This document shows positions 1 to 47,691 of a stretch of DNA of 47,691 nucleotides, in pieces. The notes below the pieces were generated by a model. It was given only the letters and a program-made list of their open reading frames with translations, did not search any database and was not told the origin of the DNA. Source of the DNA: Alphaproteobacteria bacterium (lineage in GTDB: Bacteria; Pseudomonadota; Alphaproteobacteria; UBA6615); NCBI GenBank assembly GCA_028822385.1, contig JAPKDV010000005.1, positions 1 to 47,691 on the forward strand, written 5' to 3'. Numbering within the stretch: the stretch's first letter is position 1; each line of letters starts with the position of its first letter. The position numbers and the translations under genes were made by a program.

Positions 1-314
1 TGCCCGCCGATATGATCGTAGTGCAGATGGGTGACGATCACGTCACTCACGCGGGCTGCGTCGACTCCAAGGGTCGCCAGCCCTTCGGTCACACTGCGGA
101 TCAGGGTGCGGCCGCGTTTCGTGGCCTCCACGTCATCAAACCCTGTGTCGATGACGATCGTCTGTTCCGGCGACACCGCGACCCAGACATAATAGTCGAT
201 GGGCATCGAGCCATCGTCATGCGGATCGAGTTTGACGAAACTCTCGTGCCGCATCCGTTCCACCAGCGTTCCGTATTTGACGGCGTAAAGTTCCCAGACC
301 CTTGGTGACGTCAT
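1..314 (-). CDS. MBL-fold metallohydrolase, N-acyl-homoserine-lactonase-like (3' part cut off by the window edge)
   Basis: Hand translation of the minus strand from ATG (314-312): MTSPRVWELYAVKYGTLVERMRHESFVKLDPHDDGSMPIDYYVWVAVSPEQTIVIDTGFDD...VSDVIVTHLHYDHIGG. HxHxDH zinc motif at 12-29. Open to the window edge. Confidence 0.85.
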   Translation of the reverse strand, partial: MTSPRVWELYAVKYGTLVERMRHESFVKLDPHDDGSMPIDYYVWVAVSPEQTIVIDTGFDDVEATKRGRTLIRSVTEGLATLGVDAARVSDVIVTHLHYDHIGG

Positions 315-393
315 CGTTTCCTCCCGGCTTCCATGCTCGGCTATACTCCCATCGGGAGACTGGCCAATGCCAGTTACAAATGGAGCAGATATT

Positions 394-1260
394 ATGGCAG
401 CAAATACATATGGCTTCATCGGCCTTGGCAATATGGGAGGTCCGATGTGTGCCAACCTGATTGCAGCCGGTCTGTCCGTTCAGGTTTTTGACGCTGCGGA
501 TACCGCAGCGCTCGCACCCAAAGGTAGTGCTGCTACAGACAATGTGGGCGCGCTGGCAGCTGCGGTTGATACGATTTTTCTAAGCCTGCCCGATGGTAAG
601 ATCGTGCATGCGGTCTGCGCGGAAATTGCTAATGCTGAGTTGCGGCGGGTGACCACAGTTGTTGATTTTTCAACAACCGGCCCGGAAGCAGCGGGTCAAG
701 CATTGGCAATACTGGCCGATGTCGGCATTACCTTTGTCGATGCGCCGGTCAGTGGCGGGAAAGCGGGTGCCGTCGCAGGTACCCTGACGGTGATTGTATC
801 TGGGCCTGATGCTGCGGTAGGAGACCTAGCCGTACCCTTTAGAGCTGTTGGCGGGAACATCTTTCATGTCGGTCCCAATCCCGGGCAAGCCCAGGCCGTG
901 AAGCTGCTCAACAATTTTCTCTCTGCAACCGCTATGGCTGCGACGTCCGAGGCGGTGCTGTTCGGACAGAAGCACGGCGTGGACATGTCGACGATCCTCG
1001 ACGTTGTGAATGTCTCAACAGGGCGAAATACGGCGACAATGGATAAGTTTCCCAATCGTGTCGTACCCGAGACTTTTGATGCCGGGTTTGCGATGGAGCT
1101 AATGACCAAGGATGTTGCTCTGTACCTGGAACAGGTGGGTGTGGCAGGAACGCCTGACGCTGTTGGATCAACCATGTCCGCTCTCTGGAATGCGGCACAT
1201 GATAAAATGCCTGGAAGTGATTTTACCAAGATCTACCGCTATATCGCGGGTGAGAAATAG
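394..1260 (+). CDS. NAD(P)-dependent oxidoreductase, 3-hydroxyisobutyrate dehydrogenase/beta-hydroxyacid dehydrogenase family
   Basis: GFIGLGNMGGPMCANL Rossmann motif, DAPVSGGKAGA substrate motif, KLLNNFLSA catalytic Lys region. GGAG precedes ATG 394; the ORF extends to ATG 367. Confidence 0.9.
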   Translation: MAANTYGFIGLGNMGGPMCANLIAAGLSVQVFDAADTAALAPKGSAATDNVGALAAAVDTIFLSLPDGKIVHAVCAEIANAELRRVTTVVDFSTTGPEAAGQALAILADVGITFVDAPVSGGKAGAVAGTLTVIVSGPDAAVGDLAVPFRAVGGNIFHVGPNPGQAQAVKLLNNFLSATAMAATSEAVLFGQKHGVDMSTILDVVNVSTGRNTATMDKFPNRVVPETFDAGFAMELMTKDVALYLEQVGVAGTPDAVGSTMSALWNAAHDKMPGSDFTKIYRYIAGEK

Positions 1261-1282
1261 AAAAAATGGGGAGTGTCTAAGA

Positions 1283-2041
1283 ATGACAACGAATGAAGGA
1301 CAGGTGGCACTGGTCACCGGTGCATCCTACGGCCTTGGGGCTATGACGGCTGATTTTCTGGCTCGTGACGGCTTTGATGTTGCTGTTACAGATCTGAACA
1401 CTGACGATCTGGCAGACACCATTGCACTGGTCGAGAAGCATGGTCGAAAAGCCTTTACTACGGCGCTTGATGTGCGTTCGGTGAACAGCATTGATGCAGC
1501 GATTGCCGCGACAATCGAAGGTATGGGGAAGATCGATGTTCTGATCAACAATGCCGGTGTACCGCTCTCCAAGCCTGCTCTGGATGTTGAACCGGATGAG
1601 TTCGACAATGTGCAGAATATTAATGTGCGTGGCTGCTATTTCATGTGTCAGCGTTTTGCTCGGCACCTCGTGGACACCGACCGCAAGGGCGCGATAGTGA
1701 ATCTTTCTTCGACCTTTGCCGTGATCGGCGTGCCGGGTGTTTCGGTCTACGGTATTTCAAAGGCAGCCGTCGCGGGTATGACCCGGCATCTGGCTGCGGA
1801 CTGGGCTAAATATGGGATTCGCGTCAACGCTGTTGGGCCGGGCGCGACAGAGACAAAAATCCGTGCGGCCAACTTTGCTGCTAACCCCGAAGTGCGGGAA
1901 TGGAACCTCAGCCGTATCCCGATGGGTCGGTTTGGTGAGCCGGAAGACACGGCCGAGGCCGTCGCGTATCTTGCGGGTCCTAAATCTGAATATATCAACG
2001 GCCACCTACTGGTCGTCGATGGCGCGTTGACGATTACCTGA
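1283..2041 (+). CDS. SDR family NAD(P)-dependent oxidoreductase
   Basis: TGASYGLGA, NNAG, YGISK (YxxxK) motifs. Start moved to ATG 1283 from the 1112 ORF start, which overlaps the upstream gene. Confidence 0.92.
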   Translation: MTTNEGQVALVTGASYGLGAMTADFLARDGFDVAVTDLNTDDLADTIALVEKHGRKAFTTALDVRSVNSIDAAIAATIEGMGKIDVLINNAGVPLSKPALDVEPDEFDNVQNINVRGCYFMCQRFARHLVDTDRKGAIVNLSSTFAVIGVPGVSVYGISKAAVAGMTRHLAADWAKYGIRVNAVGPGATETKIRAANFAANPEVREWNLSRIPMGRFGEPEDTAEAVAYLAGPKSEYINGHLLVVDGALTIT

Positions 2042-2047
2042 TTGGGT

Positions 2048-3019
2048 TTACGCGGGCGGGCTCCAGTAGATTATTGCTTCCGGCATGGTGCTACCCGCGT
2101 TGAAACCGCCTTCGACAATTTCTGCCTTTTCGATGTTCACCTTTGGGAGCAGGCCGTTGGCCTGCACCACATAGAGGTGTGCACTGTCTTCGGTAAACAA
2201 GACATGGAACGGCTCGTCGGGCAGTGGAATTGATCTGCGTTTGCTCGGGTTGGTTGGGTCGAGTAGTTCGAGAAACCCTTGATCGTCATCTTCGTTATAG
2301 GTGGTGACAACGAGGGTTGCGCCGTCTGGAGATACAAATGGCCAGCCTGGAACGCCTGCCAGAGTGTGGCTACTAGTCACTTGCCGCGCGGCACAATCGA
2401 CCACATGCAGGAGCGGGCGGTGAAAATCGCCAACGAACAATTGCGTTCCATCATGCGAGACACGGATGGCCTGTGCGCCGACTGGGACCGGGATCCGCGC
2501 GACTATGGCCCGCGACGCCATATTGATCACCGTGATCACCGGGTATTCCTTTGCTGACACATAAAGCGTGTTGCCATCCGGTGCAGCGGCAAAGAAGTGA
2601 CCCGGCGTTTCCAGCCACAGGCTGCGTTCAATCTCCCAGCTATCTGGGTCAATTACCAGCACACAGCGGCTGCCATCAACGGTCACCCAGATTTTGCCGT
2701 CTGCTCCAGTTACCAAGGCGTGGGGTCCTTTATAGAGATTCAGATCAACATGGCCGGTGAGCGTCATCGTGATCAGGTCGATCACGGCGAGCCGATTGTC
2801 GGGGATGTTCTGGCCATAATCTTCACTTCCATAGAGCGAGACGAATGCCCGGGTGCCATCTTTCGACAACGCAATCTCGTGTGGTTTCGAGGTGCCGAGG
2901 GCGCCTACTTCGACGCAGGCGTGAATCTCGCCTGTCTCCGCATTTAGGGCCGTAAGACTGACATTACCTTTCACCGTAAGCAGGATTAGGCGTTCGGGTA
3001 GGCTGGTTGTATCGTTCAT
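2048..3019 (-). CDS. YncE/YVTN-type beta-propeller repeat protein
   Basis: Repeated blades such as RAFVSLYGSEDYGQNIPDNRLAVIDLITMTLTGHVDL and NTLYVSAKEYPVITVINMASRAIVARIPV. Likely ATG at 3019 (MNDTTSLPERL). Confidence 0.8.
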   Translation of the reverse strand: MNDTTSLPERLILLTVKGNVSLTALNAETGEIHACVEVGALGTSKPHEIALSKDGTRAFVSLYGSEDYGQNIPDNRLAVIDLITMTLTGHVDLNLYKGPHALVTGADGKIWVTVDGSRCVLVIDPDSWEIERSLWLETPGHFFAAAPDGNTLYVSAKEYPVITVINMASRAIVARIPVPVGAQAIRVSHDGTQLFVGDFHRPLLHVVDCAARQVTSSHTLAGVPGWPFVSPDGATLVVTTYNEDDDQGFLELLDPTNPSKRRSIPLPDEPFHVLFTEDSAHLYVVQANGLLPKVNIEKAEIVEGGFNAGSTMPEAIIYWSPPA

Positions 3020-3117
3020 GATGTGCTCCTTGCTACGCATTCTAACGGATAGGGATCGTGCGTGCGGGGATTGGTTCGACATGACCAAGTTGCTAGGCTC
3101 TCCGCAGAATAAGAAGA

Positions 3118-4278
3118 GTGCGTGACGGGAGACCTGCTTTGGATTTTCAACTTTCGGAAGAACAGATTGCCATTCAGGATATGGCCCGCAGCTTCGCGGC
3201 CGACAAGATGCTGCCTCATGCCGAGAACTGGGACGAGAACACGATCTTTCCCGTTGATGCTTTGCGTGCCGCGGCTGGCCTCGGGCTTGCCGGAATATAT
3301 TGCTCGGAAAAGCATGGCGGCTCTGGGCTCGGGCGGCTTGATTCTGCGATCATCTTTGAAGAACTCTCGACCGCCTGTCCGTCCACGGCTGCTTACATCT
3401 CAATACACAATATGTGCGCCTGGATGATCGATGCGTTCGGCAATGACGAATTGCGCACGCGATTCCTCCCTAAGCTCATGACCATGGAGCATTTTTCGAG
3501 TTACTGCCTAACGGAACCAGGGGCGGGTTCTGATGCGGCCTCGTTGCGGACACGGGCCGAACAGGATGGCGAACATTATGTGGTCAATGGATCAAAGGCC
3601 TTCATCTCCGGAGGCTCGGTCGCGGATGTTTATGTCTGCATGGTGCGCACGGGCGGTGAAGGGGCCAAGGGAATCAGCTGTATCGTTGTTGAGAAAGATA
3701 CGCCGGGACTGTCCTTCGGGAAACTCGAGAAGAAACTGGGCTGGAATAGCCAGCCGACGGCTGCGGTTATTTTCGAAGATTGCCGGGTTCCTATTAAAAA
3801 TATTGTCGGTGCGGAAGGTGATGGCTTCACGATCGCCATGAAGGGTCTCGATGGCGGACGACTGAATATTGGCGCCTGCTCGATTGGCGGCGCCCGCGCC
3901 TGTCTGGATGCTAGCCGTGACTATCTCAAGGAGCGTCAGCAATTTGGTCAACCATTGGCTGATTTCCAAGCTTTGCAGTTCCGCCTTGCCGATATGGCCA
4001 CTGAGCTTGAATCCGCGAGGTTGATGATCCATCGCGGTGCCTGGATGCTCGACAACAATGCTCATGGCACAACGGTTGCTGCGGCAATGGCCAAAAGAGT
4101 TGCGACCGACACTGGCTTTGACGTGGTCAATCAGGCGCTCCAGCTACACGGTGGCTATGGCTATCTTAAGGAATTTCCAATCCAGCGTTATCTGCGTGAC
4201 CTTCGAGTGCACCAGATTCTAGAAGGTACAAATGAAATCATGCGGGTGCTGATATCGCGTGAAATATTACGACAGTAG
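3118..4278 (+). CDS. Acyl-CoA dehydrogenase, isobutyryl-CoA dehydrogenase-like
   Basis: [20 protein letters not shown]..., [52 protein letters not shown] start at 3118 or TTG at 3139. Next to HIBYL-CoA hydrolase and mmsB. Confidence 0.88.
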
Positions 4279-4285
4279 GTATCCG

Positions 4286-5350
4286 ATGACTGACGAACCT
4301 GAACTTCTACTCGAAACCCGCGGGCTGATCGGGCTGATGACGCTCAATAAGCCGAAGGCGCTCAACGCTCTCTCCATGACCATGGTTGAGGATATGCATC
4401 CGCAGATCGTGACGTGGGCGAACGACAATACGATTGGTGCCGTAGTCATTCAAGGGGCCGGTGAGAAGGCCTTCTGCGCGGGGGGTGATATCCGCGATAT
4501 GTATCTCAATCGTGGGACGGATTTCGGCGCGGTTTATTACGCCGCAGAGTACCTCCTGAATGTGGGGATCCACACATTTCCCAAGCCCTTTATCGCGCTG
4601 ATGGACGGAGTGACCATGGGGGGTGGGGCAGGAGTCTCGATCCATGGTTCTCATCGCGTTGTTACTGAACGTACGCTGTTTGCTATGCCGGAAACGGGGA
4701 TTGGGCTGTTCCCCGATATCGGGGCGAGTTGGTTTCTATCCTGTTGCCCGGGCCAAATTGGTATGTATCTGGGGCTGACCGGTCACCGAATGCGCGCGGC
4801 AGACTGCCTGTATGCAGGTATTGGTGATTTTTATATTGAGTCCACGCGTCAGGAAGAACTACTCGTCGCCCTTTCAGGTGCGACTGAAATTGATGAACGC
4901 AGCGTAAACAGGGTGCTAAAGTCTTTTGCGACTGAGCCAGGATTATCTCCCCTAGCTAAGCATCGGGAGGCGATTGATCGCTGCTTTGCCGGGGACAGTG
5001 TGACGGAAATACTCGAAAACCTTGAGAATGAAGATACGGACTGGGCTCGGGAACAGCTAGAGGTGCTGGAGTATAAGTCCCCCACCGCATTGAAGCTGAC
5101 GTACCGGCAGTTGAGCCTAGCTCCGAAGGTCGACTCGATTGCCGATATTATGCGAATGGAATATCGCATGGCGTTTCGCATATATCGTGGGAATGATCTG
5201 TTTGAAGGTATACGCGCGGTTGTGATTGATAAGGACGGAGTACCCAAATGGCAGCCCGATAGCCTCGATGCGGTCAGTGATGCGGATATAGACGAGTATT
5301 TTGTACCTGTGTCGGATGAGCCGGATTTCAGTCAGGCGGAACTATCGTAG
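4286..5350 (+). CDS. Enoyl-CoA hydratase/isomerase family, 3-hydroxyisobutyryl-CoA hydrolase-like
   Basis: LNKPKALNALS, GAGEKAFCAGGDIRDMY, MGGGAGVSIHGSHRVVTERTLFAMPETGIGLFPDIGAS are HIBCH-like signatures. Start at ATG 4286. Confidence 0.88.
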   Translation: MTDEPELLLETRGLIGLMTLNKPKALNALSMTMVEDMHPQIVTWANDNTIGAVVIQGAGEKAFCAGGDIRDMYLNRGTDFGAVYYAAEYLLNVGIHTFPKPFIALMDGVTMGGGAGVSIHGSHRVVTERTLFAMPETGIGLFPDIGASWFLSCCPGQIGMYLGLTGHRMRAADCLYAGIGDFYIESTRQEELLVALSGATEIDERSVNRVLKSFATEPGLSPLAKHREAIDRCFAGDSVTEILENLENEDTDWAREQLEVLEYKSPTALKLTYRQLSLAPKVDSIADIMRMEYRMAFRIYRGNDLFEGIRAVVIDKDGVPKWQPDSLDAVSDADIDEYFVPVSDEPDFSQAELS

Positions 5351-5383
5351 CATCGGGACAGTGCATCGAAACAGGAGGATACA

Positions 5384-6271
5384 ATGTCGAAGATTGGATT
5401 TATAGGACTGGGAAATATGGGCGGCCCGATGGTAGCCAACCTGATCACGGCTGGTCACGAGGTTAGCGCCTTTGACATATCGGCTGACGCCTTAGCTCGG
5501 GCGGTTGCTACTGGCGCAACGGCCGCAACGAATGGTGTCGATGCCGCGAAGAATGCGGAAATAGTGATCACCATGCTGCCCGCAGGCAAGCATGTGCGTT
5601 CTGTTTTTCTCGAAGACGATAAGGTCATGGATTTGGTCGCGAAGAATACGCTGCTGATCGATTGTTCGACCATCGATGTAGTCACCGCTCGAGCTGCGAT
5701 TGTCGAAGCCGAGCAGCGTGGCCTTGAGATGGTCGATGCACCTGTCTCCGGCGGCATTGGTGGAGCTCAAGCTGGTACGCTAACCTTTATGTGTGGCGGT
5801 ACGGAAGGCGCGTTCGCACGCGCGGAACCAATCCTGAAGGTAATGGGCAAGAATGTCTTTCACGCGGGTGATGCAGGGGCCGGGCAGGCCGTAAAGGTCT
5901 GCAATAATCTGATGCTAGCGATCCAGATGATATCGGTCTCTGAAGGGTTTGCCCTTGGTGACAAGCTTGGGCTCGACCGCCAAAAGCTGTTCGATATTGT
6001 TTCGACAGCGACCAGCCAGTGCTGGGCGATGACCAGCTACTGTCCCGTCCCGGGGCCGGTGCCGTCATCACCTGCCAACAATGATTATGCGGCCGGATTT
6101 ACCGTGGCGATGATGCTGAAGGATTTGCTGCTGGCACGTGAGGCATCGAGTGAAGTGGGCGCGACCACACCGCTCGGCTCACAGGCGACCGATATGTTCG
6201 CTGCGTTTGCGGCTGAGGGGAATGAGAATTTAGATTTTTCAGCGATCTTTAAGCAGATCGAAGACGCTTGA
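5384..6271 (+). CDS. mmsB: 3-hydroxyisobutyrate dehydrogenase
   Basis: MSKIGFIGLGNMGGPMVANL, DAPVSGGIGGAQAGTLTFMCGG, KVCNNLMLAI, and the SSGRCW-region equivalent SQCWAMTSYCPVPGPVPSSPANNDYAAGF typical of true MmsB. Confidence 0.92.
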   Translation: MSKIGFIGLGNMGGPMVANLITAGHEVSAFDISADALARAVATGATAATNGVDAAKNAEIVITMLPAGKHVRSVFLEDDKVMDLVAKNTLLIDCSTIDVVTARAAIVEAEQRGLEMVDAPVSGGIGGAQAGTLTFMCGGTEGAFARAEPILKVMGKNVFHAGDAGAGQAVKVCNNLMLAIQMISVSEGFALGDKLGLDRQKLFDIVSTATSQCWAMTSYCPVPGPVPSSPANNDYAAGFTVAMMLKDLLLAREASSEVGATTPLGSQATDMFAAFAAEGNENLDFSAIFKQIEDA

Positions 6272-6295
6272 TTCGCTTGCCTGTGTTCAGCCGGA

Positions 6296-6577
6296 CTAGC
6301 CGAGTGGCGCGCTCCGCTTGCGGCAACTGCCACATAGGCGGTTGTGCCAGCCTTCGCTCTCGAACTTGTTACTGCACATCATGCAAGGACGTTCGCTTGG
6401 CGCGTCACCATCGGCGCGTACACGCCCGGCCTGTTCTAATTCGCCATCAATGTTTTCAACGGGAACTAAGCTCGTACGCTGTAGTTCTGGACTGGTCTCA
6501 CTCACAAGCTGTTTCCTTTCAGATGACGCGCCTGCATGAGGCAGCACCACGACTTCAAAACTATGCGGATGCGTCAC
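6296..6577 (-). CDS. Small putative zinc-ribbon protein
   Basis: C-terminal CMMCSNKFESEGWHNRLCGSCRKRS (CxxC...CxxC). N-terminal extent uncertain. Confidence 0.55.
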   Translation of the reverse strand: MTHPHSFEVVVLPHAGASSERKQLVSETSPELQRTSLVPVENIDGELEQAGRVRADGDAPSERPCMMCSNKFESEGWHNRLCGSCRKRSAPLG

Positions 6578-6805
6578 AAGGGCACATCCGTAACGAAATT
6601 ACATCTTTCTGGACCGTCGACAGCGCGGAATAAACCTCTGCCCGATTTCAGTAAATTGGGCTAATCAGCGTAACACTATGATTACGCCGTATAAATTCAT
6701 TCTGGGCCGTGCTTCCAGCACTGACGTAGTAATAGATATAAGAAGAGTCAGATTGAGGAAAAAGTCAATGCGACATCGTCATCCGCTCGGGCGCTAAGAC
6801 CAATT

Positions 6806-8452
6806 ATGTCTTCGACACCGGAATACGACTATATCATCGTAGGTGCGGGCAGCGCAGGCTGTGTTCTAGCAAACCGTTTGAGTGCTGACGCCTCCCTGCG
6901 GGTGCTTTTGCTGGAGGCGGGTCCTCGCGATAGCCATCCGCTCATCCACATCCCGGTTGGCAACGGTAGGATCATTCCTAAGGCCAAATACAATTGGAAG
7001 TACGAGACCGAGCCCCAGGCACATCTCGATGATCGTCGTATTCTCTGGCCCCGTGGCAAGACGCTTGGTGGATCATCTTCGCTCAATGGGATGATCTATA
7101 TTCGTGGCCATTCGCGTGACTACGACCTGTGGCGTCAGCAGGGGGTCTCCGGGTGGTCTTATGCCGATGTGCTGCCCTACTTCAAACGCGCGGAAGGCAA
7201 CGTGCGCGGAGCGGATGCGTTCCATGGCGAAGATGGACCACTTTACGTTGGTAATTCCGCTCATAACCATGACCTATTTGATGCTTTCGTCGCCTCCGGA
7301 GTTGAGGCGGGGTATCCGAGCAATACCGATTTCAATGGCGCTGAGCAGGAAGGCTTTGGACGCTACCAATTCACAATTCGCAACGGGCGGCGCTGGAGTG
7401 CGGCGACGGCCTATCTAAAGCCGGTTTTGTCACGCCCGAATCTCACAGTTGAGACAGGTGCGCTGACCCAGCGCGTTTTGTTTGAGAATAATAGCGCTGT
7501 TGGTGTGCAGTACGCGCGAGGTAATCGGGTGACCATCGTGCATGCAGAGCGCGAGGTGATTCTTTCAGGCGGGGTAGTGAACTCGCCACAGCTCCTGATG
7601 CTGTCTGGCATTGGACCGGCAGACGACATGAAATCTGTGGGGATTTTGCCGGTGATTGATTGTCCAGATGTGGGCGGTAATCTGCAGGATCATTTATGTG
7701 TGCACACCGTGCATGAATCCAACACGCGGACATTGACGGACGAGTTGGTGCGTCTGGAGCGAGGTGCGGTTTCTGTGGCCCGGGCGTTCCTGACTCGCAG
7801 CGGTCCGGCCTCGGCGTTTCCGTTAGAGGGTGGCGCTTTTATTCGTACGTCTGAGGACCTTGATATTCCCGATGCGCAGTTTCATTTCAGCGCGGGAAAC
7901 CTGCTCTCGCTGATCCGACGTCCCTTTGTCAGTCATTCAGAGGATCACACACGACCGGACGCATTCATGTGTCATGTCTGCCAACTGCGGCCCGAGAGCC
8001 GGGGCGATGTTCGGTTACTGTCCAGTGATCCGCGGGACGTGCCGATTATCCAGCCAAATTATCTTTCCGAAATCCGTGACCGGGAAACCATGCGTGAAGG
8101 TTTTAAGGCAATGCGCGACGTGATGCACCAGCCTGCGTTGTCTCGTCTGAGCAATGGTGAAATCTGGCCAGATCCGAGTGTCCGCACCGATGCCGAAATA
8201 GATGCCTTTATTCGTGCCACCGCCGGGACGGTCTACCACCCGGTCGGAACCTGCCGAATGGGGAGTGACGATTACGCTGTTGTTGATGAAGCGCTCCAGG
8301 TTCGCGGGGCTAAAAATCTGAGGGTTGTTGATGCCTCAGTCATGCCGACGCTTGTGGGAGGGAACACTCACGCGCCAACTGTCATGATTGCAGAAAAGGC
8401 AGCCGACATGATCCTTGGCCGTACAGCACCGGAACCCGAAACTTGTGCCTGA
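6806..8452 (+). CDS. GMC family oxidoreductase, choline dehydrogenase-like
   Basis: YDYIIVGAGSAGCVLANRLS FAD motif, GGSSSLNGMIYIRGH, GTVYHPVGTCRMG active-site region. Confidence 0.93.
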   Translation: MSSTPEYDYIIVGAGSAGCVLANRLSADASLRVLLLEAGPRDSHPLIHIPVGNGRIIPKAKYNWKYETEPQAHLDDRRILWPRGKTLGGSSSLNGMIYIRGHSRDYDLWRQQGVSGWSYADVLPYFKRAEGNVRGADAFHGEDGPLYVGNSAHNHDLFDAFVASGVEAGYPSNTDFNGAEQEGFGRYQFTIRNGRRWSAATAYLKPVLSRPNLTVETGALTQRVLFENNSAVGVQYARGNRVTIVHAEREVILSGGVVNSPQLLMLSGIGPADDMKSVGILPVIDCPDVGGNLQDHLCVHTVHESNTRTLTDELVRLERGAVSVARAFLTRSGPASAFPLEGGAFIRTSEDLDIPDAQFHFSAGNLLSLIRRPFVSHSEDHTRPDAFMCHVCQLRPESRGDVRLLSSDPRDVPIIQPNYLSEIRDRETMREGFKAMRDVMHQPALSRLSNGEIWPDPSVRTDAEIDAFIRATAGTVYHPVGTCRMGSDDYAVVDEALQVRGAKNLRVVDASVMPTLVGGNTHAPTVMIAEKAADMILGRTAPEPETCA

Positions 8453-8622
8453 TATTTCAGGGGTAGCGGTAGGTTCCAGCTAAACTTTTCAGCCTAATAG
8501 CCTAAAATTCGGGTCTAAAATTCTATCAAGGTGGCTCCCGAGGAAGCCAAAATGGATTGGCTTGTGAACTTCGCGTAGTGCTTTTGAGCCCGGCTCGTCT
8601 CCCTATTAAATGACGTAAAGCA

Positions 8623-9555
8623 TCAGCCCTGATTGATAACGAAAACAAGCTTGCCGCGCAGGTGACGCCCTTCGCTGATGCGGTGTGCCTCGGGTGCCTG
8701 CTCGAGAGAGAAGGTTTTCACTGGAGGTGCCTGAACAACACCAGATTGGAACAACGCCATGATGCGCTCGAGGTGCGGCCTGTCGCGACCGACTGCGGGA
8801 CGTAGGGAAATAACGTCATCACGTGGTGATGTCGGTGCCAGCATACCGGAAGCGATAGACGCAACGCGCCCGCCAGACTTAACCACTTCGAAGGATTTTG
8901 CATTGACCACTCCGCCTACGGTTTCGAACACGCAATCCACGTCGGAGAGTACTTCGGTGAAGTCTTTTTTTGTGTAGTCGATCACCCGATCGGCGCCAAG
9001 GCGCTGCACGTAGTCCACATTGCCGGTGCTGCAGGTGGTGATGACATGGGCGCCGATATGCTTGGCCAGTTCGATGGCAAAACCGGCAACGCCGCCTGCG
9101 CCACCCTGAATCAAGATAGTTTCACTGGATTTAAGCTGCAGGGTTTCTTCAACGGAAATTATAGCGGTCAGTCCGGTCAGGGTCAGACAAGCTGCCTCGA
9201 TGTGGCTTACACCGTCAGGCTTTTTCGCGATGATGGCAGCTTTCATTGAGATTTTTTCGGCATAGGTGCCCTCTTGGCCCCGGTCACAGGCGCCGAACAC
9301 GGCATCGCCGATGGTGAAGTCCGTCACTCCCTCGCCAAGCGCACTGATCACGCCAGAAAAATCACGTCCGAGGACATGAGGAAAACTCTCGAGTTCACCA
9401 TAGGTGCCACCTGCGCGCACCTTCGCATCTGCAGCGTTCACGGTGGCGGCGTGGATGTCGACAATTACTTCACCAGTACCAGCGACGGGATCGGGCAGAT
9501 CGCCGTATTTCTGAATATCCGCTCCGCCATGTTCTTCAATATATGAGGCTTTCAT
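8623..9555 (-). CDS. Zinc-type alcohol dehydrogenase/quinone oxidoreductase family (MDR), NADP-dependent
   Basis: HVLGRDFSGVISALGEGV, ETILIQGGAGGVAGFAIELAKHIGAHVITT. Confidence 0.9.
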   Translation of the reverse strand: MKASYIEEHGGADIQKYGDLPDPVAGTGEVIVDIHAATVNAADAKVRAGGTYGELESFPHVLGRDFSGVISALGEGVTDFTIGDAVFGACDRGQEGTYAEKISMKAAIIAKKPDGVSHIEAACLTLTGLTAIISVEETLQLKSSETILIQGGAGGVAGFAIELAKHIGAHVITTCSTGNVDYVQRLGADRVIDYTKKDFTEVLSDVDCVFETVGGVVNAKSFEVVKSGGRVASIASGMLAPTSPRDDVISLRPAVGRDRPHLERIMALFQSGVVQAPPVKTFSLEQAPEAHRISEGRHLRGKLVFVINQG

Positions 9556-9728
9556 AGTGATTTAGTCCTTCGAATTTGGCGTTCAATTTGGTGATTTTCA
9601 CGGAGAAGCTAGCCTATCGTCTTATCGCTGGCGAGTGGGGTAATGATGCCTGTCGCGTTCGCGGACATGGGTCTGCTACAACCGGATTCAATAGAAGCAA
9701 ACCAATATTAAAAGGTAAGGGGAACACA

Positions 9729-10658
9729 ATGAAAATTCTCTATTTTGATGATTTCCGACTTGGCATCCTGCGGGGCGATGAGGTCGTGGATGTGTCCAAC
9801 GAGGTTCAGGACATTCCACACACGGGCCCCCACGATCTAATTAGCGGGCTGATTGCGCGGTTTGACAACTATCGCGAACGTATCGAAAGGGCCGCTGCTG
9901 CAGGTGAAGGCATTCCCCTCAAGGACGTTCGTATCCGTCCGCCGCTGCCCCGCCCGGGAACCATCGATTGCATGGCAGTCAACTATATGGAGAACGGTAC
10001 TCTCGCGGCACCGGCTCAGATCAACGCGTTCCACAAGGCAGGCACCACGGTCATCGGCGAAGGTGACACCATGGTGCTACAGGATATTCCAGCCTCGATC
10101 TTCGAAGGTGAAGCAGAGCTGGGACTAGTCATCAGCAAGCGGGCCGACAACGTGCCAGCTTCTGAGGCGATGGATTACATTTTCGGTTACTTCAACTTTA
10201 TCGATGGCTCTGCCCGTGAAATGCCGACGGCCTTCAATGTGTTCTTTGAAGGAAAGTCTCGCGCCACTTTTGCGCCGCTCGGGCCATATATCGTGACAGC
10301 GGATGAGTTCGAGGACCCCCAGAATCTGGATGTCAAACTCTGGGTAAACGGCGATCTGATGCAGGAGTTCAACACCGACGACATGGCTCACAAGATTCCA
10401 CGCATAATTGAGTATCTAAGTGCGATTCATCCGTTAGAACCTGGCGATGTGATTGCCACTGGGACCAACCACCGCGGGCTAAATCCCTTTCAAGGCGGTG
10501 ATAAGGTCGAGTTGGAGATCGAGGGCTGCGGTCGTCTCACAGTCAATGTTCAGGACGATCTGAATCGGACCTGGGCACGCGTCACCCGTTTGGAGCATAC
10601 CTCACAAGGGCTGGAGGGGCGTTTCACGCCGCAACTGACAGGCAAATACGCGTCTTAG
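9729..10658 (+). CDS. Fumarylacetoacetate hydrolase family protein
   Basis: PRPGTIDCMAVNYMEN, FEGEAELGLVISKRADNV, GDVIATGTNHRGLNPFQGGDKVELEIEGCGRLTVNV. Start at ATG 9729. Confidence 0.9.
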   Translation: MKILYFDDFRLGILRGDEVVDVSNEVQDIPHTGPHDLISGLIARFDNYRERIERAAAAGEGIPLKDVRIRPPLPRPGTIDCMAVNYMENGTLAAPAQINAFHKAGTTVIGEGDTMVLQDIPASIFEGEAELGLVISKRADNVPASEAMDYIFGYFNFIDGSAREMPTAFNVFFEGKSRATFAPLGPYIVTADEFEDPQNLDVKLWVNGDLMQEFNTDDMAHKIPRIIEYLSAIHPLEPGDVIATGTNHRGLNPFQGGDKVELEIEGCGRLTVNVQDDLNRTWARVTRLEHTSQGLEGRFTPQLTGKYAS

Positions 10659-10685
10659 ATACGGGTTCAAAGTGAGACAGCTGGA

Positions 10686-10717
10686 GGGGTAGGGCCGAAA
10701 TGGCTCTGCCCCTTTTT
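10686..10717 (+). terminator. Rho-independent terminator after the FAH gene
   Basis: GGGGTAGGGCC (10686-10696) / GAAAT loop / GGCTCTGCCCC (10702-10712), an 11-bp stem with two G-U pairs, followed by TTTTT. Confidence 0.85.
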
Positions 10718-10995
10718 CGTTCTAAAACATGTTCTGATGTCTGACGGAAACGTCTGAAACGCGATTTACATGGCCTTGATCTGGTTGGCTTTGATGCCGA
10801 GCTTCATCGCAAAGGCGAAGAGGTGAAGCAGTTACTCGCCACTGTGTCCACCAGATGTATCATGGTGTGATTACTATTGAGTTCTCGGTAAGCGAATTGA
10901 TCAAGGGTGATGGGTATTTAATTCTGCGTCTTTACGGCTAGAATACGCGCAATAGTTCAATATTGGTCGCTAAACGGCTGACCCAGGGGGAGCCT

Positions 10996-12021
10996 ATGAG
11001 CAAGAAAATCGCCGTTCTCGGCACCGGCGCGAATGGAAGTTCGGTAGCCGCAGATTTGATCCGAACCGGCCATGATGTGACGATGATCGACCAGTGGGCC
11101 GAGCATGTAGAAACCATGCGCGCCAATGGACTGACAATTCGCATGCCCGATGAAGAGGTACATGTTGAGGTCGATGCCTATCACCTGAGCGATTTGGCGA
11201 CTCTCAATCGGTACTTCGATGTCGTCTTCCTGATGGTGAAAGCCTATGACACGCGCTGGGCGTGCGAGATCATCAAACCTTATCTGAAGGAAGACGGTCT
11301 TCTGGTTGGCATCCAGAACGCGATGATGCTCGATGACATCGTTGATATCGTCGGCCCGTCCCGTACCATCGGTTGCGTGGTCGAGCTGTCCTCGGAAATC
11401 TTTACCCCCGGTGAAGTGCAACGAAACACCCCGCCCGGGCATACTTGGTTCGGTTTGGGCAGCACCGATGCATCGACCAAAGGCCGCGAAGTTGAGATTG
11501 AGGAACTCCTCAAACATGCTGGCAAGGTTTCAATTTCGCCTGAAATCATTGCAGCCAAATGGATGAAACTGGTGGTCAACACCATGTGCCTGGGGCCCTT
11601 TGCAATGCTCGGGCTGACGCTCTATGAGGCGGTCAAGCTCCCGGGGATGAAGGAATTTGCGCTTCAGGCCGGGACCGAGGCGCTGGCTGTCGGACAATCC
11701 ATCGGCCACAAGATTCAGCCGATTTTTGGCCTCACCGAAGACGACGTGAAGGACACCAACCGCCTGCTTGAGAAACTTCTCGACAAGCTGGCGGCGGATA
11801 TTGGCCCGGCGGCGCGGGACTGTGTTCTGCAGGATCATTTGAAGGGCCGCTACAGCGAAGTCGATTTGATCAACGGTCTGGTGGTTGAGGAAAGCGATAA
11901 GCTTGGCCAACGGGCGCCGGTGAATGCGGCGATCACAGAGATCACCCGACAGATCCAGGCCGGCGAACGTGAGCCGGGCCCGGAAAACCTGGCTCTGGCT
12001 CAGGAGATGGCGCGCGCCTGA
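10996..12021 (+). CDS. Ketopantoate reductase (ApbA/PanE) family protein
   Basis: KKIAVLGTGANGSSVAADLIRTGHDVTMID, VFLMVKAYDT, KWMKLVVNTMCLGPFAML. Start at ATG 10996. Confidence 0.87.
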   Translation: MSKKIAVLGTGANGSSVAADLIRTGHDVTMIDQWAEHVETMRANGLTIRMPDEEVHVEVDAYHLSDLATLNRYFDVVFLMVKAYDTRWACEIIKPYLKEDGLLVGIQNAMMLDDIVDIVGPSRTIGCVVELSSEIFTPGEVQRNTPPGHTWFGLGSTDASTKGREVEIEELLKHAGKVSISPEIIAAKWMKLVVNTMCLGPFAMLGLTLYEAVKLPGMKEFALQAGTEALAVGQSIGHKIQPIFGLTEDDVKDTNRLLEKLLDKLAADIGPAARDCVLQDHLKGRYSEVDLINGLVVEESDKLGQRAPVNAAITEITRQIQAGEREPGPENLALAQEMARA

Positions 12022-12028
12022 TTAATCC

Positions 12029-13648
12029 ATGACCAATGCGAACGACAACCTTGCCGGGGCTGATGCGGACTTTGACGCCGTAGTGGTCGGAGCCGGATTC
12101 GCCGGTATGTACATGCTCTATCGCCTTCGCGAGCAGGGATTGCGTGTGCGTGTGTTGGAGGCTGGGGGCAGTGTTGGGGGAACCTGGTACTGGAACCGAT
12201 ATCCCGGTGCGCGGGTCGATACAGAGACGATGTTTTACTCCTATCAGTTCTCCAATGAGCTGCAGCAGGAGTGGGAGTGGACCCAGCGCTATCCCTCACA
12301 GGAGGAGCTGCACGCTTACGCGAAGCATGTCACCGATCGGTTCGAGCTGTGGCCAGACATTCAGTTCGATTCGCCAGTTGCGAAAGCCATATGGTCGGAG
12401 GAACAGCAATATTGGTCGGTCGAAACGGCGGATGGCGCACAGATAACCGCGTCATATTGTGTGATGGCGACAGGCTGTCTGTCTGCGGTTAACACGCCAA
12501 AATTCAAGGGCCTCGAAAATTTTTCCGGGGCGGTTCACCACACTGCACGGTGGCCAGAGGTAGGCGTCGATTTCACGGGACAGCACGTCGCTGTGATAGG
12601 AACGGGGTCTTCAGGAGTTCAGTCCATTCCGGTCTTTGCAGAGCAGGCGGCGCAGCTGACCGTGTTTCAGCGGACTGGAAATTATGTCATACCCGCTCAC
12701 AATCGCGGGCTCGACCCAGCCGAGGTGGCGGAGATCAAGGCGGATTATCCGGCGCTGCGGGCAAAGGCCAGTGCGTCATTCTCGGGAAATTACTTTCCTG
12801 TTGGCGGGCCTTCGGCGGTGGCCGTGTCGGAAGAGGAACGTAACCGCGAATATGAATCCCGCTGGGAAGTTGGCGGGCTTGCTTTTATGGCGGCCTATGC
12901 TGATTTCATGACCAGTGAGGAAGCCAACGAGACTGCATCCGAGTTCATTCGAAACAAAATTCGCGGGATCGTGAAGGATCCGGCTACAGCTGAATTGCTC
13001 GCGCCAAAACAGCTTTTTATGTGCAAGCGGTTATGCGTGGGGACGGATTATTACGAGACCTATAACCGTGACAATGTCTCGCTGGTTGATGTTAGTGAGG
13101 CTGCGATCGACGAAATTCTGCCCGAAGGTGTGCGGGTGGGGGAGACGGTCTACGAGGTGGATGCGATTGTTTTCGCCACGGGTTTTGATGCGATGACCGG
13201 GGCCCTTAAACGGATCGATATTCGGGGAGTGGAGAATGCTTCTCTGCGCGATCTCTGGGAGGATGGCCCGCGCGCCTATCTGGGATTGGCGATTTCGAAG
13301 TTTCCCAACATGTTCATGATCACCGGTCCGGGCAGTCCTTCGGTGCTGACCAATATGATTCCGTCGATAGAGCAGCATGTGGACTGGATCACCGATTGCC
13401 TTGCCGATATGCGGGCCCGGGGTGTTTCCCGAATTGAACCTGAAGCTGACGCTCAGGAAGAATGGGTTGCCCATGTGAACGAAATCGCTGATTTGTCGAT
13501 GCGATCAACCTGTTCATCCTGGTATCTCGGCTCCAATGTTGAGGGAAAAACGCGGGTTTTTATGCCCTACATCGGCGGTTTTCCGGCTTATGTGCGAAAA
13601 TGTGATGAGATTGCGAGTGCGGGCTATACCGGGTTTTCGTTCCGCTAA
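12029..13648 (+). CDS. Flavin-containing monooxygenase, type I Baeyer-Villiger monooxygenase (cyclohexanone monooxygenase-like)
   Basis: VVVGAGFAGMYMLYRL and VAVIGTGSSGVQS Rossmann motifs. FSGAVHHTARWP (12521-12556) matches the BVMO fingerprint FxGxxxHxxxW[P/D]. Confidence 0.93.
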   Translation: MTNANDNLAGADADFDAVVVGAGFAGMYMLYRLREQGLRVRVLEAGGSVGGTWYWNRYPGARVDTETMFYSYQFSNELQQEWEWTQRYPSQEELHAYAKHVTDRFELWPDIQFDSPVAKAIWSEEQQYWSVETADGAQITASYCVMATGCLSAVNTPKFKGLENFSGAVHHTARWPEVGVDFTGQHVAVIGTGSSGVQSIPVFAEQAAQLTVFQRTGNYVIPAHNRGLDPAEVAEIKADYPALRAKASASFSGNYFPVGGPSAVAVSEEERNREYESRWEVGGLAFMAAYADFMTSEEANETASEFIRNKIRGIVKDPATAELLAPKQLFMCKRLCVGTDYYETYNRDNVSLVDVSEAAIDEILPEGVRVGETVYEVDAIVFATGFDAMTGALKRIDIRGVENASLRDLWEDGPRAYLGLAISKFPNMFMITGPGSPSVLTNMIPSIEQHVDWITDCLADMRARGVSRIEPEADAQEEWVAHVNEIADLSMRSTCSSWYLGSNVEGKTRVFMPYIGGFPAYVRKCDEIASAGYTGFSFR

Positions 13649-13707
13649 CCTTTCGTTCACCCGCTAGGAGTATCGTTTCTCGAACAAAAACCTTGTGCGA
13701 GGACACC

Positions 13708-13842
13708 ATGTGGCGATTTCTGGTCACGGATGATAATCCAAAAGGCTACAAGCTGGAAGACATTCTCAACGCGATCCGCAATGAGATGTTCGAACGCGCC
13801 ACCAAAATCATGGAAGATAAGCGGCCGAAGCTGTCGGCGTGA
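13708..13842 (+). CDS. Small hypothetical protein (44 aa), probably the N-terminal half of a frameshifted gene
   Basis: MWRFLVTDDNPKGYKLEDILNAIRNEMFERATKIMEDKRPKLSA. Below the ORF-track length cutoff; AGGACACC upstream. Confidence 0.5.
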   Translation: MWRFLVTDDNPKGYKLEDILNAIRNEMFERATKIMEDKRPKLSA

Positions 13843-13970
13843 TGAACAACAACATCAAGATCCTGGGTCACCTGGCGGAAAGCATAGCCCCGGCCGAGAA
13901 CAGCACCTCGGTGTTGGACAAGGCCTTCGGCCAGCATGATCCGGATGTGCCGAGGATCGGCAAGGCCTGA
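13842..13970 (+). CDS. Small hypothetical protein (42 aa), probably the C-terminal half of the same gene
   Basis: ATGA overlap with the preceding ORF: MNNNIKILGHLAESIAPAENSTSVLDKAFGQHDPDVPRIGKA. Confidence 0.45.
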   Translation: MNNNIKILGHLAESIAPAENSTSVLDKAFGQHDPDVPRIGKA

Positions 13971-15191
13971 CTAAACGTCAGTTGACACGCAGTTGCTGAT
14001 GCGGCGCGCATGTGCGAGCGCCAGTGTCCCAATTGCGGCGAGCATGGCAACAATCGCGAAGGCGTTGGAGACACTGCCCATCGCGTCGGCGAGCAAAGAC
14101 AGCGCTGCTGTTCCAAAAATAACACCGGCATAGACAGGGACGCCGATCCCACCCACAGCTGTGCCTGAATAGGCTGGTGGTGCGCGGTTCACTGTCGAAG
14201 TCATGAAGATGCCGGTCCAGCCATAGGCGCTGGCTGCGAAGGCTACGAAAAACACATAGATCGCCCAGATGGACCAGTCGGGTCCAATCCACATCATGCC
14301 GATGCCGCCCATGACATTGAGCACACCCATCATCAGCAGCAATTGGTCTCCGATTCCCCAACGGTCCGCGACCCAGCCCCAGACCAGGCGACCGGTGATA
14401 CCCGCCGCCTGAACAGCGGCTAGTACGGCCCCCGCTGCGATCAGGCTGAATTGCGCTTCAACGACAAGAATGGTGACGGCAAAGGTGGATATGGCGAGCT
14501 GAATGAAGGCGTAGTTGAAGCCCGCCACGCCCATCCAGCGCAATGTTGGAATGCGCCAGATCATTGTCATGGCGACAAAAGCCGTGGAATCCAGGCGAGC
14601 GTTCGGATCGCGTCGACTGTCCCAGCCCTTGCGCCAGGGTTGCAGTGCGCCAGCGAGGATAAAACAGCTTAGAGCGCCGATCAAAGGGGCGGCCTGCCAG
14701 CTAATGGTTTCGGTCATGGCTGGCGCGATGGCACCGGCCAGCATGCCGCCCAGCGGAATGCCGGTCTGTTTGATCGAATAGACGATATTGCGGCGGCGTT
14801 TGGGGGTGATCCGCATCAGGAGCTCGGCACCGGACGGATTCGTCATTCCGTAGCCGAATCCCATGAAAAGGGATCCGAAGGCGATCATCGCAACAGATGG
14901 AATCGCCATCATGGCCGCGCCCAAGCCGCATAGGACCAGACTGATCTGGCTTACGCGACCTGGACCCCAGCGTCGAAGCAGGAATCCGGACATGGCCGAT
15001 ATCAGGGAGGCACCGGTATAGACGAGCGCAATCTGCAATCCTATGAATTCGACGGGAACCCCAATATCAGCGGCAATGGCAGGTGCTGTCGCAGCGAGGG
15101 TGAGGCTTGAAAACGTCGAAACGGCCTGTACCAGCGTTACCGCAAACAGGACGAATCCGAGTGATGGTGATGGTGATGAATCGCTATTCAT
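13971..15191 (-). CDS. MFS transporter
   Basis: About 12 hydrophobic segments; GSLFMGFGYGMTNPSGAELLMRITPKRRRNIVYSIKQTGIPLGGMLAGAI. Start set at 15191 (MNSDSSPSPS), ATGA overlap with the upstream GFA gene. Confidence 0.88.
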   Translation of the reverse strand: MNSDSSPSPSLGFVLFAVTLVQAVSTFSSLTLAATAPAIAADIGVPVEFIGLQIALVYTGASLISAMSGFLLRRWGPGRVSQISLVLCGLGAAMMAIPSVAMIAFGSLFMGFGYGMTNPSGAELLMRITPKRRRNIVYSIKQTGIPLGGMLAGAIAPAMTETISWQAAPLIGALSCFILAGALQPWRKGWDSRRDPNARLDSTAFVAMTMIWRIPTLRWMGVAGFNYAFIQLAISTFAVTILVVEAQFSLIAAGAVLAAVQAAGITGRLVWGWVADRWGIGDQLLLMMGVLNVMGGIGMMWIGPDWSIWAIYVFFVAFAASAYGWTGIFMTSTVNRAPPAYSGTAVGGIGVPVYAGVIFGTAALSLLADAMGSVSNAFAIVAMLAAIGTLALAHARRISNCVSTDV

Positions 15192-15619
15192 TCTTGGGCA
15201 GATAGAAGAACCGCTGGGGTCCACGCAGCACGTCGCCGGGTGCGCTTCTCGGTTTCGTTTTCCTCAGTCCGGACCACCGGCACTGAAGGGCGCGTGAAGC
15301 TGGCATGATCGTCTAGGACATGCGCCATCACATTGGCATAGGCATCGTCGCCATCAGGCATATGCGCACCGATATAGACACCGCAGTTTCGGCAGATCAT
15401 GAAGTCCGAAATGCCAATGCCGATATGATATTTGTTGACCTGATCGGGATCTTTCATGGTGATCGTCAGGCTGCCGTCAGGGTCGGATATGGCTCCCGTG
15501 GCGTGCTTGATGCAAAAGGAGCACTGGCAGGAACGCGGTTCCATCTGGTCGGGTGTCCGTTTCGTTGTGAACGCGAACCGCAGGTTTCCGCAGTGGCATC
15601 CACCTTCATAGACCGTCAT
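15188..15619 (-). CDS. GFA family (glutathione-dependent formaldehyde-activating enzyme fold) protein
   Basis: MTVYEGGCHCGNLRFAF...SCQCSFCIKHATGA...MICRNCGVYIGA: GCHCG and CxxC zinc motifs. Start at 15619. Confidence 0.87.
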   Translation of the reverse strand: MTVYEGGCHCGNLRFAFTTKRTPDQMEPRSCQCSFCIKHATGAISDPDGSLTITMKDPDQVNKYHIGIGISDFMICRNCGVYIGAHMPDGDDAYANVMAHVLDDHASFTRPSVPVVRTEENETEKRTRRRAAWTPAVLLSAQE

Positions 15620-15759
15620 GGAGTTTCCTTCCTGTCGGATAAGCACGTTTGGTGCTTTTTTTGTCCTGCTCTAACATTGGCGGAATGCCTGTTATAATGG
15701 AAGCGAGAGAGAAATTTTGAAGGGCGTGGCGCTGCCGGGCTCCTGAGGAGAATAACAAC

Positions 15760-16764
15760 ATGACTGATTTGAAATCTGCGACGAAACGTCAGCTTGGTTC
15801 GAGCGATCTGAAATGCGCGCCGATTGGCCTGGGTTGCATGTCCTTTTCCGGCGTTTATGGCGCTGCAGACGATGACGAGACAGTGGATTTCGTCCACTAC
15901 GCAATCGATAGTGGGATCGATTTTCTTGATTCCTCTGACATGTATGGCTGGGGCCACAACGAAGACGTACTCGCACGTGCGCTCAAGGGCGGCTATCGCG
16001 ACAAAGTCGTGCTGGCGACGAAGTTTGGTCAGACCCAGGTTGAAGGCGGTGGCATGAGCGTCAACGGGCGTCCGGAATATGTGATCGAAGCTTGCGAGAA
16101 AAGCCTGCAGCGGCTTGGGGTCGAGGTTATCGACCTTTACTTTCAGCATCGTGTGGATCAGGAGGTCCCGATCGAGGATACGGTCGGCGCCATGGGTAAG
16201 CTTGTCGAGCAAGGCAAGGTGAAGGCCATTGGTATTTGTGAAGCCAAACCCGAGACCATCCGCAAAGCCCATGCTACCCATCCGTTGGCTGCTGTACAGA
16301 GCGAGTTTTCGCTGATGTATCGCGAAGAGGCCGAGCAAATTCGCGCGGCAACCAAAGAGCTTGGCATCACTTTCGTGGCTTATTCGCCGCTGGGACGTGG
16401 TATTCTGACTGACCCATTCATAAACGCCGAAACAGTTGGTGAGGATGATCCCCATTATCGCCATCCGCGTTTCAGCAAGGAAAATTTCCAGCAGAACCGT
16501 GAACTGATCCTGCGCGTTGCCGCATACGCAGCGAAGAAGGGTTGCACGCCAGCACAGCTGGCACTGGCTTGGCTGACTGGTCTGGGTGACGACATTGTCG
16601 CAATCCCGGGCACCAAACGCTCTGAGCGTCTCGATGAAAATGTGGCGGCACTCGGTGTCTCGCTGACCGCTGACGAGATTGCAGAAATCTCAGCGGCAGT
16701 GCCTGTTGGTGCAGCCGCCGGGGGGCGCTATCCCGATGCGCAGATGAAGAAGGTCTTTGTTTAA
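15760..16764 (+). CDS. Aldo/keto reductase
   Basis: KRQLGSSDLKCAPIGLGCMSFSGVYG, DSSDMYGWGHNEDVL, DLYFQHRVDQEVPIEDTVGAM, AIPGTKRSERLDEN. Confidence 0.95.
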   Translation: MTDLKSATKRQLGSSDLKCAPIGLGCMSFSGVYGAADDDETVDFVHYAIDSGIDFLDSSDMYGWGHNEDVLARALKGGYRDKVVLATKFGQTQVEGGGMSVNGRPEYVIEACEKSLQRLGVEVIDLYFQHRVDQEVPIEDTVGAMGKLVEQGKVKAIGICEAKPETIRKAHATHPLAAVQSEFSLMYREEAEQIRAATKELGITFVAYSPLGRGILTDPFINAETVGEDDPHYRHPRFSKENFQQNRELILRVAAYAAKKGCTPAQLALAWLTGLGDDIVAIPGTKRSERLDENVAALGVSLTADEIAEISAAVPVGAAAGGRYPDAQMKKVFV

Positions 16765-16777
16765 CAGTATTTCCTTA

Positions 16778-18064
16778 TCAGGATGTGTCGCGCTCCGCTG
16801 ATGGCGGAGCGTCGGCCACCCTGCGATAGATTACCAGTGCAATGACCATTGCGACTGCCAGCGCACCAAACATGGTCCGGTAGGCCTCTGCTGGGCTACG
16901 TCCGAGTTCATCGACGGGAAACCCGTCGAGGATTGCGCCGGTCCCCATTTGCATAAAAAAGACCCCTGACCAGGTGAACACATTGATAGCGGTAAAGGCA
17001 CGCCCCGTATGGGTCTCGGGAAACAGGCTGCGCGCATGTGCAAAGATCGGTGAAGCCATCGCAGCGAACAGGGCGAAGGCTGATAGTAGGATTGTCGCGA
17101 CAATCACGGATGGGCTCGAATTGATTGCGAGTGCGACCAACGTGCCCGTGTAAATCAACATCCCGCCTGTTACCACGCCCCGCCGTGTATCGAACCAACG
17201 GTCGAGTGGCCCGTACATAAGCGCACTGAATAGCCAGGCTAGCGAGACAATGAAGATGACATGGCCGCGCGCAACAATATCGAGATCGAAGACATCGTTG
17301 AGATAGGGGCCAATCCACAGATTACGGATCGTGACCAACGCGCCGACGGAGACAGCGGTGGCGGCGGCGAAGGAGAAAATTCGCTTGTCACTGAGAACGG
17401 TTCGAAGCCCAAGTATCGTCTGCAGCAGAGTTTCGCTGCTTGCTGGGGCCGGCACGTCTTCGGGACGATCGCGGACCATCAGCAGCAGCACAATTACGAC
17501 GCCTAGTGAAAAAATACCGATGGCGAACAAAGAATTTCGCCAGCCATAGAGTTCGACTGCTGCCGCAAAGGGTGAAGCGGAGAGGAGCATCCCTGCGCCG
17601 CCCACAGATATTGAAATCGCTGTTCCCGTTGCTAGCCGGTCGCGCGGAATCCAACGCGCAAGCAGAACCATAATCCCCATGAAAACGGGCGCGGCACCAC
17701 AGCCGATTAGGAATAGCGCCAGTGTGAGCATGGGAACGGAATGGGAGAAGGAAAAGATAATAGAGCCCAGCGCGGAAAGGGTGAATAATCCAGACATGGT
17801 GCGGCGGGGCCCAAAGCGATCCAGCAAGATGCCGACAGGTAGCTGCATCATCGCGGCACCCAGGAAAATCGCGGCGGGCAAGCTGGAGAGCTGTCCCGGG
17901 GTCAAGCCCAGTTCGGCGCGCAGGTTTGGTGCGATCACGGCAGGTGCCGAGCGCAAAAAATGCGCGAGGATGAATGTGACGGCGAGAATCGGCACCATCC
18001 GCATAATTGCCGCGCGCCGGTTATAGGGCCGTGGAACGGACGCTGCGGGTTGGCCAGTGCTCAT
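16778..18064 (-). CDS. MFS transporter
   Basis: MQLPVGILLDRFGPRRTMSGLFTLSALGS motif, multiple hydrophobic segments. Confidence 0.92.
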   Translation of the reverse strand: MSTGQPAASVPRPYNRRAAIMRMVPILAVTFILAHFLRSAPAVIAPNLRAELGLTPGQLSSLPAAIFLGAAMMQLPVGILLDRFGPRRTMSGLFTLSALGSIIFSFSHSVPMLTLALFLIGCGAAPVFMGIMVLLARWIPRDRLATGTAISISVGGAGMLLSASPFAAAVELYGWRNSLFAIGIFSLGVVIVLLLMVRDRPEDVPAPASSETLLQTILGLRTVLSDKRIFSFAAATAVSVGALVTIRNLWIGPYLNDVFDLDIVARGHVIFIVSLAWLFSALMYGPLDRWFDTRRGVVTGGMLIYTGTLVALAINSSPSVIVATILLSAFALFAAMASPIFAHARSLFPETHTGRAFTAINVFTWSGVFFMQMGTGAILDGFPVDELGRSPAEAYRTMFGALAVAMVIALVIYRRVADAPPSAERDTS

Positions 18065-18173
18065 GATTATGCTGTCGCGAAGATGTGCGTCGAAGTGGCG
18101 CTGAGGGTGCCTAAGTCTTTATGCCATTGCTAAAGGACAGTCTAGAATGCCAGCAACTTTAGGGAAACACGAT

Positions 18174-19292
18174 ATGGCCAATCAGGGACAGGAAATCGGA
18201 CTTGCGGTGATCGGTTGTGGGCCAATCGGCCGCATTCGCTCTGAGTTGGCGCGAGACTACCCGGGGGTTGGCTGGCTTGGTATCTGCGATATCCGGGAAG
18301 ATCTTGCGACGGATCTGGGACAGGATACTGGTGCAAATTTTGTCACCACGGATGCTGCCGAGCTTCTGGCACGACCCGAAGTGAACGCGGCCATCATTGC
18401 GACCCAGGAAACCGCCCATGTCGTGCCGGTGATGCATGCACTCGAACATGGCCATCGCCTGTTTATCGAGAAACCTTTGGCGGTGGATGTCCGGGATTCT
18501 GAGAAAATTGCACAGGCGATTGAGGCCGCGGGAGTTGATGCGGTTATGGGCTACACCCAGCGATTTCGACGTCGGTTCCTGACCGTGAAAGAACGTCTCA
18601 CAACGGGACAAATTGGTAATGTGACGTCGGTGTCAGCGCGCGCCATGCTCAACCGCAAGATTGCCGAAATGTGTCTGGCGCGAGCCAATCAGCACGACAC
18701 GACCACGCCGGTGGTGATCAGCGGCACCCATGTTCTCGACATGTGTCTGTGGTTGCTGGACGGCAAGAAACCGGTGGCGGTCTATGCTCATTCAACGGAT
18801 CATATTTTCGGCTCAGCGGGCAGCAAGGACGCGACCTTTGCCATCATCGAGCTGGATGACGGGGGCATGCTGTCTCTCAATCACAGCTGGGTCGCCCCCC
18901 TGGTCTGGCCGGGTGCGGTTTACGGCATGCAGATTGGAATCATCGGCGAACAAGGTGTGATCGATATTGAGGATATGCACCGTGATGTGGTGCTGGCGAG
19001 CGAACTTCCCCAGGGTGCGGGTTACAAAAAAGGTGAGGCAGATGAGGCGCCACGCCACGTAGACTTCATGGGTAGCATTCCCTTTGGTGAATACGCCGTC
19101 GGACAGTTCTGGGGCCCGGTCCGCGAAGAGACCAACGCCTGGTTCCAGCGCCTCTATATGGGGCAGGACACCCCGCATACGACCGCGCGCGAGGGCCACC
19201 AGAACCTGTTGCTCTGCATGGCCATCGACCTTTCGGCCAAACGGGGTGAGAAGCTAGCGCTTCCGCTGGAGACCGACGATTTCTATCGCTAG
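18174..19292 (+). CDS. Gfo/Idh/MocA family oxidoreductase
   Basis: LAVIGCGPIGRIRSELA, LFIEKPLAVDVRDSEKIA, GYTQRFRRRF. Alternative in-frame ATG at 18147. Confidence 0.9.
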   Translation: MANQGQEIGLAVIGCGPIGRIRSELARDYPGVGWLGICDIREDLATDLGQDTGANFVTTDAAELLARPEVNAAIIATQETAHVVPVMHALEHGHRLFIEKPLAVDVRDSEKIAQAIEAAGVDAVMGYTQRFRRRFLTVKERLTTGQIGNVTSVSARAMLNRKIAEMCLARANQHDTTTPVVISGTHVLDMCLWLLDGKKPVAVYAHSTDHIFGSAGSKDATFAIIELDDGGMLSLNHSWVAPLVWPGAVYGMQIGIIGEQGVIDIEDMHRDVVLASELPQGAGYKKGEADEAPRHVDFMGSIPFGEYAVGQFWGPVREETNAWFQRLYMGQDTPHTTAREGHQNLLLCMAIDLSAKRGEKLALPLETDDFYR

Positions 19293-21085
19293 GCCCGTGC
19301 TGTTCTGATCTTGGTGCGCCGGGCTTCCGTTGCCGCAACATTCGGCTCCAGAGTCTCGTCGTCGATTTCGCCGGTAAAGATCACGCCATAGATATCACGT
19401 GCCTTTTCGCGAGTTTCCCAACCTTCGAGAACATCGACGGTCACCCGTTCGAGTTCGCGGTCAAGCGGATCGCCATAACCGCCACCCGAGGAATCCCGTC
19501 CGCGCACGCGCTGGCCGGGTTGCAATTCCAACTGGATGACGTTGGGCAGGCGTTGGGATTGCACGCCATCCTCGATCTGCCAGGTTTCACCGGCTGTACC
19601 ATCCAGCCCGCCCACGACGCCGCGCGGCGGTGTGTGCTGACCATCGCAGGAAATCACTGCCATCATCGGGGAGTTGGTGGGGCCGTATTCAATCTGCTGG
19701 GCTGGTGCCCCGCGGCGGCGGCCTGCGCCCGAGGAATCTGTGACAATGCCGAGAGATTCCACACGGATCGGATGCTTGAGCTCATCGACCTCAACGGAAT
19801 CCCGATACATCAGGCCTGCGATCACGGGGATCGCGTAGTTGACCCAGCCGTCAGCCACAGGGCTGGCGGGTCCACCATTGGTTGAGAGCATCAGCCGGTT
19901 CACATAGGGCTCACCGCCACGACTGGCGTCATTACCGGAGATCACCGCCATGCCTGCGCCGAGGCCTGCACCGCCTTCTGACAGGCCCATGCCATCCCCC
20001 AGCTGGGCGAAGGCCGACTGAGTGATGTTGACCAGGCGCTCGGACACATTGGTTGTGGCCACGGAACAGGAATGGGGGAATTTCGGTGCCGCCACCACGC
20101 TGTCTTCGGCATAGGTGAATTTCAGGCGTCGAAACGCGCCTTCGTTACGGGGAAGATCCTTGTCGAGGGCATTGAACACCGCGCCGACCACGGCGGAGGT
20201 CGCCGCACCCAGAGAGGTGTTGAGACCAGCATCCACAGAGGGTGGATTGTCCGACAGATCAATGTGGATTTCAGCTTCGTCGGGGTCGATATCGACCTTC
20301 ACGGTCAGTTCCAGACCGTCCGGCAGCACACCAATCAAGGGGTCTGACCAACCCTTGTTGACCAGTTTTGCCTTGGGCAGGCGCTTGATGTTGTCGACCA
20401 TGCGGCGTTCGGAATAGTCGAACCATTCCTTGAAAAAGGCCTTAACCGTTTCCTTGCCGTATTTCTCGCAGAAAGCCTCAAGGCGACGTTCCGCGATCCG
20501 GGCGGACCCTAGGCCGGCGAGATAATCGCCATACCACTGGTCGGGCACACGGATACGGGCGCGGCACATGCGCATAATGTCTTCGATGTTTTCGAAGTCG
20601 CGCTGGATGCGGACGCCCGGGAACACGAGGGCGCCCTCTTCGTAGACATCCTTGGCTCTGACGAAATAGCTCGACGGGATCGAGTTGCCGATATCAGCCA
20701 TATGGCATTTGGAAACAGTCGTGAAGAGATGTTCGCCCTCGAAGAAGACCGGCACCATGAAGGTGTGATCCGCGGGGTGGGTGTTGCCGCCATAGGGGTC
20801 GTTGTCGAGATAGGCATCGCCACGTTTGATGTCGTCGCCGTGATATTTTCGCATATTGGCGGTCTGAATGTGACAGCCGAATATATGAACCGGTAGGCCT
20901 TCAGCAGGTGCCAGCAACTGATCATCACCCGTCACTAGACAGCACGAAAAGTCACGTGCTGACGAAATCACGGCGGATCGCGCCGAGCGCAGCAGAGTGT
21001 TGGTCATCTCGCGGACAATGCCGTCGAGACGGTTGGCCATCACTGAGATTAGGACGGGGTCTAGAGTAGATTCTTTTTCGCTCAT
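19289..21085 (-). CDS. Hydantoinase B/oxoprolinase family protein
   Basis: VISSARDFSCCLVTGDDQLLAPAEGLPVHIFG, YLDNDPYGGNTHPADHTFMVPVFFEGE, DSSGGGYGDPLDRE. Confidence 0.95.
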   Translation of the reverse strand: MSEKESTLDPVLISVMANRLDGIVREMTNTLLRSARSAVISSARDFSCCLVTGDDQLLAPAEGLPVHIFGCHIQTANMRKYHGDDIKRGDAYLDNDPYGGNTHPADHTFMVPVFFEGEHLFTTVSKCHMADIGNSIPSSYFVRAKDVYEEGALVFPGVRIQRDFENIEDIMRMCRARIRVPDQWYGDYLAGLGSARIAERRLEAFCEKYGKETVKAFFKEWFDYSERRMVDNIKRLPKAKLVNKGWSDPLIGVLPDGLELTVKVDIDPDEAEIHIDLSDNPPSVDAGLNTSLGAATSAVVGAVFNALDKDLPRNEGAFRRLKFTYAEDSVVAAPKFPHSCSVATTNVSERLVNITQSAFAQLGDGMGLSEGGAGLGAGMAVISGNDASRGGEPYVNRLMLSTNGGPASPVADGWVNYAIPVIAGLMYRDSVEVDELKHPIRVESLGIVTDSSGAGRRRGAPAQQIEYGPTNSPMMAVISCDGQHTPPRGVVGGLDGTAGETWQIEDGVQSQRLPNVIQLELQPGQRVRGRDSSGGGYGDPLDRELERVTVDVLEGWETREKARDIYGVIFTGEIDDETLEPNVAATEARRTKIRTARA

Positions 21086-21098
21086 GGTCTCTCTCCTC

Positions 21099-23171
21099 TC
21101 AACAGCAGTCGAGAATGTAATCGCCCGCGGCGCTCAGTCGCGCGGACATGTCTGGGTAAACGACGATCGTCGTTGTGGCTTCTTGGATGATGGCTGGGCC
21201 CTGAAGTTCGTCGCCAACCTTGAGGTTGTCGCCGCGATACACGGGCGTTGACACACGCTCATCGCCGAAGAAGCAGCTTCGCGTTTCATCGGGTGCTGGG
21301 ATTTGTGAAAGCTTGGTTGGGTTGGGTGCCTCAGGTGGGCTGAAGGGTTGAATGGATATCCGACCCTTCCAGTTCACAAACTCAACCGGGCTTCCTTCAT
21401 CGCGCACGGCGTGAACCCGCTCATGTGTCTGGTGGAAGCTTTCTGCCAGCACCGTGACGGCATCCGTATCTTCGATGCGCTGGGTTGGCAGGGCTGTGTC
21501 TAGTTCCCAGACCTGCGCCTTGTATCGGGCTTCGACGAAGAACTCGATGGTGGTTTTCGCACCGGCCGCTGTGGCGAGACTGTCCTTAAACTGCTGAAGT
21601 TCGGTCTCGATTTCCTGCAGGGCGGTGTTGACCCCGTCGATGTCGAATTCGTTCGAGGCCGTAAAGCGGCTTCGGGTAGCCTCGAACACGATGGAGGAAA
21701 ACTGCATTCCGCAGGCAGAGAGGGCTGAAGCGGTCTTGGGCAGGATCACCGTGCTACAACCAAGCTCGCGGGCGATGGGCATAATATTGAAGCCTGCGGC
21801 ACCACCACCGGCGACAATCACGCTCTCGCGCGGATTGAGGCCGTCATTGACGGTGATCTCGCCGATCGCCTTGATCATCAATTCATTGGCAATGACCATG
21901 ATGGCGTGGGCCGTCTCGTCGAGGCTCTTGCCGATGGTTTTGCCAAAATCGCTGATCACACGCTCGGCTGCGGCGCGGTCCAGTGTCAGGCGTCCGCCGT
22001 TGAAGTAATTAGGGTCAATATAACCGAGCACCAGTGCGGCATCGGTTACGGTCGGCTCGTTACCACCATTGCCGTAACAGGCTGGGCCGGGGACTGATCC
22101 TGCGGATTGAGGCCCTACCCGCATCAACCCGCCCGGGTCTTGCCACGCGATGGACCCTCCACCCGCGCCAATGGAGCGGACGTCGACGGTGGATGCTCCG
22201 ATTATGTCACCTAGCCATTGCTGTCCTAGCCAGCTGTCCCGTGAGTATACAAGCTGTCCATCGCGCACGAGGCCGACATCGAAGGTGGTACCGCCGGTGT
22301 CGCAAACGATGACATCACCGCCCATGTTTTCGAGATTTGAATAGGCACGGCCTGCAACTGGTGCCATGGCGGGGCCAGATTTTAGTGTGTTGATCGGACG
22401 TTCAACGAGAGTTTCAACTTCCTGACAACCGCCGACCGAAGTGGAGACAAGCAGGTCGCCGGAGAAACCCGCTTCGAGAAGATCACTCCGCATGCCGCGC
22501 AAATGAGCCTGCATCAGCGGCTTCAGGGACGCGTCGATGGACGTCGCCGAAGCGCGCCGATATTCGCGTAGGATAGGTGCGAGCTGGTGAGAGAGAGTAA
22601 ATGGCACACCCGGCATGATTTCTTCGATCAGTTCGCCGATCCGCAATTCATGGACATTGTTGGCGATGCACCAAAGCAACGAGACAGAGACCGCTTCAAA
22701 TTTACGTGCTTTAAGGGTTTCGATGACCGAGCGCGCCTTGGCTTCGTCCAACTCCTGGACAATCTCGCCTGCGCTGCCGACACGTTCATCAATCTCGAAG
22801 GTGTGGCGGCGAGGAATATAAGGCTGCGGATAGTCGTAGCTGTAATCGTGGGGGCCGTGCTTGCCACCCTCCTTGAGCACTAGAGTATCACGGAATCCTG
22901 TGGTGGTAAGGAATGCTGTCCGCGCAGTGGCTTTGGTAACAACGGCGTTGGTGGCGCGGGTTGTTCCGTAAATTAGGATGTCTGTTTCGGCCAACAAACC
23001 GCGAGCGGTTTTATCTACCGATTCTGCAACCACCTCCAGAGCGGAGAACATGCCTTCGGAAATTCGTTCCGGAGTGGTGAGAGCCTTGCCGATGCTAAAC
23101 TTTCCATCTTCATCAACTAGGACCATGTCGGTAAAGGTGCCGCCGGTATCTACGGAAATTCGGTAACCCAT
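21099..23171 (-). CDS. Hydantoinase A/oxoprolinase family protein
   Basis: RISVDTGGTFTDMVLVDEDGK, GTTRATNAVVTK, CDTGGTTFDVGLVRDG, GAGGGSIAWQDPGGLMRVGPQSAGSVPGPACYG. Confidence 0.95.
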   Translation of the reverse strand: MGYRISVDTGGTFTDMVLVDEDGKFSIGKALTTPERISEGMFSALEVVAESVDKTARGLLAETDILIYGTTRATNAVVTKATARTAFLTTTGFRDTLVLKEGGKHGPHDYSYDYPQPYIPRRHTFEIDERVGSAGEIVQELDEAKARSVIETLKARKFEAVSVSLLWCIANNVHELRIGELIEEIMPGVPFTLSHQLAPILREYRRASATSIDASLKPLMQAHLRGMRSDLLEAGFSGDLLVSTSVGGCQEVETLVERPINTLKSGPAMAPVAGRAYSNLENMGGDVIVCDTGGTTFDVGLVRDGQLVYSRDSWLGQQWLGDIIGASTVDVRSIGAGGGSIAWQDPGGLMRVGPQSAGSVPGPACYGNGGNEPTVTDAALVLGYIDPNYFNGGRLTLDRAAAERVISDFGKTIGKSLDETAHAIMVIANELMIKAIGEITVNDGLNPRESVIVAGGGAAGFNIMPIARELGCSTVILPKTASALSACGMQFSSIVFEATRSRFTASNEFDIDGVNTALQEIETELQQFKDSLATAAGAKTTIEFFVEARYKAQVWELDTALPTQRIEDTDAVTVLAESFHQTHERVHAVRDEGSPVEFVNWKGRISIQPFSPPEAPNPTKLSQIPAPDETRSCFFGDERVSTPVYRGDNLKVGDELQGPAIIQEATTTIVVYPDMSARLSAAGDYILDCC

Positions 23172-23293
23172 TCTAAAAACTCCATTCTCAAAATTGCTGC
23201 CGCGACGCTTTGAGGTTGCTTGGGCAGTACATAAGCTAATTGCTAGAGGAGATAATCTAACACCAGAGACGTGGGCGCAATGGCTGGTCTTGC

Positions 23294-23890
23294 TCAGCTG
23301 TCCATTTTGATCCAGCCGGGCAGGGCTTCACAACGCGAGAGCCACGCAAGAATGGCAGGATAATCATCGAGCAGCAGGTCACCTTCTGGTGCACGTTTCA
23401 CATAGGGATAGCAGGCAATGTCGGCAAGGGTGGCGTGGCCCAGGGCGAGCCAGTGCTGCGGTTTTTTTAGCTGGCGTTCCAGCACATCCAGGGCCAGCTT
23501 GCCGTCCTGCAGATAGCCTTCGAAACTCTCGGGACGGCGATTGTAGACGGTTACGCCGCGCGCCCATTGTAGACCGAACTGCACTTCGTTCTGCGCGAAG
23601 GACATCCATTGCATGATCTCGGCCATTTGCAGTGGATTGGTAGGCAGCCATATCTCCCCACCATAGGTGCGCGCGATATAGACAAGATGTGCGGTCGAAT
23701 CCCAGAACACCTTGTTTTCTATTTCCATCACCGGTACCTGGCCGCGCGGATTGAGTGCGAGAAATTCTTCGGATTTGTGGACGTTATTCTCCCAGTCGAT
23801 ACGGACATTTTCGTAGTTGACCCCCAGCATTGATGCGAGCACGCGAACCTTAAAGGAGTTGCCTGACATTTCGGTCATGTAGAGTTTCAT
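23294..23890 (-). CDS. Glutathione S-transferase family protein
   Basis: MKLYMTEMSGNSFKVRVLASMLGVNYE, LNPRGQVPVMEIENKVFWDSTAHLVYIA thioredoxin-fold N-domain. Confidence 0.9.
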   Translation of the reverse strand: MKLYMTEMSGNSFKVRVLASMLGVNYENVRIDWENNVHKSEEFLALNPRGQVPVMEIENKVFWDSTAHLVYIARTYGGEIWLPTNPLQMAEIMQWMSFAQNEVQFGLQWARGVTVYNRRPESFEGYLQDGKLALDVLERQLKKPQHWLALGHATLADIACYPYVKRAPEGDLLLDDYPAILAWLSRCEALPGWIKMDS

Positions 23891-23982
23891 GGGTGTTTCC
23901 TATTACATCGCGAGGCGATGAAGTTTTTGCGTCTTGCTTGGATACTCTGTTAGGCAGTACAGCACGCAATGGAGGTCAAGTA

Positions 23983-24618
23983 ATGGATTACGCAGAACGT
24001 GGATACGGTGATCGTGCCGTGGGTTGGGGACAGCGCCCCGGTGTGGTGGTGGTCGACTTCCAACGCGGTTTCACTGATTCAGAGTTTCGCATGGGTGGCG
24101 CGCCAATGATCGATGCCGCAGTTGAGCGAACGGTCCATGTGATGAAAGCCGCTAAAGCAGCGGGTTTTCCAATTGCCGCCTGCGTCATGGGCTATGATAG
24201 CCCCGCTGCGATGCCCCATTGGAAGATAGAGCCGTTGCGCGAAGACCTCATACAGGGGCATCCCTCGGTGGAGCTAGATCCACGTATTGCGGCTGCAGAG
24301 CCTGATTTGGTGGTTATGAAAGGCGGGCCTTCGATTTTTTTTAACACGCCCGTGGCGCCATTCCTGATAAAGCACGGCGTAGACACGGTGATCGTTACCG
24401 GCTGCATCACCTCAGGCTGCGTTCGTGCCTCCGTGATTGACAGCTTTAGCCTCGGGTTCCGAACCATCGTTCCTGAAGACTGCGTCGGCGACCATGAAGA
24501 GGAGCCGCATCGTGCCAATCTACGCGATGTCGAGCGGCGCTATGCAGATGTAGTTGACGCAGACTCCGTCATCAACACGTTTGAGAGTCTGAGTCGCCGC
24601 AACGCGGATGCAGGCTAG
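23983..24618 (+). CDS. Isochorismatase family cysteine hydrolase, N-carbamoylsarcosine amidohydrolase-like
   Basis: VVVVDFQRGFT (catalytic Asp), VVMKGGPSIFFNTPV (Lys), TGCITSGCVRASVIDSFSLGFRTIVPEDCVGDHEEEPHRANL (Cys). Start at ATG 23983. Confidence 0.88.
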   Translation: MDYAERGYGDRAVGWGQRPGVVVVDFQRGFTDSEFRMGGAPMIDAAVERTVHVMKAAKAAGFPIAACVMGYDSPAAMPHWKIEPLREDLIQGHPSVELDPRIAAAEPDLVVMKGGPSIFFNTPVAPFLIKHGVDTVIVTGCITSGCVRASVIDSFSLGFRTIVPEDCVGDHEEEPHRANLRDVERRYADVVDADSVINTFESLSRRNADAG

Positions 24619-24959
24619 GGCGTTAGTCGAGATCCCGCAACGGAGCTTCGCGTTCCTAGAGAATTTCCTTGAGCGGCATTTCCTTGATTTTGCGTATCCA
24701 TTCACGACAGTGGCCGGTTGCGTGCAAGGTTGAGATCACTTCCACGTTGTAGTCTCACGAGCTCGCGGGGCCGGCCGTCGCCTGTTGATGATCGCGAACG
24801 TGACGAACTTGATAGCGACTTTCACAGTTCGAAAGCGTGATACGTCAATGGTTTACGAGTCTTATATAAAACTCTAGGGTTCGGCCTTATTGATGACAGA
24901 TGATTTTTTCTAAAAATATCCGGATCGCTGAAATCTAATCCAATGGGAGGACCCAAAGA

Positions 24960-26048
24960 ATGAAACGTTTCACCAAACATATCGCTGGTCTGTCGACAGC
25001 TGTGATTGTGGGTGCCGCCGCGCTGGCTGGTGCCACATCCGCAAGCGCGGACGCCATTACTATCCGTATCGCCTCCGGCCATCCGCCGACTGTTGTTTAT
25101 GCGGGTTTGATGAAGAATTTTTTCCAGACCGAACTGAAGAAGGCCATCGAGGCCAAAACTGATCACACAGTCAACTTCATCGAAGGCTATAGTGGTTCGA
25201 TCGTGAAGGTGTTCGACACTTTCGAAGGAGTTCAGAACGGCGTCGTTGATATAGGTGGCTTCTGCTACTGCTTCGAAGCATCCAAGCTTCCTATGCATGC
25301 ATTCCAGATCATGTTGCCCTTCGGCACGATGGACCCGGTTCAGAGCGTTGGTGCAGCTGGTGAAATTTATAACAAGTATCCCAGCCTAGCAAAGCGCTTC
25401 CAGGGCTTCGACCAGACCCTTCTCGCCATCATTGGTGACGGCGGTTACAATCTCGGTACCAACTTCGAGTGGAAGAAGCTCGAAGACCTCAAGGGTCACA
25501 AGATTCTGGGTGCAGGTCTTAACCTTAATTGGATGGAACAGGCTGGCATCGGCATTGTTCCTGTCACCGACGGCCTTCCGGGCTGGTACCAGAAGATCAA
25601 AACTGGCGTTGCTGAGGGCGGCATCATGTTTCCGAGCGCCTGGGGTCCTGTCTTCAAGCTGCACGAGGTTGGCAAGTACTATACCACCATCGGATTTGGC
25701 TCGATTACATGGCATGGCCTGACGGTCAACAACCGTTTCTGGGATCGTCTGCCCGCAGATGCCAAGCCGATCGTTAAGGAAGTTGCTCAGCGTTTCCAGA
25801 CCCTTACCGGTTCTGCAAACAAGGTGGGTTACGAGAAAGATATGAAGTGGCTGCGTAAAAACATCACGGTCACCGATCTTCCGGCTGACGTTCGTCTGGG
25901 TTGGGCCAAGGGTCTGGCACATTGGCCGCAGAAGCATGCTGATGAGCTAGAGGCCAAAGGCTTTCCAGCGAAGAAAATCCTGAACTCCTATCTGGTTGCC
26001 GCGGAGAAGCAGGGCTACGAGTGGCCAGTCCGCTACGTCATCAAGTAG
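24960..26048 (+). CDS. TRAP transporter substrate-binding protein (DctP family)
   Basis: Signal peptide MKRFTKHIAGLSTAVIVGAAALAGATSASA, then a DctP-like body; followed by DctQ and DctM genes. Confidence 0.85.
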   Translation: MKRFTKHIAGLSTAVIVGAAALAGATSASADAITIRIASGHPPTVVYAGLMKNFFQTELKKAIEAKTDHTVNFIEGYSGSIVKVFDTFEGVQNGVVDIGGFCYCFEASKLPMHAFQIMLPFGTMDPVQSVGAAGEIYNKYPSLAKRFQGFDQTLLAIIGDGGYNLGTNFEWKKLEDLKGHKILGAGLNLNWMEQAGIGIVPVTDGLPGWYQKIKTGVAEGGIMFPSAWGPVFKLHEVGKYYTTIGFGSITWHGLTVNNRFWDRLPADAKPIVKEVAQRFQTLTGSANKVGYEKDMKWLRKNITVTDLPADVRLGWAKGLAHWPQKHADELEAKGFPAKKILNSYLVAAEKQGYEWPVRYVIK

Positions 26049-26082
26049 CACAAAGAACACTCATAAGTGTTGAATGGGCCGT

Positions 26083-26112
26083 CCGGCTGGATATCTTTGG
26101 ATATCCAGCCGG
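26083..26112 (+). repeat. Perfect 13-bp inverted repeat/hairpin between dctP and dctQ (attenuator or mRNA-stabilising stem)
   Basis: CCGGCTGGATATC (26083-26095) TTTG GATATCCAGCCGG (26100-26112), followed by AAGCTCTTTTGGG. Confidence 0.85.
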
Positions 26113-26198
26113 AAGCTCTTTTGGGTCGGAAAATTACCGGCACCTAATTCAAAACCCTCTGAATGCCGGTGTCTCTGGCGGCTTGAGGGGAGACCGAT

Positions 26199-26723
26199 AT
26201 GAACCTCATCACTTTCAGCGATCGTCTGTCCAAATTCCTTATGGTCGTGGCGGCGCTCTGGGCTTTTGGCCTGACTTTTATGATCCTTGCCGACATTATT
26301 GGGCGCGGCGCGTTTGATGCGCCGATCAATGGCACCGCCGAACTAGTGACCGCCTCGATCGTGATCATCGTTTTCCTGCAGGCTGGTTATGCTATCCGCA
26401 GCCGTTCGATGCTGCGTGCAGACTTTCTTGTGATTCATCTTCCGCCGCGCGTCCAAAAGGTGTTGCTGGCGATCGGCTATCTGCTAGGAGCGGCATTCTT
26501 CCTAATGATTATCACCGGCGGGCTCGATGAGAGCATTCGCTCCTACACCGAAGGTGAATATGAAGGTGAGGGCGCGCTGCGTGTGCCGTCCTGGCCGGCG
26601 CGCTGGACGGTGCTGATTGGCAGTGGTCTCGCCATGGTCAATTATCTCGTGTTGGCGTATGTCGACGTCTTCAAACCCGAACTGTCGGATTCCGAAGTGG
26701 ATCCGAACGCGCCGCAGCTCTAG
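26199..26723 (+). CDS. TRAP transporter small permease (DctQ)
   Basis: Four predicted hydrophobic helices; FLQAGYAIRSRSMLRADFLVIHLPPRVQ. Confidence 0.88.
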   Translation: MNLITFSDRLSKFLMVVAALWAFGLTFMILADIIGRGAFDAPINGTAELVTASIVIIVFLQAGYAIRSRSMLRADFLVIHLPPRVQKVLLAIGYLLGAAFFLMIITGGLDESIRSYTEGEYEGEGALRVPSWPARWTVLIGSGLAMVNYLVLAYVDVFKPELSDSEVDPNAPQL

Positions 26724-26756
26724 CTGCGTGCTGCGACCTATTAAGGAACGATAACC

Positions 26757-28118
26757 GTGTTTGAAGTTAATATTGCCGTACTTTTGATTGTATGCCTGAT
26801 AGCGCTTGTCGCGATCGGTGTGCATATTGCTATAGCGCTGGGCATGACTAGTGCGCTGGGTATTTTCCTTGTCACCGGTAGTGATATTTATGCCTTCCGC
26901 ACCGTGCAGACGATGCTGGCTGCTACCGCCTATGAAGCGATCCGTGATTTTGTTTTCGCCGTGATTCCACTCTTCTTGCTGATGGGTGAATTCATCAGCA
27001 AGTCGGGAACGGTCACCGATGTCTATCGTGGCATCAACCGATTGTTGCGCCGCCTGCCGGGTCGATTGGCCATTGCTACTGTTCTTGGAAATGCGCTGTT
27101 CTCGTTTGTGACCGGTGTGAGCATTGCGTCAGCTGCAACTTTCTCGCGGATTGCCTATCCGGAGATGAGGCGCTTTGGCTATCATCCGGGATTTGCGCTG
27201 GGTTCGGTCGCCGGATCGAGCTGTCTTGGTATGCTTATCCCGCCGAGCGTGCTGATGATCGTTTGGGGCATCCTCACCGAGCAATCTATCGGCCAGCTCT
27301 TCGCGGCCGGCGTCCTGCCCGGACTGATGCTGATGACCATGTTCATCGCCTATGTGCTGGCGATGGCCATCATCAAGCCAGAGGTTGTGGGCGGTAATAT
27401 GACGAAAGATCAGCAGGTTGAAGCTGAAGAAGATGACGATGTTTCGACTACGCAGTTCTTCATTAGCCTGTTTGGCATTGTTGCTGTTGTGGTGGCAGTG
27501 CTAGGTGGCATCTGGTTTGGTGTTTTCTCGCCGACCGAAGGTGCTGGTGCTGGTGCCTTTATAGGTCTGATCCTCGCCCTCATTAAGGGGATGCGATTCA
27601 AGGAGTTTATTGCTGCCATTCTGTCTGTCGGACGGACCTCGGCACCGATCTTACTTCTGCTCGTTGCGGCTTCGCTTTATTCCCGCACACTAGCGATGAC
27701 TGGTATGGCTAACGCGATCGAGAGTTTGTTTATTGGTTCGGGCATGGAACCTTGGATGATCATCGGCGTGATGGTGCTGATTTGGTTTGCGTTGGGCATG
27801 ATCATCGATTCGATCTCGATCATGCTACTGACCGCCGCGATTTTCTCACCGATTGCCGTAAAACTTGGCTTCGATCCGATCGCCTTTGCTATCGTTGCCA
27901 TCATCGCTATCGAGGCAGGACTTCTTACTCCGCCCTTTGGGCTATTAGTTTATACGGTTAAATCGGCAATCTCGGATATCGATCCGAATATGAACGTCAT
28001 GACGATCTTTAAGAGCTCGACGCCCTATTGGATCGTCATGCTGATAGGAATGGTCCTGATCGTGAAATACCCAATCATTGCGAGCTACCTGCCCAATCTG
28101 CTCTTTCCCTCTGGATAG
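26757..28118 (+). CDS. TRAP transporter large permease (DctM)
   Basis: PLFLLMGEFISKSGTVTDVYRGINRLLRRLPGRLAIATVLGNALFSFVTGVSIASAATFSRIAYPEM; GTG start at 26757. Confidence 0.95.
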   Translation: MFEVNIAVLLIVCLIALVAIGVHIAIALGMTSALGIFLVTGSDIYAFRTVQTMLAATAYEAIRDFVFAVIPLFLLMGEFISKSGTVTDVYRGINRLLRRLPGRLAIATVLGNALFSFVTGVSIASAATFSRIAYPEMRRFGYHPGFALGSVAGSSCLGMLIPPSVLMIVWGILTEQSIGQLFAAGVLPGLMLMTMFIAYVLAMAIIKPEVVGGNMTKDQQVEAEEDDDVSTTQFFISLFGIVAVVVAVLGGIWFGVFSPTEGAGAGAFIGLILALIKGMRFKEFIAAILSVGRTSAPILLLLVAASLYSRTLAMTGMANAIESLFIGSGMEPWMIIGVMVLIWFALGMIIDSISIMLLTAAIFSPIAVKLGFDPIAFAIVAIIAIEAGLLTPPFGLLVYTVKSAISDIDPNMNVMTIFKSSTPYWIVMLIGMVLIVKYPIIASYLPNLLFPSG

Positions 28119-28139
28119 ATTCTAACCAGCAGCCGCTAA

Positions 28140-29348
28140 TCAGAAGCCGTAGAGATCGGTGCCGTCTTGCGACCCGATCGCACGCATGGCGCGCAACAGA
28201 CATATCTGGTTTGTGCCGTCCGAGTGCAGGAAGCTGGCGGCATCCCGCATGTATTTTTCAACCGGATGCTCGTACATGATGCTGGCACCACCGAGCACTT
28301 CTGCCGACAGTTTGCAGACCTCGAAGGCCACTTCTGATGCGTTCACCTTAGCAAGTAGTCCGTGGACCCGCGCGTCAGAATGATGTCTGTCGGCGAGCCA
28401 GGCTGCCTTCCATATTTGTAGGCGTGCCGCATCAAGTAGCATCACCATCCGGCCGAGCATCAGCGCGATGGCCTGGTGCTCGATGATTGGCTTGCCGCCC
28501 TGTACGCGTTCCTTCGCGTAAGACAGAGCGTATTCATAAGCTGCGCGGCCAACGCCAAGTACCGTGGCCGCAGCTTCAGCTTTGCTGCCCGGCAGGTATT
28601 TGCTGCGCAATTCAGTTAACATGCCCTCGCCGACGAGCAAGTTGGAAACGGGAACCCGGCAGTCTTCTAGATGGAAGGTGCCATTAGTGGCCAGCCGCTG
28701 GCTGCTCTTTTCATGGAAAAAGCCGACGCGAAATCCGGGCGTGTCGTGTGGCACCACGAACACGGCGCCACCTTCGCTCAGGTTCTTGTCCGTGTCGGTT
28801 CTCGCGATGATGAAATAGAGCTTCGCCATCGAACCGTTTGAGATGTAGCGCTTGGTGCCATTGAGGACATACTCATCGCCATCGCGTACGGCAGACATGT
28901 GCAGGGCGATATCGGGCGTGTCGTGATAGCCCTGATGGTCTGAACCCACGCCCTCCTCCGTGATTCCGATAGCGGTTGTAGCTTCCGGGTCTTCGACAAA
29001 AGGTGGAATGAAGCGTTGTTGCTGTTCGGGCGTCATCGCGTCCTTAAGCAGATGGGCGGTCTTCCAGCACTGATCCATGATGACAGCAAAACCCAGATCA
29101 CCGACGCCAAGTTCTTCCCCGACGACGCACATGGTCATGATGTCCTGCTCGGCACCGCCAAATTCCTTCGTTACCCCAAGGGTACGCAGGCCAAGCTCAT
29201 CGGCTGCCCGTATCCAGTCCCAGGGAATGCGTTCCTCGGCTGTGGGCAGGCGGTCGCGGCGCAGTACATCGGGTTTGATCACCTGTTCGGTAAAACCGCG
29301 CGCGATATCGCGCCACCGCAGTTGTTCCTTGTTTAACTGGAAATCCAT
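28140..29348 (-). CDS. Acyl-CoA dehydrogenase family protein (variant catalytic motif)
   Basis: MDFQLNKEQLRWRDIARGFTEQVIKPDVL, GITEEGVGSDHQGYHDT, EVLGGASIMYEHPVEKYMRDAASFLHSDGTNQICLLRAM. Start at 29348. Confidence 0.92.
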   Translation of the reverse strand: MDFQLNKEQLRWRDIARGFTEQVIKPDVLRRDRLPTAEERIPWDWIRAADELGLRTLGVTKEFGGAEQDIMTMCVVGEELGVGDLGFAVIMDQCWKTAHLLKDAMTPEQQQRFIPPFVEDPEATTAIGITEEGVGSDHQGYHDTPDIALHMSAVRDGDEYVLNGTKRYISNGSMAKLYFIIARTDTDKNLSEGGAVFVVPHDTPGFRVGFFHEKSSQRLATNGTFHLEDCRVPVSNLLVGEGMLTELRSKYLPGSKAEAAATVLGVGRAAYEYALSYAKERVQGGKPIIEHQAIALMLGRMVMLLDAARLQIWKAAWLADRHHSDARVHGLLAKVNASEVAFEVCKLSAEVLGGASIMYEHPVEKYMRDAASFLHSDGTNQICLLRAMRAIGSQDGTDLYGF

Positions 29349-29581
29349 TTGGCATTCCCTATGGTATCGACGGCGTTGGCCATTCTTGTGCGGCCAATTA
29401 GGTATTACGCTATTTTCCGATTTGGCAATTGTCAAAGCAATCCGGAGAGTGTGATCCTGCTATCACCTTCCTCGGGATCCATAGAGAGCTCCGGGAAATT
29501 CAGTTATCGATGTCTGGAAGATAGGCCCGAACATCCCCATATAGGGGGACAGACAGTTTTTAACTTATATAGGACAGGCCC

Positions 29582-31654
29582 ATGTCATTCACGAATGACT
29601 TGAATTCAGCGATCGCCAACTGGGATGGTGCGCTCGACCTGCCTGATTTTGCAGTCATAGAGGATCGCGATTTCGACGCAGCCTTCACCGTTGCTTTGCC
29701 AGAGCATCTGGCCGAGATCAACGGAATAGCGAACAACCCTGACGCGCCATCCTTCGAGAATACCATAGCAGCGCTAGAGCGGGCCGGCGAATTGCTGGAC
29801 CGCGCGGCGAGTATCTTCTGGAACCTGTCGGGTGCGAACACCAACGACACGATTCAGAGATTGGAACGCAAGTTGGCACCCGAGATGTCGCGGCATTCCT
29901 CGGCGATCACCATGAACAGTGAATTGTTCGTGCGCATCGATGTTCTCTATCAGGCGCGTGGGGCATTGGGTCTTGATGCTGAAGCGAACCGAGTTCTGGA
30001 ATTGACATGGAAGTCTTTCGTGCGTTCGGGTGCGCAGCTCGGCGGCGCTGAGCAAACCAAGCTTGCGGCGATCAATGAACGCCTCGCTTCACTGGGCACG
30101 GCGTTCTCCCAGAATGTTCTCGCCGATGAAAGCAGCTATGCGCTCGTTCTCGAAAATGTTGATGATCTTGCTGGCTTGCCGGGTTTTTTGGTGTCCAGCA
30201 TGGCTGCCGCGGCCGAGGAACGAGGGTATCCGGGCAAGCATGCGGTGACTCTGTCCCGCTCAATCATTGAGCCATTTTTGACATTTTCCGAACGCCGTGA
30301 TCTGCGCGAAGAGGCCTTTAAGGCTTGGGTTGGGCGGGGCGCAGGAGCGGGCGAACACGACAACCGACCTCTAGTCGCTGAAATGGTGCAGTTGCGTGCG
30401 GAGAAAGCCGCGCTGCTTGGCTATGACAGTTTTGCCCATTTTAAGCTCGACAACACCATGGCCAAAACGCCTGAGAATGTCCGCACGTTGCTGGAAACTA
30501 TGTGGGGGAAGGCCCGCGCTCGCGCTGCTGAAGAGGCCGCTGATCTTGCCAAACTGATCGCTGCCGAAGGTCACAATCACGCCGTGGCCCCGTGGGATTG
30601 GCGTCACTATTCCGAGAAGATGCGCGCGGCGCGGTTCGATTTTAACGAAGCTGAGGTCAAGCCCTATCTGCAGCTGGAAAAGATGATCGAAGCGGCTTTT
30701 GCAACGGCGGAGAAGCTGTTTGGCATCACCATTCGTCAGCATAAAGATGTGCAGACCTACCACCCGGATGTGCGAGTCTTTGAAGTGAGCAACGCCGAGG
30801 GAAAACGCATCGCAATTTTTCTGGGTGATTATTTTGCTCGGTCCTCAAAACGATCTGGCGCCTGGATGAGTTCGTTTCAGGATCAGCACCGCATCGCGGG
30901 GGAGAACGGCGATGAAGAGCAGATTCCTTTTGTTATAAACGTCATGAATTTTGCCAAGACGGCAGCTGGTGAGCCGATCCTGATCACTATGGACGATGCC
31001 CGGACACTGTTTCACGAGTTCGGCCATGCCTTGCACGGCATGCTCTCCAATGTGACCTATCCGTCCATTTCTGGAACCTCGGTCAGCCGAGATTTTGTTG
31101 AGTTGCCGTCCCAGCTTTTCGAGCACTGGCTGACAGTGCCGCAGGTGCTGCAAGAATACGCAGTTCACTATGAGACCGGAGAGCCGATCCCGGAAGCGCT
31201 GCTTGAGAAGCTGCAGTCTGCGGGCAAGTTTAATAAGGGCTTTACGAATGTTGAGTTCACGTCTTCGGCTCTGGTCGATATGGCTTTTCACGCACTCGAT
31301 CCGGAGCAGGCGGCTGATGTGGATCCGGTGGCGTTTGAGGCTGATGTGCTCTCGAAAATCGGCATGCCCGATGAGATCGTGATGCGTCATGCCACGTTGC
31401 ACTTCGCCCATGTGTTTTCAGGTGATGGATACTCGGCGGGTTACTATTCCTATATGTGGTCCGGTGTTCTTGATTCAGATGCCTATCGTGCATTCGAAGA
31501 AGCCGGTGACCCGTTTGATCCGGCAACGGCCGAAAAACTTTACCGTCATATCTATTCGTCGGGTGGCTCCATGGATCCCGAGGACGCCTATATCGCCTAT
31601 CGCGGTAAATTGCCGACGGCGGATGCCCTGATTGCTAAGGAAGGCCTAGCCTAG
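29582..31654 (+). CDS. M3 family metallopeptidase (oligopeptidase A/peptidyl-dipeptidase Dcp-like)
   Basis: TLFHEFGHALHGMLSNVTYPSISGTSVSRDFVELPSQLFEHW (HExxH), GDGYSAGYYSYMWSGVLDSDAY. Confidence 0.95.
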   Translation: MSFTNDLNSAIANWDGALDLPDFAVIEDRDFDAAFTVALPEHLAEINGIANNPDAPSFENTIAALERAGELLDRAASIFWNLSGANTNDTIQRLERKLAPEMSRHSSAITMNSELFVRIDVLYQARGALGLDAEANRVLELTWKSFVRSGAQLGGAEQTKLAAINERLASLGTAFSQNVLADESSYALVLENVDDLAGLPGFLVSSMAAAAEERGYPGKHAVTLSRSIIEPFLTFSERRDLREEAFKAWVGRGAGAGEHDNRPLVAEMVQLRAEKAALLGYDSFAHFKLDNTMAKTPENVRTLLETMWGKARARAAEEAADLAKLIAAEGHNHAVAPWDWRHYSEKMRAARFDFNEAEVKPYLQLEKMIEAAFATAEKLFGITIRQHKDVQTYHPDVRVFEVSNAEGKRIAIFLGDYFARSSKRSGAWMSSFQDQHRIAGENGDEEQIPFVINVMNFAKTAAGEPILITMDDARTLFHEFGHALHGMLSNVTYPSISGTSVSRDFVELPSQLFEHWLTVPQVLQEYAVHYETGEPIPEALLEKLQSAGKFNKGFTNVEFTSSALVDMAFHALDPEQAADVDPVAFEADVLSKIGMPDEIVMRHATLHFAHVFSGDGYSAGYYSYMWSGVLDSDAYRAFEEAGDPFDPATAEKLYRHIYSSGGSMDPEDAYIAYRGKLPTADALIAKEGLA

Positions 31655-31725
31655 CAGTCAATTGACTCCGGTGCGACCGCGCGGCACCACATTCCCAACA
31701 AACAATCAAACAAGGGATATGTGTG

Positions 31726-32598
31726 ATGGGCGAAAATTTAGGAATGATCGGCTTGGGCAAGATGGGCTTGGGTCTGGCGCAACAGATGTTGGCCGATGGG
31801 CACGCCGTTTGCGGCTATGACATCGATCCTGTGCGGACGCAGATGCTCGTGGATGTGGGAGGAATGCCTTTGCCCAATGCGCGCGAAGTTGCCGAGAACA
31901 GCGATATCACCTTCTCCATCTTGCTCAAGCCGGAACACATTGAAGAGAACCTGTTTGGTCCCGATGGCATCGACCAGGTGAGCAAAACCGGCCTGATCCA
32001 TGTTGAGATGAGCACCATGCCGCCAGCTTACAGCAAGGACTTGGCCTCTAAGCTGGCCGCGTCTGGCATCGATATGCTGGATGCGCCAATCTCTGGTTCC
32101 ACACCGCAGGTTGATGCCCGCACTATTACGTTCATGGTGGGTGGCAGTGACGCAGCCTTTGCCCGCGTGCAGCCAATCATTGCGCTAATATCAGCTGACG
32201 CTACCCATACTGGTCCGTCGGGTTCGGGCGGGGTGATGAAGGTTGTCACCAATATGTATGTCAATGCGAGCACGGCGCTGATCGCTGAAATGCTGCTCAC
32301 GGGGGAGCGCGCCGGTCTATCCCCAGATGTGATGCGCCACTGTCTGCCGAAGGGTTCGGTGCGTGGCGCGATGCTGGATATGAGCCTAGACCCGGTGTTT
32401 AACCGTGATTTCACGGCGCGCGGTGCGGTCGAGATTTTTGTCAAGGATATGGGAATCGCCATCGATCTAGCGAAGGAAAACGGTATAGAGTTGCAGGTTG
32501 TGCCGGCTGCGCGGGCGATGTTTCAGCGTGCCGAGGCCGCAGGCTGGGGCAAGGATGACGCCATCCGAGTTCTGGAAGTCTACGAGGGTAAGGATTAG
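31726..32598 (+). CDS. NAD(P)-dependent oxidoreductase, HIBADH/beta-hydroxyacid dehydrogenase family
   Basis: LGMIGLGKMGLGLAQQMLADGHAVCGYD, DAPISGSTPQVDARTITFMVGG, GGVMKVVTNMYV (Lys). ATG 31726 or 31723. Confidence 0.88.
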   Translation: MGENLGMIGLGKMGLGLAQQMLADGHAVCGYDIDPVRTQMLVDVGGMPLPNAREVAENSDITFSILLKPEHIEENLFGPDGIDQVSKTGLIHVEMSTMPPAYSKDLASKLAASGIDMLDAPISGSTPQVDARTITFMVGGSDAAFARVQPIIALISADATHTGPSGSGGVMKVVTNMYVNASTALIAEMLLTGERAGLSPDVMRHCLPKGSVRGAMLDMSLDPVFNRDFTARGAVEIFVKDMGIAIDLAKENGIELQVVPAARAMFQRAEAAGWGKDDAIRVLEVYEGKD

Positions 32599-32603
32599 CA
32601 GCT

Positions 32604-33647
32604 ATGGCATCCAGCTATACAATTTGTGTGTTGCCGGGAGACGGGATTGGCACGGAAGTGACCGATTGTGGGCGTCAGGTGTTGGATGCGCTGTCGGGCC
32701 GGGGCGGTCCGAGGTTCGACTACGATGTTCGTCCGGCGGGCTATTACACCTTTCTGGGAGTTGGTCATTCTCTGCCAGATGGCACGCTCGACGCGGCAAA
32801 AGCGGCGGATGCGGTGCTGGTCGGGGCAATGGATGTGGCTCAGATACCGCCCCACGGTGGAGACCCTCTCGGCGGGTTGCGAATTGGTCTTGAGGTGAGT
32901 GCGAGCGTGCGCCCGTCCCGCACGATTGATGGCATTGCGGGGCCGACTAATGACATTGATTGTGTTGTCGTGCGTGAAGTGACCGAAGGCCTCTACTCCC
33001 GCGATGAGTATATGGGTGATGACGACGCAGCCTATGCGGTTCGTGTTGTAACCCGGAAAGCCTCAACCAATACCGCGCGGATGGCGTTCGCGCAGGCCAT
33101 GGCGCGACAGGAAACCTACGGTCGGCCTTCGCTTGTCACAGCCGTACATAAGGTCGGCGTGCTTAAACTCAGCGACGGGTTGTTTCTGGAGGCCTGCGCT
33201 GACGTGGCGCGAGAATTCCCGGAGATCGCCTATGAAACCGCAAATATCGATACCTGTGCCATGGATATGGTCCGAAATCCTGGGCATTTCGATGTCATCC
33301 TGGCAACCAATGCATTCGGGGATATTCTCTCTGATGTGGCCGCCGGGCTTGCGGCGGGACTGGGGCTGGCGGCCTCGGCATGTATCGGGGAACGCTGGGC
33401 CTATTTCGAGCCGGTGCATGGCACGGCGCCCGATATCGCCGGAAAGGGTATTGCTAACCCCTGTGCGACCATTCTGACCGTCGCTATGATGCTGCGCTAT
33501 CTGGGTGAGGATGAGAGTGCGGATGTGGTGGAGACTGCGGTCTATGGGGTTCTTGAAGATGGAAAAATCCGTACGGGTGATCTTGGTGGAAACGCGACCA
33601 GCACTGAGATGACCGATGCGATTCTCTCGTCTTTGAAAATCAAATGA
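32604..33647 (+). CDS. Isocitrate/isopropylmalate dehydrogenase family (beta-decarboxylating) oxidoreductase
   Basis: VLPGDGIGTEV, VVREVTEGLYSRDEY, AVHKVGVLKLSDGLF, NAFGDILSDVAAGLAAGLGLAASACIG, FEPVHGTAPDIAGKGIANP. Confidence 0.9.
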   Translation: MASSYTICVLPGDGIGTEVTDCGRQVLDALSGRGGPRFDYDVRPAGYYTFLGVGHSLPDGTLDAAKAADAVLVGAMDVAQIPPHGGDPLGGLRIGLEVSASVRPSRTIDGIAGPTNDIDCVVVREVTEGLYSRDEYMGDDDAAYAVRVVTRKASTNTARMAFAQAMARQETYGRPSLVTAVHKVGVLKLSDGLFLEACADVAREFPEIAYETANIDTCAMDMVRNPGHFDVILATNAFGDILSDVAAGLAAGLGLAASACIGERWAYFEPVHGTAPDIAGKGIANPCATILTVAMMLRYLGEDESADVVETAVYGVLEDGKIRTGDLGGNATSTEMTDAILSSLKIK

Positions 33648-35470
33648 AACGGCTATTAGGCGAGGCTCTGGCACCCCGGGGACGTATTGGTCTCGTGACC
33701 GGTTTTGGTCTTCTCGTGATTTCTGTTGGGGCTGTTTTGCTCCCGCTTCTCGACTACTGGTTCAGTGGGCGCACTCACCCTAATGCGATCGGCGGCCTAC
33801 TGCCGTGGAACGATGCCGCCGGATATTACGGTTGTGCGCTTAGTCTGCTTGATGGCGAGGGGCTATCGGCGTTCTGCCAGCGTCGTCCGGCCTATTCGCT
33901 TTATCTGGCGGGGTTGCTCCGGCTTGCGGGTTCCGAGCTGCAACTCGCGCTCTTGTTGCAGGGGCTGATGAATGCCGGAGCTATTTTTGCGGTCGCGGTG
34001 GCAACGGCGCGTCGCTGGGGTACCGGACCTAGTATCATCGCGATCTTGATCCTCGCGGCCTTCGCAGCCACCATGTCTATCGCGACCCTGACAGAGAATA
34101 TCGGTTTCGTATTGGGAGCATGTGGTCTGGTGTTGTTCGTCATCGGGGCGGAAAAACGATCAGTAGCTTTCCTAATTATGGGCGCCTTTATCCTCACTTT
34201 CGCTCTCAACGCGCGGGCTGGTGCTTTTCTGGTGATTCCGTTGCTTGTGCTCTGGCCGTTTTTTTCCAAAACACAGACCCAAGGGGAGCGCTGGCGTTTC
34301 GGTATACTAATCCTCGTCGCATCAGCTGCCGGATTTGTGCCTGGCTCGGTGATTGTCAAGCTGCTTGGCGGTATCCCCAGTGAAGCACATTCCAACCTGT
34401 CCTACACACTCTACGGCCTTGTCGCTGGAGGAGAACGCTGGATTTATGCGCTGGAAAAACTGCCCGGCGCCAGTGCCGAAGAGATTTACCGGGCGAGCTG
34501 GGCTATTTTTCGCGAAAACCCGCTCTTGCTGATTGCAGGTTTGTTTCAGGGGTTTCTCGAATACCTGCAGCGGCTTTTGACTTACATACCCTGGATTCCC
34601 GCCCGTATTGTACTTGCCGCCTGCTGGCTCTGGGGGCTGGGTGCGCTGGTCTATCGCCGTCGGGGTGACGGTGAACTGGTGCTATTGCTGGTGATGCTCG
34701 GCGTCGTTTTATCCTCTCCCATACTCTCCATTGATGGAGGCAATCGCGTCTATGCCGCGACGATTGCCGTCGATGGCTTCGTCGTCGCGCTTGGACTTGC
34801 TAGCCTGATGGCCGGGCGCGCTATGCTCTGGGGTGGGGTTGTGGTCTTGTTGCTGGTGTTGTCCGAGGTCATTCTTCCCGGTGACCTGCGGGGCTGGGGC
34901 GGTGCGATGGTCATTGCCGGGCTCGTGGCTGTCATCGGGCAACGAAAGCCGGGGAAACCTCGTCAGGCGGCTATCCCTTGGGAGCGATCCGAACGTGTGA
35001 TTGTGCTGTCTGTGTTGCTCGTCGCGGTGATTCTGCTGTCAGCCGCGCCGTTTTGGACGAAATCTGGCCTGCCCGAGAATCGAGCGCGGGCTACGGCAAG
35101 TTTCTGCGCTGGTGGAGACCACGTGGTCGCTCGTTTGGGGAGGAACAGCCCGGTACTGAGAATCGTGGACGCGGGAAAGGCCGAGATGTGGCCTGTGGCG
35201 GCATCTGTTGAATCATTTCGTAGCAATCTTCATCCTTTGACCCACCTGTATGAAGAATTGCGCAGCCTTCAGTCAGGACAAGCGATTGTGTTTGCTCACA
35301 ATCAGGCAACTCTGTCAGTAGATACCGGTCGTAACAGTTTTCTGGTGGGGGATGCGGCGTTAATCCCGTTGGACGGTGGCACTTACGTGCTGTGCGTTAC
35401 GGATGGGGAGAGCCCACCTCTGATGGATTCGCGCCGTATTGTGTCGGTTCACTCGTTGACGGGTAGTTGA
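33644..35470 (+). CDS. Polytopic membrane protein, putative GT-C/ArnT-like glycosyltransferase
   Basis: Many hydrophobic segments; N-terminal loop GGLLPWNDAAGYYGCALSLLDGEG...RRPAYSLYLAGLLRL. ATGA overlap with the upstream gene. Confidence 0.6.
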   Translation: MKRLLGEALAPRGRIGLVTGFGLLVISVGAVLLPLLDYWFSGRTHPNAIGGLLPWNDAAGYYGCALSLLDGEGLSAFCQRRPAYSLYLAGLLRLAGSELQLALLLQGLMNAGAIFAVAVATARRWGTGPSIIAILILAAFAATMSIATLTENIGFVLGACGLVLFVIGAEKRSVAFLIMGAFILTFALNARAGAFLVIPLLVLWPFFSKTQTQGERWRFGILILVASAAGFVPGSVIVKLLGGIPSEAHSNLSYTLYGLVAGGERWIYALEKLPGASAEEIYRASWAIFRENPLLLIAGLFQGFLEYLQRLLTYIPWIPARIVLAACWLWGLGALVYRRRGDGELVLLLVMLGVVLSSPILSIDGGNRVYAATIAVDGFVVALGLASLMAGRAMLWGGVVVLLLVLSEVILPGDLRGWGGAMVIAGLVAVIGQRKPGKPRQAAIPWERSERVIVLSVLLVAVILLSAAPFWTKSGLPENRARATASFCAGGDHVVARLGRNSPVLRIVDAGKAEMWPVAASVESFRSNLHPLTHLYEELRSLQSGQAIVFAHNQATLSVDTGRNSFLVGDAALIPLDGGTYVLCVTDGESPPLMDSRRIVSVHSLTGS

Positions 35471-36702
35471 GTCGAATCATCGGGGGTTTGGGTTATGGCT
35501 GCCGCATAGACAGCGGCAAAGCCGAGGGTTGCGAGCCACCATCCTTGCCAGACACCAAATCCTAGCTGGGCAACGACAAATCCACTTGCGATGGTTGCCA
35601 TAATTGTTGCCGCCCCGGCATTTCCGCTGCGCGCGTATGCCGTCCCGCGAAATGCCAGCCCAACCAGCGCAGCAAACAGGCCAATCCCGACCAGGCCGAG
35701 TTCCAGCCAGATCTGAATGAGTGAATTGTGCGGGTGCAGCGGCATCGCAGCGCCTGTGGCCGCACTTCCATCAGGATTGGTAAACAAGAAAAGATCCGCG
35801 CTGCCACCGGGGAAGACACGCGAGGAATCGAGGCCCCAGCCAAAGAGTGGTCGATCGAGAATATGTTCGACAGCGAACTGCCAGATGACGAAGCGATGGA
35901 CTTCCGAATTGGGCGTGTCGATGTTGGTGACCAGTATTTGATTGGCCCAGGGGACAAGGGTATCGAGCAATAACACCATCGCGATGAACGCACCAAACCC
36001 CACGACAAGCAATGTCTTCCCGAGGGATTGCGCGTAGAGCGCGGCAGCAAAAACACCCGCGCCAACCATGAGGGCTAGTGCCGGCGCAATGGGAGGAAGC
36101 AGGAACACCGTGATCGTTGATGCGATGACGAAGAGGGTCGCCAGTCGTCGGCCATGGAGGTGGAAAATACCCAGCGCAAATGGCCAGACGAAAATGGCGA
36201 TAATGCTGGCGGTACGGTTTAGACTGTCGAACTCGTTTCCCAGAATGGTTTGCTTGCTAATCCAGGCAGTGAAGATTTCGATCTTGGCGAATTTGGCCAA
36301 TGTCAGTGTAATCAACGCCAGAGCGCTGAAAATCATCCATCGCGTGAGGGATTTCTGTTCATCCCGGGTGAGTTTCGCGGCGGCATCCAACAGAATTATC
36401 ATCGCGGCAGCAAAGAGCAGAAGCTTGGCTGATTTCTCCAGACTGCGCCCCGGATCGATCGACCAGAGGCTGGACAACATACCCCAGACCACAATGGCCA
36501 GAATGACGAAGGCAAAGCGCGGATGGCGTAATCCTCGTATATCCCGCGCGATCAACCGTCGCAGTATGATTGCACCAGCTACGCAAATGGCAGGTATCCA
36601 GACTTGGAGTGGGGTAAAGGCTGCAAGCAGCGCGACAATTACCGTCAGCACCTGCAGCAAGGGCGCGTCGGAGTGCAGCCGAAATGTCTTTATGACGCCC
36701 AT
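35449..36702 (-). CDS. O-antigen ligase/polymerase family membrane protein
   Basis: Polytopic; RPLFGWGLDSSRVFPGG...PLHPHNSLIQIWLELGLVGIGLF is the Wzy_C/WaaL-like signature (HNxxLQxWLELGLxG). Confidence 0.87.
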   Translation of the reverse strand: MGVIKTFRLHSDAPLLQVLTVIVALLAAFTPLQVWIPAICVAGAIILRRLIARDIRGLRHPRFAFVILAIVVWGMLSSLWSIDPGRSLEKSAKLLLFAAAMIILLDAAAKLTRDEQKSLTRWMIFSALALITLTLAKFAKIEIFTAWISKQTILGNEFDSLNRTASIIAIFVWPFALGIFHLHGRRLATLFVIASTITVFLLPPIAPALALMVGAGVFAAALYAQSLGKTLLVVGFGAFIAMVLLLDTLVPWANQILVTNIDTPNSEVHRFVIWQFAVEHILDRPLFGWGLDSSRVFPGGSADLFLFTNPDGSAATGAAMPLHPHNSLIQIWLELGLVGIGLFAALVGLAFRGTAYARSGNAGAATIMATIASGFVVAQLGFGVWQGWWLATLGFAAVYAAAITQTPDDSTQLPVNE

Positions 36703-36885
36703 GATGTGACCTTTTGCCGGAGCTAAGGTTTACATGCAAGCTGCCGGATCGGGGAAGATGGCATCTTGACGGGGTCGAATCATGAATAGAACCGTATAAA
36801 ATACTGTGGTTAGTCGGGACGAACGAAATGATGCGGACCTTATCCCGTCTCGTGTGACGTAAGTTTTCGGAAAGTAGGCTTTGAT

Positions 36886-38040
36886 ATGCATCTATTGGTC
36901 GTGGTCGAGGATCGAATATCCGACTGGATGACCAAGGGCGAAATCCTCGACGGTTACTTTAATCCCGGTGCGGCTTTTGAAAAAGTCACTGTTCTGGGCC
37001 TGGTCGCTGATCAGCCGGATGACGGGACCGTTGCACGGCTGTGCGCGCCGGCGCGCCATCGCTATATCCCGGTGGGTCTTGATCGGCGGCATCTGGCGCT
37101 CGCAACAGTGGGACTACGCTATGGTCTGCTGTCTCTATCATTGCGTCGTCTGGCTTCAGAACTGACCAATGATCCCCCGCATGTCATGCGAGCTTATGGT
37201 GATGGGCTTGCCGCTATTGCAACATCCATCATCGCTGATCAGACAGGCATTCCCTTCGCCGTGAGCCTTCACACGACACCGGATGCGTTGATTCAGTCGC
37301 AATATCTTGAGACCAGAGATCGGGTCTGGCGGCGACTTGCTAAATTCTCCGGTGCGCGCGCTTTGCGTAACGCAAATGCTGTGATTGCGGTCTATTCACC
37401 GATTGTCGATTTTTTGCCTCCGGATATTTCGTCGAAAACCTGGGTCATTCCTAATGTTGTTGGAATTAAGGGAGCGCCGAAGGCGCAAGACTGTGAAACT
37501 TCGCCGCTGCGTGCAATCTGGGTCAGTCGCCAGATGCCAGGTCGCGATCCTCGCCCGGTTATCGCGGCGCTTCGTGATGTTCCCGAAGCAATACTCACCC
37601 TGGTTGGGGATGGTCCACTTCATGAATCTGCACGCAAGACCGTGTTGGAATACGGGCTTGGGGATCGGGTGGAAGTCATGCGGGCAGTAGAGAATGATCG
37701 GCTTTGCAGCCTCATGCCGAACTTCGACGTTATGCTAGTTAATAGCTGCTTCCGTGAAATGCCCAAATCAGTTATGGAGGCCTCATTGTCTGGCGTGCCG
37801 GTCATCATCAATCGATCGCCGGCTGAAGATACAAAAGAGTATTCGGGTATCCCCGTGGTTTATGTTGACGGCGATGCACGTTCTTATGCGAGTGCGCTTC
37901 GTGCGCTCGTTACGGATACCAGCCGCCGACAGACTTTGGCACAGCAAACTCGGGAATCTGCCTGGCAGCTTTGGGATCCTGCAGTCGCTGGGTCCGCAGC
38001 AGGTGACTTGTTGCTAAATCTCGCAAATGGCGGGCAATAA
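36886..38040 (+). CDS. Glycosyltransferase, GT4-type (GT-B fold)
   Basis: LRAIWVSRQMPGRDPRPVIAALRDVPEAILTLVGDGPLHESARKTVLEYGLGDRVEVM...SCFREMPKSVMEASLSGVPVI. Confidence 0.87.
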   Translation: MHLLVVVEDRISDWMTKGEILDGYFNPGAAFEKVTVLGLVADQPDDGTVARLCAPARHRYIPVGLDRRHLALATVGLRYGLLSLSLRRLASELTNDPPHVMRAYGDGLAAIATSIIADQTGIPFAVSLHTTPDALIQSQYLETRDRVWRRLAKFSGARALRNANAVIAVYSPIVDFLPPDISSKTWVIPNVVGIKGAPKAQDCETSPLRAIWVSRQMPGRDPRPVIAALRDVPEAILTLVGDGPLHESARKTVLEYGLGDRVEVMRAVENDRLCSLMPNFDVMLVNSCFREMPKSVMEASLSGVPVIINRSPAEDTKEYSGIPVVYVDGDARSYASALRALVTDTSRRQTLAQQTRESAWQLWDPAVAGSAAGDLLLNLANGGQ

Positions 38041-38067
38041 CGAAGTGTATTAAGGAAGAGTTTTTTT

Positions 38068-39198
38068 ATGTCTGGTTTAGTAATTTTTGGTACACGCCCG
38101 GAAGCCATAAAACTGGCTCCCGTTATAGCGGGCTTGCGCACAGCGGGTTCGGCTGTGAATTTTGAAGTTGTCTGCACCGGCCAGCATGCTGAAATCATGA
38201 CGCAGACGTTGAAGGCGTTTGACATTGAGATTGATGAAAATCTTTACCTTATGCAGCCCAATCAGACCCCTATTGAGGTTGTCAGGCGCACCATCGAAGG
38301 GCTGAGCATGCGCTTTGACGAGCTATCGCTAGATTGGGTGCTTGTTCAGGGTGATACCGCTACAGCCTTTGCCGGCGCGGAGTTTGGCTATCTGAGCGGG
38401 GCCGCAGTGATGCATCTCGAGGCCGGATTGCGAACACACGACATCAATGAGCCCTGGCCGGAAGAAGGGTTTCGTCAGGAAATTGCGCGTTTGGCGACCC
38501 TCCACTTGGCCCCCTATCCGAGTGCCCGCCGAAATCTTATCGATGAAGGTATTAATGCTGAAAACATTCACGTCATTGGGAACTCTGGCCTGGACAGTCA
38601 GCAGTTGATGCTGAGACGTGCGGATGAAGGTGATAACAACTGGCTACCGGATGATGACTTCATTCTTGTTACGCTCCATCGGAGGGAGAACCTTGGTGAA
38701 CGCCTGGAAAAGACTTGTCAGCAACTAGTTTCACTGCTGTCCGAGTATCCCGGTCTACGTATTTTTTGGCCAATTCATCCGAATCCGAAGGTGCGCCGTG
38801 TCGCGTATCAATTTTTCGGCGCACTCACCGACAGGGTGACTCTTTGTGAACCGCTTGACTACCCAAAGTTTCTGAGTGCGCAGAAAGCTGCTGTATTTGT
38901 GGTCTCGGATTCAGGTGGCGTGCAGGAAGAGGCTGCGTCCATGGGGACGCGTGTTGCTATTGTTCGCGAAAAGACCGAGCGGCCCGATGCTGTTGAACTC
39001 GGTTTGACTAGAATTGTTGGGGCGGATGCAGCGCTACTTTCCGAAACGGTGGCTGATTTTTTGGCCAATCCAGTCGAACCTCAGATTGTCGAAAAATGGT
39101 GCTCACTTCAGGGAAATGGGGAGGCTGGTTCCAAAGCGGCTGCAGTGATTGTAGAGCATATCGAAGGGATCAGATTGAGCGTCGGCGCGCCTGAGTGA
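38068..39198 (+). CDS. wecB: UDP-N-acetylglucosamine 2-epimerase, non-hydrolysing type
   Basis: GTRPEAIKLAPVI, VQGDTATAFAG, MHLEAGLRTHDINEPWPEE, VTLHRRENLGERL, VVSDSGGVQEEAASMGTRVAIVREKTERPDAVELG. Confidence 0.92.
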   Translation: MSGLVIFGTRPEAIKLAPVIAGLRTAGSAVNFEVVCTGQHAEIMTQTLKAFDIEIDENLYLMQPNQTPIEVVRRTIEGLSMRFDELSLDWVLVQGDTATAFAGAEFGYLSGAAVMHLEAGLRTHDINEPWPEEGFRQEIARLATLHLAPYPSARRNLIDEGINAENIHVIGNSGLDSQQLMLRRADEGDNNWLPDDDFILVTLHRRENLGERLEKTCQQLVSLLSEYPGLRIFWPIHPNPKVRRVAYQFFGALTDRVTLCEPLDYPKFLSAQKAAVFVVSDSGGVQEEAASMGTRVAIVREKTERPDAVELGLTRIVGADAALLSETVADFLANPVEPQIVEKWCSLQGNGEAGSKAAAVIVEHIEGIRLSVGAPE

Positions 39199-40630
39199 GC
39201 CACACGGCCAGATTGCTCAGTCCGTAGACCGCGCTGAATAGTGTAGCTGCTATCCATGGAATATGAACGACGGACGTTACAATGGCGCTTATGCCAACGA
39301 TAAGTACTCCTAGAGCCAGTGCTATGCCCACGCGCGAGATAATTTCAACAGGTAACAGAGCTGCGCCCAGGCCGTGTCGTTCTGCACCCTGAACAATGAT
39401 TGCCGCGAAGCCGATGCGTGCAAAAGCAATCGAGAGCGCGGCTCCGAGAAGCCCGTAAGCGGGTAGCAGCACGATAATGCCGAACACGGCAGCAACACCC
39501 CAAAACAGGGATGTCCACATTAGGAATACGGCCTTGCCAGAGATGTAGAGCGAGTACTCCCAGGGTGTCACAGACTGGTTTACGAATACCGCGAGCACCA
39601 GAATAGCCATCGCAATCGTCGAAATATGAAAACTTTCCCCAACGGCGAGCGTCAAAACCTGCGGTCCGAGAATCACAATTAGCACAGCCAGCGGCATGGC
39701 GAAGGTGATATAATTGCCAAACAGACGATGGGTAACCGCGATCGTCTCAGCGTGGGAATTCTTATTCATCGCGCGGGCCATGCGCGGATAGAGTAGCCAC
39801 CAATAGGGTGAGCCCCAAGAGGCCAGTATGGCTGCCAGCGTTTGGGCCGCGACATAGCGTCCTACAGCTTCACTGCCCGCCAGGCTGCCGACCAGAATGC
39901 GATCAACCATTCCCATAAGGGATTCGCCCAGCCCGGCGATCATCAACGGAATACCCAGCGCGAGTCCGGCCTGAACATCGCGTCTTGAAAGAAGCCGAAT
40001 ATGGATTTGGCCGACCTTCTGAGAGCGTTGTAGATCTGCTAATGCGCAGAGCAGAAAAAAGGCTTTGAGACCGGTGATCAGTAGGATCACCGTGACCGGT
40101 GTTAGCTCACCTGAAAACCAGAGCACGATGATGGTCGCAAGAGAGGCGAGTGACTCGCCGATTTGTAGGAGCGTTGTTGTAAGAACACGTTCCCGCGCGC
40201 GAAGTGCTTCAAAGAATAGAGCCTGCCAGGCTGCCACAGGTAGCAAGACGGCGGCGGCACGAAACAGCGCGATGGCTGATGGGTGGTTTGAAAACGCGGT
40301 CGCCATATGCGGTGCTACGATCCACATGACAGTGGCGAGCCCCAGTGAGATGACAGAAATAAGTACGAATGCTGTAGTTATGGGGGCGACGATGTCAGCT
40401 GTAGAGGTCGCGCCCGCAATCTGACGAATGATCGCGATGCCAAGGCCGAACAGCGCGATGGGAACCAGAACGGCGACCAGTGCCTGAGCCTGCGAATATC
40501 CGCCAAAACCCTCGGCGGCGAGCCATCGTGCCAGTAGGAATGCCATGAACAGAGCCGAACTCTTGGTCGCCGCCTCCGCAATGAACCGTTGCATAAGGGC
40601 ACTATCGAGCTGATGTTGACCGATACGCAT
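39170..40630 (-). CDS. Oligosaccharide flippase (Wzx/PST-like)
   Basis: About 12-14 hydrophobic segments; ARWLAAEGFGGYSQAQALVAVLVPIALFGLG, GMVDRILVGSLAGSEAVGRYVAAQTLA. Confidence 0.85.
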   Translation of the reverse strand: MRIGQHQLDSALMQRFIAEAATKSSALFMAFLLARWLAAEGFGGYSQAQALVAVLVPIALFGLGIAIIRQIAGATSTADIVAPITTAFVLISVISLGLATVMWIVAPHMATAFSNHPSAIALFRAAAVLLPVAAWQALFFEALRARERVLTTTLLQIGESLASLATIIVLWFSGELTPVTVILLITGLKAFFLLCALADLQRSQKVGQIHIRLLSRRDVQAGLALGIPLMIAGLGESLMGMVDRILVGSLAGSEAVGRYVAAQTLAAILASWGSPYWWLLYPRMARAMNKNSHAETIAVTHRLFGNYITFAMPLAVLIVILGPQVLTLAVGESFHISTIAMAILVLAVFVNQSVTPWEYSLYISGKAVFLMWTSLFWGVAAVFGIIVLLPAYGLLGAALSIAFARIGFAAIIVQGAERHGLGAALLPVEIISRVGIALALGVLIVGISAIVTSVVHIPWIAATLFSAVYGLSNLAVWLTQARRRSI

Positions 40631-40631
40631 T

Positions 40632-41384
40632 TTAATTGGTGCCGTCGGCCGGACGCCGGGTCACCACATACCAGCGTTCTGCCAGTCGGGGCAGAAGGCG
40701 TGAGATCACGGCATCCCAGCCGGGTTTGGCACCGCGCCCGCGAACAAGCCGGGTGAGGCCTGGAATTTTTTCTAGACCCGGAAAAAGCAGGAACTGGGAC
40801 AGGACGCCATGCGCTTCCATGGAGACGATTTCTAGCCCGTTATCCCCTAACAGGGACCGGGTTCCTTGTGCAGTATGTCCGAAAACACCATCCATGCCGC
40901 GTTTTTGGTAATACCGTCGCCAGTATCGAATCGCGAGTGAGTGGGTGCCAGCAACATCTAGAATTAGAATGCCTCCGGGTGCTAGCATCAATGACATTTC
41001 CCGCACCGCGATTTCTTGTTCATTTTGAGGCAGCAGCAGCATTGTAGAGAAGCAGTAGACAAGGTCGAACCGGGCTTGCGTGAATGGCAAATGCGGCAGG
41101 GCGCTGGCACAGGGCAGAATCCGGCCATTCAGATCTGTGTTTTCTACACCCCGGACAAGTGTCGCGAGCATTTTTTGGCTGGGGTCGATGGCAACAACAG
41201 AAAGCTCACGCGCGGCAAGCTTTAAGCTATGGCGGCCGCTAGCCGATCCGATATCCGCGACGATGCCCGCTTTGGGTGCATGGGTTTTGATCAGAGCCCA
41301 TTTGCGATCCTGAACGTGGTCTTCGCCAATTTCTGTTGGATACCGGTAGGCCTCGCTGTCAAAATGCGCGGTGATGTGTTTCAC
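40632..41384 (-). CDS. Class I SAM-dependent methyltransferase
   Basis: VADIGSASGRHSLKLAARELSVVAIDPSQKML, FDLVYCFSTMLLLPQNEQ. GTG start at 41384, GTGA overlap with the upstream gene. Confidence 0.88.
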   Translation of the reverse strand: MKHITAHFDSEAYRYPTEIGEDHVQDRKWALIKTHAPKAGIVADIGSASGRHSLKLAARELSVVAIDPSQKMLATLVRGVENTDLNGRILPCASALPHLPFTQARFDLVYCFSTMLLLPQNEQEIAVREMSLMLAPGGILILDVAGTHSLAIRYWRRYYQKRGMDGVFGHTAQGTRSLLGDNGLEIVSMEAHGVLSQFLLFPGLEKIPGLTRLVRGRGAKPGWDAVISRLLPRLAERWYVVTRRPADGTN

Positions 41385-42460
41385 GCATCACCCGTTGATT
41401 GTGTGCTGCGGATGGCACGCAACAGATCGAGTATCGCTGCAACAATCGGCCGGGTTGTCATCGTGCCGCGATAATACGGTGTAATCACGCCACCAAAGCC
41501 CTTCTTGAAGTCGCTGATCCGTCGCAACTTACCTTCCGACAGGCCTGGAAAGGCTTCGCCGCATTCATATCGTGCTAGTCCGCGAGCCGCGAAACTTTTG
41601 ATAGCATGCCACTGAACCAGATCATTGGTGCCGTTGGACAGAGCTTCATCATCGCTGGCCACGACCCAATAGAGGGCGCCGTCTTTATATTCGGCAAACA
41701 CGTGTATTGCGATTGTGTTGCCGTCTGGCGCGAGAGCGCAGAAACCCGATGCCATTCCGGGATTCAGGAAATCATCAAAGATCTTGTCGAAATAAGAGAG
41801 GGGCTTGGGGGGAATGCCTGTGCGCCGGGCGTTGTCCATGTGCAGGCAGATAAAATCGGCTTTGTCGTCGTGCGTGGCCGCGCGAATTGTGACGCCTTCC
41901 CGTTTGGCGCGATTGACGCTTTTGCGAACGCGTTGCTCTAGGTTGCGCCAAAGCTCGTCTTCGCTGCGACCCGAAAGATCGAGAATCCAGCTTTGAGTGG
42001 AGGCTTCGCGGCATCCAAACATCACGAGGGGGTTGATGCTGCCTGCAGGGGCCTCGGCTTGGGTAGGTGCCAGCGGAGCCACAGAGAGATCAATTCGATG
42101 CGCATTCTGTTGGGTTGCCAAAGCTATGAGGCTGGATTTTACGGCAGCCTCGGCATTCCGGCGTTGCCGTGCACTCAGATTCGGGTCGAAGGCCGGGCCG
42201 CCCGTGGATTCCAGATGGCGCAATAGACTGTGGAAGGGCTTTCGTCCCGCCACGTCACGAAGGGGGACCAGAGCAATTGGCCGATTTTCTTGTGGGTCTA
42301 GAATCGCAAAGCTAATATCTACTGTGCCTGACCAGGTGGCATAGGCCTCAATTGCTTCCCAGCGATGCCACAGCCAGGCATCGGGAAAGCCGTCCGCGCA
42401 AGAATTCCAGCGGTCTCGGCCAATTTTTAGACGTGTGATCAACCTAGTCTCGAAGCTCAT
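41381..42460 (-). CDS. GNAT/FemAB-like N-acyltransferase
   Basis: LEQRVRKSVNRAKREGVTIRAATHDDKADFICLHMDNARRTGIPPKPLSYFDKIFDDF...ALYWVVASDDEALSNGTNDLVQWHAIKSFAARGLARYECGE. Confidence 0.75.
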   Translation of the reverse strand: MSFETRLITRLKIGRDRWNSCADGFPDAWLWHRWEAIEAYATWSGTVDISFAILDPQENRPIALVPLRDVAGRKPFHSLLRHLESTGGPAFDPNLSARQRRNAEAAVKSSLIALATQQNAHRIDLSVAPLAPTQAEAPAGSINPLVMFGCREASTQSWILDLSGRSEDELWRNLEQRVRKSVNRAKREGVTIRAATHDDKADFICLHMDNARRTGIPPKPLSYFDKIFDDFLNPGMASGFCALAPDGNTIAIHVFAEYKDGALYWVVASDDEALSNGTNDLVQWHAIKSFAARGLARYECGEAFPGLSEGKLRRISDFKKGFGGVITPYYRGTMTTRPIVAAILDLLRAIRSTQSTGDA

Positions 42461-42481
42461 CGATATTCCCTGAGCGAACTC

Positions 42482-43774
42482 TTACGCGTTGTGATGCCGC
42501 GCTGCCAATTGCGAACTGGCCCCAATCAGGTAGGCAAAAACAAAGTGTGCCCAGTGATATCGGAAAACGGAACTGTCGACTGTCTGGTGAACAAATAGGG
42601 CGACGAGAAGCGCAACGATTGCAATCGAGGTATTGGAGAGCTGAGTATTCGTTCGGGTCAAGGTGAAAACTGGCAGAAACCAGACGATGAGGGAAAGCAG
42701 CAGACCAACGATACCTGTTTCAAGAAGCATTGATAGCGGCACGGAATGGGCGGATGTCTGAATTCCAAGCGGCGTGAACAAAGCTTCCTGCGTCATTCCG
42801 AACCCGAGACCTTGGAACCAAACATCGGCCGCTGCGTGGATAGCAAGGCGCCAGACATCCGCGCGTTGGCGTGGATCAAAAATTTCTTCCTCGCCCCCCC
42901 CACCTAGCCCTGCCTGAAACACTATGAGCAGGTAAAGCAGGACGGTCAGCGCCAGTATCGCTGTCACGCAGAGTCGAGCTAGATTTCTTTGCCCGAACCG
43001 CAGCAGAAAAATGATGAACAGGCCAGCGAACGCCATTGCGACTGCCGCTCGAGACGCGGACATTGCCAGAATGACTGCCGTTATCAGGATCAAGGTGATT
43101 TCAATCCAGCCGCCGGATTTGATTTTCGTTCTGGCGGTTGCGCAAAGCGAGATCAGCGCCAGGGCGGCAAACAGAGCAAAGCTATTCGGGTTGGTTGTGA
43201 AACCCGAGAAACGGTGAATGTAGAGATTTAGATTTAGGTATTGGCGTCCGCCTTCAGAAACACCAACAACCCAGCCGCCTAAATCAAGGACACGAAACCG
43301 TTCAAATTTATGCCTATTTCCTTGAATCCCATATGTTTCGCCGAAGGCATAGATGATTAAAGAGAATATGCAGGATCCTAAGGTGATGGCGATCAATAAC
43401 CATTTTATCCATGTGAAGCTTCGTTCTGGTCTGGAATCAGTTGCCGCCAGCAGAGCGAGACCGATACTTGGGACAAAGATCAGTAGCCATCGCCGCGTTG
43501 AAATCAGAGCGTCATCGGTCCACAGAATTGTCAAAGCAGCCCATATGGCCAAGGCGAATAGCGGTGCGAGCCTTGCTGTGCCCTCGAACATACGCATGCG
43601 GAGCACAGAAATAGCGGCAGTGATCAAAATCAGTTGCGCGCCAAGCACGACGGCTGAAGGCGGTGTGATAAAATTTACGCCGTCGTAGTAACCCAGAAAT
43701 CCAGCGATGCTGATAAACAGCGCAGTTAGAAATAGGATGTGTGGTGCACGCCGGAAGTTGTGTTCTCCAGTCAC
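42482..43774 (-). CDS. O-antigen ligase/polymerase family membrane protein (second copy)
   Basis: Polytopic; VWFQGLGFGMTQEALFTPLGIQTSAHSVPLSMLLETGIVGLLLSLIVWFLPVF. GTG start at 43774, GTGA overlap with the upstream GT. Confidence 0.85.
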   Translation of the reverse strand: MTGEHNFRRAPHILFLTALFISIAGFLGYYDGVNFITPPSAVVLGAQLILITAAISVLRMRMFEGTARLAPLFALAIWAALTILWTDDALISTRRWLLIFVPSIGLALLAATDSRPERSFTWIKWLLIAITLGSCIFSLIIYAFGETYGIQGNRHKFERFRVLDLGGWVVGVSEGGRQYLNLNLYIHRFSGFTTNPNSFALFAALALISLCATARTKIKSGGWIEITLILITAVILAMSASRAAVAMAFAGLFIIFLLRFGQRNLARLCVTAILALTVLLYLLIVFQAGLGGGGEEEIFDPRQRADVWRLAIHAAADVWFQGLGFGMTQEALFTPLGIQTSAHSVPLSMLLETGIVGLLLSLIVWFLPVFTLTRTNTQLSNTSIAIVALLVALFVHQTVDSSVFRYHWAHFVFAYLIGASSQLAARHHNA

Positions 43775-45006
43775 AGGGTTTGACCCATTTGGGCGATCGT
43801 CTGATCGAGTAGGTCACGCAGACGGCCACCGATACGGTCAATGCGGTAGTCATTCCGGACGCGTTCGGAAGGTCGAACCTTGCGTGCTTTGATTTCTCGT
43901 ATAGCTTCAGAAAGTTTGGCGGCAATCGCTGCCGGGTCATCTGGGTCTACGACCCATCCACCGGTGCGTTGGACGAGATCCTGCGTGACACCCTCCGGCG
44001 TGATCGCAAAAATGGGTCGATATGCACCCATATAGTCGATCATCTTGGATGAGAGGAAAATAGAAGGCGGAGGCATGGGGGCGTCGCTGATCGCGAGCAG
44101 GTCACAGGTTTCCATTCGTGCTAGGGCGTCTATATGGGGAAGAACACCACCATGGACGATGTGTTTTCTGGCTGCGGGATAGCGTGCCATCTCATTGTCG
44201 AAGTTTTCACCGCCTCCGCCGTACACCTGCAGCATGAAGTCGGGCAGTGAGGAATCTTCAGACATGCGGTCAATGGCATTAAAGAGAAGGTGCGGCGTGC
44301 GTGGTCCGTAGAAGCTTCCGAACATACCAATATTTATGGTTTGTCCGGGGTCTCTTGCCGGCCCTTGGTTGTACAAAGAGGGGTCGAACCCGTGGGGCAC
44401 GACATGGGATTTTTCATCAACCGCCACATTAGGATTTTGATCTACATAACTTTTTTGCATTTCCGCAGTCGGGAACACCAGCGCATCTGCTTCTTGCAAG
44501 ACCAAGCTTTCGAGCCGGTCACTCCATGCAGAGAGTAGGGGTAATTTGCGATCATAGATGCTGTTCGACCAAGGATCCGAGAAGCAGGCGATCCAAGGCA
44601 GCCCCGGGTGCCGCTTCTTTAATTTGCGGCCAGCAGCATGGATGGAGTGATACTGGGAGCGGGTGATTAGGCAATCATAATTTTTGGGTTGTAGGAATTC
44701 CGCAGCTCGCACGGTTGCGCCGGTCAGCAGCAGATATCGATCTGGACGCATCGGAAAATGGGAAATTTTTCCCAACAACCTGTATCTGGTGCCGTCAATG
44801 CGTTCGACCCGTCCGAACCGAGACTTAACATAGGCGTCCATGCTGTGATCGGGAAACTGCGCAAAGAGATACGGAGATGCTGTGACAATATCTACATTGG
44901 TATCCGGAATTGCAGCCATAGTTTTGGCTGTTACGAAGGATTCCGGGCTTGCGACGGGCGGAAAGCAATATCCCAAGCAAAGAATGCGCAAGGTACCATT
45001 AGACAT
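43771..45006 (-). CDS. Glycosyltransferase family 4-like
   Basis: LRILCLGYCFPPVASPESFVTAKTM, INIGMFGSFYGPRTPHLLFNAIDRM, VQRTGGWVVDPDDPAAIAAKLSEAI. Start at 45006. Confidence 0.87.
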   Translation of the reverse strand: MSNGTLRILCLGYCFPPVASPESFVTAKTMAAIPDTNVDIVTASPYLFAQFPDHSMDAYVKSRFGRVERIDGTRYRLLGKISHFPMRPDRYLLLTGATVRAAEFLQPKNYDCLITRSQYHSIHAAGRKLKKRHPGLPWIACFSDPWSNSIYDRKLPLLSAWSDRLESLVLQEADALVFPTAEMQKSYVDQNPNVAVDEKSHVVPHGFDPSLYNQGPARDPGQTINIGMFGSFYGPRTPHLLFNAIDRMSEDSSLPDFMLQVYGGGGENFDNEMARYPAARKHIVHGGVLPHIDALARMETCDLLAISDAPMPPPSIFLSSKMIDYMGAYRPIFAITPEGVTQDLVQRTGGWVVDPDDPAAIAAKLSEAIREIKARKVRPSERVRNDYRIDRIGGRLRDLLDQTIAQMGQTL

Positions 45007-45943
45007 GGTTTGCCCGCGCGAGAATCGTTGCAAAATCGGGTGCGGAATAAGGTGCGAATGAGGCGAGGATAGAGAAGACTTCCTCATAATCCGCGATATC
45101 AGCAGGGTCCAGGTACATGTTGAGGAACACAGGTTCCCCGGCCTCCATGACAGTCAGATAGGCGCGCAATTCAGCGATCAGCCGCTTAGGTGTACCGTCT
45201 CCGTTTCTTATAATCCCCCAACTGTCGATGATTTGGCCGGGTTGGCTTAGGCAACCGCTGACGGGGAATTCGGCAATCCCGTCACGATGAAAGAAGGGCC
45301 CGTGACGCAGTGTGAAGAGTGGGCGGGTTGATGATGAGTAGCTATAGCCCAGCGTTTTCAGATATTGCCATAAAGTCTGGAGTTCACGGGGTTGTTCGAA
45401 ACTCGCAAAGTGGGGCGTGCGAAAACCGTTGGGCTGTTGCCCAAGGATATCGCGGATGGCTTCGTCACCGAGTCGGATATCTTTCTGCCATTCTACTGTT
45501 GGGGTTGCGCCATAAAAATAGGTCGACGTCACATCACCGGACGTTGCATCAAGTGCGGCATGGCGACGAAAACCGTGGTTTAGGAAGATCGCACCGTCGT
45601 GCGCGACCTCACGATACGCAGCGGCTCCTGCGGTCAGAACTTCACCGGCCACTGCATAAAGTGGTGATAGACCGACAGAGCGAAGACGGGCATGTACCGA
45701 GCCCACTACTGCGCTGTCGGCGTCTGTATCGCAGTCAAAGGACAGTACGAAGGCCGGCTCACGTAGCCCGGCGCGTCGGCAAAGCGCGATGTTTCGCGCG
45801 ACGCTTTGTTTCGGAAAGAAACGCGCAAGTGCCCAAGCACCTGCAAGGCCGGGGTCGGCCGCCGCTTTAGTTATTCGCGCTAGCAATTGACTTCTCGGTG
45901 GGCATGATTTCACACGTCTCTGACGGGTGTTGATTTTAGTCCC
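44999..45943 (-). CDS. Divergent polysaccharide deacetylase (NodB-like) family protein
   Basis: VLSFDCDTDAD (motif 1-like), AIFLNHGFRRHAALD (motif 2-like), NGFRTPHFASF (motif 3-like). MGTKIN at 45943 or an earlier start at 45958. Confidence 0.72.
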   Translation of the reverse strand, partial: GTKINTRQRRVKSCPPRSQLLARITKAAADPGLAGAWALARFFPKQSVARNIALCRRAGLREPAFVLSFDCDTDADSAVVGSVHARLRSVGLSPLYAVAGEVLTAGAAAYREVAHDGAIFLNHGFRRHAALDATSGDVTSTYFYGATPTVEWQKDIRLGDEAIRDILGQQPNGFRTPHFASFEQPRELQTLWQYLKTLGYSYSSSTRPLFTLRHGPFFHRDGIAEFPVSGCLSQPGQIIDSWGIIRNGDGTPKRLIAELRAYLTVMEAGEPVFLNMYLDPADIADYEEVFSILASFAPYSAPDFATILARANHV

Positions 45944-46120
45944 CATGCTTGACCACAATTAAGCCGGAACGTCCATATTTTAAACGATTTGTGCGATTCA
46001 AGCGTGCAGGTCGTTGTGCATCCAAATTCAGGCCAGTATTGCGAATCTCACAATCAACCAGAGTGATTTTTTCAACACTAATCAAAGTCACCAAGGCCGG
46101 GTTGCGAATAGATTAGTCGG

Positions 46121-46414
46121 CTATTTAAATCCTTCAATAAACCGCAGGTCGCGGGTGACGGCACCACCAAGAGATTCAATCGCTTTCGCGTAGTTCGGCC
46201 CGTCATGAACGGCTAGCGCTGCGTCCAGAGATTCAAATTCAATTATTGTCGTCCGTTGCAAAATGCCGGCCTCATAGGCCTTTGCTGCCATGCCACGGGT
46301 CAAAAAGGTCCCGCCACCGGCTTCGATTGCGGGTCCGGCGAGTTTCAGATATGCCGCGAATTTTTCAGCGTCATGAATCTTATGATAAGCGGCGATCCAG
46401 TATCCTTTCGGCAT
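46121..46414 (-). CDS. DUF1330 domain-containing protein
   Basis: MPKGYWIAAYHKIHDAEKFAAYLKLAGPAIEAGGGTFLTRG...RTTIIEFESLDAALAVHDGPNYAKAI. Confidence 0.9.
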   Translation of the reverse strand: MPKGYWIAAYHKIHDAEKFAAYLKLAGPAIEAGGGTFLTRGMAAKAYEAGILQRTTIIEFESLDAALAVHDGPNYAKAIESLGGAVTRDLRFIEGFK

Positions 46415-46439
46415 ATTTGTCTCCCTTGAAGTTCAGTGT

Positions 46440-47249
46440 TCAGATGGTTGCTTCGGCGTTGTCCAAAAAATTCTGCACATTCGTATTCCATTTTTCCGGG
46501 TGTCGCCGGTAGGAGTAATGTCCGCCATCATCGAAGAATAGGATTTCGGATCCCGGGATAGCTGCGTTTAGGTCCTCGGCAAAATAGTAGGGGATCGTGG
46601 CATCATCGATGGTTCCGATCACGAGCGCGGGCTTGTCGATTTGGGAAATTTCGTTTTTGCGGTTGTGGGCAAGCATCATGTCGAGGCGAGCTGTAAGAAT
46701 TTCCACAGATCCGATGGTGTCCAACGCGCGTCGTTCCAACTCCATCACTGCGTCAAGATTGTGGCGGAACTGATCTGCCCCCGAGGTGAACATGCTCGAG
46801 ACCTTCACATATTCTTCCGGGCCATAGGATTCCGCGATCCGTTTCCGGGTCAACGCGACACGGGTGATGAACTCGTCAGCGATCACCCAAGTGTTGTTGA
46901 AGATGCAGGCACGTAGCCGGTTCGGGTGGTCCAGTGCAAGGTTCTGTAGGATGCAGCCCCCCGTCGAGGTGCCAACAACATGCGCCTTTTCTATTCCTAC
47001 GGTGTCCATCAGGCCAATCACGTCTTTTGCGATCATCTGGGTTGTGTAGGAACCGGGTTCGGTGGGCTTGTCGCTGTCGCCGCAGCCACGATGATCGAAG
47101 GTGATGCAGCGGTAGCGCTCGGCGAAATGGTCGAGCTGGAAAGACCATGCGTCGTAGAGGCCGACCAGCCCAGGAATGAAAATAAGGGCATCACCCTCGC
47201 CCTTGTCATAGAAATTCAAGGTAATGTGTCCAATGTCGATACGAGCCAT
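46440..47249 (-). CDS. Alpha/beta-fold hydrolase
   Basis: DALIFIPGLVGLYDAW, CITFDHRGCGDSDKP, VVGTSTGGCILQNLALDHP nucleophile elbow. Confidence 0.93.
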   Translation of the reverse strand: MARIDIGHITLNFYDKGEGDALIFIPGLVGLYDAWSFQLDHFAERYRCITFDHRGCGDSDKPTEPGSYTTQMIAKDVIGLMDTVGIEKAHVVGTSTGGCILQNLALDHPNRLRACIFNNTWVIADEFITRVALTRKRIAESYGPEEYVKVSSMFTSGADQFRHNLDAVMELERRALDTIGSVEILTARLDMMLAHNRKNEISQIDKPALVIGTIDDATIPYYFAEDLNAAIPGSEILFFDDGGHYSYRRHPEKWNTNVQNFLDNAEATI

Positions 47250-47253
47250 TTAT

Positions 47254-47691
47254 CTATTCCTTGTCGAAGGAGATGCCGCTTGCGATCTCCAGCATGGGTT
47301 CTTCGAGGGGTACCTGTAAGCCGTCATTCAGGCGGTTCAGCAAACCCATAGCTGAGGCGACAATCGTCACTTCGACGCGCTCCTGATCGGTCGTCTGTGC
47401 GACAAACGCATTGATCACGTCGGGCTGAATGGCGCTGGCATCGATCGTCAACGCATCGGCATAAGCCAGGATCGCGCGTTCTTTCTCATCGAATGCAGGG
47501 TGCGAGCGGTAGTCGTGCATGTTGTCGATCTTTTCCTGCGCCACACCCTGGGTCATCAACACTTTTACCTGATGTGCGGAGCAGTAGAGGCAGGCGTTGA
47601 TGTTCGAGACCCTGTGGCGGATTAGCGCCTTCATGGGTTTAGGCAGATCACCGTGGTCCCATACATCATCGAGGAACTGGCGCATGGTGGC
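47254..47691 (-). CDS. Carboxymuconolactone decarboxylase/AhpD-like family protein (possibly 5'-truncated at the window edge)
   Basis: MKALIRHRVSNINACLYCSAHQVKVL (CxxCxxH AhpD motif). The frame stays open to the edge past ATG 47685. Confidence 0.82.
   Translation of the reverse strand, partial: ATMRQFLDDVWDHGDLPKPMKALIRHRVSNINACLYCSAHQVKVLMTQGVAQEKIDNMHDYRSHPAFDEKERAILAYADALTIDASAIQPDVINAFVAQTTDQERVEVTIVASAMGLLNRLNDGLQVPLEEPMLEIASGISFDKE

Follow-up and report, generated by a model that had tools for sequence, protein, structure and literature searches.

Two overlapping micro-ORFs in an alphaproteobacterial contig and the single-gene family to which they correspond

The two micro-ORFs and their neighbours

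The window, a stretch of 47,691 nucleotides, is the entire contig C98 of a 2.43 Mb draft genome (233 contigs, 89.8% complete) whose closest named relatives, Alphaproteobacteria from marine or aquatic settings, are uncultured and known as MAGs. Two micro-ORFs, ORF A (13708-13842, 44 aa) and ORF B (13842-13970, 42 aa), lie on its forward strand. Upstream, on the same strand, is an intact gene for a flavin-binding monooxygenase-like protein of the FMO/BVMO type (12029-13648), and downstream a convergent gene for an MFS transporter (13971-15224, reverse strand) abuts the stop codon at 13970; both neighbours were assigned by Pfam. The sequence-only reading had given the places, lengths and sequences of the two ORFs correctly, but the four-base ATGA overlap that it described is in fact TGATG at 13840-13844, in which the TGA of ORF A (13840-13842) shares its A with the ATG of ORF B (13842-13844). 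By eye, a plausible Shine-Dalgarno sequence, GAGGA, was found just 5' of the ORF A start codon at a suitable spacing, and none was seen before ORF B in the window sequence.

The first 40 codons of ORF A are in frame with intact relatives and align with them; four out-of-frame codons (KLSA) and the TGA follow. The remainder of the gene, codons 41-87 and a TGA stop, lies in a second forward frame that is open from 13821 and ends at 13970. ORF B is the ATG-started portion of this 3' half, its start codon being codon 46 of the intact gene.

Comparison with intact homologues

The sequence-only reading proposed that the two ORFs derive from a single small gene through deletion of one base, and named a homology search with the 87-aa fusion as the test. 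This search returned full-length, single-ORF homologues and so supports the proposal; the outcomes that had been named as counter-evidence, homologues divided at the same point or none at all, were not observed. The ten nearest, comprising five from the same genus (G001-G005) and five other members of the family, each consist of one uninterrupted ORF with 69-86% identity to the fusion. All five same-genus genomes matched at 83-86% identity (E 1e-43 to 1e-45) with no stop, indicating that the arrangement is not due to chance. A single uninterrupted ORF was also detected in 7 of 18 other genomes of the family, and further alphaproteobacterial members that were aligned were likewise unbroken. In the window genome itself, the only strong matches were the two halves. 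Both flanking genes have orthologues at all five same-genus loci, and G001 shows exactly the same direct contact between the small gene and the convergent transporter gene as the window does.

When the window was aligned with the ten relatives at the DNA level, the sequences matched base for base through the gene, and the sole gap was in the window, where the Pro40 codon lacks its third base (CC-, 13826-13827, forward strand). The junction codons are CGG CC- GAA GCT in the window and CGG CCC GAA GCG in G003, and CCN GAR is present in all ten relatives. Adding a G after 13827, as had been suggested, does restore the 87-aa fusion; a base added after 13826 yields an identical protein, and the lost base therefore cannot be named. 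Judged from these alignments, the locus is almost certainly a single gene, interrupted by a deletion of one base that none of its homologues shares. It resembles the frameshifted genes of draft bacterial genomes (young pseudogenes or assembly breaks), in which a single-base deletion splits an ORF that is intact in relatives, and differs from them in nothing notable; a chance start-stop overlap makes it mimic a coupled pair.

The origin of this overlap can be read from the intact genes. In G001-G003 the junction is GTG ATG AAC AAC AAC (Val-Met-Asn-Asn-Asn) in frame, and GTGATG contains a TGA one base out of frame, so that the deletion produces a stop overlapping a pre-existing internal ATG. The codon at the ORF B start position is ATG in G001-G004 and ATC in G005. 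Because ORF B thus begins at what is, in most same-genus relatives, a methionine inside the protein (Met46), the overlap is incidental. On this comparison, ORF B is not a gene of its own, the overlap can be explained without any special architecture, and annotating the two micro-ORFs as a coupled gene pair would be mistaken.

The protein family in chromosomes, phages and plasmids

Intact members of the family are 86-91 aa long. Their distribution is patchy: in an even sample of 240 genomes of the class Alphaproteobacteria, 23 (the window genome included) contained a member at E 1e-4 or better, as did 21 of the 194 high-quality genomes. Conserved features are the start F-L-x-(S/T)-x-x-N-P-x-G-x-K-L-E-D, the D-x-R-P-E-A sequence at the position of the break, an NN pair and a C-terminal PRIG. 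One distant genome carries a third family copy (L083, G052:C17) that ends early, without the PRIG tail. An AlphaFold2 model of the G003 orthologue, built from an alignment of eight sequences (mean pLDDT 81.5, pTM 0.59), predicts helices at residues 16-34 and 40-74 followed by a disordered tail.

Searches of Pfam, NCBIfam, PADLOC and the PDB with the intact or fused protein gave no match, the PADLOC anti-phage defence profiles being negative up to E 1, and Foldseek found no significant fold match to the G003 model in the PDB. The Pfam hit to Ribosomal_L22 (E 0.17 and 0.032) was below the cut-off and was taken as chance, and the label "histidine kinase" on a Paenibacillus homologue was unsupported in Pfam. 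Against BFVD, the best two Foldseek matches (E ~1e-3) were uncharacterised proteins, one from an Aeromonas phage and the other from Vibrio phage vB_VpaM_MAR, which is also among the phages with a sequence match.

Protein searches detected homologues in five plasmid records and 23 phage records, mostly of Vibrio phages. The corresponding PHROGs family, phrog_26726, is of unknown function and includes vB_VpaM_MAR, VP585 and VHML ORF14 among its Vibrio phage members; the literature yielded nothing usable on VHML ORF14, nor on the assembly indel rates relevant to the interpretation below. The intact G003 orthologue matched phrog_26726 in hmmscan (E 1.5e-10, residues 4-86 to profile positions 61-144 of 196) and in hhalign (probability 99.6%, E 5.8e-24 over 85 columns), and this profile comparison confirms the homology. 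Like the chromosomal members, phrog_26726 has the L-x-(S/T)-x-x-N-P-x-G-x-K-L-E-(D) start, the NN motif and a C-terminal G-x-PRIG. The two differ in extent, since the profile spans 196 positions and several phage members are extended at the N or C terminus, whereas the chromosomal members are the domain alone (87-91 aa) and cover only the central 84-86 positions, the full profile not being matched. Short members of the phage or plasmid type also occur, in Paenibacillus (93 aa) and in Vibrio phage 1.049.O (92 aa). Members of the family occur on alphaproteobacterial chromosomes, in Vibrio phages and one Aeromonas phage, and on phage-like plasmids from Rhizobium and Paenibacillus (loci L084-L088 and L132-L135). 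On Rhizobium plasmid p7 the homologue adjoins a phage capsid gene; the Paenibacillus plasmid carries replication and nrd genes, and the three Vibrio plasmids carry phage genes.

The phage members are located in early, replication or head-gene regions, whereas the chromosomal members lie outside any phage-gene context in the window and the loci examined and have no common neighbours beyond the bacterial family of the window. Gene context was considered as a clue to function and set aside: the link to the monooxygenase holds only close to the window, and distant chromosomal members stand beside unrelated genes. Because contexts differ among homologues, they point to no role. From its size, fold and distribution, we tentatively predict that the intact protein, on the simplest view, is small, soluble and helical and works through binding to a partner, as an accessory factor often lacking in cells and sometimes carried by phages. 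The broken copy itself has few implications beyond its annotation. The family may matter more, being a small unnamed domain that has no entry in Pfam, NCBIfam or the PDB.

Decay, assembly error or a functional split

The window almost certainly carries one gene for a small conserved 87-aa protein that is disrupted because codon 40 lacks one base. Starting at the native ATG, translation would give 40 correct codons and four wrong ones before the TGA stop, and the truncated product would be without its second predicted helix, its NN motif and its PRIG tail at the C terminus. Provided that the contig is correct, the window genome has lost the function of this gene.

The sequence-only reading had left four possibilities side by side: a pseudogene, a sequencing error, a recoding site and a genuine two-subunit split. 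The last of these would have ORF A and ORF B translated separately, coupled by TGATG, which is a known kind of reinitiation site, with the two peptides reassociating as a split helical hairpin; the break does lie near the predicted turn between the helices 16-34 and 40-74. We consider this very improbable, since none of the homologues compared is split, the TGATG stems from the in-frame GTG ATG already present in G001-G003, ORF B is not preceded by a visible Shine-Dalgarno sequence, and ORF B lacks the first residues of the second helix and carries a proline within it (L62P, see below). Were it true, the locus would represent an incipient two-subunit protein, with a split tolerated at a hairpin turn and reinitiation at TGATG from one mRNA. 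Recoding by programmed -1 frameshifting, which would restore the full-length protein, is equally hard to credit. Between 13821 and the stop at 13968 the -1 frame is uninterrupted, and a slip between 13821 and 13842 would produce the fusion; however, inspection by eye of the frame-0 codons in 13813-13842, which end in AAG CGG CCG AAG CTG TCG GCG TGA, revealed no X XXY YYZ slippery heptamer, and a shift is neither needed nor present in any relative.

Of the other two possibilities, we favour, with moderate confidence, a real and recent mutation that has turned the gene into a young pseudogene. That one base was dropped in the contig while the gene is intact in the organism seems to us less likely, yet it has a substantial chance of being correct: the single-base break adjoins a GGCC/CCC run, the genome is an incomplete draft in many contigs, and the low dN/dS and good conservation of both halves would be explained without special timing. 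dN/dS was ~0.08-0.17 against same-genus relatives in both halves, and nucleotide and codon patterns still look constrained, implying that any loss is recent. Such values are expected either for a very young pseudogene or for an assembly error.

Against an error in the contig stands the scarcity of frame breaks in this assembly. Genes of four contigs (191 kb) were compared with G001 (~29,000 codons) and G004 (~41,500 codons), a clean frame break being scored where two neighbouring collinear segments, each at least 72% identical, lie in different frames. In the window genome, the present gene was the only case away from contig ends; one further break lies no more than 100 bases from such an end. 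In the same comparison, four breaks were found in G001 and about five, in four genes, in G004, indicating that the window assembly is not especially prone to them; some of the relatives' own breaks may be assembly errors. The possible second break in the window genome is at L105 (G000:C107, 3-384). Those of the relatives are on G001:C17, G001:C15, G004:C1, G004:C2 and G004:C3 (loci L041-L047 and L118-L131), and the genes that they interrupt are intact in the window genome, for example the counterparts of 5384-6271, 8623-9555 and 32604-33647.

Two radical changes confined to the window copy would likewise be unexpected from one dropped base. At position 2, S or T is present in all 33 other members and W in the window (S2W); position 62, within the long predicted helix 40-74, is L in 30 of these members, I in two and K in one, but P in the window (L62P). 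Among the other same-genus copies, none carries a residue of its own at a column this well conserved. Window changes at columns invariant in the other sequences amounted to 2 of 86 in this gene versus 2 of 1008 in four neighbour genes, a fifth neighbour, for an aldo/keto reductase, having 11 of 334. In leave-one-out profile scoring, the window copy ranked last among the eleven closest members, at 133.6 bits versus 136.1-144.3. These two substitutions, the comparison with neighbour genes, the profile scores and the few frame breaks, each weak alone, favour real decay. The ratio of nonsynonymous to synonymous singletons was 3 to 1 in the window copy versus 16 to 45 in five neighbour genes, an excess that rests on four changes, with similar ratios in this gene in G002 and G009.

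The aldo/keto reductase gene (window 15760-16764) is itself unusual in its 11 window-only changes at columns invariant in relatives. When the same count was made for each of the relatives in the six-taxon comparison, G001-G004 had 0-3 such changes and G005 had 16. Given that only six taxa were compared, the window gene is possibly a paralogue.
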